NCBI GenBank assembly: GCA_003166475.1
Contig: PMVV01000400.1
Location: 2,370 to 51,498 of the forward strand
DNA: 49,129 nt
Source of the DNA: Bryobacterales bacterium
GTDB lineage: Bacteria; Acidobacteriota; Terriglobia; Bryobacterales; Bryobacteraceae
Reading direction: 5' to 3'
Shown here: piece by piece, positions 1 through 49,129 of the stretch
Layout of the letters: each line of letters opens with the position of its first letter
Position numbering within the stretch: position 1 is the first letter of the stretch
The notes under the pieces: generated by a model
Databases searched by the model: none
What the model was told of the DNA's origin: nothing
Seen by the model: the letters and a program-made list of their open reading frames with translations, nothing else
Program-made: the position numbers and the translations under genes

Positions 1-21
1 CGGCCTCCCAGGCCGCCTCTT

Positions 22-1890
22 TTGGCTGCGGCTGCGCTACTTGCCGCTATCCTGCTCTGCGGCCCCGTGCCGCTAGGTTGGGCGCAGCAGGCTTCCTCCA
101 TAGCTCCCGTGGCGCCGCACGCGCCGGCCATCTTGCGTCCGTACCTGGCTCCCGAAGTTCCACCGGTACGCCTGGCTAATTCGCCACGGCTCAGCGAGAC
201 GGTCCGCGCCGGGACGATTTATCTCACCTTGCAGGACGCCATTGCGCTCGCCTTGGAGAACAACATCGACATAGAGGTCGCCCGCTACAATCCGCTCATC
301 TCCGAGTGGAACGTCACGCGATCCCAGGCGGGTGGCACATTGCCTGGCGTACCGAGCAATGCCTCGCAAGCCGGATCGGTGGCCGCCGGGCAGGGCGTTG
401 CGGGCAGCCAACAGGCCGCCGGTGTCAGCGCGCCGGGAACCAGTTCAAGCCACGTCCAGTCGACCAACGCCACGGTTTCGCAAATTGGGCCCGTCACGCC
501 TACGCTGGATCCTATCATTCAGGAAGCCAGCACGTTCAGCCATACCACTTCCCTGTATCCGGATTCGGCGGCCAGCGGCACGCCGTACCTGGTCGATGCG
601 ACGCGAGCGCACACGGCCAGCATTCAGGAAGGGTTCCTGACCGGCGGCACCGTCACTCTGACTTACAGCGACCACTACTTGAATGAGAATTCCCCCACGG
701 ATGTGCTGAACCCGACTTCGGCACCGTCGCTCTCCATTTCGGCGCAACAATACCTGCTGAACAGCGGCGGTGTCGCGGTCAATGCGCGTTTCATCACTGT
801 GGCCAAGATGAACCGGGACGCCTCCGACCTGGCTTTCCAGACAACCGTAACCAGCGTCGTCTCCCAGGTATTAAATGCCTATTACGCCTTGCAGGCGGCT
901 GGTGAAGACGTGAAAGCCAAGCGGAGCGCCGCCGAGACCGCCACAACATTTCTGGCGAATGTGAAGGAGCAAGTGCGCATCGGATCGCTGGCGCCTTCCG
1001 AGACGATCAATGCCGAGAGTCTGGCCATTACCGCCCAACAGGCTCTGGTGGACTCCGAGACCACCCTGAAACAGCAGGAGATTCAATTGAAGAACCTGCT
1101 CAGCCGCAATGGGACCGCCGATCCGGTCCTGGCTGGGGCGCGCATCCTGCCGGTCGATCCCATCCGCATTCCCGAACACGACGACTTCCCTCCGCTGGAG
1201 GAACTGGTCAAGCAGGCGCTTGCCAACCGCACGGATCTGGCGTCGGAACGGGAGAGCGAAGCCGCCGCGGTAGTCAACAATCTGGGGACCAGGAATGGAG
1301 TCCTGCCGTTCGCCGTGGTAGGCGGCAGCGAGAGCCAGGCCGGCATAGCCGGAACCGGCAAGACGGTGATCTTCAACGGCCAGGCGGTGACACCCAACCC
1401 ATACTTTGTGGGCGGCATAGGCACGGCGCTCGGTCAGGTGTTCCGCCGCGACTTCCCCTCCGAAAGCATCTATGGGGGGTATGAAATGGCGTTCCGAAAC
1501 AGGGCGGCGCTGGCCGACTATGCCGTCGACCAGTTGCAGTTCCGTCAGACTCAGTTGACCACCCGCAAGGACCTCAACCAGGTGCAGGTGGATGTTCAGA
1601 ACTACCTCATCGCCTTGCGGCAGGCCCGCGCCCGGTACGATGCCGCAGTCCGCAACCGGACGTTGCAGGAGCAGTTGTATACGAGCGAGCGCAGGCGCTT
1701 CGAATTGGGAGCGTCCATTCCGTACAACGTGACCCAACAACAGCGCGACCTGATGACGGCCCAAAATTCGGAGATGGCGGCGCTGGTCGCCTACGTTACC
1801 GCGCGCATCGGCCTGGACCGCACCACGGGCGCGATCCTGTCGGCCAATCACGTGTCGCTCGGCGAGGCGCGCCAAGGAAAGGTGAAGTGA
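22..1890 (+). CDS. TolC-family outer membrane efflux protein; true start may lie upstream of the window
   Basis: 622 aa ORF with hydrophobic signal-like N-terminus and TolC-type repeats (LQDAIALALENNIDIEVARYNPLIS; RRFELGASIPYNVTQQQRDL). Frame stays open to the left window edge. Confidence 0.88.
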   Translation: MAAAALLAAILLCGPVPLGWAQQASSIAPVAPHAPAILRPYLAPEVPPVRLANSPRLSETVRAGTIYLTLQDAIALALENNIDIEVARYNPLISEWNVTRSQAGGTLPGVPSNASQAGSVAAGQGVAGSQQAAGVSAPGTSSSHVQSTNATVSQIGPVTPTLDPIIQEASTFSHTTSLYPDSAASGTPYLVDATRAHTASIQEGFLTGGTVTLTYSDHYLNENSPTDVLNPTSAPSLSISAQQYLLNSGGVAVNARFITVAKMNRDASDLAFQTTVTSVVSQVLNAYYALQAAGEDVKAKRSAAETATTFLANVKEQVRIGSLAPSETINAESLAITAQQALVDSETTLKQQEIQLKNLLSRNGTADPVLAGARILPVDPIRIPEHDDFPPLEELVKQALANRTDLASERESEAAAVVNNLGTRNGVLPFAVVGGSESQAGIAGTGKTVIFNGQAVTPNPYFVGGIGTALGQVFRRDFPSESIYGGYEMAFRNRAALADYAVDQLQFRQTQLTTRKDLNQVQVDVQNYLIALRQARARYDAAVRNRTLQEQLYTSERRRFELGASIPYNVTQQQRDLMTAQNSEMAALVAYVTARIGLDRTTGAILSANHVSLGEARQGKVK

Positions 1891-1946
1891 AGAAGAAGAC
1901 AGAAGACAGAAGTCAGAAGACAGAATGACCCCTTACGCCGGGCTTC

Positions 1947-4604
1947 TTACTTCTGACTTCTGAGCTCTGCTAACATCCCCGGATACACATCCCGCGCGGC
2001 GTTGCTTCCGATCAGTGGGATGCCGCGCCATTCCTCCGGCACGGCGTCGCGCGTGGCCGCGTTGAGTTCCACCGGACCGGCGGATTCCCAACCCGCGCCC
2101 AGCATTTGCACGCTGGGTGTGTGGGTGATCTCTTTCACGCTGGCCAGCGCCGCTTCGCGATCCTGGCCATCCGCCGAATCCAGCAGCCACACATCGTAGC
2201 CGTGCGCGAAAAGGAACTCCAGCAGGTTGGTCTCGATAGTGTCGATCGAGAGGATCTGGCTCGATATGCCTGCGCCCGACGTCAGCAGAACCGGTCCATG
2301 CGAACCACCCTGGTAGCGGATCAGCCAACGCCGCGCTCCGCCGCCCGGTAGCGAATACACCGTAGGAGCGTTGACGCGCAGGGGCCGCTTCTTGCGCTCC
2401 CCCGCTACGCCGCCATAGATGTCGTACAAATCGCCGGCTAGCGCGTGTCCGAAACGCGCGGTAGCCCGCAAACGCGCACGCACGTTGGGGGCATTCGATA
2501 TTCGCAGGGTAGTCAGTTGGCGCAGCAAGTCCTGTGGCAGGATGCGCAGGCTGCTTTCGGCCAGAACGGCGCTTTGATCGCTCGCTCCGTCATAGAGAGT
2601 CGTATGCAGCGCGTTGGCTTCCTTCAACCCCTGCAGGTAGAAAGTCTTTCCCTCCCGCGTGGCTAGTTTCATACGATAGACCATTCGCCCGAGACTGAAT
2701 TCGCCGTCCACGACTTTCAGCGGCTCGCTGGAGAGCGCCGGCGCCAGGGCGCGGCCAGCCACGCGCGCTTTGTGGTCCGGATTGCGCATCAGATCGTCCA
2801 GATCGTCGGAGACAACGGTCAGGTCCAGTTCCAACGCATCGCCGCGCGCGGTCTCGGTGAACTGAATGCCCAGCGGCGGTTGACTGGCGGGCTGCCGGCT
2901 GGCTGGCGGCTGCGAAGGCAGCGCGTAATCGATACGCCAGCCGCGATCCCTGGCCAGTAATGCGCAGGACCGCTCCGCCACCGCGGAAATCGTCAGCAGC
3001 GGAGCGACGCCCAGCGAGCGTGGGATCGTCGAGCCGTCGCACACGTAGAGTCCCTCGTACACCGCTGCGCCGGTGCCGCCCGAGAACGCTTGCCCCTTGT
3101 GGTTTACTACGCCATGCGCGGCGTCGGCGGCCATCACGCAGCCGCCCAGCGGATGCACGGTGATCAAGTCCTTATTGAAGATGCCGCTCCACACCGGGTC
3201 GATCAGGTACTTGCCGCCCAGGGCGCGCGTTGCCTCGGCCAGCGTCTGGTTCACTCTCTCGAAGATGGGCTGGTCGCCTACGTGCGGCCATTCGATATGC
3301 ACCCGGCCGTCTTCCAGGCGGATACTTCCGGAGCCGCCCTCGTGGGTCGTCACCAGGTAGGCCTGCGTATGGTCGGCCACGGTTTCATAGGGACCCACGG
3401 AAAGGCTTTCGACGTCGCCTTCCATCTCCAGAGCTTCTTCGAGACCTTGGCCTGCCACCTTGCCCAAGGCCGCGCCCGCCTTGGCAAAGGCTTCCGGCAG
3501 CAAATTGACCAGCGCGCCCGGCGTGGCGAATTCCTGGATCGCGATTCCGTCGTCCAAAGCGGGCTGCCACCGCATATCGATCATTCCCGTGACGCAGGGA
3601 CCCACCGCCTCCATATCGCGCGGATCGCGGTGGCCGTAACCCACTCCGCGCACTTCCTCCGCGCAGTCGTAGCTGTACCCCAGCACGTCTCCATTGCCCG
3701 AGAAGTACTGTCCCAACTGGCCGGAAAGGGGCAGGCCGGCGGTTTTCGAACGCAGCAGAATCTCGGTCGATCCCAGCGTGCCGGCCGCCAGCACCACGAT
3801 GTCCGCCGAAACCGTCCAGACCGGCTCGTCGAGGTCCTCGCGCCCGGTTTCGAGCGTCTGGTAGTGCGCCAGCCAGCGGCCCTCCCTGCGCTCCAACCGG
3901 CGCACGGAAACTTGCGTGTAGATCTCCGCACCGAAATTGCGCGCGTCCGGCAGATAATTGAACAGCAAGGTGTTCTTGGCGCCGTAATTGCACCCCGTCA
4001 CGCAGTCGCCGCACAGCATGCAGGCATGCTGCTCCACGCCCACATGATTCACGCCTTCGGTGAAGTTCACCGCGATCGGCGGGCGCGAGCAAGTCTGCCC
4101 CAGGTGCGCGGCGGATTGTTCCAGCGCCAGCAATTTCGGCAGCGCCGGATACCGCGCCGGGTACGCCACGGGCCGCAACATCTCCTCGGCGCGCCGGTAG
4201 CCTTCCTCCAGGCTGTCCATGTCGTCCCGCAACGCCTGCGGCCAGCGTGTATCGTCGAAAACCCGGGGTTCGGCTCTCACCGCGACGTTCCCGTTGATCA
4301 AGGAAGTGCCGCCCAGACCGCACCCCACAAATACGTTCACATCCGGGTTGACATTGAAATCGTAGAGCCCCGTGCGCGAACCGGTGTGCCCGCTGGGAAG
4401 CTCGGCTTGCATTTCAGCCAGCGCCTCCGCTTCGGTATCGGGGTACTCGCCGTCTTGAAACTCGCGGCCCCGCTCCAGGACACAGACCTGCTGTCCGGCG
4501 CGCGCCAGCCGGGACGCGGCGATGGCGCCTGCGTAACCGGAACCTATGACCAGAACGGTGTAGTGGTCCTTGATTTCACGAACTGGAGACGACAGCCGCG
4601 GCAT
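1947..4604 (-). CDS. GMC oxidoreductase (cholesterol-oxidase-like) with a C-terminal degenerate/truncated alpha/beta-hydrolase-like segment
   Basis: FAD motif VLVIGSGYAGAIAASRLARAGQQVCVLERG; Cys cluster CMLCGDCVTGC; HPLGGCVM near the C-terminal GMC motif; GPVLLTSGAGISS...GYDVWLLD resembles a hydrolase start. Confidence 0.87.
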   Translation of the reverse strand: MPRLSSPVREIKDHYTVLVIGSGYAGAIAASRLARAGQQVCVLERGREFQDGEYPDTEAEALAEMQAELPSGHTGSRTGLYDFNVNPDVNVFVGCGLGGTSLINGNVAVRAEPRVFDDTRWPQALRDDMDSLEEGYRRAEEMLRPVAYPARYPALPKLLALEQSAAHLGQTCSRPPIAVNFTEGVNHVGVEQHACMLCGDCVTGCNYGAKNTLLFNYLPDARNFGAEIYTQVSVRRLERREGRWLAHYQTLETGREDLDEPVWTVSADIVVLAAGTLGSTEILLRSKTAGLPLSGQLGQYFSGNGDVLGYSYDCAEEVRGVGYGHRDPRDMEAVGPCVTGMIDMRWQPALDDGIAIQEFATPGALVNLLPEAFAKAGAALGKVAGQGLEEALEMEGDVESLSVGPYETVADHTQAYLVTTHEGGSGSIRLEDGRVHIEWPHVGDQPIFERVNQTLAEATRALGGKYLIDPVWSGIFNKDLITVHPLGGCVMAADAAHGVVNHKGQAFSGGTGAAVYEGLYVCDGSTIPRSLGVAPLLTISAVAERSCALLARDRGWRIDYALPSQPPASRQPASQPPLGIQFTETARGDALELDLTVVSDDLDDLMRNPDHKARVAGRALAPALSSEPLKVVDGEFSLGRMVYRMKLATREGKTFYLQGLKEANALHTTLYDGASDQSAVLAESSLRILPQDLLRQLTTLRISNAPNVRARLRATARFGHALAGDLYDIYGGVAGERKKRPLRVNAPTVYSLPGGGARRWLIRYQGGSHGPVLLTSGAGISSQILSIDTIETNLLEFLFAHGYDVWLLDSADGQDREAALASVKEITHTPSVQMLGAGWESAGPVELNAATRDAVPEEWRGIPLIGSNAARDVYPGMLAELRSQK

Positions 4605-5069
4605 TTCTGTTTCCTGACTCTCGACGGTGGGGACTCTACATCAGATGGTAGCAGAGCGGCGATCCTCTCGAAGGGTGGCGCACCGCACGCTCGGAGCAGT
4701 AATTCGCGGATTCTTTATCCGATTCTGGGCGAATCCGCACGGTACCCACATCAGCCCCAAAAGCCGCGTCCCCTACTACGAAAATAGTTTTATGGATTGA
4801 AGTGCGTGAGGAGAGGCTCCAAAACGCCGTACGCCTCCCAAAATCCGGAGTGAACTCCAGTATGCATTATGGTATCGTGTAGCCTGAACTCCGAAATTGC
4901 AGCTTTTACATAGGGTTAGCCTACGCGACCCTTTGGTTGACGAATTGCTCTGGAAGACGCACTGCCGTCATCGAAATATATGCAGTTCCATCAGGAAACA
5001 GTCAGCACGCGGTTTGTCTGCGCAGCCGCGAATCTCAAAGGAACTCGAATCTTTAAGGAGAAGGTGAAT

Positions 5070-8000
5070 ATGATCAGAAGGTGGATTTTTTCGTTTGTGC
5101 TAATCGCGGCGCTCGCCGCGCTCTGCACACCAGTCTTCGCACAATCTCTGCTCTCGGGCGACATCGCCGGAACAGTTACCGACCCCAGCGGCGCGGTTAT
5201 GCCCGGTGTCTCGGTGACGCTGAAGAGCACCGACACCGGCGCCGTCCAGACTGCCACGACCAACCCGTCTGGCGCCTACCGTTTCTCGCTGTTGAAGCCA
5301 GGCCACTTCACGGTTACCGCAAGCCAGCCCGGCTTTGAGAAGGTTGAACGGGCCATTGAGGTGGCGGTCGGCCAGATTGTGGCCGCCGATCTGCAACTGA
5401 CGCTCGGCTCGAACACGCAGACCGTCGAGGTCTTGGCCGCCGCTCCGCTGGTCAATACCGAACCCAGCATGAACACGGCGTTCACTCAAGTTGAAGTGGA
5501 GGAACTGCCCAGCCCCGGCGGCGACATGACCAATATCGCCCAGACCGTTTCCGGCGTGATCATGAACAACACCGGCGGCTACGGCAACTTCACCATCAAC
5601 GGACTGCCGGCTACTTCGAACTTGTTCACGGTCAACGGCGAGAACGACATGGACCCGTACTTCAATATCAACAATACGGGCGCCAGCAACCTGACCATCG
5701 GCCAGAATGAGGTGCAGGAAGCCACGGTAATCGCCAATCCGTACAGCGGCCAATACGGCCAGCTCGCCGGCGCGCAGGTTACCTACGTGACCAAATCCGG
5801 AACCAACCAGTTTCACGGCAACGCCTTGTATTGGTGGAACGGGCGGGACATGAACTCGAACGACTTTTTCAACAATGAGTACGGCGTCTCGCGCCCCTTC
5901 TCCAACGCCAATCAGTACGCTGCTTCGATTGGCGGTCCGATCCGCAAGAACAAGACCTTTTTCTTCTTTGACGTCGAGGGTCTGCGCTTCGTGCTCCCTA
6001 ATAACTTCCTGACGACCATCCCGACCCAGGCGTTTGTCACTGCGGCGATGAACAATATTCAAGCCATGCAGCCGAACGAAGTAGCCACCTACCAGAAGAT
6101 GTTCAACCTCTGGGAGAATGCGCCGGGCGCCAGCAGCGCCCAGACAATACCGAACAACAGCGAGTGCAACGCCCTGAACTTGCCGGGATTCGATCCCACC
6201 ACGCAGTCGTGCGCCGCCCAATTCCGGAGTTCGGCAAACGCGCTCGGTTCGGAGTTCATCGTGGCCGGCAGAGTGGACCAGAAGATCGGCAACAACGACA
6301 ACGTGTATTTCCGCTACAAGCTCGATCACGGCCTGCAGCCGACCTCTATCAACGCCATCAGCCCCGCCTTCAATGCGCTCTCCAACCAGCCGGCGTGGGA
6401 CGCGCAGTTGAATGAGGTGCACATATTGGGCGCCCGCTCGACCAACTCCTTTACGGCGACGTTCAGCCACTACGTGGCCCAGTTCTCGCAGGACCATGCA
6501 GCGGCGGTTGCCGCCTTCCCGTACCAGGTCGCCACGTCGGGAGCCGTGCCGTTCACCGGCTTTAACCCCTTGGGCAGCTTCCCGCAGGGGCGCAACATTT
6601 CGCAGTACCAGTTCATCGACGACTTTACCCACATTGCGGGGAACCACAACCTGAAGTTCGGGGTCAACTTCCGCCGTTATGACGTGAGCGACCACAACTT
6701 CTTCTTCAACTCGCCGGCCGTTTACTTCGGTTACGTGACTTCCGGAATGCAGGAAATGGTGGACGGCCTCGCGTACCAATACCGCATGTCCTTAAATACC
6801 GCCAGCGACGTGCCCGTTGCCCTGTGGGGCATTGGCGCGTACGCGCAGGATGAATGGAAGGTCACTCCTCATCTGACTATGACTTTGGGCCTCCGCCTCG
6901 AGCGGAATTCCAATCCGGTGTGCCAGTTTAATTGCTTCGCCAACTTCAAGGGACCCTGGGCTGGCCTCGCCAGCGTGACCAGTTCCGATCCCGGCAGCGT
7001 CCCCTACAGCAGCGACATCGCCTACGGCCAACACCAGGCATACCCTGGTGTGAATGCCGCCCTTCTCTCACCGCGCATTGGATTTAGCTGGTCTCCTTTC
7101 AAAGACAACAAGACCGTGGTCAGCGGCGGCTTCGGCATATTCTATGACAACCCCGCTGCCGGCGTGGTGGACGATTTCCTGTCCAACCCTCCGGTTGCGG
7201 TAGCGATTCGCGTGCGGCCAAAGGCCGGCACGCTGCCGTTTGATCCGGCTGGCGGCGCTGCCACCTGGGCCGCCTCGGCAGCCGCATTTAACATTAACGA
7301 CTCCTACAACCAGATCTCGTCGAACTTGACGGCTCTGGGATCGGTTTTCGCGTCCCCGGCAATCAGTGCCTTCGAGGGTACTTTCCAGGCGCCGGAGTGG
7401 AAGGAGTTTAACATCCAGATTCAGCGGCAACTGACCAACTCGGTCGTCGTGCTCGCCAACTATGTCGGCAACAGGGGCACTCGCATTCCCTACACGAATT
7501 CCTGGCCCAACGCCTACGACCCTTACGGCATCTATCCCGGCGTCCCCGGTATCCTTGAGGCCGGGTCTGCGGCGGTGCCCAACTACGGACAGGTGAACGT
7601 GCTCCAAAGCGGCGCCATCTCGAACTACAACGCCCTGAACGTGACGGTGCGAAAGCAATTCTCGCACCAGTTCTCCGCCCTGTTTAACTACTCCTGGGGA
7701 CACAACCTGGATGAAGTCTCCAATGGCGGCATCTTCACCTATGGCGACTCCCAGACGCAATCTCAGATTAATCCGCTTAGCCTCCGCGCCGACAACTACG
7801 GCAACTCCGATTACGATATTCGCCAGAGCTTCAACGCGGAGTGGGTCGTCAATCCGACGTTCCACTTCACCAACCACCTCCTGCAAGGGGTGTTCAGCGG
7901 CTGGCAATATTCCGGCAAGTGGTTCTGGCGCACGGGACTGCCTTACTCCGTCGTGGACGACTACTGGAATGGCGCCATTACGAATGGCGGCGGGCTCATT

Positions 8001-8432
8001 TTGGCCACGCCCATTGGGTCTGGTGCGCAGGCCAGCAGTTGCGGCGGGGGCAATATTCAGGACGTCAACGGTAACGGCACTCCCTGCCTGAATGCCAATG
8101 CGTTCCTCAATAGCGGCGCGGCAACTTTCAACGGTTTCACGTCATGGTCGTCGCAAACGCGCAACCAATACCGCGGACCGCATTACTTCGATATGGACAT
8201 GGCGCTGTTCAAGACCTTCAGGTTTGGCGAGGGCCGGAACATCGGCGTGGGCGTGCAGGCGTTCAACGTTTTCAATCACCCGAACTTTGGTAATCCCGAC
8301 AGCGGGTTGGGTGACTCGACGTTTGGCCTGATTTCCGGCACGGTCAATTCGCCGACCAGCCCCTACGGCAGCTTCCTGGGCTTCGACTCTTCAGTGCGCG
8401 TAGTCCAGCTCTCGGCGAAGTTGCAGTTCTAA
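5070..8432 (+). CDS. TonB-dependent receptor, Oar-like, with N-terminal carboxypeptidase-regulatory-like domain
   Basis: Signal peptide, GTVTDPSGAVMPGVSVTLKSTDTGAVQTATTNPSGAYRFSLLKPGHFTVT, plug-like region and C-terminal beta-barrel. AAGGAG upstream of ATG 5070; ORF track opens at 4980. Confidence 0.93.
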   Translation: MIRRWIFSFVLIAALAALCTPVFAQSLLSGDIAGTVTDPSGAVMPGVSVTLKSTDTGAVQTATTNPSGAYRFSLLKPGHFTVTASQPGFEKVERAIEVAVGQIVAADLQLTLGSNTQTVEVLAAAPLVNTEPSMNTAFTQVEVEELPSPGGDMTNIAQTVSGVIMNNTGGYGNFTINGLPATSNLFTVNGENDMDPYFNINNTGASNLTIGQNEVQEATVIANPYSGQYGQLAGAQVTYVTKSGTNQFHGNALYWWNGRDMNSNDFFNNEYGVSRPFSNANQYAASIGGPIRKNKTFFFFDVEGLRFVLPNNFLTTIPTQAFVTAAMNNIQAMQPNEVATYQKMFNLWENAPGASSAQTIPNNSECNALNLPGFDPTTQSCAAQFRSSANALGSEFIVAGRVDQKIGNNDNVYFRYKLDHGLQPTSINAISPAFNALSNQPAWDAQLNEVHILGARSTNSFTATFSHYVAQFSQDHAAAVAAFPYQVATSGAVPFTGFNPLGSFPQGRNISQYQFIDDFTHIAGNHNLKFGVNFRRYDVSDHNFFFNSPAVYFGYVTSGMQEMVDGLAYQYRMSLNTASDVPVALWGIGAYAQDEWKVTPHLTMTLGLRLERNSNPVCQFNCFANFKGPWAGLASVTSSDPGSVPYSSDIAYGQHQAYPGVNAALLSPRIGFSWSPFKDNKTVVSGGFGIFYDNPAAGVVDDFLSNPPVAVAIRVRPKAGTLPFDPAGGAATWAASAAAFNINDSYNQISSNLTALGSVFASPAISAFEGTFQAPEWKEFNIQIQRQLTNSVVVLANYVGNRGTRIPYTNSWPNAYDPYGIYPGVPGILEAGSAAVPNYGQVNVLQSGAISNYNALNVTVRKQFSHQFSALFNYSWGHNLDEVSNGGIFTYGDSQTQSQINPLSLRADNYGNSDYDIRQSFNAEWVVNPTFHFTNHLLQGVFSGWQYSGKWFWRTGLPYSVVDDYWNGAITNGGGLILATPIGSGAQASSCGGGNIQDVNGNGTPCLNANAFLNSGAATFNGFTSWSSQTRNQYRGPHYFDMDMALFKTFRFGEGRNIGVGVQAFNVFNHPNFGNPDSGLGDSTFGLISGTVNSPTSPYGSFLGFDSSVRVVQLSAKLQF

Positions 8433-8476
8433 ACCAAACACTACCGAGCCGCGACCGTCAGGGAGCGGATCTGGGG

Positions 8477-8517
8477 ATCCGGCCGGCGCTTGAGAACAGC
8501 GCCGGCCGGATTTTTTT
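8477..8517. terminator. Intrinsic terminator between convergent genes
   Basis: ATCCGGCCGGCGC - TTGAGAACA - GCGCCGGCCGGAT, perfect 13-bp stem followed by a T-tract. Confidence 0.93.
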
Positions 8518-9844
8518 ATGGGCCCAGCGTCCGCCAGACCGTCCGCAGCCCCGGGGCCAGGCGCCATTGCTCGCCCTTCACCAACAACCTGCCGACACCG
8601 GGGATTGCCGACGGCACGCGGATCTGTGCGACGGCGCGCTCCCCCGATGCAGCCTCCATGGAGGACGGCGCCGAACCCTCGAGCGGGATGATGTTGCCGC
8701 CTTGCAGGTCCTGTGGCTTTTTGAGTTGGGCGGCGCCACTGGCCTCCAGCATATCGGCGCGAAAATCCGCCCGGTTGTTTTCCCAGCGCACCCCGGTCAA
8801 TTCGATTCCGAGGAGAAAGCCTCCCGCCCGCGCTTCACGCTCCATACTGCGGATGCGCCCAGTGACGATTGCGCCCTTGGGAAGAATCGGCTTGCCGCCC
8901 CGGCGAACATTCTCAACTACGCGCGCCCGTACCGGATCTCCGATCGCGGCTGTCGCCGACTCGAAGCCGCTTTCGAGTTCCATTTTGACCGTGAGACCGG
9001 CTGGCAAATCCACGCGCGCGGGCTCGCGTGGCGACGCTTCGGGGGTAGGCTCCGCCGAACCAAAACTGATCGAGGATTCCGCGCGGTACTCGCGACACTG
9101 CGCAAACTGAGTCTTGTTTCGCCGAACCTCGCCGGAAGAATGCCTCAACTCGACATCTGCGGACTGAGGCACCAGGACGCCCGGGACCGCGTGGGGCAGC
9201 CACCCGTAGTAAACCCGTGTAAGCGCTCCGGTAAGCCCCAGTTCCGCGGGGATCTCGTTCGCAAATTCGTCGAGCCGGATGAGCTGGAGCGAGCCGGCAT
9301 CGAACCAGAACGAGCCTTTCGTCGAGACTGTGGCCGCGCCGCTTCCGGTATGCAGCTTGTAAAGGCTCACCAGCTTCGAAGCTCGAAAATCGTAGCGCAC
9401 GGCGCCACGGCCTTCCAACTCCTCGGGACCGCCGTATTGGAAAGTCGCGCCATCGTTCAGGAATAGGTTTCGCGCGTACGATCCGAACACGCCGCTGGCT
9501 ACCAGTCCGCCCTTCACGAACGAAGTCACCGCCCAATCCTCAAACCGCGCTCCGCCGGGCCAGGTGAGGAGCTCTTTCTCGCCCGCGGTGGTCACCTCCA
9601 GGCGCACTCGATCCAGAAACTGAAACGAGTTCGCTCCTGGTTCGCGCACTGAGCGCTCGATAGTCTCGAGGCACGTACAATCCGCGAGGCGTCCGACATC
9701 CTGCCGCACTTGTTGTTTGAAGCGCGCCAGCAGCAGCGCCTCGGGCGGCAGGTCGTCAGTCAGCCCAATGCCGGCGCCGGCGGCCAGCAGCAGAAGCAGC
9801 ATGCCGGGACTGAGGAACGAAGCACACGATAAACGGAGCCGCAT
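8516..9844 (-). CDS. Secreted hypothetical protein
   Basis: 442 aa, N-terminal signal-like hydrophobic segment, coherent composition. Long + strand ORFs over it look like shadows. Confidence 0.75.
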   Translation of the reverse strand: MRLRLSCASFLSPGMLLLLLAAGAGIGLTDDLPPEALLLARFKQQVRQDVGRLADCTCLETIERSVREPGANSFQFLDRVRLEVTTAGEKELLTWPGGARFEDWAVTSFVKGGLVASGVFGSYARNLFLNDGATFQYGGPEELEGRGAVRYDFRASKLVSLYKLHTGSGAATVSTKGSFWFDAGSLQLIRLDEFANEIPAELGLTGALTRVYYGWLPHAVPGVLVPQSADVELRHSSGEVRRNKTQFAQCREYRAESSISFGSAEPTPEASPREPARVDLPAGLTVKMELESGFESATAAIGDPVRARVVENVRRGGKPILPKGAIVTGRIRSMEREARAGGFLLGIELTGVRWENNRADFRADMLEASGAAQLKKPQDLQGGNIIPLEGSAPSSMEAASGERAVAQIRVPSAIPGVGRLLVKGEQWRLAPGLRTVWRTLGP

Positions 9845-9899
9845 AGCGCGTTAGAGCCACCCTTAGTATATACCGCCGATTTGAGCGCCTCGAATCCGC

Positions 9900-9929
9900 T
9901 TGACAGCCACCGCGTGTTCCCGTTACACT
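9900..9929 (+). promoter_or_regulatory. Sigma70-like promoter upstream of the phasin-like gene
   Basis: TTGACA (9900-9905), 18-nt spacer, TACACT (9924-9929). Confidence 0.5.
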
Positions 9930-9965
9930 GAGATTATGCTGCAATGCAGCATGGCAAGGAGCACC

Positions 9966-10832
9966 ATGGCGACCCATACTACCAAATCGATCCCCGCTTC
10001 CAACGCCGCGCTTTCCTGGCTGGGGGAGTGGGCGCGGCAGGGAGCCGAAAGCTTCGCCGCCACGCAAAAGATCCTCGTGGACTTGGCCGGACAACAGAAT
10101 TCCCTGGTCCTAGGCTTCGTCCGGGAGCGCACCGGATCCCTGCCCTCTGGTCCTGTCAACGGACTGGTGGAGCTCGCCGGGCAGGGCGCCGCTAACTTTA
10201 TTGCAGCGCAAAAAATCCTGTTGGATCTGGCCGTCCGGCAGAACGCCATCGTCCTGCAGGGAGCCAAAGATGGATTGGGCCTGACAGGCCCGGCGGCGTC
10301 CCTGGCGGATGTGGTCCACGGCGGCGTGGACGCCTTTGTTGCGATGCAAAACAAGTTCCTGGATCTGGCCGTCCAACAGGGCCAGATGGTAGTCGGGTCG
10401 GCTATGGGCGGCTCGCCCATGGCAGCCGTGGCGGGCCTGGCCTTGACCGCTCAAGAAGGCCTCCGGACCTTCGTCGACACCGAGAGGCGTTTTCTCGACT
10501 TGGTCGCCGAAGAGATTTCGAAGCCGCCCGCTAAGAAGGGCAAGAAAGCCGCCAAGCCGGCGCAGCGCAAGAAACTGGCGGAGCTATCCAAGCAGGGCAT
10601 CGACGCCTTCGTGGCGGCCGAAAAACAGCTTCTGGATTTGGCTTCCGCGCAGATCTCCGCCACCGTAGAGGCCGCCCGGCCCAAGTCCGCCGCGCCTTCC
10701 ACTTCGTTGGGCGAAGTTGCCCGGCGCGGCGTGGAGAACCTCGTAAACGCCCAAAAGGCGCTGCTCGAGGTGGCCGTTAAACCGTTCCTGCCGCCGCCGC
10801 CCGCGCCGCGCCCGGCCGCCCGCAAGCGTTGA
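9966..10832 (+). CDS. Phasin-like protein with six degenerate repeats; putative lipid-body/granule-associated protein
   Basis: Six units such as GEWARQGAESFAATQKILVDLA, VELAGQGAANFIAAQKILLDLA, AELSKQGIDAFVAAEKQLLDLA. AAGGAG just upstream of ATG 9966. ORF track opens at 9900 inside the promoter. Confidence 0.75.
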   Translation: MATHTTKSIPASNAALSWLGEWARQGAESFAATQKILVDLAGQQNSLVLGFVRERTGSLPSGPVNGLVELAGQGAANFIAAQKILLDLAVRQNAIVLQGAKDGLGLTGPAASLADVVHGGVDAFVAMQNKFLDLAVQQGQMVVGSAMGGSPMAAVAGLALTAQEGLRTFVDTERRFLDLVAEEISKPPAKKGKKAAKPAQRKKLAELSKQGIDAFVAAEKQLLDLASAQISATVEAARPKSAAPSTSLGEVARRGVENLVNAQKALLEVAVKPFLPPPPAPRPAARKR

Positions 10833-12325
10833 CGCGCCACCGCATGCCTCCACGCGAACTCCCCCCTCAGTTCGGGCCGCTCGACGCCGCGTTCCTGAAT
10901 TTCGAGCGCCGGGAAATGCCGCTGCACATCGGCAGCGTCTCCCTTTGCGACGGCCTAGTTCCGTTCGCCGGGTTTGTGGCCGGCATCGAGCGAAAACTGG
11001 ATCTGCTCCCGCGCTACCGGCAGAAGGCCGTGCGGCCTTTCCTGAACGTCGGGCTGCCCACCTGGCAGTACGACCCGAAATTCGATATCCGCCGCCACAT
11101 TTTCCACGTCACGCTGGATGCGCCCGCCACCGACGCGCAATTGCGCGCATTGACGGGCCGCATCTTCACCAGCCTGCTGGACCGCGACAAGCCCTTGTGG
11201 GAAGTCTATGTCGTCGATGGTCTGGCCGGCGGCCGCTCCGCAATCGTCACCAAGGTGCATCACGCGATGGTCGACGGCGTCTCTGGAGTGGGGCTGCTGA
11301 ATGTCATGTTCGATCCGTCCCCCGATGCTCCCCCGGTCCCCAAGGGCGCGCCGCGGCGAAAGCGCAACCGCCCGCCGCCGCCGGATGAGACGCAAATATT
11401 CACCAGTGCACTGAGGGGCGCGTTCCAGTCCACCCTGGATCAACTGGCCGGCGCGCGCAAGAGCCTGGCCGCCTACGGCGCATCGCTGTTTCACGATTCG
11501 CAAGCAGTCGCCGGCCTCGAGCGCCTGGTGGACGCGCTGCCCCAGGTGCTGGGGTCGCTGGAGCGATTGCCGTTCAATCGTCCCTGTTCCGGCGACCGCA
11601 AGGTGGCCTGGAGCGAGCACTCCTTCACCGACGCGCGCGCCATACGCACGGCCTGCGGCGGCACGGTGAACGACGTGGTGCTGACCGTGCTGGCCGGCGC
11701 AGTCATGCGCTATCTGAAGCTGCACAAGGAGTCGCTCCGGAACCGCTACTTCCGCGTGATGGTGCCGGTGAACCTGCGGCCGGCCGGCGGCCGCGGCACG
11801 TTCGGCAATTGCGTTTCGATCCTGCCGGTCACCCTGCCGCTGTTCATCAAGGACCCGGTCGAACGCCTGCGCCACATCGCGGCCCAGACCGGCGCCATGA
11901 AGGACGCGCGTGTGGCGGAGTTGATTTGGGCGGGAATCCAGTGGCTGGGAGCGCTTCCGCCGCCGTTGCAGGCGCTCGCCGGCAGCCTGTCGCTCTTTTC
12001 CACGCCGGTGCCCATCATGCACATGGTGGCCACCAACGTTCCAGGTCCGCAGGTCCCGCTCTACGCTAATGGAACGCGCCTGTTGACCATGTATCCCTAC
12101 GTGCCCGCCGGCTGGGACCTCGGCGTCACTCTGGCCATCCAGAGCTACGATGGGAAGCTCTTCTTCAGCTTCACCATCGACGCGCAAGCCGCGCCCGATG
12201 GCGAGCGCATGAAAGAGTTTCTGGACGCTTCGTTTGTGGAACTGCGCAAGGCGGCCAAGGTGCCTGGGACGGAACCGGCCGCCAGGAGCAAGCAGCGCCG
12301 CCAAGCCCCGACTGGCGCGGAATGA
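10829..12325 (+). CDS. Wax ester synthase/diacylglycerol acyltransferase (WS/DGAT)
   Basis: HHAMVDG (HHxxxDG) active-site motif, PLWEVYVVDGL, and NDVVLTVLAGAVMRYL. TTG start overlaps the previous stop (TTGA), or ATG 10844. Confidence 0.93.
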   Translation: MTRHRMPPRELPPQFGPLDAAFLNFERREMPLHIGSVSLCDGLVPFAGFVAGIERKLDLLPRYRQKAVRPFLNVGLPTWQYDPKFDIRRHIFHVTLDAPATDAQLRALTGRIFTSLLDRDKPLWEVYVVDGLAGGRSAIVTKVHHAMVDGVSGVGLLNVMFDPSPDAPPVPKGAPRRKRNRPPPPDETQIFTSALRGAFQSTLDQLAGARKSLAAYGASLFHDSQAVAGLERLVDALPQVLGSLERLPFNRPCSGDRKVAWSEHSFTDARAIRTACGGTVNDVVLTVLAGAVMRYLKLHKESLRNRYFRVMVPVNLRPAGGRGTFGNCVSILPVTLPLFIKDPVERLRHIAAQTGAMKDARVAELIWAGIQWLGALPPPLQALAGSLSLFSTPVPIMHMVATNVPGPQVPLYANGTRLLTMYPYVPAGWDLGVTLAIQSYDGKLFFSFTIDAQAAPDGERMKEFLDASFVELRKAAKVPGTEPAARSKQRRQAPTGAE

Positions 12326-12397
12326 TATATCGTTGACAACGATATATCGTATTGATAACATCAGTATATTGTATTGCTGACGACATTATATCAGTAT
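12324..12397 (+). promoter_or_regulatory. Operator/promoter region of the Fic gene
   Basis: Perfect 12-bp inverted repeat GATATATCGTTG-A-CAACGATATATC (12324-12348) with TTGACA at 12333-12338; ATCAGTAT at 12360-12367 and 12390-12397. Confidence 0.6.
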
Positions 12398-13547
12398 GCT
12401 TTTTGAAGCCCCCAAACTCGACGATCTGGAGCTTGGGGTGGTTGCCCGCACCGAGGATCTCCAGCGCAATCTGAAGTACGCAGTGCAAACCCCCAAGCGA
12501 TGGCCCGGACTGTTGCGCCGCGCCCTGTTCGCGCGCGCGATCCGGGCATCCAATTCGATTGAAGGCTTCAACGTAACAATCGAGGATGCGATAGCCGCCG
12601 TCGAGGGCGACGAACCGCTTGACGCTGCCGACGCCGACTGGAAGGCGGTGCGCGGATACCGCTCCGCCATGACCTACGTGCTGCAACTGGCCGACGATCC
12701 GCATTTCAAGCACTCCACCGATTTTCTGCGCAGCTTGCATTTCATGATGATGGAGCACGATCTGAGCAAGCACCCCGGAAGATGGCGTAACGGCCCGATT
12801 CAGGTGGTCGACGAGGCGAAAAGAGAGGTCGTGTACAGGGGACCGGACGCAGAGGCTGTTCCAGAGCTAATGGAGGAACTGGTAGCTTCTCTGAATCAGT
12901 CCGGCGATTCAGCGCCGAGCATGGTGCGGGCGGCGATAGGGCATCTTAACTTTGCGATGATTCATCCTTTTTCGGACGGCAACGGAAGAATGGCGCGCTG
13001 CCTTCAATCTCTGGTGTTGGCGAGGGCGGGCACCTTGGTACCCGAGTTCTCAAGCATTGAGGAGTATCTTGGCCGGAACACGCGCGACTACTACGATGTC
13101 TTGCTCCGCGTCGGAGCCGGCAGTTGGAACCCACGCCGGGATGCCCGCCCTTGGGTCAGGTTTTGCCTGACAGCACATTTTCGACAGGCGGCCACCATAT
13201 TGCGAAGGACGAGAGAGTTGCAGCAAGTCTGGGACGCGCTTGAGATAGAAGTCAAGAAGAGGAAGCTACCCGAGCGGACGATTCTGGTGCTATCCGATGC
13301 AGCGTCGGGCCTGCGAGTTCGGAACGCGGCGTATCGAAATGTGGCCGGCATATCGGATCAAGTGGCGACCAAGGACCTCAAACGCCTGGTTGACTGTGAG
13401 CTGCTGATTGCCAGCGGCGATCGAAAGGGCCGGACTTACCAGGCCGCCGAATTGGTGAAGGAAATCCGCGCTCGTTTTGAAGAGCCGAAGGGAATCCCAT
13501 CTCCGTTTGCACGTAAGGTCTCTCGACCGCGACGTAGAAAGGCTTAG
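12396..13547 (+). CDS. Fic family protein with C-terminal winged-helix-like domain
   Basis: HPFSDGNGRMAR matches HPFx[D/E]GNGRxxR; N-terminal SNSIEGFNVT; C-terminal wHTH-like RNVAGISDQVATKDLKRLVDCELLIASGDRKGRTYQ. Confidence 0.92.
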   Translation: MLFEAPKLDDLELGVVARTEDLQRNLKYAVQTPKRWPGLLRRALFARAIRASNSIEGFNVTIEDAIAAVEGDEPLDAADADWKAVRGYRSAMTYVLQLADDPHFKHSTDFLRSLHFMMMEHDLSKHPGRWRNGPIQVVDEAKREVVYRGPDAEAVPELMEELVASLNQSGDSAPSMVRAAIGHLNFAMIHPFSDGNGRMARCLQSLVLARAGTLVPEFSSIEEYLGRNTRDYYDVLLRVGAGSWNPRRDARPWVRFCLTAHFRQAATILRRTRELQQVWDALEIEVKKRKLPERTILVLSDAASGLRVRNAAYRNVAGISDQVATKDLKRLVDCELLIASGDRKGRTYQAAELVKEIRARFEEPKGIPSPFARKVSRPRRRKA

Positions 13548-13579
13548 TTTGGGGGTGCAGGCGGTTTCGCCCGGGACTG

Positions 13580-15313
13580 CTAGCTTGGCCCAGCCAGCCC
13601 TAAGCCTACCACGGCCGGTTCCGGTTGGTCTTCGAAGCTGAGTGCGGGAATACGGGCGCGCGCCCAACGGCCCCGCAAGGCCGCTACGAGCCACGCCGCC
13701 AACGTGATCCCCATCAGCCACGCGTAACCCACTGGATGTTCAAGCGCCCGCTGTTCGACTTCGGTGACCATCTCCGACACGATGATGAGCAGCCCCCAAT
13801 ACACACCGAACATGATCTTCAGGTTCGCCTTGCCCGGCAGATACGAGCAAGTGAAGGGCACCTTGGCGAAACCGGTGAGGGCCAGTTCGACAACGAGCAG
13901 GCCAAAAGCCGCAAGGAACGCCACATGGCCCAGTGCTCTCGGCCACGGCCACACGGCCATGTAAATCGGCGCCGCGATCGCCACCACCGGTGCGAGCGCC
14001 AACCACAAAAGGGTCGTGCGCGTGGCACGCAGGTAAGCGCCGCGGGCGAATGGATCGGTCAAACGGAAAAGCCAGTTGGCCCGCACCTCCATCGGGATTG
14101 AGAAGGAAACGCGCAGGCCGATAATCACGAAGAAGAGCAAGATGAGCGGGATGCCCAGCGCCGTCTGCGCACGACCCGCGAGCGCGCCGAAATCGGTCGC
14201 CCTGGAACGATACATCACGTAGGCCGCCTGGCTGAACACGTACGCCATCCCCAGGCCGGCATAGATCGCCAGCAGCAGGCGGTGCTGCCGGCTGCGCGCC
14301 AGCGTGCGTCCGATGAATTTCAGGATGGCCCCCTCCGGCCCGCGGCGGGCGAGCATCCTGGCAAGGGCGCCCCATAGCGTGAAGGCGCGGCCCGGAGGAG
14401 CGATGCCGGACTGCTCCACCGTGCGGCGCATCTGGCGTCTGAAGGCCAGCAGGTAAGTCGCGGCCGCCACCAGCGCGGCCAATCCAACGCCGGACAAGGC
14501 TCGCCGCGCCAGCGCGACTAGCGCCGGATTCGTGGACCCGGTGAGCACCTGAAACAGGCCGAAGAACCAATAGGAAGGCACCAGCGCATACCACAGCCGG
14601 TTTTCAGGCGCGGCCAGCGTGCGCGGATCGGCCAGCGGGGGATTCAGGAAATACAACGTGAGCACCGCAAAGAATGCGGCCGTCTGGATCAGGCTGGACC
14701 ACCGCAGGTATCGCGCGTGTGGCAATAGATGCAGCGCCACTCCCTGCACGCCGAGCAGCAGCAGGAAGACAAACCCCGAGGCCAGCGGAATCACGATCCA
14801 GAAAGCCGCAAAGTCCCGCACCGCATCCAGCACGCCCGATGCGCCGGGTACCATCAAGAACGGGCAGACCAGTCCCGTGAAACAATTCACCGCCGCCACC
14901 GCCAGTCCCACTGCCGCCCCCAGTGCGGCGAGCTTCGCGCCAAACAACGCCGGAGTCCGCACCGGCATGGCGCACAGAATCATGCAATCGCGCCGGTCCG
15001 GAAACAACGCATCCCAAAGCAGCAGCGTGAACACCCCGATGATCGCCATAGAGGTCGAAATCAGGAACTCCTGGTCCGCCCATGCCGCGGCGTGGAGCTG
15101 CTTCGGCGTCAGGTGTTGATACAGGCCCGCGTACTTCCCGGCCGTCATCAGCACCAGCACCAGGCTGAGCGCCGCCAGCAGCGCCGCGAACTGCGAGAGC
15201 AGCGCCGGCAGATCGCCGCGCACGGAAATAATGTCGGTATCGAAGAAGCGGCCGGCGAACAGGCGCACCAGCGCGCGAAACTGGCGCCGTTCGCGGCCCG
15301 GCGGAGCGGTCAT
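13580..15313 (-). CDS. ABC transporter permease (ABC-2-like)
   Basis: 577 aa with many hydrophobic segments, 4-bp overlap with the adjacent ATPase gene. Confidence 0.8.
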   Translation of the reverse strand: MTAPPGRERRQFRALVRLFAGRFFDTDIISVRGDLPALLSQFAALLAALSLVLVLMTAGKYAGLYQHLTPKQLHAAAWADQEFLISTSMAIIGVFTLLLWDALFPDRRDCMILCAMPVRTPALFGAKLAALGAAVGLAVAAVNCFTGLVCPFLMVPGASGVLDAVRDFAAFWIVIPLASGFVFLLLLGVQGVALHLLPHARYLRWSSLIQTAAFFAVLTLYFLNPPLADPRTLAAPENRLWYALVPSYWFFGLFQVLTGSTNPALVALARRALSGVGLAALVAAATYLLAFRRQMRRTVEQSGIAPPGRAFTLWGALARMLARRGPEGAILKFIGRTLARSRQHRLLLAIYAGLGMAYVFSQAAYVMYRSRATDFGALAGRAQTALGIPLILLFFVIIGLRVSFSIPMEVRANWLFRLTDPFARGAYLRATRTTLLWLALAPVVAIAAPIYMAVWPWPRALGHVAFLAAFGLLVVELALTGFAKVPFTCSYLPGKANLKIMFGVYWGLLIIVSEMVTEVEQRALEHPVGYAWLMGITLAAWLVAALRGRWARARIPALSFEDQPEPAVVGLGLAGPS

Positions 15314-16074
15314 TGGCGGACCACTTCGGCGATCTGGCGCGCGGTGGCGTCAGGATCGCTCTGGGTGACGAGTTGCGCGAAGATGTCTTCCAGCGTGGGC
15401 AGGGCCATCAAGTCGCGCAGCCTTTCGATGGAGTCGTTGGCCACTACGCGCCCTTTGTGCAGGATCACCACGCGGTGGCAGACCTTCTCCACGACTTCCA
15501 GCACGTGCGAGCTGAACAGCACGGTCTTGCCCGAAGCCGCCAGCGACCGGATCAGGCTGCGCAACACCAGGCCCGCGTGCACATCCAGCCCGGAGAACGG
15601 CTCGTCGAGGACGATCACCTCGGGATCGTGCAGAATCGCGGCGCAGATCAGGATCTTCTGGCGCATGCCTTTGGAGTAGGACGAGATGGGTGCGTGGCGG
15701 TCGCCGGTCAGCGAGAACAACTCCAGCAGCGCGCCGATTTTGCCGGGCAGCGTGGCGGCGGGCAGGTCGCGCAACTCGCCAGCCAGTTCCAGGTACTCGG
15801 CGCCGGTCAGGTGAGGGTAGAGGTACGGCTCTTCGGGCACGTATCCGAGAATGCGCTTGAACTCTACGAGGTGGTCGCGGATGGGCCGCCCGCGATACAG
15901 GATTTCGCCCGCGGTAGGATCGAGCAGCCCGGTGATCATCTTCACCGTCGTGGATTTGCCGGAGCCGTTGGGTCCCAGGTAACCGGTTACCTCGCCGGGC
16001 AGGGCGGTGAAGGATACGTCATCGACGGCCATGGTGCCGGAATACCGCTTGGTCAGCGCACGCAGTTCAAGCAT
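15310..16074 (-). CDS. ABC transporter ATP-binding protein
   Basis: Walker A GPNGSGKST, signature SYSKGMRQK, Walker B VIVLDEPFSGLD. Domain starts at MLELRALTKRY; upstream part of the ORF is probably not coding. Confidence 0.95.
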   Translation of the reverse strand: MLELRALTKRYSGTMAVDDVSFTALPGEVTGYLGPNGSGKSTTVKMITGLLDPTAGEILYRGRPIRDHLVEFKRILGYVPEEPYLYPHLTGAEYLELAGELRDLPAATLPGKIGALLELFSLTGDRHAPISSYSKGMRQKILICAAILHDPEVIVLDEPFSGLDVHAGLVLRSLIRSLAASGKTVLFSSHVLEVVEKVCHRVVILHKGRVVANDSIERLRDLMALPTLEDIFAQLVTQSDPDATARQIAEVVRQ

Positions 16075-16132
16075 TGAAGATTTAGACAGGTGGCGAGGGG
16101 CGAAAGTTCCTGGTGGGGAAGGCTTCAGCCCG

Positions 16133-16447
16133 TCAGAGTTTGGCTTCGCCCAGCCACGCTTTCCGTTGATCTCGCGCTCCGTGGAACACGTGCAGAACCT
16201 CGACTGCCCTGGGTGGGCGGAGGCGATAGTAAATGATGTACTTACCAGCGGCGAACTTCCGTACGCCCTCACCGAATTGCTCGGCTGGCGCGCCTGCCCT
16301 CGGCTGCGATGATAGCGTGATGATGGTCTCCAGGATGTCCGTGGCAATCCGCAACGCTACGCCCTCGCCGGCCTCGGTCATCCAGTAGTCGGAGATCTCT
16401 TGCAGGTTCCGCCGCGCCGAGCGGGAGAGTTTGTAGTTGAATCTCAT
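16133..16447 (-). CDS. ParE/RelE-family toxin
   Basis: SARRNLQEISDYWMTEAGEGVALRIATDILETI...GKYIIYYRLRPPRAVEVLHVFHGARD; overlaps antitoxin by 4 bp. Confidence 0.88.
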   Translation of the reverse strand: MRFNYKLSRSARRNLQEISDYWMTEAGEGVALRIATDILETIITLSSQPRAGAPAEQFGEGVRKFAAGKYIIYYRLRPPRAVEVLHVFHGARDQRKAWLGEAKL

Positions 16448-16791
16448 TTGGCCGTCGAACGGCCAGCAGGCTTCTTGGCGGACGCGGCAACCAGTTCCTT
16501 CGCCAGGTTCCTCAGGCCGTCGGCGTCGTACTCTTGATAACGGCCTTCGTCGATGTCCTTAATCCCTCGCCGCACACCGCGCCGGATGCCTTCGCGCTCG
16601 CCTCTCGTCAGGCCAGCTTCGAAGTCTGCAAGGCGCGCCCGGGCGCTCTTAACGGCTTCGTCCTCCTGCAGGCGCCGGACCGCATCCCTCACGACTTCGC
16701 TCATGTTGGTGTACTCGCCATTTTTCACCTTGCCGCGGATGAACCGTGCCATCTGCGGCGACAGCGAAATGTTCATCTGCTCGATGGCCAT
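16444..16791 (-). CDS. ParD-like (ribbon-helix-helix) antitoxin
   Basis: MNISLSPQMARFIRGKVKNGEYTNMSEVVRDAVRRLQEDE, upstream of the toxin gene. Confidence 0.87.
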   Translation of the reverse strand: MAIEQMNISLSPQMARFIRGKVKNGEYTNMSEVVRDAVRRLQEDEAVKSARARLADFEAGLTRGEREGIRRGVRRGIKDIDEGRYQEYDADGLRNLAKELVAASAKKPAGRSTAK

Positions 16792-16986
16792 CGCCCGTTT
16801 CTCCTGCCGCTATTATCGCCGTTTCGCTTACGACTAATCAACAACAGTCAATAACCGACTGTAGAGGATTACGGTCGGAACGGCCCGACGCGCCCTGGGA
16901 CGAACTGCTGGGCCCAGGGAATCTTGAGCCAATTCCGTCCTTGGACCGCAGCCCTTTGTGATATACCTTGGGAAGCGGATAAACAT

Positions 16987-18045
16987 ATGCGGAAATCGAT
17001 GTTGGTCGTCTGGGCTCTCGCGTTCGGCGCGGCCCCGATTGCGATTCCTCAAGCTGCGCCACCGGCCGCGGCGCCGGCGCCCTATGCCTGTGACCCGGTC
17101 AATCCCAACGCTTCGCCAGAAGCGCGCGCGCTGCTGAAGAGCCTCTGCGCGCTCTCGGGCAAGGGGATTCTTTCGGGCCAGCACAACTTCCCCAATCATC
17201 GGGCGCAGGATACCGACCGCGTCCAGGCCATCACGGGCAAGTACCCCGCCGTCTGGGGTTCGGATTTCGGCTTCCTCGACGGCGAGGACAAAGACTCCAT
17301 CATCCACCGCGACCTGATGATCGAGGAGGCCAAAAAGCAGGCCGCCGCCGGGTCCATCGTTACCCTGTGCTGGCACATGCTGCGTCCCACCGAGGACGAG
17401 CCAGGCAAAGCGGGCGAGAACGGCCGGCCTAGCGAGAGCTGGCGCGGCAGCGTGCAGGCGCGCCTCAGCGATGAGCAGTGGCAGGAGCTGATCGCCTCCG
17501 ACTCGCCGCTGCACCAGCGCTGGGAACGCTACATCGACACCGTGGCCGTCTACCTGAAACAGCTTCAGGAGGCCCGCATTCCAGTGCTCTGGCGGCCGAT
17601 GCACGAGAACAACGGCAACTTCTTCTGGTGGGGCGGCCGGCCAGGCCCGTCCGGTACGGCGCAACTCTATCGCGAGGTTTACTACCGTCTGGTCAACGTG
17701 CACCATCTCGACAATCTGCTCTGGGTGTGGAACCAGAACGGCCCGGCCCCCTTCGGCGAGTTCCACCAGTTCTTCCCGGGCCAGAATTTCGTCGATGTGG
17801 TGAGCTACGACAACTACCGCTCGCTGGATGACAGGTATTATTGGGAGATCCTCGACTTGGCCAACGGAAAGCCTATTGCGCTGGGCGAGGTTGGCAGTCC
17901 GCCGCCCGCCGAAGTGTTGAAGTCCCAGCCCAAGTGGGTCTGGTTCATGGACTGGGCCGACGGAATTCAATGGCAGGCAGACAAGTTGAAGACGGCCTAC
18001 GCCAACCCTTGGGTAATCGGCCGGGGCGACCCGCTGCCGAAGTGA
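16987..18045 (+). CDS. Glycoside hydrolase family 26 (beta-mannanase-like), secreted
   Basis: Signal peptide; GKGILSGQHNFPN; PVLWRPMHENNGNFFWWGG (acid/base Glu region); KPIALGEVGSPP (nucleophile region). Confidence 0.88.
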   Translation: MRKSMLVVWALAFGAAPIAIPQAAPPAAAPAPYACDPVNPNASPEARALLKSLCALSGKGILSGQHNFPNHRAQDTDRVQAITGKYPAVWGSDFGFLDGEDKDSIIHRDLMIEEAKKQAAAGSIVTLCWHMLRPTEDEPGKAGENGRPSESWRGSVQARLSDEQWQELIASDSPLHQRWERYIDTVAVYLKQLQEARIPVLWRPMHENNGNFFWWGGRPGPSGTAQLYREVYYRLVNVHHLDNLLWVWNQNGPAPFGEFHQFFPGQNFVDVVSYDNYRSLDDRYYWEILDLANGKPIALGEVGSPPPAEVLKSQPKWVWFMDWADGIQWQADKLKTAYANPWVIGRGDPLPK

Positions 18046-18105
18046 GCGGCAATTCTCCGTTTTTCTCGAGACCGCCCGGTCCCACAGCTACAATAGACTT
18101 GTCAC

Positions 18106-19902
18106 ATGCACAAATCGGCGGCCTTTTTCCTCCTCGCCTGCGGCGGTCTGTACGCGGCTGCCATCCCGCGTCCCGAGTATCCGCAGCCGCAATTCCAGCG
18201 CGAACACTGGCTCAGCCTGAATGGCTCCTGGGAATTCGAATTCGACGACGCCAACGCGGGCCTGGATGCCGATTGGGCATCCGCCACCCATAAATTTACC
18301 CGAAACATCGCCGTCCCGTATTGTTTCGAGAGCCGCCTGAGCGGTATCGGCGATACATCCTTTCATCCCTGGATCTGGTACCGCCGCGCCGTCAACCTGC
18401 CCGCCGAATGGAAAGGCCAGCGCGTGCTCCTCCATTTCGGCGCGGTGAATTACTGGTCGATGGTCTGGGTGAATGGCAAGTTGGCCGGCAGTCACGAAGG
18501 CGGCAATACGCCGTTCACCTTCGACGTCACACCGTTGCTCCAGCCGGGCTCCAACGTCCTCACCGTGCGCGCCCACTTCCCGCCCACGGACCGCTACATC
18601 CCCCGGGGAAAACAGTTTTGGGAGCCCAAATCGAAAAGCATCTTCTATACGCGCACTAGCGGCATCTGGCAGCCTGTGTGGATGGAGCCGGTTGGTGCCA
18701 GTTACCTCGATCGCGTCAAGATTACACCCTCCACCGACGGCGCCGTGCGCCTGGAATTCGCTATCGCCCGTCCCCAGCCCGGCCTGGAAGTCACCGCATC
18801 GGCCAGTTTCGCCGGACAACCGGCCGCATCCGCCACAGCCCACACCAACTCCGCGCCCACTACTGCGCTGCTGTCCATCGACGAGCCGAAGCGCTGGTCG
18901 CCGTCGTCGCCCAATCTGTACGACCTCGCGCTGGAACTGCGGCGCGGCGGCGTGGTGCTCGATCGCGTGCAAACCTATTTCGGCATTCGCAGCGTCACCG
19001 CCGAAAACGGCAAAGTCCTGCTGAACGGCAACCCCATCTTCCTGAAAATGGTGCTCGACCAGGGCTACTGGCCCGAGAGCATTCTGACACCGCCCACCGA
19101 CGAAGCCATCCAATACGATATTCGCGCGACCAAGGAGATGGGCTTCAATGGCGCGCGCAAGCACCAAAAACTGGAGGATCCCCGCTATCTCTATTGGGCC
19201 GACCACATGGGTTTTCTGGTTTCCAGCGAAATGGCCAACGCCTACGAATTCGACGACGCCTACGTGGACCGCTTCACCCGTGAGTGGGCCGCCGCTGTCG
19301 AGCGCGACTACAATCACCCGTCGATCGTTATCTGGGTGCCCATCAACGAGAGCTGGGGCGTGCCCAATCTGCGCGACGCACGTCAGCAGAACCACCTGAA
19401 ATCGCTCTACGCCCTCACGCATTCCCTCGATGCCACCCGCCTCGCGATCGACAACGAAGGCTGGGAGCATACCGATATGACCGACCTTTTCGCCATCCAC
19501 GACTACGCGCGCTCGGGCGATCTGCTCTACGAGCGTTACAAGGACTTGGGCAAGTCCGGTGCCGGGGTTCCCGACAATTACAAGGCATCGCTCATTCCCG
19601 GCTACCATTACAATGGCTCGCCGGTGGCGCTCACGGAATTCGGGGGCATCGCCTTCATCCCGCCCGGCCACGATGTGCCGCAGGAAGCGTGGGGCTATTC
19701 GGGCGTGGAAAAAACCACGGATGCCGCCCTCGACCGCCTGCGCGGGCTGTATACTGCCATAGCCCGCATCCCCGGCTTTGCCGGTCTCTGCTACACCCAG
19801 TTGACCGACGTCGAGCAGGAGATCAACGGCCTGATGACCTACGACCGCAAGCTCAAGTTCGACGCGCACAAGCTACAGGAGATCAATGCCCTGGTGCATT
19901 GA
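18106..19902 (+). CDS. Glycoside hydrolase family 2 (beta-galactosidase-like), secreted
   Basis: Signal peptide; jelly-roll NGSWEFEFDDA...RRAVNLPAEWKGQRVLLHFGAVNYWSMVWVNG; RDYNHPSIVIWVPINESWG; VALTEFGG. Confidence 0.93.
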   Translation: MHKSAAFFLLACGGLYAAAIPRPEYPQPQFQREHWLSLNGSWEFEFDDANAGLDADWASATHKFTRNIAVPYCFESRLSGIGDTSFHPWIWYRRAVNLPAEWKGQRVLLHFGAVNYWSMVWVNGKLAGSHEGGNTPFTFDVTPLLQPGSNVLTVRAHFPPTDRYIPRGKQFWEPKSKSIFYTRTSGIWQPVWMEPVGASYLDRVKITPSTDGAVRLEFAIARPQPGLEVTASASFAGQPAASATAHTNSAPTTALLSIDEPKRWSPSSPNLYDLALELRRGGVVLDRVQTYFGIRSVTAENGKVLLNGNPIFLKMVLDQGYWPESILTPPTDEAIQYDIRATKEMGFNGARKHQKLEDPRYLYWADHMGFLVSSEMANAYEFDDAYVDRFTREWAAAVERDYNHPSIVIWVPINESWGVPNLRDARQQNHLKSLYALTHSLDATRLAIDNEGWEHTDMTDLFAIHDYARSGDLLYERYKDLGKSGAGVPDNYKASLIPGYHYNGSPVALTEFGGIAFIPPGHDVPQEAWGYSGVEKTTDAALDRLRGLYTAIARIPGFAGLCYTQLTDVEQEINGLMTYDRKLKFDAHKLQEINALVH

Positions 19903-20200
19903 TTGGAGGGCGGGCAATCTTGGCCGGGGTCCCCTTTGGGGACGGCTTTTAGCCGGCTGTGTAAGTTTTGATTAAGTTTGGTGACCCGCAGGGCCATGCG
20001 GCAGCCGGTGGATCAATATCTCCGGATTAAGTCCGCGCCTGTTTCCAGTGCCGCTCCCGCTCCTGGACGCGCTCCAGCGCACGCCGGCAAGTATGCGAGC
20101 AGAAGCGTTGCAAGGGACTTCGCCGCTCCAGAACGAATACAAGATACCTTTTTAGATTAAAGGGCCGCTTGGCCGTTTCGACGCTCATTTTTCGCAGACT

Positions 20201-20290
20201 GTGGGGCGGACCTCCAGGTCTGCGCGGGTCCTCCAGGACCCGCTCCAGGCCGACGTGGACGTCGGCCGCAGGGCTGGAGTCCTGCCCTAC
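20201..20290. repeat. Modular hairpin repeat element, copy 1
   Basis: GTGGGGC head; GCGGACCT-cc-AGGTCTGC, GCGGGTCCT-cc-AGGACCCGC, GGCCGACGT-gg-ACGTCGGCC; tail CTGCCCTAC. Confidence 0.85.
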
Positions 20291-20339
20291 CAAGAAGCTC
20301 GGCAACTGGTACAGAGAGAGGGTCGCGTACAATGGTTGT

Positions 20340-21269
20340 TTGATCGTAACCCTGACAGTCAATCCCGCACTGGACCGCACCATCTCCGTGGACCGGCTGG
20401 CGTTCGAAGACCGGTCCTACATCGACTCCCGGCACGAGTCCGCCGGAGGACGGGGCATCATTGCCGCGTGCGTGATCCATTCGTTTGGCGGGAAGCCGCT
20501 CGCCATTTTTCCCAGCGGCGGAAACAACGGGAAGCGCCTCGAAGAATTCCTCGTGGCTTGTGGATATTCCACGCTGGCCGTACCCATCGGCCGCGAGATC
20601 CGCACGAATCTCACCATCACCGACCGGCAGGGCCTCACCGTCAGCCTGAACGAGCGCGGCCCGCAGCTTGAGAAGGCCGAAGTCGATCGCATCGAGAAGG
20701 CCGTGCAGAAGAGTCTCGATGGCGCGGCCTGGCTGCTGTTGTGCGGCAGCCTGCCACCCGGCGTGCCCGCGAATTTCTACGCCCGCCTCATCGGCATGGC
20801 GCGGCGCAAGAAGGTGAAGACGCTGCTGGACACCGACGGCGATGCCCTGCGCGAAGGCATCGAGGCCGGGCCGACGGTCGTCTCGCCCAATCAGCACGAG
20901 GCGGAGCGCCTGCTGAACCGGGCCCTGGTCACGCGCAATCACTTTCTTGAGGCGGTGGCCCGTATACGCGCGATGGGACCGGAGATGGTCGCGCTTTCGC
21001 TCGGCAGCCGCGGCGCAATGGGAGCCATTGAAGGGACCATCATCGAGGCCCTTCCGCCGCGTGTGGAAGTGCTCTGTCCCATCGGCGCAGGCGATGCGCT
21101 GGCCGCGGCTTTGGCGTGGTCCATGGAACGGAACGGCGATTTCACGGATGCGCTGCGCTGGGGTGTGGCCACCGGCACGGCATCGTCCACGCTGCCCGGC
21201 CTGCGCTCGGCCTCCCTCGAGCAGACCAAGGAAATGTACCGGCAGGTGGAAGTGCGCCGCATCGAATAG
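20340..21269 (+). CDS. PfkB-family sugar kinase (1-phosphofructokinase/tagatose-6-phosphate kinase-like)
   Basis: TVNPALDRTISVDRL start, PTVVSPNQHEAERLL, GAGDALAAALAWS. Likely TTG start at 20340. Confidence 0.88.
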   Translation: MIVTLTVNPALDRTISVDRLAFEDRSYIDSRHESAGGRGIIAACVIHSFGGKPLAIFPSGGNNGKRLEEFLVACGYSTLAVPIGREIRTNLTITDRQGLTVSLNERGPQLEKAEVDRIEKAVQKSLDGAAWLLLCGSLPPGVPANFYARLIGMARRKKVKTLLDTDGDALREGIEAGPTVVSPNQHEAERLLNRALVTRNHFLEAVARIRAMGPEMVALSLGSRGAMGAIEGTIIEALPPRVEVLCPIGAGDALAAALAWSMERNGDFTDALRWGVATGTASSTLPGLRSASLEQTKEMYRQVEVRRIE

Positions 21270-21339
21270 GAATCCGGTGGCCTACACTTCATCCCGCGGC
21301 GCTTCCCGCACCGGCGGGCCATCCAAAAGCGAAAACGTA

Positions 21340-22965
21340 ATGCGTTCGGCGGGCGTGGTTTCCGCCGCGGTTTTCCTGAGCCGCATCAGCGGACTGGTAC
21401 GCGAAATGATCATGGCCCGCCTGTTCGGGGCCGGACAGGCTTACGACGCGTTCCTGCTCGGGTTTCGCATCCCCAATCTGACGCGCGATCTCTTCGCCGA
21501 GGGCGCGCTCTCCTCCGCCTTCGTCCCCGTCTTCACCCAGTACCTGGCCACCAAGGGCAAACGCGAAGCCGCCGAGCTTTCCAACCTGGTGGCCACCGCG
21601 CTGCTGCTGGTGGTGGGCGGCATTTGCATACTGGGCATGATCTTCAGCCCGCAACTGGTGTGGCTGCTGGCGTCGGGCTTCGCGCGCGTGCCCGGCAAGT
21701 TCGAACTGGCCGTGACGCTGACGCGCATCATGTTTCCGTTCCTGCTGCTGGTGGCGCTGGCCGCGCAGACCATGGGCATCCTGAATGCGCTGAACCAGTT
21801 CGGCATCCCGGCGCTTTCCTCGACTTTCTTCAATATCGGCTCGGTGGCCTTCGGCCTGGGCTTCGGATACACCGTGGGCCGCTGGATGGACGTGAGCCTG
21901 ATCATGTCGATGGCCTGGGGGGTGGTAGCGGGCGGGGCCGTGCAATGGCTGTTTCAAGCTCCCAGCCTCTACCGCGCCGGCATCTCGTATCGCCCGCGCC
22001 TGGACTTCGCGCATCCCGGCCTGCGCAAGATCCTGCGGCTGATGGGTCCGGCCATTCTGGGCAACGCCGCTGTGCAGATCAACGTGCTGGTGAATACCAA
22101 CTTTGCCTCCAGCATCGCGGACGCCGCCGGCCATGTCATTAACGGTCCGGTAAGCTGGCTTAGCTATGCATTCCGCTTCATGCAATTGCCGCTGGGGTTG
22201 TTCGGCGTGGCCATCGCCTCCGCCACGCTGCCCTCGATTTCGCGCAGCGCCGCGCTCCAGAAGATGGACGAATTCCGCCTGACGCTCTCCCGCTCACTGG
22301 GCATGGTTTTGCTGCTGACCATTCCTTCGTCGGTGGGCCTGGCCGTGCTCGGCCCCAGTATGATCGGAGCGGTGTACCAATGGGGCCGGTTTCGCGCCGC
22401 CGATACGCACCAGGTCGCCATGGCGCTGGCCTGCTACGCGGTGGGCTTGGCCGGCTACTCCGCCATCAAGATCCTGGCGCCCGCGTTCTACGCCCTCAAC
22501 GACGCGCGCACGCCCATGCTGGTGAGCTTGGTCTCCATCCTGGTGAACCTGGCCGCCGCTTCGACTATGGTGAAACTGGCGGGACTTGGCCACCTGGGCC
22601 TGGCCCTGTCGACTTCCGCCGTCGCGCTGTTCGGATCGGTGGCGTTGTTCCTGCTGCTCCGCCGTCGCATCCAGCGCATGCACGGCCGCGCGCTGGCCGC
22701 CAGCGTAGCCAAGATTCTGTGCGCGTCGGCCGTCATGGGCCTCGTGTGTTACCTGTCGAGCAGCGGCGTGCATCACTGGCTGGGCGCGCGCAAACTCGCG
22801 CAGATCGCGGACGTGGCGATCTCCATCCCGCTGGGCGCGACGGTGTACTATGCGTTATGCCGCGCCATGCGGGTGGCGGAACTGGAAGCCGCCTGGGTAG
22901 CGCTGGCCGCGCCGCTCGCGCGCCGGTTCTCCGTCAATCCGCGTCACCGTGCTAAACTGCCATAA
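21340..22965 (+). CDS. murJ: MurJ/MviN lipid II flippase
   Basis: SAAVFLSRISGLVREMIMARLFGAGQAYDAFLLGFRIPNLTRDLFAEGALSSAFVPVFTQY. Start ATG 21340 or GTG 21277. Confidence 0.93.
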   Translation: MRSAGVVSAAVFLSRISGLVREMIMARLFGAGQAYDAFLLGFRIPNLTRDLFAEGALSSAFVPVFTQYLATKGKREAAELSNLVATALLLVVGGICILGMIFSPQLVWLLASGFARVPGKFELAVTLTRIMFPFLLLVALAAQTMGILNALNQFGIPALSSTFFNIGSVAFGLGFGYTVGRWMDVSLIMSMAWGVVAGGAVQWLFQAPSLYRAGISYRPRLDFAHPGLRKILRLMGPAILGNAAVQINVLVNTNFASSIADAAGHVINGPVSWLSYAFRFMQLPLGLFGVAIASATLPSISRSAALQKMDEFRLTLSRSLGMVLLLTIPSSVGLAVLGPSMIGAVYQWGRFRAADTHQVAMALACYAVGLAGYSAIKILAPAFYALNDARTPMLVSLVSILVNLAAASTMVKLAGLGHLGLALSTSAVALFGSVALFLLLRRRIQRMHGRALAASVAKILCASAVMGLVCYLSSSGVHHWLGARKLAQIADVAISIPLGATVYYALCRAMRVAELEAAWVALAAPLARRFSVNPRHRAKLP

Positions 22966-22968
22966 GAA

Positions 22969-23724
22969 ATGCTTCCCGATCTGGAGTTGGCGGTTCGGTT
23001 GCAGGAGCTTGACAATCGGGTGACCGAGTTGACCCGCGAGATCTCCGCGCTTCCAAAACACATCGCCGAAATCGAAAAGAAATTAGAGAGTCACACGCGC
23101 AAGCTGGAGGCGGATCGCGCCGCCCTCAACGCGAACCAAAAGGATCGCAAGAAGAACGAGACCGACATCCAGCTTGAGGAGCAGAAAATCTCCAAATTGC
23201 GCGGCCAGATGCTGGACGCCAAGACCAACGAGCAGTACCGCGCGTTTCAGAACGAAATCGAGTTCTGCGAGAAGGAGATTCGCCGCGCCGAGGATCACAT
23301 TCTCGAATTGATGGGCGAATCCGAGCCGCTGGACAAGAACGCGAAGGCCGCCGAACTCGCGCTCAAAGAGGAAAAGGCCCAAGTGGAAGCGGAAAAGCAG
23401 CAGGCCATGGCGCGCACGGCGGAGGACAAGAAGGCTTTGGACCAGATCCACCAGGAACGCGCGCGGATCGTCGCGGACCTGCATCCCAATGTGTACCGGC
23501 AGTATGAACGCATTCGCAAAGGCCGCCGGGGCGTAGCCATCGCCGAGGCCATCGAGGGGCGCTGCAGCGCCTGCCAGATAGCCCTGCGCCTGCAGTTCTT
23601 CCAGGACCTGAAGAAGGGGGATGAGGTGATGTATTGCGAAAGCTGCGCCCGCATCCTCTACTACAATCCGCCCGTGGCTTTCGAAGATCTCACGGGTGAA
23701 TCCGCGCCCGTGGCGCAAGGCTAA
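22969..23724 (+). CDS. Coiled-coil protein with C-terminal C4-type zinc ribbon
   Basis: Long charged coiled coil then GRCSACQIALRLQFFQDLKKGDEVMYCESCARILYY. Confidence 0.9.
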   Translation: MLPDLELAVRLQELDNRVTELTREISALPKHIAEIEKKLESHTRKLEADRAALNANQKDRKKNETDIQLEEQKISKLRGQMLDAKTNEQYRAFQNEIEFCEKEIRRAEDHILELMGESEPLDKNAKAAELALKEEKAQVEAEKQQAMARTAEDKKALDQIHQERARIVADLHPNVYRQYERIRKGRRGVAIAEAIEGRCSACQIALRLQFFQDLKKGDEVMYCESCARILYYNPPVAFEDLTGESAPVAQG

Positions 23725-23770
23725 CCACTTCTGAGCCGCGCACGTCAGTAAGCGGTATTCCCCGTACCTC

Positions 23771-24331
23771 TCACGACCGCGCTTTGTGCGTGGCCTTGGC
23801 GCTCTTCACGGGTTCTTTCAGCAGCGTATCCAGCGTCGCGCGAATATTCTTCTCCTGATCGTTGAAGAAGGCGCTGTCTTCGCCCTTGTGCTGCTCGCGG
23901 ATCACGCGGCCGCGGTCGATGAAGATCACTTCGGGAACGAAGTTCGGCTTCACCAGCGACGCTTGTTCGTACTCCAGCACCGACTCGCGGTCCGCGGATC
24001 CCACGGGAAACGTGGGCTTGAACTGGGCGATGAAACCGGGCACCAACGCCGCCGCATCGGGATTGAAGGCCGCCGCCAGGAACTGCACGCCGCGCGAGCC
24101 ATACTCGCTTTGAAGGGCGCTCAGAACCTGCGTGGTGTGCTGGCAGTGCGGACACGTGGTGGAGATAAAGGCCAGCACCACCACCTTGCCCGCATACTGG
24201 CTCAACAGAGTGATCTGGCCGTTAGGCATCTTGATTGCAAACTCGCCCGCCGGACGCGGCACCTGTTGAGCGTGTGCCGACAAACCAGTCAGAAGCAGAA
24301 CCAAAGCCGTGAGTGAGCGCCGAAATCGCAT
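23771..24331 (-). CDS. Secreted thioredoxin-fold (TlpA/redoxin-like) protein
   Basis: Signal peptide; GKVVVLAFISTTCPHCQHT with CxxC motif. Confidence 0.87.
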   Translation of the reverse strand: MRFRRSLTALVLLLTGLSAHAQQVPRPAGEFAIKMPNGQITLLSQYAGKVVVLAFISTTCPHCQHTTQVLSALQSEYGSRGVQFLAAAFNPDAAALVPGFIAQFKPTFPVGSADRESVLEYEQASLVKPNFVPEVIFIDRGRVIREQHKGEDSAFFNDQEKNIRATLDTLLKEPVKSAKATHKARS

Positions 24332-24374
24332 ACTGCCATTTTACCCCAACCCGCCGCCTAACAGCTGATTCGCT

Positions 24375-24445
24375 GTGGGGCAGGCCATCGTTTTTCGTGG
24401 CCTGGCGAGTTCGAGCGCGGTGCGCAGACGACAAACAACGATCGA
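24375..24445. repeat. Dispersed hairpin repeat, TCG-loop subclass, copy B1
   Basis: GTGGGGCAGGCCA-tcgtttttcg-TGGCCTGgC followed by CGCAGACGACaaacaacGATCG. Confidence 0.75.
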
Positions 24446-24454
24446 GGCTTGGGG

Positions 24455-24904
24455 TCAATGCGGGAGTCTGGCCCTCAGCAACCCGTACACCCAGGTCCCA
24501 ACCAGTGCGCTGCCGATCGCCACGATCATCACGGTGACGCCATTGCCCACCAGCGCGAAGAGCGGTCCCGGACAGGCTCCCGTGAGCGCCCAGCCCAGGC
24601 CGAAGATCGTGCCGCCCGCAGCATAGCGAATACCGAGCCCCAGGGTCTTGGGCGGAATCGCGATGGGCTCGCCCGAGACGGTCTTCAAACCAAGCCGCTT
24701 GATTAACGCCACTGACGCGGCGGCAACCACAACGGCCGAAGCGATGATCTCGTACATGCGCGGAGACTGAAACCGGAACATCTCCTGGATGCGGAACCAG
24801 GAAAGCACCTCCGACTTCGTCAGCGTGACTCCGAAAGCAACACCGAGAAGAAGATAAACCAGCAAGGCGACGCCGGTCCGGTTCTGCGCTTGTTCAGTGG
24901 ACAT
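24455..24904 (-). CDS. YeeE/YedE-family (sulfur transport) membrane protein, C-terminal half
   Basis: AAGGTIFGLGWALTGACPGPLFALVGNG; start MSTEQAQNRTG at 24904. Confidence 0.85.
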   Translation of the reverse strand: MSTEQAQNRTGVALLVYLLLGVAFGVTLTKSEVLSWFRIQEMFRFQSPRMYEIIASAVVVAAASVALIKRLGLKTVSGEPIAIPPKTLGLGIRYAAGGTIFGLGWALTGACPGPLFALVGNGVTVMIVAIGSALVGTWVYGLLRARLPH

Positions 24905-24912
24905 AGATGCGC

Positions 24913-25512
24913 TCACAGGATCAGCGGAAGAATGAAATACGTCGCCAGCAGGCCACCGGCGAAGAAGCCCACCACTGCGATCAACGAGGGCAACTGCAGG
25001 TCCGCCAGCCCCGAGATCGCATGACCTGAAGTGCAGCCTCCCGCATAGGCCGTGCCGAACCCGACCAGGAAGCCGCCCAAAATAATCGAGGCAAACCCTT
25101 TCAACGTCAGCAGGGCGGACCACGCGAACACCTCGCGCGGTGCAAGCCCGGAGAAGTCGTGAATGCCCAATCTGGTCAGGGCGAGCCTGGTCTGTTCGGA
25201 AATAGCTACGTTCTCAGATCTCCCCAAATGCGAAGCCAGGAAACCGCCCAGGAGAATGCCGGCCACGAACAGAAGGTTCCAAAGGCCGCTTCGCTTCCAG
25301 TCATAACGGAAATAATCCAGCTTGCCGGGAAGGGCGGCGGAACACATATGCCGCAGGCTGCTGGAAACGCCAAAGACCCTGTTGCCCACGATCAATAGCG
25401 CAGGCACGAACAACCCGATCGCCGGACCGGCTACGTACCAGCGCCAGGGGCCGGATGCGAAAGCCATCATACCGACTGCCTCCTTGAACTTTAGTCTACT
25501 TCCCCCATCCAA
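24913..25512 (-). CDS. YeeE/YedE-family membrane protein, N-terminal half
   Basis: GGFLVGFGTAYAGGCTSGHAISGLADLQLPSLIAVVGFFAGGLL. Possible later start at MMAFASGPWRW. Confidence 0.85.
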   Translation of the reverse strand: MDGGSRLKFKEAVGMMAFASGPWRWYVAGPAIGLFVPALLIVGNRVFGVSSSLRHMCSAALPGKLDYFRYDWKRSGLWNLLFVAGILLGGFLASHLGRSENVAISEQTRLALTRLGIHDFSGLAPREVFAWSALLTLKGFASIILGGFLVGFGTAYAGGCTSGHAISGLADLQLPSLIAVVGFFAGGLLATYFILPLIL

Positions 25513-26797
25513 AGCTGGCGCCCACCGAGTTCTGATACATGCTCAAGCCGGCCTCGCCGCCGCCGAAGGCTGCCGGGATCGAGTTGACGCCATTCAGTGT
25601 CCGCTGGAAGGCGTGCTGATAGGCGACATTGATCTCCTTGCCTCCGTGGAGGCCCACGGTTGCCCCGGCCGACAAGTGCTCTTGAACCACGGCGGGCGCG
25701 AGCAGATTGAAGAAAGTCTGGCTGGCATCGAAGGGCAGGCTCGAGTGGTTGTATCCGGCGCGCAGCGTCACCTTGGGACTGGCCTTGAAAGCGAAGCCCA
25801 CCTTCTCGGCGGTGATGTCGTGCCAGCCAAAGCCTGGCCCGTTGCTTGCGCCCAGCGGAGCTACGATTGGAAAGCCCGGATTGGCGATCGAGTTTACTTG
25901 TCCGTAGAAAATGCGCTCGGCATCGAACAGGATCGTCGCTTTGGGATGGACCTTCAGCGCTACGCCGCCGGCGACGTTCGCCGGGATATCAAAGCCGCCC
26001 TGTCCGGCGAACAGCCCCTCATATTTGGTGAAGTGCTGCATGTAGGTCCGGCTCTGAAACGTTGCGCCCAGGTTCAGATACTTGTCGATGGTTCCCACCC
26101 AGCCCGCGCGGAATCCGGCGCCGAAGGAGTGGCTGGCACCATTATCAGTCACGTTCCCCGGGGAGGTAGAGAAATTAGGATTCGCAAAATTCTGCAGCCC
26201 AGTGGCGGAGAATAACTGGTAGCCGACGTTCAGCGAGACACCGAAGGCATTGTGTGTGTTGGCCTTGAAGGCAATTGTCGGCGCCGCGAACAACTGCTCG
26301 AGATTCACGCCCGCCGGGCGACTTCCGAAGAGTGGAATGGGAGTGGTGTACTGGGTGTTCATACCACCGTTCCCGTAGAGCGAGATGCCGACGGAAACCT
26401 TTGAATTGAGGAGGTGGTTAAATCCCAACTCGGGGATGAAGAAGTTCTTCTTTCCGCTGGCGTCGTAGGCGGCATCCGCGCCCGGGAAACCGTTCCCGGT
26501 GATTGTCGCGCCGCGAATCGGACGAAACAAGGTCACGCCGAAGTCAAACCGGTCACCCACCAGAACCATCCCCGCCGGGTTGGTTGCAGCCGCCAGGCTA
26601 TCCTGCGGAAACGCGATCCCGGCACCTCCTTGGCCCTGTTGTATAACGCCGTAGCCCGTCGAAAAGTAGCCGTCGGTCGCCAACATCGGCGCGGCCAAAA
26701 GCAGGGTAAGGGTAAAAGCCCACAAACGCCTATTGAGGTCGGTGCGCACGCGAAAGTATTCTCCTTTGAGTTGAGCGTCGCGAGTCAACTTCGCCAA
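25496..26797 (-). CDS. OmpP1/FadL-type outer membrane protein
   Basis: ATDGYFSTGYGVIQQGQGGAGIAFPQDSLAAATNPAGM, typical of FadL-like barrels; C-terminal aromatic beta-strand (VGASFGWGK). Confidence 0.85.
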   Translation of the reverse strand: MAKLTRDAQLKGEYFRVRTDLNRRLWAFTLTLLLAAPMLATDGYFSTGYGVIQQGQGGAGIAFPQDSLAAATNPAGMVLVGDRFDFGVTLFRPIRGATITGNGFPGADAAYDASGKKNFFIPELGFNHLLNSKVSVGISLYGNGGMNTQYTTPIPLFGSRPAGVNLEQLFAAPTIAFKANTHNAFGVSLNVGYQLFSATGLQNFANPNFSTSPGNVTDNGASHSFGAGFRAGWVGTIDKYLNLGATFQSRTYMQHFTKYEGLFAGQGGFDIPANVAGGVALKVHPKATILFDAERIFYGQVNSIANPGFPIVAPLGASNGPGFGWHDITAEKVGFAFKASPKVTLRAGYNHSSLPFDASQTFFNLLAPAVVQEHLSAGATVGLHGGKEINVAYQHAFQRTLNGVNSIPAAFGGGEAGLSMYQNSVGASFGWGK

Positions 26798-27017
26798 ACA
26801 TGGTGGTGATCAGTCTGGCCGGATGCCCCCCTCCGACGCTGCACTCCTCACAATACTATACAATGTCTAGTTTGTCTATCGAAACGATATGAATACATCT
26901 TATGGCGAGAAACCGACGTGGACGTTCTGTTAGTACATCGTCCAGTTAGTTCTTTACGGATTGGCGGTGCGGCCAAGACGCCATATCCGCGTCGGCTTAC
27001 AAGTGGGTATGACGTTT

Positions 27018-27146
27018 GTGGGGCGGGCAATCCTGGCAGGCAATCCTGCCCGCAGCCGGATTTCAGGCGGGCCTCCGCGACCGTGACGAGGCGCCGTGAA
27101 AGCAGGCGCCGCCTGAGCGGCTGCGGCCATGATTGGCCGCCTCACC
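27018..27146. repeat. Modular hairpin repeat element, copy 2
   Basis: GTGGGGC head; GCGGGCA...TGCCCGC; GGCGCC-gtgaaagca-GGCGCC; GCGGCC-atgatt-GGCCGC; CCTCACC tail. Confidence 0.75.
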
Positions 27147-27243
27147 GGTGCAACCGAACTGCCATTATTCTATGAGGAGCTATCTGTACGATGTACTAGG
27201 TTTGTTGAAAGTGCGGGCGGCGGGGGGCCTGCCCTTTGGGCCC

Positions 27244-27262
27244 GGCGGCCTCCCAGGCCGCC
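27244..27262. repeat. Perfect hairpin module GGCGGCCT-ccc-AGGCCGCC
   Basis: 8-bp perfect stem with 3-nt loop; same module at the left window edge and at 48555-48573 (loop ctc). Confidence 0.85.
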
Positions 27263-27314
27263 CCTTTGCGTGCACCGGAATCCGCTATACTGTCGGGAAA
27301 ACCAAGAGGCGTGA

Positions 27315-27740
27315 ATGCCAGTCGCCAAAGCACCATCGAAGAAACCGCCCAAGAAACCGCCCGATTTCGACGCTGTGTTCGCCCGCCTGCGCGCAATCCT
27401 GGCTCCGCACGCGCAAACGCTCGTGGCCAGGCACGATAGGCCGGATTATTATTACCTGGAAACCAAGGCCCCGCTCTACAAAGGCAGGCCGGTCTTCTTC
27501 GCCGCTGTGCGGAAAGGCAAGGGCTACGTCAGCTTTCATCTGATGCCGGTCTATGCATATCCGGAGATGCGCAAGAGCCTCTCGCCAGGGCTGCGCAAGC
27601 GGATGCAGGGCAAAGCGTGTTTCAATTTCACGGCCGTCGACGAGGAGTTGTTCGAAGAATTGCGGCAGTTGACTGCCGAGGGCATGGAAGGGGTTCCGCA
27701 GAAGATGCTGCGCGGCGTGCCCAGCGCAAAGTGCGAATAG
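27315..27740 (+). CDS. Small hypothetical protein, possibly DUF1801-like
   Basis: 141 aa; RPVFFAAVRKGKGYVSFHLMPVYAYPEMRKSLSPGLRKRMQGKACFNF. Confidence 0.7.
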   Translation: MPVAKAPSKKPPKKPPDFDAVFARLRAILAPHAQTLVARHDRPDYYYLETKAPLYKGRPVFFAAVRKGKGYVSFHLMPVYAYPEMRKSLSPGLRKRMQGKACFNFTAVDEELFEELRQLTAEGMEGVPQKMLRGVPSAKCE

Positions 27741-27741
27741 A

Positions 27742-28767
27742 TTATCGCCATCGCAGGCGGCCGATGCGGCCAGCAGGACCCACCGCCCACACCGCGTCGT
27801 CGCCGACTACACCGATGGCATTGTAAGAGCTGCCATCGAAACGCGCCCAACTCCGGCCTCCGTCGCTCGATATATCGGAACCGGAGGTTCCCACGGCGAT
27901 CCAAACCTTGCGCCCAGCCAGATACGCAACGGCGCAACGGTAGCCGTTCGGAGGCGTGCCGCCGGGCGCATCCCAAGTGCGCCCGCCATCTGAGGTTACC
28001 GCCACGTTGCCGGCGGCTTCGCCGGGCTTGCCGTAATCTCCGCCAACCGCGACGCCGTCGAGCGGGTCTGCAAAAGCCAGCGAGAAGATTCCCGAGCCGG
28101 CGGAATCGTGGCGCAGCGGCGTTCCGGCAACCTCCCAATTCTCGCCGCCGTCATGGGAATGAAACACGCGTGCGCCCGAAGGTCCGCCCGTGCCGAACCA
28201 CACCTCGCGTTTGCCGCGCACCGGCAGGCAGGAGTTGCTGGCGGCAAATGCGCCCTCGTTCGGAAGCGCCGGCGGTAGCTTGCGCCGCTGCCAGGTGGCG
28301 CCGCCATCCGCGGTCGTCAGGATGACGAACTGCCCGTCCACCGGGTCGCCGAGCACGATCCCTCGGCGCGCATCCCAAAATGCCAGCGCGTCGAAGAACC
28401 CGCCCGCATCGGGATTGGTGTGGAGCGGCGACCAATGCGCGCCGCCATCGGCGGTCCTGTAAATACGGGACTTCTCTCCCGGCCCGCTGCTCATTAGCCA
28501 GGCGGTATGGCTATCCAACGCGCGTAGGCCGCGGAAGTCCAGATCGCCGGCGCCCGGTACGGCGGCGGCGTGCCAGGTAGCGCCGCCATCCAAAGTGCGC
28601 AGATAGGCTCCGCCCGCGCCGCTGGCCCAAACCACGCTTGGGCTGACGGCGCTCACACCGCGCAAGGATGCCGTTGTGCCGCTCGATTGCGCAATCCAGG
28701 TTTGCGCCGGTGCCACAGAGGCCGCCGCGACCGCGGCCAGGCATAGCGCCGTTGTGGAACGAATCAA
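27742..28767 (-). CDS. Secreted Ycf48/BNR-repeat beta-propeller protein
   Basis: Repeated TxDGGxxW motifs (RTLDGGATWHA, RTADGGAHWSP, TTADGGATWQR, HSHDGGENWEV, TSDGGRTWDA). Confidence 0.88.
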   Translation of the reverse strand: MIRSTTALCLAAVAAASVAPAQTWIAQSSGTTASLRGVSAVSPSVVWASGAGGAYLRTLDGGATWHAAAVPGAGDLDFRGLRALDSHTAWLMSSGPGEKSRIYRTADGGAHWSPLHTNPDAGGFFDALAFWDARRGIVLGDPVDGQFVILTTADGGATWQRRKLPPALPNEGAFAASNSCLPVRGKREVWFGTGGPSGARVFHSHDGGENWEVAGTPLRHDSAGSGIFSLAFADPLDGVAVGGDYGKPGEAAGNVAVTSDGGRTWDAPGGTPPNGYRCAVAYLAGRKVWIAVGTSGSDISSDGGRSWARFDGSSYNAIGVVGDDAVWAVGPAGRIGRLRWR

Positions 28768-28856
28768 CAGTCTCCTCCCGCAGAATAGAATACTGCAAAT
28801 TGAACCTCGCAGTTTGAACCAAGTCGGTTTATGCTCAATTTAGGGAGGGATCCACC

Positions 28857-31121
28857 GTGTTCCTGATGTTGGCCCAAGCCAGCCTGGCCATGCAGACGGC
28901 GTTTTCCTGTCTGTTGGTGTGCCTCCTCGAGTTTTACTACCGGCGCGTGGCCCGCGAAGCATGGCTTCGCTGGTTTGCGTTTTCCTGGGTGGCGCAGGCT
29001 GCCTACGCGGCCTCGCTCTGGCTGGCGTTGGACAATCATGGCCGGGGGTTGACCGTACGTGCGGCGGCTTCGCTATTGGGATTTATCGTGCCGGCGACGT
29101 TCGCTTTGACCGGGATTGCGTTGCTGCGCGGCCGCGCGCCGTCGCGGACCTGGATCGCCGCCCTGTACCTGGTTGGACTGGCAGCCGCGGCCATCACATT
29201 TGCAGCCGGGCTGCCCTATCCAATCGATGGCGTAGAAGTCTTGCGCATCCACAACATTCCCCGATATATTTGCTATGGTTTGGCAAGCCTGCTAGCGGCC
29301 GCGGCTTTTGCCAGGCACGGGCTGCAACGTCGGCTTGCCGGTTCGTTGGTGACCGCCGCCGCCTGGGCTATCTTTGGCCTGCTCAACCTGGTCCGCGGCT
29401 GGCAGTGGATCGAGTCGTCGACGTGGGCGGTTCGCGGTGCGGAGAACAACCCGGAGCTCGTCAGGCTAGCGCTGATCGTCTTCGTGACGAACTCGGTGGT
29501 TTGGATCGTGATGAGCATCGGGGTAGGCCTGCTGCTCACCGAAACCGCCGAGCGGAGCGAACGGCGCACGCGCGCGGCTTTGCGCGAATTGCAGGAAGCC
29601 CAGACCGAACGCGGCCGGCTGGCCCAGCTTGTGGAGCAGAGCCGCGACGCGATTCTGGTGGTCTCGGAGGGGCAGTTGCGATACTTGAACGGCGCCGCCG
29701 CGAATCTGCTGGGCTATACCGCAGACCAGATCCCTTCGCTGTTCATGAAGCCACTCGGCGAGGTGTGCGGCATCGCCGGCCAGGATCCGATGCGCGCGCG
29801 GATGGACGGATCTATCGCCGCTGCGGGCGTGTGGGAGGGCCAGTCGGAGTGGCGCAATCGCCTCACCGGCGAGCGGATTCCGGTATTGGTGGGGGCCTTC
29901 GCCATGGGCGCGCGGAAAGGGGATACCGCCTCCACCGGATTGATCGGGCGGGACCTGCGGGAGTGGGTGCGGCTGGAAGAGGAGTTGCGCCAGGCCCAAC
30001 GGCAGGAAGCCTTGGGACGCATGGCCGGGGGCATCGCGCACGACTTCAACAACCTGTTGACCGTCATGATGGGTTACGCATCGCTGGCGCTCGAGGGGGG
30101 CCTTAGCGAACCGCTGCGGCAGAACATCGGTGAGATTCTCGCCGCCGCCCGGCGGGCCGCAGCGATCACCGACCGGTTGCGCGCTTTCGGACGGCGCCAG
30201 ACCCTACGTGTAGAGGCCTTCGATCTGAATGCGCTCGTCGACTTGATGCGCGCCACGCTGGATAAACTCGCCGAGTGGAATGTGGAGCTGAGCTTTGACC
30301 TCTGCCAGACTCCGCTGCCGGTGCGCGCCGATGCGGCACAAATCGAACAAGTGCTGATGAACCTGGTGCTCAATGCGCGGCAAGCCATCGATGGGCGGGG
30401 CCGGATCGCGGTGCGCACCAGCCGCGCAAATCCCAAAGAGGCGCCCGCCGGCGACACGCGCGAACTGGTGAAGTTCGAGGTGGAGGACAGCGGTTCGGGC
30501 ATCGAGTCCGACGTACTGGAACATATTTTCGATCCGTATTTCACCACCCGATCGACTGGGACCGGGCTGGGTCTCTCGATGGCCTATGGCATCATCCACC
30601 AAAGCGAGGGACAGATCCGCGTCGCCAGCCGGCCGGGACGCGGCAGCGTTTTCACCGTCCTGTTACCCGCCTGCGACCCAGCGGAGCTGGCGGGCAGCGC
30701 GGCCGATCGGGCCGACACCGACGAGGTGGAGGGTAGCGAAGCGTTGATGGCTCTGGACGACCGGCCGGAGGTGGCGGCTTTTGTCGCCGCGTGCCTGGCG
30801 CACTATGGCTACCGTGTGACCACCTACACCGACTCCGAATCCGCGCTGGCCGCGGTGCGCGAAGGCGCCGCTGCTCCGCAGTTGGTGATTCGGGACGTGA
30901 TGATGCCCGGCGTGCCGCTGCGCGAGTTTGCCGCTCGCATGCGGGTGCTGCGGCCCGGCCTGCCGATGGTGCTGATGTCGGGTCTGCCGGAAGCGTCGCT
31001 GGCGCCGCTGATCGAGGGCACCGGCGGATACTTCATCCCCAAGCCATTCGCGCCGGAGCAGCTTGCCGGGCTGGTGCGGCGCGCGCTGGACGCGGGGGCC
31101 ATCCTCGCCGGCCGGGAGTGA
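28857..31121 (+). CDS. Membrane hybrid sensor histidine kinase (7TM-like N-terminus, PAS, HisKA, HATPase_c, receiver)
   Basis: H-box GGIAHDFNNLL; N-box NLVLNARQAI; G-boxes DSGSGIESDV, TGTGLGLSMAYG; receiver RDVMMPG and PKPF. Confidence 0.93.
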   Translation: MFLMLAQASLAMQTAFSCLLVCLLEFYYRRVAREAWLRWFAFSWVAQAAYAASLWLALDNHGRGLTVRAAASLLGFIVPATFALTGIALLRGRAPSRTWIAALYLVGLAAAAITFAAGLPYPIDGVEVLRIHNIPRYICYGLASLLAAAAFARHGLQRRLAGSLVTAAAWAIFGLLNLVRGWQWIESSTWAVRGAENNPELVRLALIVFVTNSVVWIVMSIGVGLLLTETAERSERRTRAALRELQEAQTERGRLAQLVEQSRDAILVVSEGQLRYLNGAAANLLGYTADQIPSLFMKPLGEVCGIAGQDPMRARMDGSIAAAGVWEGQSEWRNRLTGERIPVLVGAFAMGARKGDTASTGLIGRDLREWVRLEEELRQAQRQEALGRMAGGIAHDFNNLLTVMMGYASLALEGGLSEPLRQNIGEILAAARRAAAITDRLRAFGRRQTLRVEAFDLNALVDLMRATLDKLAEWNVELSFDLCQTPLPVRADAAQIEQVLMNLVLNARQAIDGRGRIAVRTSRANPKEAPAGDTRELVKFEVEDSGSGIESDVLEHIFDPYFTTRSTGTGLGLSMAYGIIHQSEGQIRVASRPGRGSVFTVLLPACDPAELAGSAADRADTDEVEGSEALMALDDRPEVAAFVAACLAHYGYRVTTYTDSESALAAVREGAAAPQLVIRDVMMPGVPLREFAARMRVLRPGLPMVLMSGLPEASLAPLIEGTGGYFIPKPFAPEQLAGLVRRALDAGAILAGRE

Positions 31122-31130
31122 TCCCGGCGT

Positions 31131-31186
31131 GGCGCAGACGTGCTCGAACACGGCAGGCCACGAGAAACGATGGCCTGCCCCACAGC
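31131..31186. repeat. Dispersed hairpin repeat, TCG-loop subclass, copy B2 (inverted)
   Basis: GGCAGGCCA-cgagaaacga-TGGCCTGCC then CCAC; reverse complement matches copy B1. Confidence 0.8.
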
Positions 31187-31220
31187 TAATCTGCCGTACA
31201 GTTATTTCTTGGACACTACA

Positions 31221-32759
31221 CTAGCGGAGAGCCGAGGTCCCGCGCCAACCGATCCCGCCCCGGAATTCCACGCCGATGAGATGTTTCCCCTTGACGTAAT
31301 TGCAGTAGCGTACGCGCCCCCGCCCGGATATCCCCAATTTCGGGTCGTTGCAACTGACGTACGAGGGAACCGGTAATTTCTCGGATATCAGCAACTGTAG
31401 ACCCTCCGCCGAGGCGTTCATCAGCTTTGCCGGAATGAATCCTTCACTACCAGGGCGATCTTCCCACAGGAGGCGCAGTTCGCCGGTGGCGGACTGGCGT
31501 ACGTACCGCCGTGTATTGATTCTTCGAAATGTGGCGTGAAGCGCCTGTTGCGCCCAAAACGTGTCTCTCGCGTAAGCTTCGACGATCGGAGAAGGCTGGA
31601 TGTCCAATGTCGCGGCCAGCGCCTTCACTGCGTCCCAATCGCCCGCCTCGTAGCGGCAAGCCAACTGGTAGAGCTTCAGGTGCGGATCGCCGGGCGGTGC
31701 CGTTCCCGTCAAGGCGCCGGTGATGGCCGGAGCGGCATGCACTTTATCGAGGGCCTCCGGGAGGGGAAAGTCGGTGAGCGCGTCCAGCAGCGAGAACAGG
31801 CCCATCAGGAACGCGAGATCGTGTGGAACGATTCGCGCCAGCCGGGCCAAGAGTTCGCAGAAGCGCGCGCGTACCAGGGATACGGTAACCAGTTCGCCCG
31901 GCTTGTTCTTCGCCAGCACCGGCAGTGCGGCCAGCACCGCCCAGTGCCGGATGCCCTCCTCGCCGAGCACCGCCATGGCATGCGCGATCGAGCGAATTTC
32001 AGCGGCGCGCGCGAAGAGCGCTGAGTTTACATAGAGTAGCAGGCTATACGGGAGCCACACGTCCGCGGAGATGAGTGTCTGTAGCCGCTCGAAATTGGGT
32101 CCGACCTGCTGAATCTCCGCCAGCAGGCGCAAACATGTCAGTTTTGCCGCCGGTATACGCCGCCCCGTCACGGTCTCCGGACGCGCGAAGAAGTAGCCTT
32201 GAAAGTAGTCGTATCCGGCCGCGAGGGCCCAATCGGACTCTTCCTGAGTCTCGACCTTCTGAGCGACCATGGCGATTCCCAGAGGCCGATAGGTCCGCAG
32301 AAGCCGCTCCTGCTCCGGTCGCGGAGTGGCCGCCAGGTCCACCTTAATGAACTTTGCCAGGCGGGCGAGCGGTTCGCGTTGGGGATCGGAGACGAAACCG
32401 TCCAGGGCTAAGGCATAGCCTTGCTCGCAGAGCTTCCCGCAGGCAGCCAGGACCTCGGCATCCGCTTTGACCGATTCGAGAATCTCGATCACCAGAACCT
32501 CAGGTGAGAGAACGGCGTGCAATCCACCGAGCAGCAGGCCGCGCTCGAAGTTGATAAAAGCCTTTTTGCCGCATAGCAAGTTCTCGAGCCCGATCGTCAG
32601 GAGGGTATTGCCAATCACCTGGGCGGTAGCGGTCGCCCGATCGATCTCATCGAAGGCACTTTGGGAGGATTGGGCGCGATAGAGCAGTTCGTAGGCGTAG
32701 AGCCGCCGCTGTCGATCGAAAATCGGTTGGCGCGCAACGAAGACGTCCACTTGTTCCAC
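31221..32759 (-). CDS. EAL (degenerate)-HDOD-PilZ protein
   Basis: VDVFVARQPIFDRQRRLYAYELLYR (YuxH-type), HDOD central region, C-terminal PilZ signature TRRYVR...NASAEGLQL. ORF track extends to 32843. Confidence 0.87.
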   Translation of the reverse strand: MEQVDVFVARQPIFDRQRRLYAYELLYRAQSSQSAFDEIDRATATAQVIGNTLLTIGLENLLCGKKAFINFERGLLLGGLHAVLSPEVLVIEILESVKADAEVLAACGKLCEQGYALALDGFVSDPQREPLARLAKFIKVDLAATPRPEQERLLRTYRPLGIAMVAQKVETQEESDWALAAGYDYFQGYFFARPETVTGRRIPAAKLTCLRLLAEIQQVGPNFERLQTLISADVWLPYSLLLYVNSALFARAAEIRSIAHAMAVLGEEGIRHWAVLAALPVLAKNKPGELVTVSLVRARFCELLARLARIVPHDLAFLMGLFSLLDALTDFPLPEALDKVHAAPAITGALTGTAPPGDPHLKLYQLACRYEAGDWDAVKALAATLDIQPSPIVEAYARDTFWAQQALHATFRRINTRRYVRQSATGELRLLWEDRPGSEGFIPAKLMNASAEGLQLLISEKLPVPSYVSCNDPKLGISGRGRVRYCNYVKGKHLIGVEFRGGIGWRGTSALR

Positions 32760-32845
32760 CAATTTAGCAGAGCGGGCGCCGAGACTCTTTCGTACAGAGC
32801 GAATTCCCGCGATAGAATAAGATCCGGCCCCGCGCCGCCTCAAAC

Positions 32846-34897
32846 ATGAAAAAGCTCTGCCTGCTACTGCTGTGCTGCCTGCCGCTCGCTTACGGCGCGC
32901 ACGTGACCATCCTACGGGACGAATACGGCGTCCCCCACATCTTCGCCGAGGACGCCGCCGGCGCGGCCTTCGGCTCGGGTTACGCGCAGGCCGAGGATCG
33001 CCTGGAGGAGCTGCTGAAGAACTACCGCCGCGCGGAAGGCACCATGGCGGAAGCCTTCGGCACGGAGTTCTTCCGCGACGATTGGCGCCAGCGAGTCTGG
33101 CGCCACCGGCTGGTGGCCGAGCGCCGTTACCAGGAACTGAGCCCGCGCAGCCGCGAAATCATCGAGGCGTTCCAAGCGGGTGTGCGCCAATACATGCGGG
33201 AGCATCCCGAGCAAGTGCCGGCATGGGCGCCCAAGCTGGAGCCCTGGCAGTTGGTGGCGCTGGGCCGCTACATCATCTGGGGCTGGCCGGAGGGCGAAGC
33301 TGCCGAGAAGCTGATCCACGCGGGCATCCAGCCCGATCCCGTCGCCTATCACGGCTCGAACGAAATGCTGCTGGCGCCGTCGCGCACCGCCATGCATGCG
33401 CCCATCGCCGTGGTGGACCCGCACCTGAGCTGGTACGGCCCATTCCGCTTCTACGAAATGCGCATCTATGGCGGCGACCTGGCCTTCTCCGGCGCCTCGA
33501 TCCTGGGCCTTCCGTTCCCGGTATTGGGACACAGCCGCTATGCCTCTATCGCCATGACCACCGGCGGTCCGGACACTTCCGATGTCTACGAAGAGGAAGT
33601 CCAGGACGGCAAATACAAGTTCCGCGGCGAATGGCGGCCGCTCGAAACCCGCCATGAAAAGATCGGCGTCAAGGTGGGAGACAAGATCGACTGGAAGGAC
33701 GTCACCATCGACTCCACCGTGCACGGGCCCATCGTGGCGCACAAGAACGGCAAGTCGTACTCGGTGGCGATCCCTTATGCCGACGAGGTTCGCCTGATGG
33801 ACGAGAGCTGGGGCATGGCGACCGCCCACAACCTGGTCGAGATGAAGAAAGCCCTGGCGATGCTGCAGTTCATGGCGCAGAATATCATGGTGGGCACGGT
33901 GGATGGCGACATCTATTACGTGCGCAACGGGCGCGTGCCCGTGCGGCCGAGTGGCTGCGACCCGTCGAAACCCATGCCCGGCGCAACCGGCGCGTGCGAA
34001 TGGCAGGGGCTGCACTCGTTCGAAGATCTGGTGCAGGTGACCAATCCGCCGCAGGGATACATGCAGAATTGCAACGTCTCGCCGTTCGCCATGATGAAAG
34101 AAATGCCGAAGAATTCGCCGCTGGTACCCGAGGAATACGCGGCGCATCCTTACCTTTACAATGACGGGCGCACTCCCCCGCATCAGCGCGCGGCCATGAT
34201 GGTGGACCTGCTCGACGCGGCCCACGATGTGACCGCCGAGCAGGCCATCGGCATTGCATTTTCGCCGCAAGTCTGGCACGCGGAGTTGTGGCAGGAGCGC
34301 ATCCGCAAAGCTGCGCCGGAGAGTGAATTCGCGAAAATGCTCGCCGCGTGGAACCGCCGCAGCGACGCGGATTCCCGCGCTGCCCTGGCATTCTACCTCT
34401 TCAAGATGTCGCTCGACGCGGGGCCGAAGCGCGCGGTGGACCCGCCTGCAGATCTCACCGACGATCAGGTGCGTGCGGCGCTGGCCAACGCGGAAGCGCG
34501 GCTGAAGTCCGAGTTCGCCGCGGATGCGGTCTTCGGAACGCTGTTCCGCGTGGGTCGGCAGGGCGCGGCGCACACCTGGCCGGTTAGCGGCGGATCGCTG
34601 CGGGATGCCGGCATGGCCACCCCGCGCGCCATCAGTTTCGCGAAAAACGGACAGGAGATGGTCGGGCATACCGGCCAGACCTCCACGCAGATTGTGATTC
34701 TGACCAAGCCGCCCCAATCGTACATGGTGATCCCGCTGGGCGAAAGCGACCACCCGGATTCGCCGCACTTCGACGATCAGGCGGAAAAGCTGTTCAGCCA
34801 GAGCCGCGCGAAATCGACTTACTTTCTGAACCGCAAGGAACTGGAGAACCATGTCACGAAGCGGGAGGAACTGGAATTCGCGGGGTCGTCCAAGTGA
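32846..34897 (+). CDS. Penicillin acylase family (Ntn hydrolase) protein
   Basis: Signal peptide; [29 protein letters not shown]; candidate beta-chain N-terminal Ser in [24 protein letters not shown]. Confidence 0.92.
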
Positions 34898-35295
34898 TGC
34901 GAGACGCCCTGGGCCACCTGGAACTGAGAGTGATGGAGGTTCTCTGGGCGCACGGCGAAAGCAACGTGCACGATGTCGTCGAGCGGCTGGGCCGGCCGCT
35001 GGCGTACACCACGGTGATGACCACGCTGGACCGGCTCTTCAAGAAACATCTGCTGCTGCGGCGCAAATCGGAGCGGGCGTTCTTATATGCGCCGCGCTGG
35101 ACGCGCCGGGAATGGGAACAGAAACGTGCGGGCGATTTCGTAGCCGGCTTCCTGGCGTCGCCCGCGGCCTCCGGCGATCTGCTGATCTCCTCCCTGGTCG
35201 ACGCGGTCGGCCAATATGACACCGCCCTGCTGGATGAGTTGGAAAGGAAGATCCGCAGCAAGCGCAGAGAGCTTGGCCGGCGAGGGAAAACATGA
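34897..35295 (+). CDS. BlaI/MecI/CopY-family transcriptional repressor
   Basis: LGHLELRVMEVLWAHGESNVHDVVERLGRPLAYTTVMTTLDRLFKKHLLLRRK; TGATG overlap with acylase stop. Confidence 0.92.
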   Translation: MRDALGHLELRVMEVLWAHGESNVHDVVERLGRPLAYTTVMTTLDRLFKKHLLLRRKSERAFLYAPRWTRREWEQKRAGDFVAGFLASPAASGDLLISSLVDAVGQYDTALLDELERKIRSKRRELGRRGKT

Positions 35296-36281
35296 CTCTC
35301 CCATATCTTCCGCGGCTACTGTGCATCAGCCTGGCAACCTTCTTTCTGATCCACCTGGCACTTGGGCTGGGAGTTTCGCTGATTGCCCGGCCGGCGGCCC
35401 GCCTGGGAGAACGCATCCGGCCGCACCTGGCTGCCCGCTGCCTGCTGGTGTTGCGCTTGCTGCCGGCCGTGGGCGCCGCATTGATTGTGGTGGTGGTTTG
35501 TCTGCCGAGCTACCTGTGGCTTGAGCCGGAGGCCCCCACCGAACGGGTGGGTTTTGGGTGCCTGGCCGTGGCTTTGCTGGGCATCGCCATGTGGGGCATT
35601 TCGCTCGCGCGGGGGCTGCGCGCCGCGGCCGGCTCACGCCGCTTTCTGCGGCAATGCCAGCGCGAGGGACGCCGGGCGCGCCTGCCGGGAGAACTTGCGA
35701 ACGCTTGCATGGATACCTGGATCGTGGAAGGCACCGCGCCACTGCTGGCGCTCGGCGGAATCGTTCGCCCGCGGCTGGTAATCTCGCGCGGAGTGGTCAG
35801 CGCGCTGTCGCCGGAGGAACTGGCGGCGGCCTTGCGGCACGAACGCGCGCACTGGACTTCGCGCGACAATCTCAAGCGCCTGTGTATCCTGCTGACACCC
35901 GGCATCCTGCCGTTCGCGGGCAGCAGCCGGACGCTCGGGCGCGGCTGGAGAAAGTTCGCCGAATGGGCCGCCGACGACCGCGCGGTGGACGGCAGCGCGC
36001 GCCGCTCGTTCGCGCTGGCCGCGGCATTGGTGCGGGTTGCGCGCATGAGCGCGGACGCGCCGCCGTCTTCCCTGGCGCGCCTATTGGGCGACACCGATCA
36101 GCTTGCGGCGCGCGTGGATCGCCTGCTGCGCCCGGCCCCGCCCAGCCAACTTCCGGCTGGTCCGCGGCCTATCCTGGCGCTGAGCGCGATCCTGCTGATG
36201 GCCGGCTCGCTGGCGGCGGCGATCCTGCAGCCAGATGCGCTTTACTCCGTGCATCTGGCGCTGGAACACTTGGTGGAGTAA
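35292..36281 (+). CDS. BlaR1/M56-family membrane metallopeptidase lacking a C-terminal sensor domain
   Basis: Hydrophobic segments, LAAALRHERAHWTSRDNLKRL (HExxH = HERAH); ATGA overlap with blaI-like gene; ends after the last TM. Confidence 0.87.
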   Translation: MTLPYLPRLLCISLATFFLIHLALGLGVSLIARPAARLGERIRPHLAARCLLVLRLLPAVGAALIVVVVCLPSYLWLEPEAPTERVGFGCLAVALLGIAMWGISLARGLRAAAGSRRFLRQCQREGRRARLPGELANACMDTWIVEGTAPLLALGGIVRPRLVISRGVVSALSPEELAAALRHERAHWTSRDNLKRLCILLTPGILPFAGSSRTLGRGWRKFAEWAADDRAVDGSARRSFALAAALVRVARMSADAPPSSLARLLGDTDQLAARVDRLLRPAPPSQLPAGPRPILALSAILLMAGSLAAAILQPDALYSVHLALEHLVE

Positions 36282-36283
36282 CG

Positions 36284-36973
36284 GTGGCAGATGAGAACAA
36301 CGGCACCAGTACTTTCGCTATCCTCGCCCGGGCGCGCTCGGCCGAGGCGGTGGTGGAAGCCATCCGCCAGGCGGGCGGCCGCGCGGATGCGTGGGAGGCC
36401 GACCTGGCTGATCCCGCTGGCGTTCCCGAACTGTTCGACCGGGCGGAGGCGGCCTTCGGTCCGGTCGAGATCCTGGTCAACAACGCGGCCTTTTGGCACG
36501 GCGACACCTTCGTGCCGGATCGCGCGGAGCGCTTCGGATGGCGCCTGATGCCGGTCTCGCCCGAGACCTGCGACCGGCATTTCGCGGTGAACGGCCGGGC
36601 ACCGGCGATGCTGATCGCGGAGTTCGCACGGCGGCACGCCGCGCGCGGGGCAAGCTGGGGCCGCATCGTTTCGTTGACCACGGGCGGCGCGCCCGGTTTC
36701 CCCGGCGAAGTGTCGTACGGCGCCAGCAAGAACGCCGTGGAGAGCTACACGGTGGCTGCCGCCGCTGAGCTTGCGCCGTTGGGGATCACGGCTAACGTGC
36801 TCTCCCCGCCGCCCACCGATACCGGCTGGATCTCGCCGCGAATCGCCGTGGAACTGGCGCAGGCGACGCCGCCCTACCGCATCGCGCAGCCCGAAGAGGT
36901 GGCCGAGTTGATTGTCTTCCTGGCCTCGCACCAGGCACGCTCGATCAGCGGACAGCGCATCGCGATCCGCTGA
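36284..36973 (+). CDS. SDR-family oxidoreductase lacking the N-terminal TGxxxGxG motif (possibly truncated)
   Basis: GPVEILVNNAAFW, VSYGASKNAVESYT (YxxxK), but the ORF begins at the second Rossmann strand; GTG start 3 nt after the BlaR1 stop. Confidence 0.75.
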   Translation: MADENNGTSTFAILARARSAEAVVEAIRQAGGRADAWEADLADPAGVPELFDRAEAAFGPVEILVNNAAFWHGDTFVPDRAERFGWRLMPVSPETCDRHFAVNGRAPAMLIAEFARRHAARGASWGRIVSLTTGGAPGFPGEVSYGASKNAVESYTVAAAAELAPLGITANVLSPPPTDTGWISPRIAVELAQATPPYRIAQPEEVAELIVFLASHQARSISGQRIAIR

Positions 36974-37004
36974 AAGCTGAGTGCTGAAAGCTGAAAGCTA
37001 AAAG

Positions 37005-37571
37005 CTATTTACACCCTTCGAAAACGCCGCCCGGCGCTCCGGTGTAGCCCAGCGCCTGCATGCCAACCGGTGAGCTGTAATATGCTCGCGAGACCCAGTC
37101 TTTCAAATTGGAGAAATGCGCGTGGCCGCGATAGCTGCCGGGCGCGTTCTCGTCCCAGGTCTCGAGCGTATGCGGATACGCCATGAAGGTCACCAGCTCC
37201 GTTTGCTGCTCGGGCGTGAGATACACGAACGCAGCGCGGTAGCGGACGAAGGATTCCCCATCGAGCGCCGCCAGGCTGTCCAGAAAACTCCGCTGCGTAT
37301 CGTGCGTTTCGACGGCCAGCACCGCGTCCACGAAACGGTTCACCAACGCCGCTTTGGCGCCCGGCGTATCGGTGGCGGGGATCAGGATGTCGCTGAAGAC
37401 GATAAGCGTCTGGTCTTGATGATCGTCCAGAAACACAGGCTTCCAATCGTCGCGCGCCAGTTCCTTCGAGGCGTCGTAATCGGACGGAAACTCGCGCGCC
37501 GTGGCTACGCGGCCGGATACGGCTGCGGCGGCTCCCAGGAAGGTTTGACGAAATAAATCCCGGCGGTTCAT
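37005..37571 (-). CDS. Gluconate 2-dehydrogenase subunit 3-like protein with Tat-like signal
   Basis: MNRRDLFRQTFLGAAAAVSG; LIVFSDILIPATDTPGAKAALVNRFVDAVLA. Confidence 0.87.
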   Translation of the reverse strand: MNRRDLFRQTFLGAAAAVSGRVATAREFPSDYDASKELARDDWKPVFLDDHQDQTLIVFSDILIPATDTPGAKAALVNRFVDAVLAVETHDTQRSFLDSLAALDGESFVRYRAAFVYLTPEQQTELVTFMAYPHTLETWDENAPGSYRGHAHFSNLKDWVSRAYYSSPVGMQALGYTGAPGGVFEGCK

Positions 37572-37595
37572 TTGGGGACTATAATACCTTTACCG
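37572..37595. promoter_or_regulatory. Divergent 24-bp intergenic region with symmetric -10
   Basis: ttggggacTATAATacctttaccg; + strand TATAAT (37580-37585), - strand TATTAT (37581-37586). Confidence 0.5.
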
Positions 37596-39281
37596 ATGCA
37601 AGCAGCACAAGCTTCCGAAATCTACGACGCCATCGTGGTAGGCTCGGGCGCGACCGGCGGTTGGGCGGCCAAGCGGCTGGCGGAAGCCGGCTTGAAGGTT
37701 GCGCTGCTGGAAGCCGGCCGCAACATCTCGCCCAAAGAATTCACCGAGCACATGCCGGCTTACAAGCTGAAGTACCGCGACATGTCGCCGGAAATCGCGC
37801 GTACACGTCCGGTGCAGAAGCAGTGCTACGCCTGCATGGAATACAACTACGACTGGTTCGTGGACGACCTGCAGAATCCGTACAGGACTCCGGCGGGCAA
37901 GCCGTTCACCTGGCAGCGCCTGCGCATTGTGGGCGGCCGTACGCTGGTCTGGGGACGCCAGAGCTATCGCATGAGCGATCTGGATTTCAAGGCGGCCAGC
38001 CACGATGGCTACGGCGAAGACTGGCCTCTCTCGTACAAGGAGATGGAGCCTTACTACGAGATCGTGGAGCGCTACGTGGGAATCAGCGGCGCGGCGGAAG
38101 GAAATCCCACGCTGCCGGACAGCCACTTCCTGCCGCCCATGAAAATGACTTGCGGCGAGGTGCGCTTGCGTGAGCGCGTGCAGGCGCAGTTCGGCCGCAC
38201 CGTCACCATCGGGCGCACCGCCATCCTCACCCAGAATCACAATGGACGCGCCGCGTGCCACTATTGCGGGCCTTGCGAGCGCGGCTGCGTGACGTTCTCG
38301 TATTTCAGTAGCCCGTTCACCACGGTGGCGGATGCGTTGAAGACCAGGAATTGCACGCTGGTCACGAACGCCGTGGTGCGCAGTGTCGATATGGACGACG
38401 CCAACAACCGCGCCACCGGCGTGACCTATGTCGACCGGCTTTCGCATAAGACCTACCAGGCGCGCGCCCGGAGCGTGATTCTGTGCGCGCAGGCCTTGGA
38501 ATCGACGCGCATCCTGTTGAACTCGTCCACGCGCGTGTATCCCAAGGGCCTTGCCAATTCGAGCGGCGTGCTGGGGCATTACCTGATGGACCACGCGGTG
38601 GGCGGAGGCGCCGCGGGCGATCTGCCCGGCTTCGACCCAACGCCGAGTTCCCCGAGCGCGCCGCATCGCGCCAACGGCATCTACGTGATTCGCTTTCGCA
38701 ATATCGCGAACGGGCCGCGGCATCCGCGCTTTATTCGCGGGTACGGATTTCAGGGCGGCGCCAGCGCGAGCTTCAACTTTGGCGCGGAGGGATTTGGCGC
38801 CAACTACAAGAAAGCCGTGCTGGCGGGAACCTACAGCATTGATCTGGGCGCTTTCGGCGAATCCCTGGCGCGCTTCGATAATTACTGCGATATCGATCCG
38901 GAAATGCGGGACGCCTGGGGCATTCCCGCATTGCGCATCCGGATGACCCACGGCGACAATGAGAAGGCCATGATGGAAGACGCCGCCTCGTCCGCCGCCG
39001 AGATGCTGGAGGCCGCCGGCGCCAGGAACATCAAGGTGAATTCGGATCTGGCGGAGCCCGGCATGGCGATCCATGAAACCGGCACCGCGCGCATGGGTGC
39101 CGATCCGAAGAAGTCCGTTCTGGACTCTTATAACCAGACGCACGATGTGAAAAACGTGTTCGTGATGGACGGCGCCAGCTACCCATCGTCGGCGTGCCAG
39201 AATCCCACGCTGACATTCATGGCGCTGACGGTGCGAGCCTGCGATCGTCTGATCGAGCGATTCCGGAAGAATGAAGTTTAG
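37596..39281 (+). CDS. GMC oxidoreductase (gluconate/glucoside dehydrogenase-like large subunit)
   Basis: YDAIVVGSGATGGWAAKRLAEAGLKVALLEAG; CHYCGPCERGC; C-terminal HETGTARMG and NPTLTFMALTVRACDRL. Confidence 0.92.
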   Translation: MQAAQASEIYDAIVVGSGATGGWAAKRLAEAGLKVALLEAGRNISPKEFTEHMPAYKLKYRDMSPEIARTRPVQKQCYACMEYNYDWFVDDLQNPYRTPAGKPFTWQRLRIVGGRTLVWGRQSYRMSDLDFKAASHDGYGEDWPLSYKEMEPYYEIVERYVGISGAAEGNPTLPDSHFLPPMKMTCGEVRLRERVQAQFGRTVTIGRTAILTQNHNGRAACHYCGPCERGCVTFSYFSSPFTTVADALKTRNCTLVTNAVVRSVDMDDANNRATGVTYVDRLSHKTYQARARSVILCAQALESTRILLNSSTRVYPKGLANSSGVLGHYLMDHAVGGGAAGDLPGFDPTPSSPSAPHRANGIYVIRFRNIANGPRHPRFIRGYGFQGGASASFNFGAEGFGANYKKAVLAGTYSIDLGAFGESLARFDNYCDIDPEMRDAWGIPALRIRMTHGDNEKAMMEDAASSAAEMLEAAGARNIKVNSDLAEPGMAIHETGTARMGADPKKSVLDSYNQTHDVKNVFVMDGASYPSSACQNPTLTFMALTVRACDRLIERFRKNEV

Positions 39282-39295
39282 GGAGGGGAAAGGCC

Positions 39296-40408
39296 ATGAT
39301 GCGGGAGTTGTGCATTTGTGTTTTGACGGTTTGGAGCGCGGGGGCCGCTGTGCCGCCGGTGATCCCAGGCGACTCCGAGCGAGGCGCCAAGCTCTTTGAA
39401 AACGAACGCTGCGTGGCGTGTCACAGCGTGAATGGCAAGGGTGGCAAGATGGGCATGGATCTGAGTGCGCGGGTGGACCGCGGCTTCACGCCCGCCCTGC
39501 TGGCCAGTGCCATGTGGAACCACGCGCCGGTGATGTGGTCGGCCATGGAAGGCGCCGGCATCGAACGGCCCCAATTGAGTCCGTCGGACGCCGCCGATCT
39601 GTTCGCCTACTTGTATTCGACGCGTTTCTTCGACAAGCCGGGCGACGCCGCGCGCGGCAAGCAGGCGTTCGCGGACAGGCACTGCGCGGAGTGCCACGGG
39701 ATTACCGAGTCGCGCGCGGAGGGCGCGCCGCCGGTAGTGAAGTGGGATTCGCTGGGGCAGCCCATGGTCCTGGTGCAGCAGATGTGGGACCACAGCAGCC
39801 GCATGCGGGAGGCCTTCGCGCGCAAGAAGATCGCGTGGCAGGAGCTGACGGCGCAGGATTTGAGCGATATCCTGGCCTATCTGCGCAACCTTCCGGAGAC
39901 GCGGGGTGTGAATACGCACTTCTCGTTTACCACGGGGGAAGGCGGGCAGGCCATATTCGAAGCCAAAGGCTGTGTGAAATGCCATGTGGGCAAGTTGGCC
40001 CTGGAGGACCGCCTGCACAATCTCGACCTGACCGAGATCGCGGTGGATATGTGGAATCACGCGCCCAGGATGATTCAGCCGGTGCCGCAACTTTCCGAGG
40101 ACGAAATGCGCCAGTTGCTCAGTTATCTCTGGATGCGTCAGTTTGTGTATGCCAAGGGAGACGTGGGGCGCGGCAAGCAGGTGTTTGCCGCCAAGCATTG
40201 CGCCGAATGCCACAACGGCGGGGAGCACGGCGCACCCCCGCTGCCGGGGCAAGGCCGGGGATACTCGGAAATCACGATCGTCTCGGCGCTGTGGAAGCAC
40301 GGCCCGCAGATGTTCACGCGCATGCGGCAGGCCAAGATGGCATGGCCGCGGTTCAGCAGTCCGCAGCAGATGTCGGATCTGGTGGCGTATTTGAATTCGG
40401 TGCAGTAG
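39296..40408 (+). CDS. Tetraheme secreted cytochrome c of four repeated modules
   Basis: Signal peptide; CVACH, CAECH, CVKCH, CAECH; each followed by [ML]W[NDK]H-x-x-x-M. Confidence 0.92.
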   Translation: MMRELCICVLTVWSAGAAVPPVIPGDSERGAKLFENERCVACHSVNGKGGKMGMDLSARVDRGFTPALLASAMWNHAPVMWSAMEGAGIERPQLSPSDAADLFAYLYSTRFFDKPGDAARGKQAFADRHCAECHGITESRAEGAPPVVKWDSLGQPMVLVQQMWDHSSRMREAFARKKIAWQELTAQDLSDILAYLRNLPETRGVNTHFSFTTGEGGQAIFEAKGCVKCHVGKLALEDRLHNLDLTEIAVDMWNHAPRMIQPVPQLSEDEMRQLLSYLWMRQFVYAKGDVGRGKQVFAAKHCAECHNGGEHGAPPLPGQGRGYSEITIVSALWKHGPQMFTRMRQAKMAWPRFSSPQQMSDLVAYLNSVQ

Positions 40409-40761
40409 GGCGCGCGATTTTTGCGGCTGGCTCGAAGCCAGTCACACGTTTTGCCAAAAATTTCATCGGCCCGATACGGCCGCGCCGGGGCCGGCTCTTC
40501 AAAATGTCTCGCCCGGCCTCACCGGCTGCCGTAAAGCTTGCCGCCTGCGACCGGCCGCCGCTCACTAACTAACACTCCAACAAGCAGTTAGACATACGTC
40601 CTGGCACTGCGCAGCCAACCTAACAGCGGGTCCCGAGCTCCCGGTGCGCCAGCCAGAGCTCATGGCTCGGACGGCGTCGATCTTGCCCCTCCGAGTCACT
40701 CTGGTATCCCTGAATGGCAAAATCCGGCTGCTATATTGTGAGTGAAAAAGGAGCGCTTCAC

Positions 40762-41085
40762 GTGGCACAAATAATTCCTCTCGGTTTTGTTACGGCAACT
40801 AATGCGGCTTTGACGGCAAATGTTCCGGCTCCGTCCGGACTTCCCCTGCGCTGCAACAAGGTTCTGGTACAGGCCTTCAAGACCGCGACCTCCAGCGATT
40901 CCGTCTTTGTCGGATTGAAAGGCCTGAACAAGACCACCGGCGCGGGAGTCATAGCGGTACTGCAGGCCGGCCAGTCGGTGGTGGTCGGAGACGAGCGCGA
41001 TTCCAACGTGCTGGATCCGACCGCGTTCGCCGTGGACAGCTCGTCGGGCGCCGCGGTGGTCACGGGCATGCTCTACCAACGGTAG
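40762..41085 (+). CDS. Small hypothetical beta-rich protein
   Basis: AAAAAGGAG ~8 nt before GTG 40762; AQIIPLGFVTATNAALTANVPAPSG...; ORF track opens at 40714. Confidence 0.65.
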   Translation: MAQIIPLGFVTATNAALTANVPAPSGLPLRCNKVLVQAFKTATSSDSVFVGLKGLNKTTGAGVIAVLQAGQSVVVGDERDSNVLDPTAFAVDSSSGAAVVTGMLYQR

Positions 41086-41093
41086 TCGCAATA

Positions 41094-41207
41094 CTGTTCA
41101 CTTTGGTGGGGCAGACCATCGCACTTCGTGGTCTGCCGCCTTCGGGGCGCGCTGGCAGACGACATAAAACGATCGTCTGCCTCACCCGAACATCATTAAG
41201 TGAACAG
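41094..41207. repeat. Nested-palindrome MITE/REP-like element, copy B3
   Basis: Outer CTGTTCACTT/AAGTGAACAG; GGTGGGGCAGAC/GTCTGCCTCACC; internal GGCAGACCA-10nt-TGGTCTGCC and GGCAGACGA-10nt-TCGTCTGCC. Confidence 0.9.
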
Positions 41208-41255
41208 CATTGACGGTAGTCCGGATCGTCTGAAATCAGGGAGGCTCATTACATT

Positions 41256-43667
41256 ATGAGAAGCATCGCTTTGTCAGTATTCGTGTGTGCGGTCACCGCG
41301 ATTGCCGCGCCCGCGCAGATCATCGTTGGCGGTGGAGCAGTGAACGTGGGAATCCCAGCCGGCGCCACCATTTGGTCTGCCGCAGCCCCGCCGTTGAACA
41401 CGGTCGGGGCAAATGGGGATTACTATCTCAATACCAGCACTTATTGCCTATATGGTCCGAAGGCCGCCGGGGTTTGGCCCTCCACCTGCGTTTCCTCGGT
41501 CCGTCAACTCGGATATGTTGCCGAGAACACGGGGAATAAGGGTACGGCGGGTGGTTATGCGCCGCTGGACGCAAATGCGCTCTTACCCGCGGCGAATCTG
41601 CCGGCCATCCCGGCGATCAACGGCACCAGCGTGCCCAGTAACAACGCATCGGACCAGACCGTCGTCACAACGGCCCCATCCGTGGGGGCGTGGGCGGCAC
41701 TTCCGGCGTGCCCCGATACTGGCGGGAACCACCTCAACTATAGCTCGGTCACGCACGGATTCCTGTGCGGAAACACTGGCGGCACGGCCGGCAGCGTCTC
41801 TTTTGGCGGAGTAGGGTCCGGCACGAATTCCAGTGCGCTTTTGGTCGGTGGGAGCCTGGGCTATAGCGGCGCAGGTCAAGTCAATGCGAATCAACTCAGC
41901 GGCGTGTCTCTCGCCAGCCTTTCGACCGGGCTGCTCAAGATTACCACCGGTACCGGCGTACCCAGCGTGGCCGCGTCTTCCGATGTGACAAGTACCCTCG
42001 GATTCACCCCCGAAAATCCGGCTAACAAGGCCGCCGCTGGAGGATATGCCCCGCTGAATGCTTCCTCGCAAATCCCGCTGACGAACTTACCTACGATCCC
42101 TTACGCCCAGACCAGCGGCGTGCAAGCTTCTCTCGGATTTACGCCGGCGAGCTATCCGGGAGCGGGCATTCCCACTTCCACCGGCAGCGCGTGGGGGACT
42201 TCCTACACGGTTGGGACAGGCGCGGGGAACCTGGTACAGCTAAATGGCAGCAGCCAGCTCCCGGCGGTGAGCGCCGCGCTATTGACCAATTGGCCGACCT
42301 TCAACCAGAGCACTACGGGAACCGCCGCCGGGGTGAACGGCGTGTTACTGTCTGGGCTTGCCACCGGGCTGCTCAAAAACACCACCAGTACGGGCGCTCC
42401 GTCCGTTGCGGTCGATGGTACGGACTTTGTCTCCCCGGCAGCGTTGAATGGCGGTACGCTCCCGGCTAGCGTGACTACCGTTGCCACTACCAGTAACATT
42501 ACATCGGGTGGCAACATCTACGCCAACAACGGCAGCTCCACGGCTGGATGCGTGCAATTTGGCGATTCCGGCCCGGTGCATACAACGGGTTTGTGCGCGC
42601 CGGCGTCCGGGGTGAACGTGCTTTGGAATCTGCCCGCGACCTCCGACTCCGACGGGCAGTCCCTGCTCGCCGACGGCAGCCACAACCTGTTGTGGTCCAG
42701 CTATTGGACCATGCCGCACCTGACCGGCCTGGTTACCTTCGCGCCGCCACCGGCAACGTCGGGTACTCCCACGCTGCTTACGGTAACGGCCCCGGCTCAC
42801 ACTATGTTGGCCGCCGGCACAGAGGCAAACGACCTTTACTTCAATTTGAACCGCACCGTGCAGTTCACCGGCGGGACCACCATCGCGAGTCAGCGCGCGG
42901 CGCTGTTCGCGTCTCCCGCATACTCATTCACATCGCCAACTACCATTTCAAACGCGGCTACCGTCGCCATCGCCGGCCCTCCCTCGGCGGGCACTAACGC
43001 TACCATCGCTACCGGCTTGGGACTTTGGGTGCAGACGAATGCGGTGGGCAGCGGGGTTACGACGGCCTATGGTGCCAGGTTCGATGCACCTACCGGAGCC
43101 ACTAACAACTACTCTGCGTACCTCAACGGCACGGCAATCATGACCGGTGGGCTGGTCAAGAATACCGGGACCAATTCCACGTTTACGGTGGTAGCGGCAT
43201 CGTCGCAAGCCACGGCGCTTCTTCAGATTCAGAACAGCTCCGCGGCCAACCAAGTCACGGTAGACAAGAATTTCAATGTGGCTGCGCCGGTCATCACTGG
43301 CACGCAAGCGGGGACTGCTCCCACACTGGCTTGCAACACCACCAACGAGACTGGCGCGGGCACTACCGGATCGCCAACGTGTACGCTTTCCGGCACCAGT
43401 TCGGATGTTAGCGGCCTCATTACTTTAACCACGGGCGGCGCCCCCGCGGCCGGGGCCAAGCTGCTTGCGTTCACCTTCGGGAACACTCACACGGCCGCTC
43501 CCGGGGCATGCCACATACAGCAAGTCGGCTCGCCAATAACTACGATTGCGCAGACTCCGTACATGACCGCTGCTGGTATTCCCACGGCAACCGCCTGGTT
43601 TATCTATAGCGGATCGACGGCACTGGCCGCGACGACGACTTACTATTTGTCATACATCTGCATATGA
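41256..43667 (+). CDS. Secreted protein with phage-tail-fibre-like repeats
   Basis: Signal peptide; LGYVAENTGNKGTAGGYAPLDANALLPAANLPAI and LGFTPENPANKAAAGGYAPLNASSQIPLTNLPTI; Gly/Ser/Thr/Ala-rich. Confidence 0.75.
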   Translation: MRSIALSVFVCAVTAIAAPAQIIVGGGAVNVGIPAGATIWSAAAPPLNTVGANGDYYLNTSTYCLYGPKAAGVWPSTCVSSVRQLGYVAENTGNKGTAGGYAPLDANALLPAANLPAIPAINGTSVPSNNASDQTVVTTAPSVGAWAALPACPDTGGNHLNYSSVTHGFLCGNTGGTAGSVSFGGVGSGTNSSALLVGGSLGYSGAGQVNANQLSGVSLASLSTGLLKITTGTGVPSVAASSDVTSTLGFTPENPANKAAAGGYAPLNASSQIPLTNLPTIPYAQTSGVQASLGFTPASYPGAGIPTSTGSAWGTSYTVGTGAGNLVQLNGSSQLPAVSAALLTNWPTFNQSTTGTAAGVNGVLLSGLATGLLKNTTSTGAPSVAVDGTDFVSPAALNGGTLPASVTTVATTSNITSGGNIYANNGSSTAGCVQFGDSGPVHTTGLCAPASGVNVLWNLPATSDSDGQSLLADGSHNLLWSSYWTMPHLTGLVTFAPPPATSGTPTLLTVTAPAHTMLAAGTEANDLYFNLNRTVQFTGGTTIASQRAALFASPAYSFTSPTTISNAATVAIAGPPSAGTNATIATGLGLWVQTNAVGSGVTTAYGARFDAPTGATNNYSAYLNGTAIMTGGLVKNTGTNSTFTVVAASSQATALLQIQNSSAANQVTVDKNFNVAAPVITGTQAGTAPTLACNTTNETGAGTTGSPTCTLSGTSSDVSGLITLTTGGAPAAGAKLLAFTFGNTHTAAPGACHIQQVGSPITTIAQTPYMTAAGIPTATAWFIYSGSTALAATTTYYLSYICI

Positions 43668-43671
43668 GGCG

Positions 43672-45141
43672 ATGAAGATGAAGAGACTCTTATTACTCGC
43701 TCTGGTGGTGGTGGGCGCGGCCTGCGGGCAGTGTACGCTGTGGAATCAGACCGGTTGTGGCTCCGTTTACGCCGGTACTCCCAACCCCACCCTGGCTTCG
43801 TTTCTGTCCAACGCCTGGGCTAACTTCCGGGCCATTAATGCCGCGACGGCGGGTTTGCCGCAACCGAAGATCACAGTGACCGCGCAGAGTTGGCCATGCC
43901 TGGGTTCCGCGCTGGCGACTTCAGTCCCGCTGTTTGGGCCGCACTGCGTCGAATACTCGAACCTGCTGAAAAGCGCCGGTGTGACCGTGCAGGATTTCAA
44001 TATTTGGCAGTTGGCCATGGCGTCGTCCGCGGAGTACCAAGCCGAGGGGATCGCCGGGCAGTTCAACATTGCGGGAGATTGCGTCGGCAACGCCGGAGCG
44101 CCGTATCTGGCCCTCAACCAAACGCCTGGAACTGGCAGCGGTCCGCACTGCATGGCGCTGCACTACTATGACCTGACCTTCGCCAACATGGCGGCCAACG
44201 GGATGACATTGAGGGCCGGAGATCCGCAGATGACGGACGATCTGATCGCATGCGGTCTCACTCCGGGAGGCACCCTCGCCAGCCCAACGATCGCGATCGC
44301 GCAGTACCAAAGCTGCATTACTTCGCTGCACAAAGCGGAGATCGCCCGCTGGCCCGGCATCACCGCGTTCCAGGTCATCGAAGAACCCACCGCGGGTATG
44401 GTTAACGAGCAGGTGTTCAGCGTGGCGGACGTGAGTGCGTTTATCCAGAATGAATCCGCCGCGCTTAAAGCCATCAATAACAACGGGCTGATGATTGGGG
44501 CAGCTGGCACGGGTATGAGTTGGCCCCAGCAATACGACAATGCGTATTGGGCGGATTGGACAAACAAATCGGGGAGCACCTATTCTGCTTTGGACTTTTA
44601 CGTAGTGGACCTGTTCTCGGCGAGTTGCGACTTGAGCACCGCTAACACCATGTTTCCAGGGCAGCTCTATTATGCCGCGGAACTGGCCAATTGGGTCGGC
44701 CCGTTCAGCGCCAACCCGGCCAACAAACAGTGGGGCTATATCACGGCCGCGAAGGCCGCCGGAAAGCCTGTGCGCATTGGTCAATCGGATGCGCCGATGT
44801 GGTGTCCCCAGGGCGCGATAGCGTTTCAGCCGAACGACTTCCTGGGCCAGTACGACATCGTCTGGGACACCAGCGGCATGTTCAATACGTGGCTGGCAAC
44901 CATGGTTCCTTGGGCCAGCGCCAACGGGGTGCAGTCGTTTGCGGTCTTTTTTTCGGCGCCGTTGTTCTACTACTCGTCGAATCAGAGCGACGATAATGAA
45001 GCCACCGAGGCCGCCGCCGCGGCCATGGCGAACCTGGCGGCTACGGATTCGGCGGCGACCTACAAGATGCTGGGGAAGTGGTTCGCGGAGTCCCTGGAAG
45101 GCAATGCCCACCTGAGCGGCAACGTTCACATGGGACGGTGA
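43672..45141 (+). CDS. Secreted hypothetical protein, possible TIM-barrel glycosidase-like fold
   Basis: Signal peptide MKRLLLLALVVVGAACG; ITAFQVIEEPTAG, KPVRIGQSDAPMW, VQSFAVFFSAPLF. Starts 4 nt after the previous stop. Confidence 0.7.
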   Translation: MKMKRLLLLALVVVGAACGQCTLWNQTGCGSVYAGTPNPTLASFLSNAWANFRAINAATAGLPQPKITVTAQSWPCLGSALATSVPLFGPHCVEYSNLLKSAGVTVQDFNIWQLAMASSAEYQAEGIAGQFNIAGDCVGNAGAPYLALNQTPGTGSGPHCMALHYYDLTFANMAANGMTLRAGDPQMTDDLIACGLTPGGTLASPTIAIAQYQSCITSLHKAEIARWPGITAFQVIEEPTAGMVNEQVFSVADVSAFIQNESAALKAINNNGLMIGAAGTGMSWPQQYDNAYWADWTNKSGSTYSALDFYVVDLFSASCDLSTANTMFPGQLYYAAELANWVGPFSANPANKQWGYITAAKAAGKPVRIGQSDAPMWCPQGAIAFQPNDFLGQYDIVWDTSGMFNTWLATMVPWASANGVQSFAVFFSAPLFYYSSNQSDDNEATEAAAAAMANLAATDSAATYKMLGKWFAESLEGNAHLSGNVHMGR

Positions 45142-45189
45142 GAAAGGGCGTCTGATCCGATCCTCCAGCCCGTTGTAAAATAAACTAGG

Positions 45190-45510
45190 ATGACCGATAT
45201 CGACACCGACACACGAGAACAGCAGGAAGGCCGGCCGTTCCCCCTTCCGCCCGCCTCCTTCGAATTCCTGGCCGAATCCCTCCGCCTGCAGGCCGAAATG
45301 CAACTGGGATTGATGCGTCTCGGCCCAGAAGAGCACCCTCCGGCCGATCTGGACCTTGCCCGCCACACCATCGATCTCATGGCCATGCTCCAGGAAAAGA
45401 CGCGCGGCAACCTCACCCTGGAAGAACAACGGCTGCTGGAGAATTCGCTCACCTTACTGCGGTTCCGCTACGTGCAAGTGGCCGACGAAGCCAAGAAGAA
45501 GACTGCCTGA
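45190..45510 (+). CDS. DUF1844 domain protein
   Basis: FEFLAESLRLQAEMQLGLM...LDLARHTIDLMAMLQEKTRGNLTLEEQRLLENSLTLLRFRYVQV. Confidence 0.85.
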   Translation: MTDIDTDTREQQEGRPFPLPPASFEFLAESLRLQAEMQLGLMRLGPEEHPPADLDLARHTIDLMAMLQEKTRGNLTLEEQRLLENSLTLLRFRYVQVADEAKKKTA

Positions 45511-46302
45511 ATGGCGGAGTGTGCCGTCAGGATCACCGTACTTGGCTCCGGCACCAGCACCGGTGTGCCGACCATCGGCTGCCATTGCGACGTATGCACT
45601 TCCGCCGATCCGCGGGACAAGCGCCTGCGCCCGTCCATCCTGGTGAGTTACGGCGGCCACCATGTGCTGATCGACGCCACGCCGGATTTTCGCGCGCAGG
45701 CCCTTCGCACGGGTTTCGAACGCTTGGACGCCATCCTGTTCACCCACGAGCATGCCGACCATATCATGGGCCTGGACGATGTGCGGCCCTTCAATTTTCA
45801 TCAGCGGGCCCGCATTCCTATCTACGCCTCGGAACGCACCATGGCCGCCATCCACGCCGCGTTCCGCTACGTCTTCGACGGCGACGAAAAGGGCACAGCC
45901 ATTCCGCAACTGGACTCCCACACGCTGAACGGGGCCTCGTTCGACCTGTTCGGCCTGGAATTCACGCCCATCCCGCTACTGCACGGTAAGGCCGCGATCT
46001 ACGGCTTCCGCTTCGGCAATGCCGCTTATCTCACCGACCACAGCGAGATTCCCGAGGACTCTCTCGACCGGTTGCGCGGCCTGGATGTGCTCTTCCTCGA
46101 CGCGCTGCGTTACAAGCCGCATCCCACGCATTCCACCGTGGACCGTTCCATCGCGACGGCCGGCCGTCTCGCGGCCAGGCGCGTCTTCTTCACCCACATC
46201 TGCCACGACCTGGCGCACGCGCGCACCGAGGCGCGCCTGCCACCGCACATCCGCCTGGCCTATGACGGGCTCGAAATCGAAGTGGAGGGCGCGCGTGCCT
46301 AG
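45511..46302 (+). CDS. MBL-fold metallo-hydrolase (PhnP-like)
   Basis: LGSGTSTGVPTIGCHCDVCTS; FTHEHADHIMGLDDVRPF; FLDALRYKPHPTHSTVD. Confidence 0.92.
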   Translation: MAECAVRITVLGSGTSTGVPTIGCHCDVCTSADPRDKRLRPSILVSYGGHHVLIDATPDFRAQALRTGFERLDAILFTHEHADHIMGLDDVRPFNFHQRARIPIYASERTMAAIHAAFRYVFDGDEKGTAIPQLDSHTLNGASFDLFGLEFTPIPLLHGKAAIYGFRFGNAAYLTDHSEIPEDSLDRLRGLDVLFLDALRYKPHPTHSTVDRSIATAGRLAARRVFFTHICHDLAHARTEARLPPHIRLAYDGLEIEVEGARA

Positions 46303-46311
46303 CCGGCTGTT

Positions 46312-46352
46312 GTGGGGCAGGCTCCCAGCCTGCGCGGGTCCCCCGGACCCGC
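46312..46352. repeat. Modular hairpin repeat element, copy 3
   Basis: GTGGGGCAGGCT-ccc-AGCCTGC then GCGGGTCC-ccc-GGACCCGC. Confidence 0.85.
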
Positions 46353-46419
46353 TCTTTGTTCGAAAGATCGAGCCGCTGTCAAGCGAAGGTGGCGGCCTGG
46401 GAGGCGCGGCGTAGGCTCC

Positions 46420-47409
46420 ATGCGTGTCTATCGCAGTCTCGACGAAGCCCCTCCGGATTTCGGTCCCTCGGCTCTGGCCATCGGCAATTTCGATGGCGTG
46501 CATGCCGGACACCGCAGAATTCTGCGACGCGTGAAGGAAGTCGCCTTGGAGCGCGGGCTCAAAGCCTCCGCGCTGACCTTCAACCCGCATCCGAGCAAAG
46601 TGGTGGCTCCCGCGCGGGCGCCCCGCCTGATGAACTCGCCCGTCGAGCGCTGTGCGCTGATGCAGGACGAGGGCATCCAGCAGGTGTTCATCATGCCGTT
46701 TGACCTGCACGTGGCGCGTCTCACCCCCGAGCAGTTCGTCGAGCAGGTGCTGGTGCGAAAGTTGGGCGTGCGCGCCGTGGTGCTGGGTCACGATTTCTGC
46801 TTCGGCTACAAGCAGGCTGGCAACGTGCGCGTGCTCGGTGAATTGGGCCGCAAATACGGATTCACCACGGAAGAGGTCAAAGCCGTGACTGTGCGCGGCC
46901 GGCTGGTGAGCAGCACGGGGCTGCGGCAATTGATTGAAGCAGGCCGGGTCTCGCAGGCGGCGCGCTGGCTGGAGCGGCCATACGCGCTGGAGGGCGAAGT
47001 GGTGGCCGGCCGCGGCGTGGGATCGAAACAAACCGTGCCCACGCTGAATCTGGCGGCGAACACCGAAGTGCTGCCGGCTACCGGCGTCTACGTCACGCGC
47101 ACACACTCGCTCGACGGCCGGCGCGCGTGGTCGTCGGTGACCAACGTCGGCTACCGGCCCACGTTTGGCGACAGCCCGGAGATTTCCATCGAGACTTTTC
47201 TGCTGGAGCCGCTCGACGGAGACACCCCGCGCCATATCCGCGTGGAGTTCCTGTGGCGCGTGCGCGACGAGCGTCAGTTCCCGGACCCGCAAGCGCTGAA
47301 ACAGCAGATTCTGCGCGATGTAGGAGTAGCCCAGGCCTATTTCCGGCGCCGGAAGAAATGGACAAGCCGGTCGGATTCTCCGGTCGATTCGCCCCGCAAT
47401 ATGTCATAA
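46420..47409 (+). CDS. ribF: Bifunctional riboflavin kinase/FAD synthetase
   Basis: LAIGNFDGVHAGHRRIL; VLGHDFCFGYKQAGNVRVL; STGLRQLIEAG; TNVGYRPTFG. Confidence 0.95.
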   Translation: MRVYRSLDEAPPDFGPSALAIGNFDGVHAGHRRILRRVKEVALERGLKASALTFNPHPSKVVAPARAPRLMNSPVERCALMQDEGIQQVFIMPFDLHVARLTPEQFVEQVLVRKLGVRAVVLGHDFCFGYKQAGNVRVLGELGRKYGFTTEEVKAVTVRGRLVSSTGLRQLIEAGRVSQAARWLERPYALEGEVVAGRGVGSKQTVPTLNLAANTEVLPATGVYVTRTHSLDGRRAWSSVTNVGYRPTFGDSPEISIETFLLEPLDGDTPRHIRVEFLWRVRDERQFPDPQALKQQILRDVGVAQAYFRRRKKWTSRSDSPVDSPRNMS

Positions 47410-47490
47410 TAGAGTGTAACGATTCATTATTTGCCCCTGTACGGCAACTATCGCGTTACCACTTTATTCCCCAATTGAAGGAGATCACTA

Positions 47491-48501
47491 ATGAAAATGT
47501 CCGAGGGTAAGTTAAAACACCTGAAGGCGCTCTCAAACCACGCCGGCGTCATCGCCGCGGCGGCCATGGATCAGCGCGGAAGCTTGCAGAAGTCCCTGGC
47601 ATCGGCGCGCGGCGTGGATAAGAAAGAGATCACCCACGAAATGATGAGCGAGTTCAAGACTGCCGTCACCAAGGTGCTGACACCGCATGCCAGCGCTATC
47701 CTGCTCGACCCCGAATTCGGCCTGGAAGCGCGCCTCGCGCGCAGCAAGAACGCCGGCCTGCTGCTGGCCTATGAGTTGAGCGGATACGACAACACCCAGC
47801 CCGGCCGCCTGCCCGACCTGCTGCCCCACGTTTCAGTGAAGCGCATCGTGGATTGGGGCGCGGATGCCGTCAAGATCCTGATCTACTACACGCCCTTCGA
47901 GGACGCCAAGATCAACGACATCAAGCACGCCTTCATCGAGCGCATCGGCGCGGAGTGCCAGACTTACGATATCCCGTTCTTCCTGGAGTTTGTGGGCTAC
48001 GATCCCAAGGGCGGCGACGAGAAGGGCTTCGAGTACGCCAAGGCCAAACCCGAGATCGTCAAGAAGAGCATGGAGGAGTTCTCCAAGCCGCAGTATTTCG
48101 TGGATGTGCTGAAGGTGGAAGTGCCCATCAACGCCGAGTTCGTTGAAGGCAGCGCAGTATATAAAGGACAAACCGCCTATACCCAGGCGGAAGCCAAGGC
48201 GCATTTCCGGACGGCCGCTGAGATCGCCAAGAAGCCCTTCATCTATTTAAGCGCGGGCGTCAGCAACGCCCAGTTCGTGGAATCGCTGCGCATGGCCACC
48301 GAAGCCGGCACGGATTTCTCCGGCGTACTCTGCGGCCGCGCCACCTGGAAAGAAGGCATCCCGGTGTACGCCAAGAGCGGCGTCAAAGCGCTGGAAGATT
48401 GGCTGTCTAAGGAAGGCGTGAAGAACATCAACGCCGTGAACGACGCCATCAAGTCGGCCACGCCGTGGTACGCCAAGCTGGGCGCGCCGGTTCCGGCATA
48501 G
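47491..48501 (+). CDS. lacD: Tagatose-1,6-bisphosphate aldolase (LacD family)
   Basis: AMDQRGSLQKSLASARG; ILLDPEFGLEARLARSKNAGLLLAYELSGYD; GADAVKILIYYTPFED; AAGGAGAT upstream. Confidence 0.9.
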   Translation: MKMSEGKLKHLKALSNHAGVIAAAAMDQRGSLQKSLASARGVDKKEITHEMMSEFKTAVTKVLTPHASAILLDPEFGLEARLARSKNAGLLLAYELSGYDNTQPGRLPDLLPHVSVKRIVDWGADAVKILIYYTPFEDAKINDIKHAFIERIGAECQTYDIPFFLEFVGYDPKGGDEKGFEYAKAKPEIVKKSMEEFSKPQYFVDVLKVEVPINAEFVEGSAVYKGQTAYTQAEAKAHFRTAAEIAKKPFIYLSAGVSNAQFVESLRMATEAGTDFSGVLCGRATWKEGIPVYAKSGVKALEDWLSKEGVKNINAVNDAIKSATPWYAKLGAPVPA

Positions 48502-48511
48502 TTCCTGTTCT

Positions 48512-48620
48512 TGTGGGGTAGCCTGCCGCCCTGTGGGGCAGGCCCTCGGCCTGCGGCGGCCTCTCAGGCCGCCCGCACGCGTTTCGTGCAAGTTCTCCAG
48601 GACCCGCTTCGCGCCCCACC
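48512..48620. repeat. Modular hairpin repeat element, copy 4 (composite)
   Basis: Two GTGGGG heads; GCAGGCC-ctc-GGCCTGC; GGCGGCCT-ctc-AGGCCGCC; GCACG-cgttt-CGTGC; CTCCAGGACCCGC; GCGCCCCACC tail. Confidence 0.85.
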
Positions 48621-48832
48621 CTTGATGTTCCGTCGGCGGAGCATCCGCTACGCCCCGCGCACCCCCCTGCGCATCTCCGACATCCTCCACGCCGTCCTGT
48701 ACCCGAGGCCACTTGGGTGTTCGAGAGGGCGATCAAACCCTGTCGCATTTGTGCAAGACTTTTCCTCCTGAACTCCTAATATCAGGGCAGGAGTCTAATG
48801 CGCGCGGTCCGCCACCTGCCGAAGGCAACACG

Positions 48833-49129
48833 CTCGATCCCACCGAGTGGCCGGCCCTTCGAACCCAGGCCCATCGGATGCTAAACGACATCCTCGATTA
48901 CGTCGAAAACATCCGCGAACGTCCCGTCTGGCAGCCGATTCCCGACGATGTCCGTTCCCGCTTCCGCAGCGATCTTCCCGAGGCGCCGTCCGATCTGGCC
49001 TCCGTTCACCGGGAATTCATGCGCGACATCCTGCCTTTCACCACCGGCAATGTGCATCCCGGTTTCATGGGTTGGGTGCATGGAGGCGGCACTCCCGTAG
49101 GCGTGTTGGCGGAGATGCTCGCAGCCGGG
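48833..49129 (+). CDS. Pyridoxal-dependent (aromatic amino acid) decarboxylase, N-terminal fragment running off the window
   Basis: LDPTEWPALRTQAHRMLNDILDYVENIRERPVWQPIPDDVRSRF...TTGNVHPGFMGWVHGGGTPVGVLAEMLAAG read in frame to the edge; start codon unresolved. Confidence 0.8.

Follow-up and report, generated by a model that had tools for sequence, protein, structure and literature searches.

GTGG-footed tandem double hairpins as probable REP-type repeats of RAYT systems in a Bryobacteraceae genome

The closest described relatives of the repeats reported here are the REP sequences that accompany RAYT genes (REPtrons), among them the REP-BIME of E. coli with TnpAREP and the REPs of Pseudomonas and Stenotrophomonas. 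They are high-copy and intergenic, the RAYT gene lies between inverted copies, and the arms are RAYT-specific (PMC3733652, PMC8266576). The biochemistry of TnpAREP, which concerns single-hairpin GTAG REPs, has established that the foot tetranucleotide is used, in group 3 together with loop bases and stem integrity, and that cleavage occurs near the REP at CT or CA (PMC8266576). For the inverted REP doublets known as REPINs, the proposed model takes singlets as dead remnants (PMC3116915). From Acidobacteria, Di Nocera (2013; PMC3733652) describes TIRYTs (TIRtrons), in which Y1 transposase genes lie between terminal inverted repeats (TIRs), some 'double palindromic'. Some of these TIRs have GGGGWSAS in common, and the TIR of K. 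versatilis ORF1552 forms a dispersed family. A later classification assigned most TIRYTs to subclass 2.1, which has a C-terminal HTH (PMC6006769), and Solibacter usitatus carries about 600 copies of class 3 Y1 repeats (PMC6006769).

The repeats in the window

The window, i.e. the whole stretch of 49,129 nucleotides that was analysed, is part of one contig (C207) of a draft genome of 7.56 Mb in 497 contigs. Four hairpins at 20201-20290 make up two double-hairpin units in heads-out orientation, GTGGG-hairpin-hairpin facing CTAC:

20201-20243, + strand: unit 1, subfamily B1; GTGGG foot, hairpin 1 at 20206-20223, hairpin 2 at 20224-20243
20248-20290, - strand: unit 2, subfamily B2, inverted; GTAGG foot at 20286-20290, hairpins GCAGGACTCCAGCCCTGC at 20268-20285 and GGCCGACGTCCACGTCGGCC at 20248-20267

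In unit 1 the foot is followed by GCGGACCT-CC-AGGTCTGC (8 bp, including one G-T pair) and GCGGGTCCT-CC-AGGACCCGC (9 bp), after which TCCA separates the two units. The third hairpin, GGCCGACGT-GG-ACGTCGGCC, again has 9 bp. The stretch 20268-20290 reads GCAGGGCTGGAGTCCTGC-CCTAC, which is a GTAGG-headed unit in reverse complement, and thus holds both the inverted head and a fourth hairpin. A preliminary description of this DNA had listed at least three consecutive hairpins after GTGGGGC; these are real (9, 9 and 8 bp, the last with the G-T pair), but they number four, and the inverted head had been overlooked. The two units are a REPIN/BIME-like heads-out pair of about 90 bp. The folding energy of the 90 nt as single-stranded DNA is -37.1 kcal/mol, whereas shuffled sequences give -20.7 +- 2.5 (z = -6.5), and the folding allows one long hairpin with inner arms. 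The first 43-45 nt of unit 1 recur in many places of the same genome at 91-100% identity. Several own-genome matches to 20201-20290 cover both halves and many more cover one half only; inverted pairing does occur in subfamily B.

The other units in the window include members of a different kind, which we call family A:

46312-46352, + strand: family A unit, GTGGG + GCAGGCT-CCC-AGCCTGC + GCGGGTCC-CCC-GGACCCGC; just 3' of the gene at 45511-46302; 63.1 bits, fold z -3.8
48533-48573, + strand: family A unit, GTGGG + GCAGGCC-CTC-GGCCTGC + GGCGGCCT-CTC-AGGCCGCC; 3' of the gene at 47491-48501; 69.5 bits, fold z -5.1
48586-48619, - strand: inverted partner in a decayed state; its GTGGGGC head is at 48619-48613
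27018-27070, + strand: decayed member of subfamily C (GCGGGCA/GCCGGCT) with an internal GGCAATCCT duplication; fold z -0.03, not significant
27244-27262, + strand: solitary hairpin-2 module, GGCGGCCT-CCC-AGGCCGCC; the preceding sequence resembles a disrupted hairpin 1
1-17, + strand: 3' portion of a complete family A unit; its head falls beyond the window, at about C207:2348

The loci named in the preliminary description fared differently. The related locus at 46312 was confirmed. The related locus at 48512 exists, but its head sits at 48533, 48512 being only a GTGGGGTAGCC half-head; the one at 27018 has decayed, belongs to another subfamily and folds no better than its shuffles. At 1-17 the edge of the window only gives the impression of a single module; the contig continues leftward with GTGGGGCAGGCCCTCGGCCTNN, and the module belongs to a full unit with an assembly scar. 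Such NN scars and contig ends lie inside these hairpins at L302:169-170 (C207:2368-2369) and in L052 and L104; because the assembly breaks within the hairpins, the copy counts given below are lower bounds.

A second dispersed GTGGGGC-headed element, GTGGGGCAGGCCATCGTTTTTCGTGGCCTGCCGAGTTCGAG..GCGCAGACGACAA, is found at 24375 (+) and 31183 (-) and consists of one longer hairpin with a conserved tail. A random genome sample contained 14 of these, 13 of them intergenic.

Abundance, pairing and subfamilies

The genome was sampled in 73 regions (0.84 Mb) which, with the window, come to about 0.889 Mb at approximately 62% GC. Each repeated unit has a GTGG foot, sometimes GTAG, behind which two perfect hairpins abut in tandem. 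GTGGGGC with two abutting hairpins occurred 47 times in 0.89 Mb and not once in three third-order Markov shuffles; the word GTGGGGC by itself shows no enrichment in the window (17 occurrences, 13.1 expected). The commonest kind of these hairpin repeats is family A (GCAGGCY + GGCGGCCT type), for which a covariance model detected at least 150 copies genome-wide with E-values down to 1e-14. Above 50 bits, 36 units were present in the 0.889-Mb sample, which extrapolates to about 306 per genome. No match at gathering score to an Rfam family was obtained in the window.

Pairing is maintained in both hairpins. Among sequences picked by their first 11 bases only, hairpin 2 keeps at least 7 of its 8 pairs in 49 of the 51 with an intact hairpin 1. 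In the stems of family A two-sided changes were counted in 46 cells. Shuffles, which do not keep relatedness, gave 16.2 +- 3.6, and slid controls, which do, at most 10; compensatory changes affect six of the eight pairs of hairpin 2.

The preliminary description had seen in these repeats a mix-and-match array of modules. Within family A the variants of hairpin 1 and hairpin 2 are indeed freely combined (Fisher p = 1.0), and a few units join modules from different families (e.g. that at 46312 and L043:1658). Most hairpin pairs, however, fall in subfamilies with matched loops (CTC/CTC, CC/CC, CCCT/CCCT), and the hairpins therefore do not form a free array.

Most family A units stand alone. Only 4 of 35 have a heads-out partner no more than 400 bp away, about the background level, and the units are nevertheless alike (mean identity 0.87). 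Identical 41-mers made up 71 of 109 units, a figure inflated by the choice of 60 loci for their top scores; the unselected figure is 9/35.

RAYT genes and their flanking hairpins

Four Y1_Tnp (Y1/HUH) genes were identified in the genome. The RAYT gene on contig C398 (protein P0001) has inverted family A units on either side, at 1402 (+) and 2052 (-) of locus L031, with the feet outside and a total of about 650 bp. Next to a second RAYT gene (C408) lie a family A unit (2033-) and, on the opposite side, a broken head; a third Y1_Tnp gene (C27) is accompanied on one side by a unit from a different subfamily. A RAYT with arms of subfamily B, the repeat type of 20201, was not found in this draft genome. 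The frame of the C398 gene (L031:1399-1974) runs into its own flanking repeat (GRPERPPQAESLPH), so that the tail of the protein is repeat-encoded.

P0001 has 188 amino acids and ends about 15 residues past the core, in a disordered tail; a C-terminal HTH beyond the core was not seen. It scores 76.9 bits against the NCBIfam REP_Tyr_transpos equivalog, just below the cut-off of 80, and the same model matches all 24 of 24 RAYT relatives. The HUH and Tyr motifs are conserved, the latter as YIExNP. The best PDB match, both by sequence and by fold (AlphaFold model, pLDDT 82), is 4er8, E. coli TnpAREP with REP hairpin DNA, and the RAYT is thus predicted to have a TnpAREP-like HUH fold.

Relatives of this RAYT were scanned by protein at 78 loci, almost all from Bryobacteraceae/Bryobacterales MAGs, with the flanks unselected, although some query proteins had first been noticed together with their flanks. 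By this kinship the host, too, is taken to be an Acidobacteriota of that group. A GTGG-tagged double hairpin stands at the expected end in 48 of the 78 loci and at both ends in 21, at a near-constant distance; close to the gene its density is 0.82/kb, falling to 0.05/kb at greater distance (p 6e-35). The arms vary between RAYTs and follow RAYT similarity, but those at either end of a given RAYT are mostly alike. For 15 of 18 RAYTs the first arms are the same at both ends, where shuffling gives 2.0. RAYT and repeat distances are correlated (Mantel r = 0.40, with 0 of 2000 permutations as high), a signal that may reflect shared descent of the hosts as well as coevolution; one of the 46 input rows (L173), left in, came from a wrong position and would if anything weaken the result.

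In the flanks of more distant RAYTs of the set (L207, L208, L212-L214, L226) the GTGGGGC-headed hairpin is single, which suggests that the double hairpin may have arisen from a single one. Another repeat, ACCGAGCCGCGACCG, occurs in L034, L155, L156 and 14 other loci, in three loci close to Y1_Tnp genes, and is possibly of the class 3 (CnGA foot) type of S. usitatus (PMC6006769).

Proposed working and comparison with known systems

We conclude, with a probability of roughly 0.87, that the repeats are of REP type, i.e. non-autonomous dispersed ends of RAYT (TnpAREP-like, Y1/HUH) systems in this Bryobacteraceae genome. This reading is based on the repeats, their structure, copy number and location, the RAYT flanking, the cognate arms and the predicted HUH fold; from these we infer that the RAYT would cleave, transfer and mobilise them. 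The preliminary description had drawn the analogy to REP/BIME elements with a maintained foldback structure, and had named genome-wide copies, intergenic bias, covariation above shuffles and a RAYT/TnpA-REP transposase as its checks; all four agree with it.

When the strand is single-stranded, for instance as lagging-strand template, the cognate RAYT would recognise the folded stem together with the bases of the loop and the GTGG foot, its catalytic tyrosine would cut beside the foot, and the unit would be moved or copied into other single-stranded, mostly intergenic sites. The stems could then drift via compensatory changes, each RAYT lineage ending with its own arms, because in this proposal pairing and loop count more than the letters of the stem. 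The conserved foot and loops and the drifting stems agree with the TnpAREP biochemistry (PMC8266576).

The placement of family A, called with a simple home-made gene finder, is strongly biased: 28 of 35 units are intergenic (21% expected for random places, p 1e-13) and one lies within a gene body (68% expected, p 3e-16). Since many units in tandem gaps lie less than 40 bp from the end of the upstream gene, and pyrimidine-rich bases, the only conserved feature found downstream of family A, directly follow hairpin 2 (TCTTT in 14/109), the tandem hairpins might act in RNA, as intrinsic terminators or stabilisers of mRNA 3' ends that are spread or kept by transcript selection; clustered hairpins have been proposed as terminators (PMC8355165). 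We consider this improbable as the main explanation, because orientation has no clear bias (18 same-strand and 12 opposite in tandem gaps, 8 units in divergent gaps), near-identical 41-mers in unrelated flanks point to dispersal, and RAYT flanking with cognate arms would be left unexplained. An RNA-level role could be a secondary use.

Still less probable is that the subfamilies spread because existing hairpins recombined or underwent gene conversion with one another, with no transposase involved. The free combination of hairpins in family A would fit it, as stems may be rewritten as modules. However, the unit bounds are sharp at 41 bp (identity of the flanks 26-27% pairwise), T is favoured at -2 (62/109, p 9e-18) and G is avoided at -1, which suggests site-specific joining, and the repeat co-occurs with RAYT, Y1_Tnp being present in 15 of 16 genomes with the repeat and in 9 of 24 without it (p 7e-4). 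Chance inverted repeats, conceivable at this GC content and with the GTGGGGC word unenriched, are excluded by the double-hairpin counts in shuffles, the covariation and the covariance-model copies with their E-values.

Within the REP reading, it is a tentative and rather unlikely idea that the mobile unit of family A is the single-footed 41-nt tandem double hairpin, spreading alone with no inverted partner. If so, the unit would in effect hold both hairpins of an IS200/IS605-like reaction behind one foot, and its spread would be at odds with the view that replication is confined to inverted REP doublets. The solitary yet conserved units offer a direct test of whether spread needs inverted doublets, and the many RAYT lineages with their own arms make the match of RAYT and hairpin readable by comparison. 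REP/RAYT systems, mainly studied in Proteobacteria, are hereby extended to a large clade of soil Acidobacteriota, most of them uncultured.

Compared with REP/RAYT systems, the repeats share the GTAG/GTGG foot directly 5' of a short-loop, GC-rich stem, the high copy number and the extragenic site, as well as the RAYT gene between inverted copies (for family A, in its own genome) and the RAYT-specific arms (PMC3733652, PMC8266576); they differ in that the foot is mainly GTGG and each unit has two tandem hairpins. The pair at 20201-20290 resembles a REPIN in being heads-out, whereas family A consists mainly of singlets (4/35 paired) and not mostly of inverted pairs (PMC3116915). The likeness to TIRYTs (PMC3733652) lies in Y1 genes of Acidobacteria with flanking repeats, some double palindromic; unlike subclass 2.1, P0001 has no room for a C-terminal HTH. 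The class 3 repeats of S. usitatus come from a related host group and are likewise dispersed hairpins beside Y1 genes, but have a CnGA foot and the Tyr motif Y----Q (PMC6006769), in contrast to GTGG and YIExNP here. As 'double palindromic TIRs' near such genes had already appeared in the 2013 paper (PMC3733652), the double-hairpin architecture was not wholly unforeseen. New are the GTGG-footed tandem double hairpin as the repeated unit, the mostly solitary occurrence of family A and, in one order, the many RAYT lineages with arms of their own.
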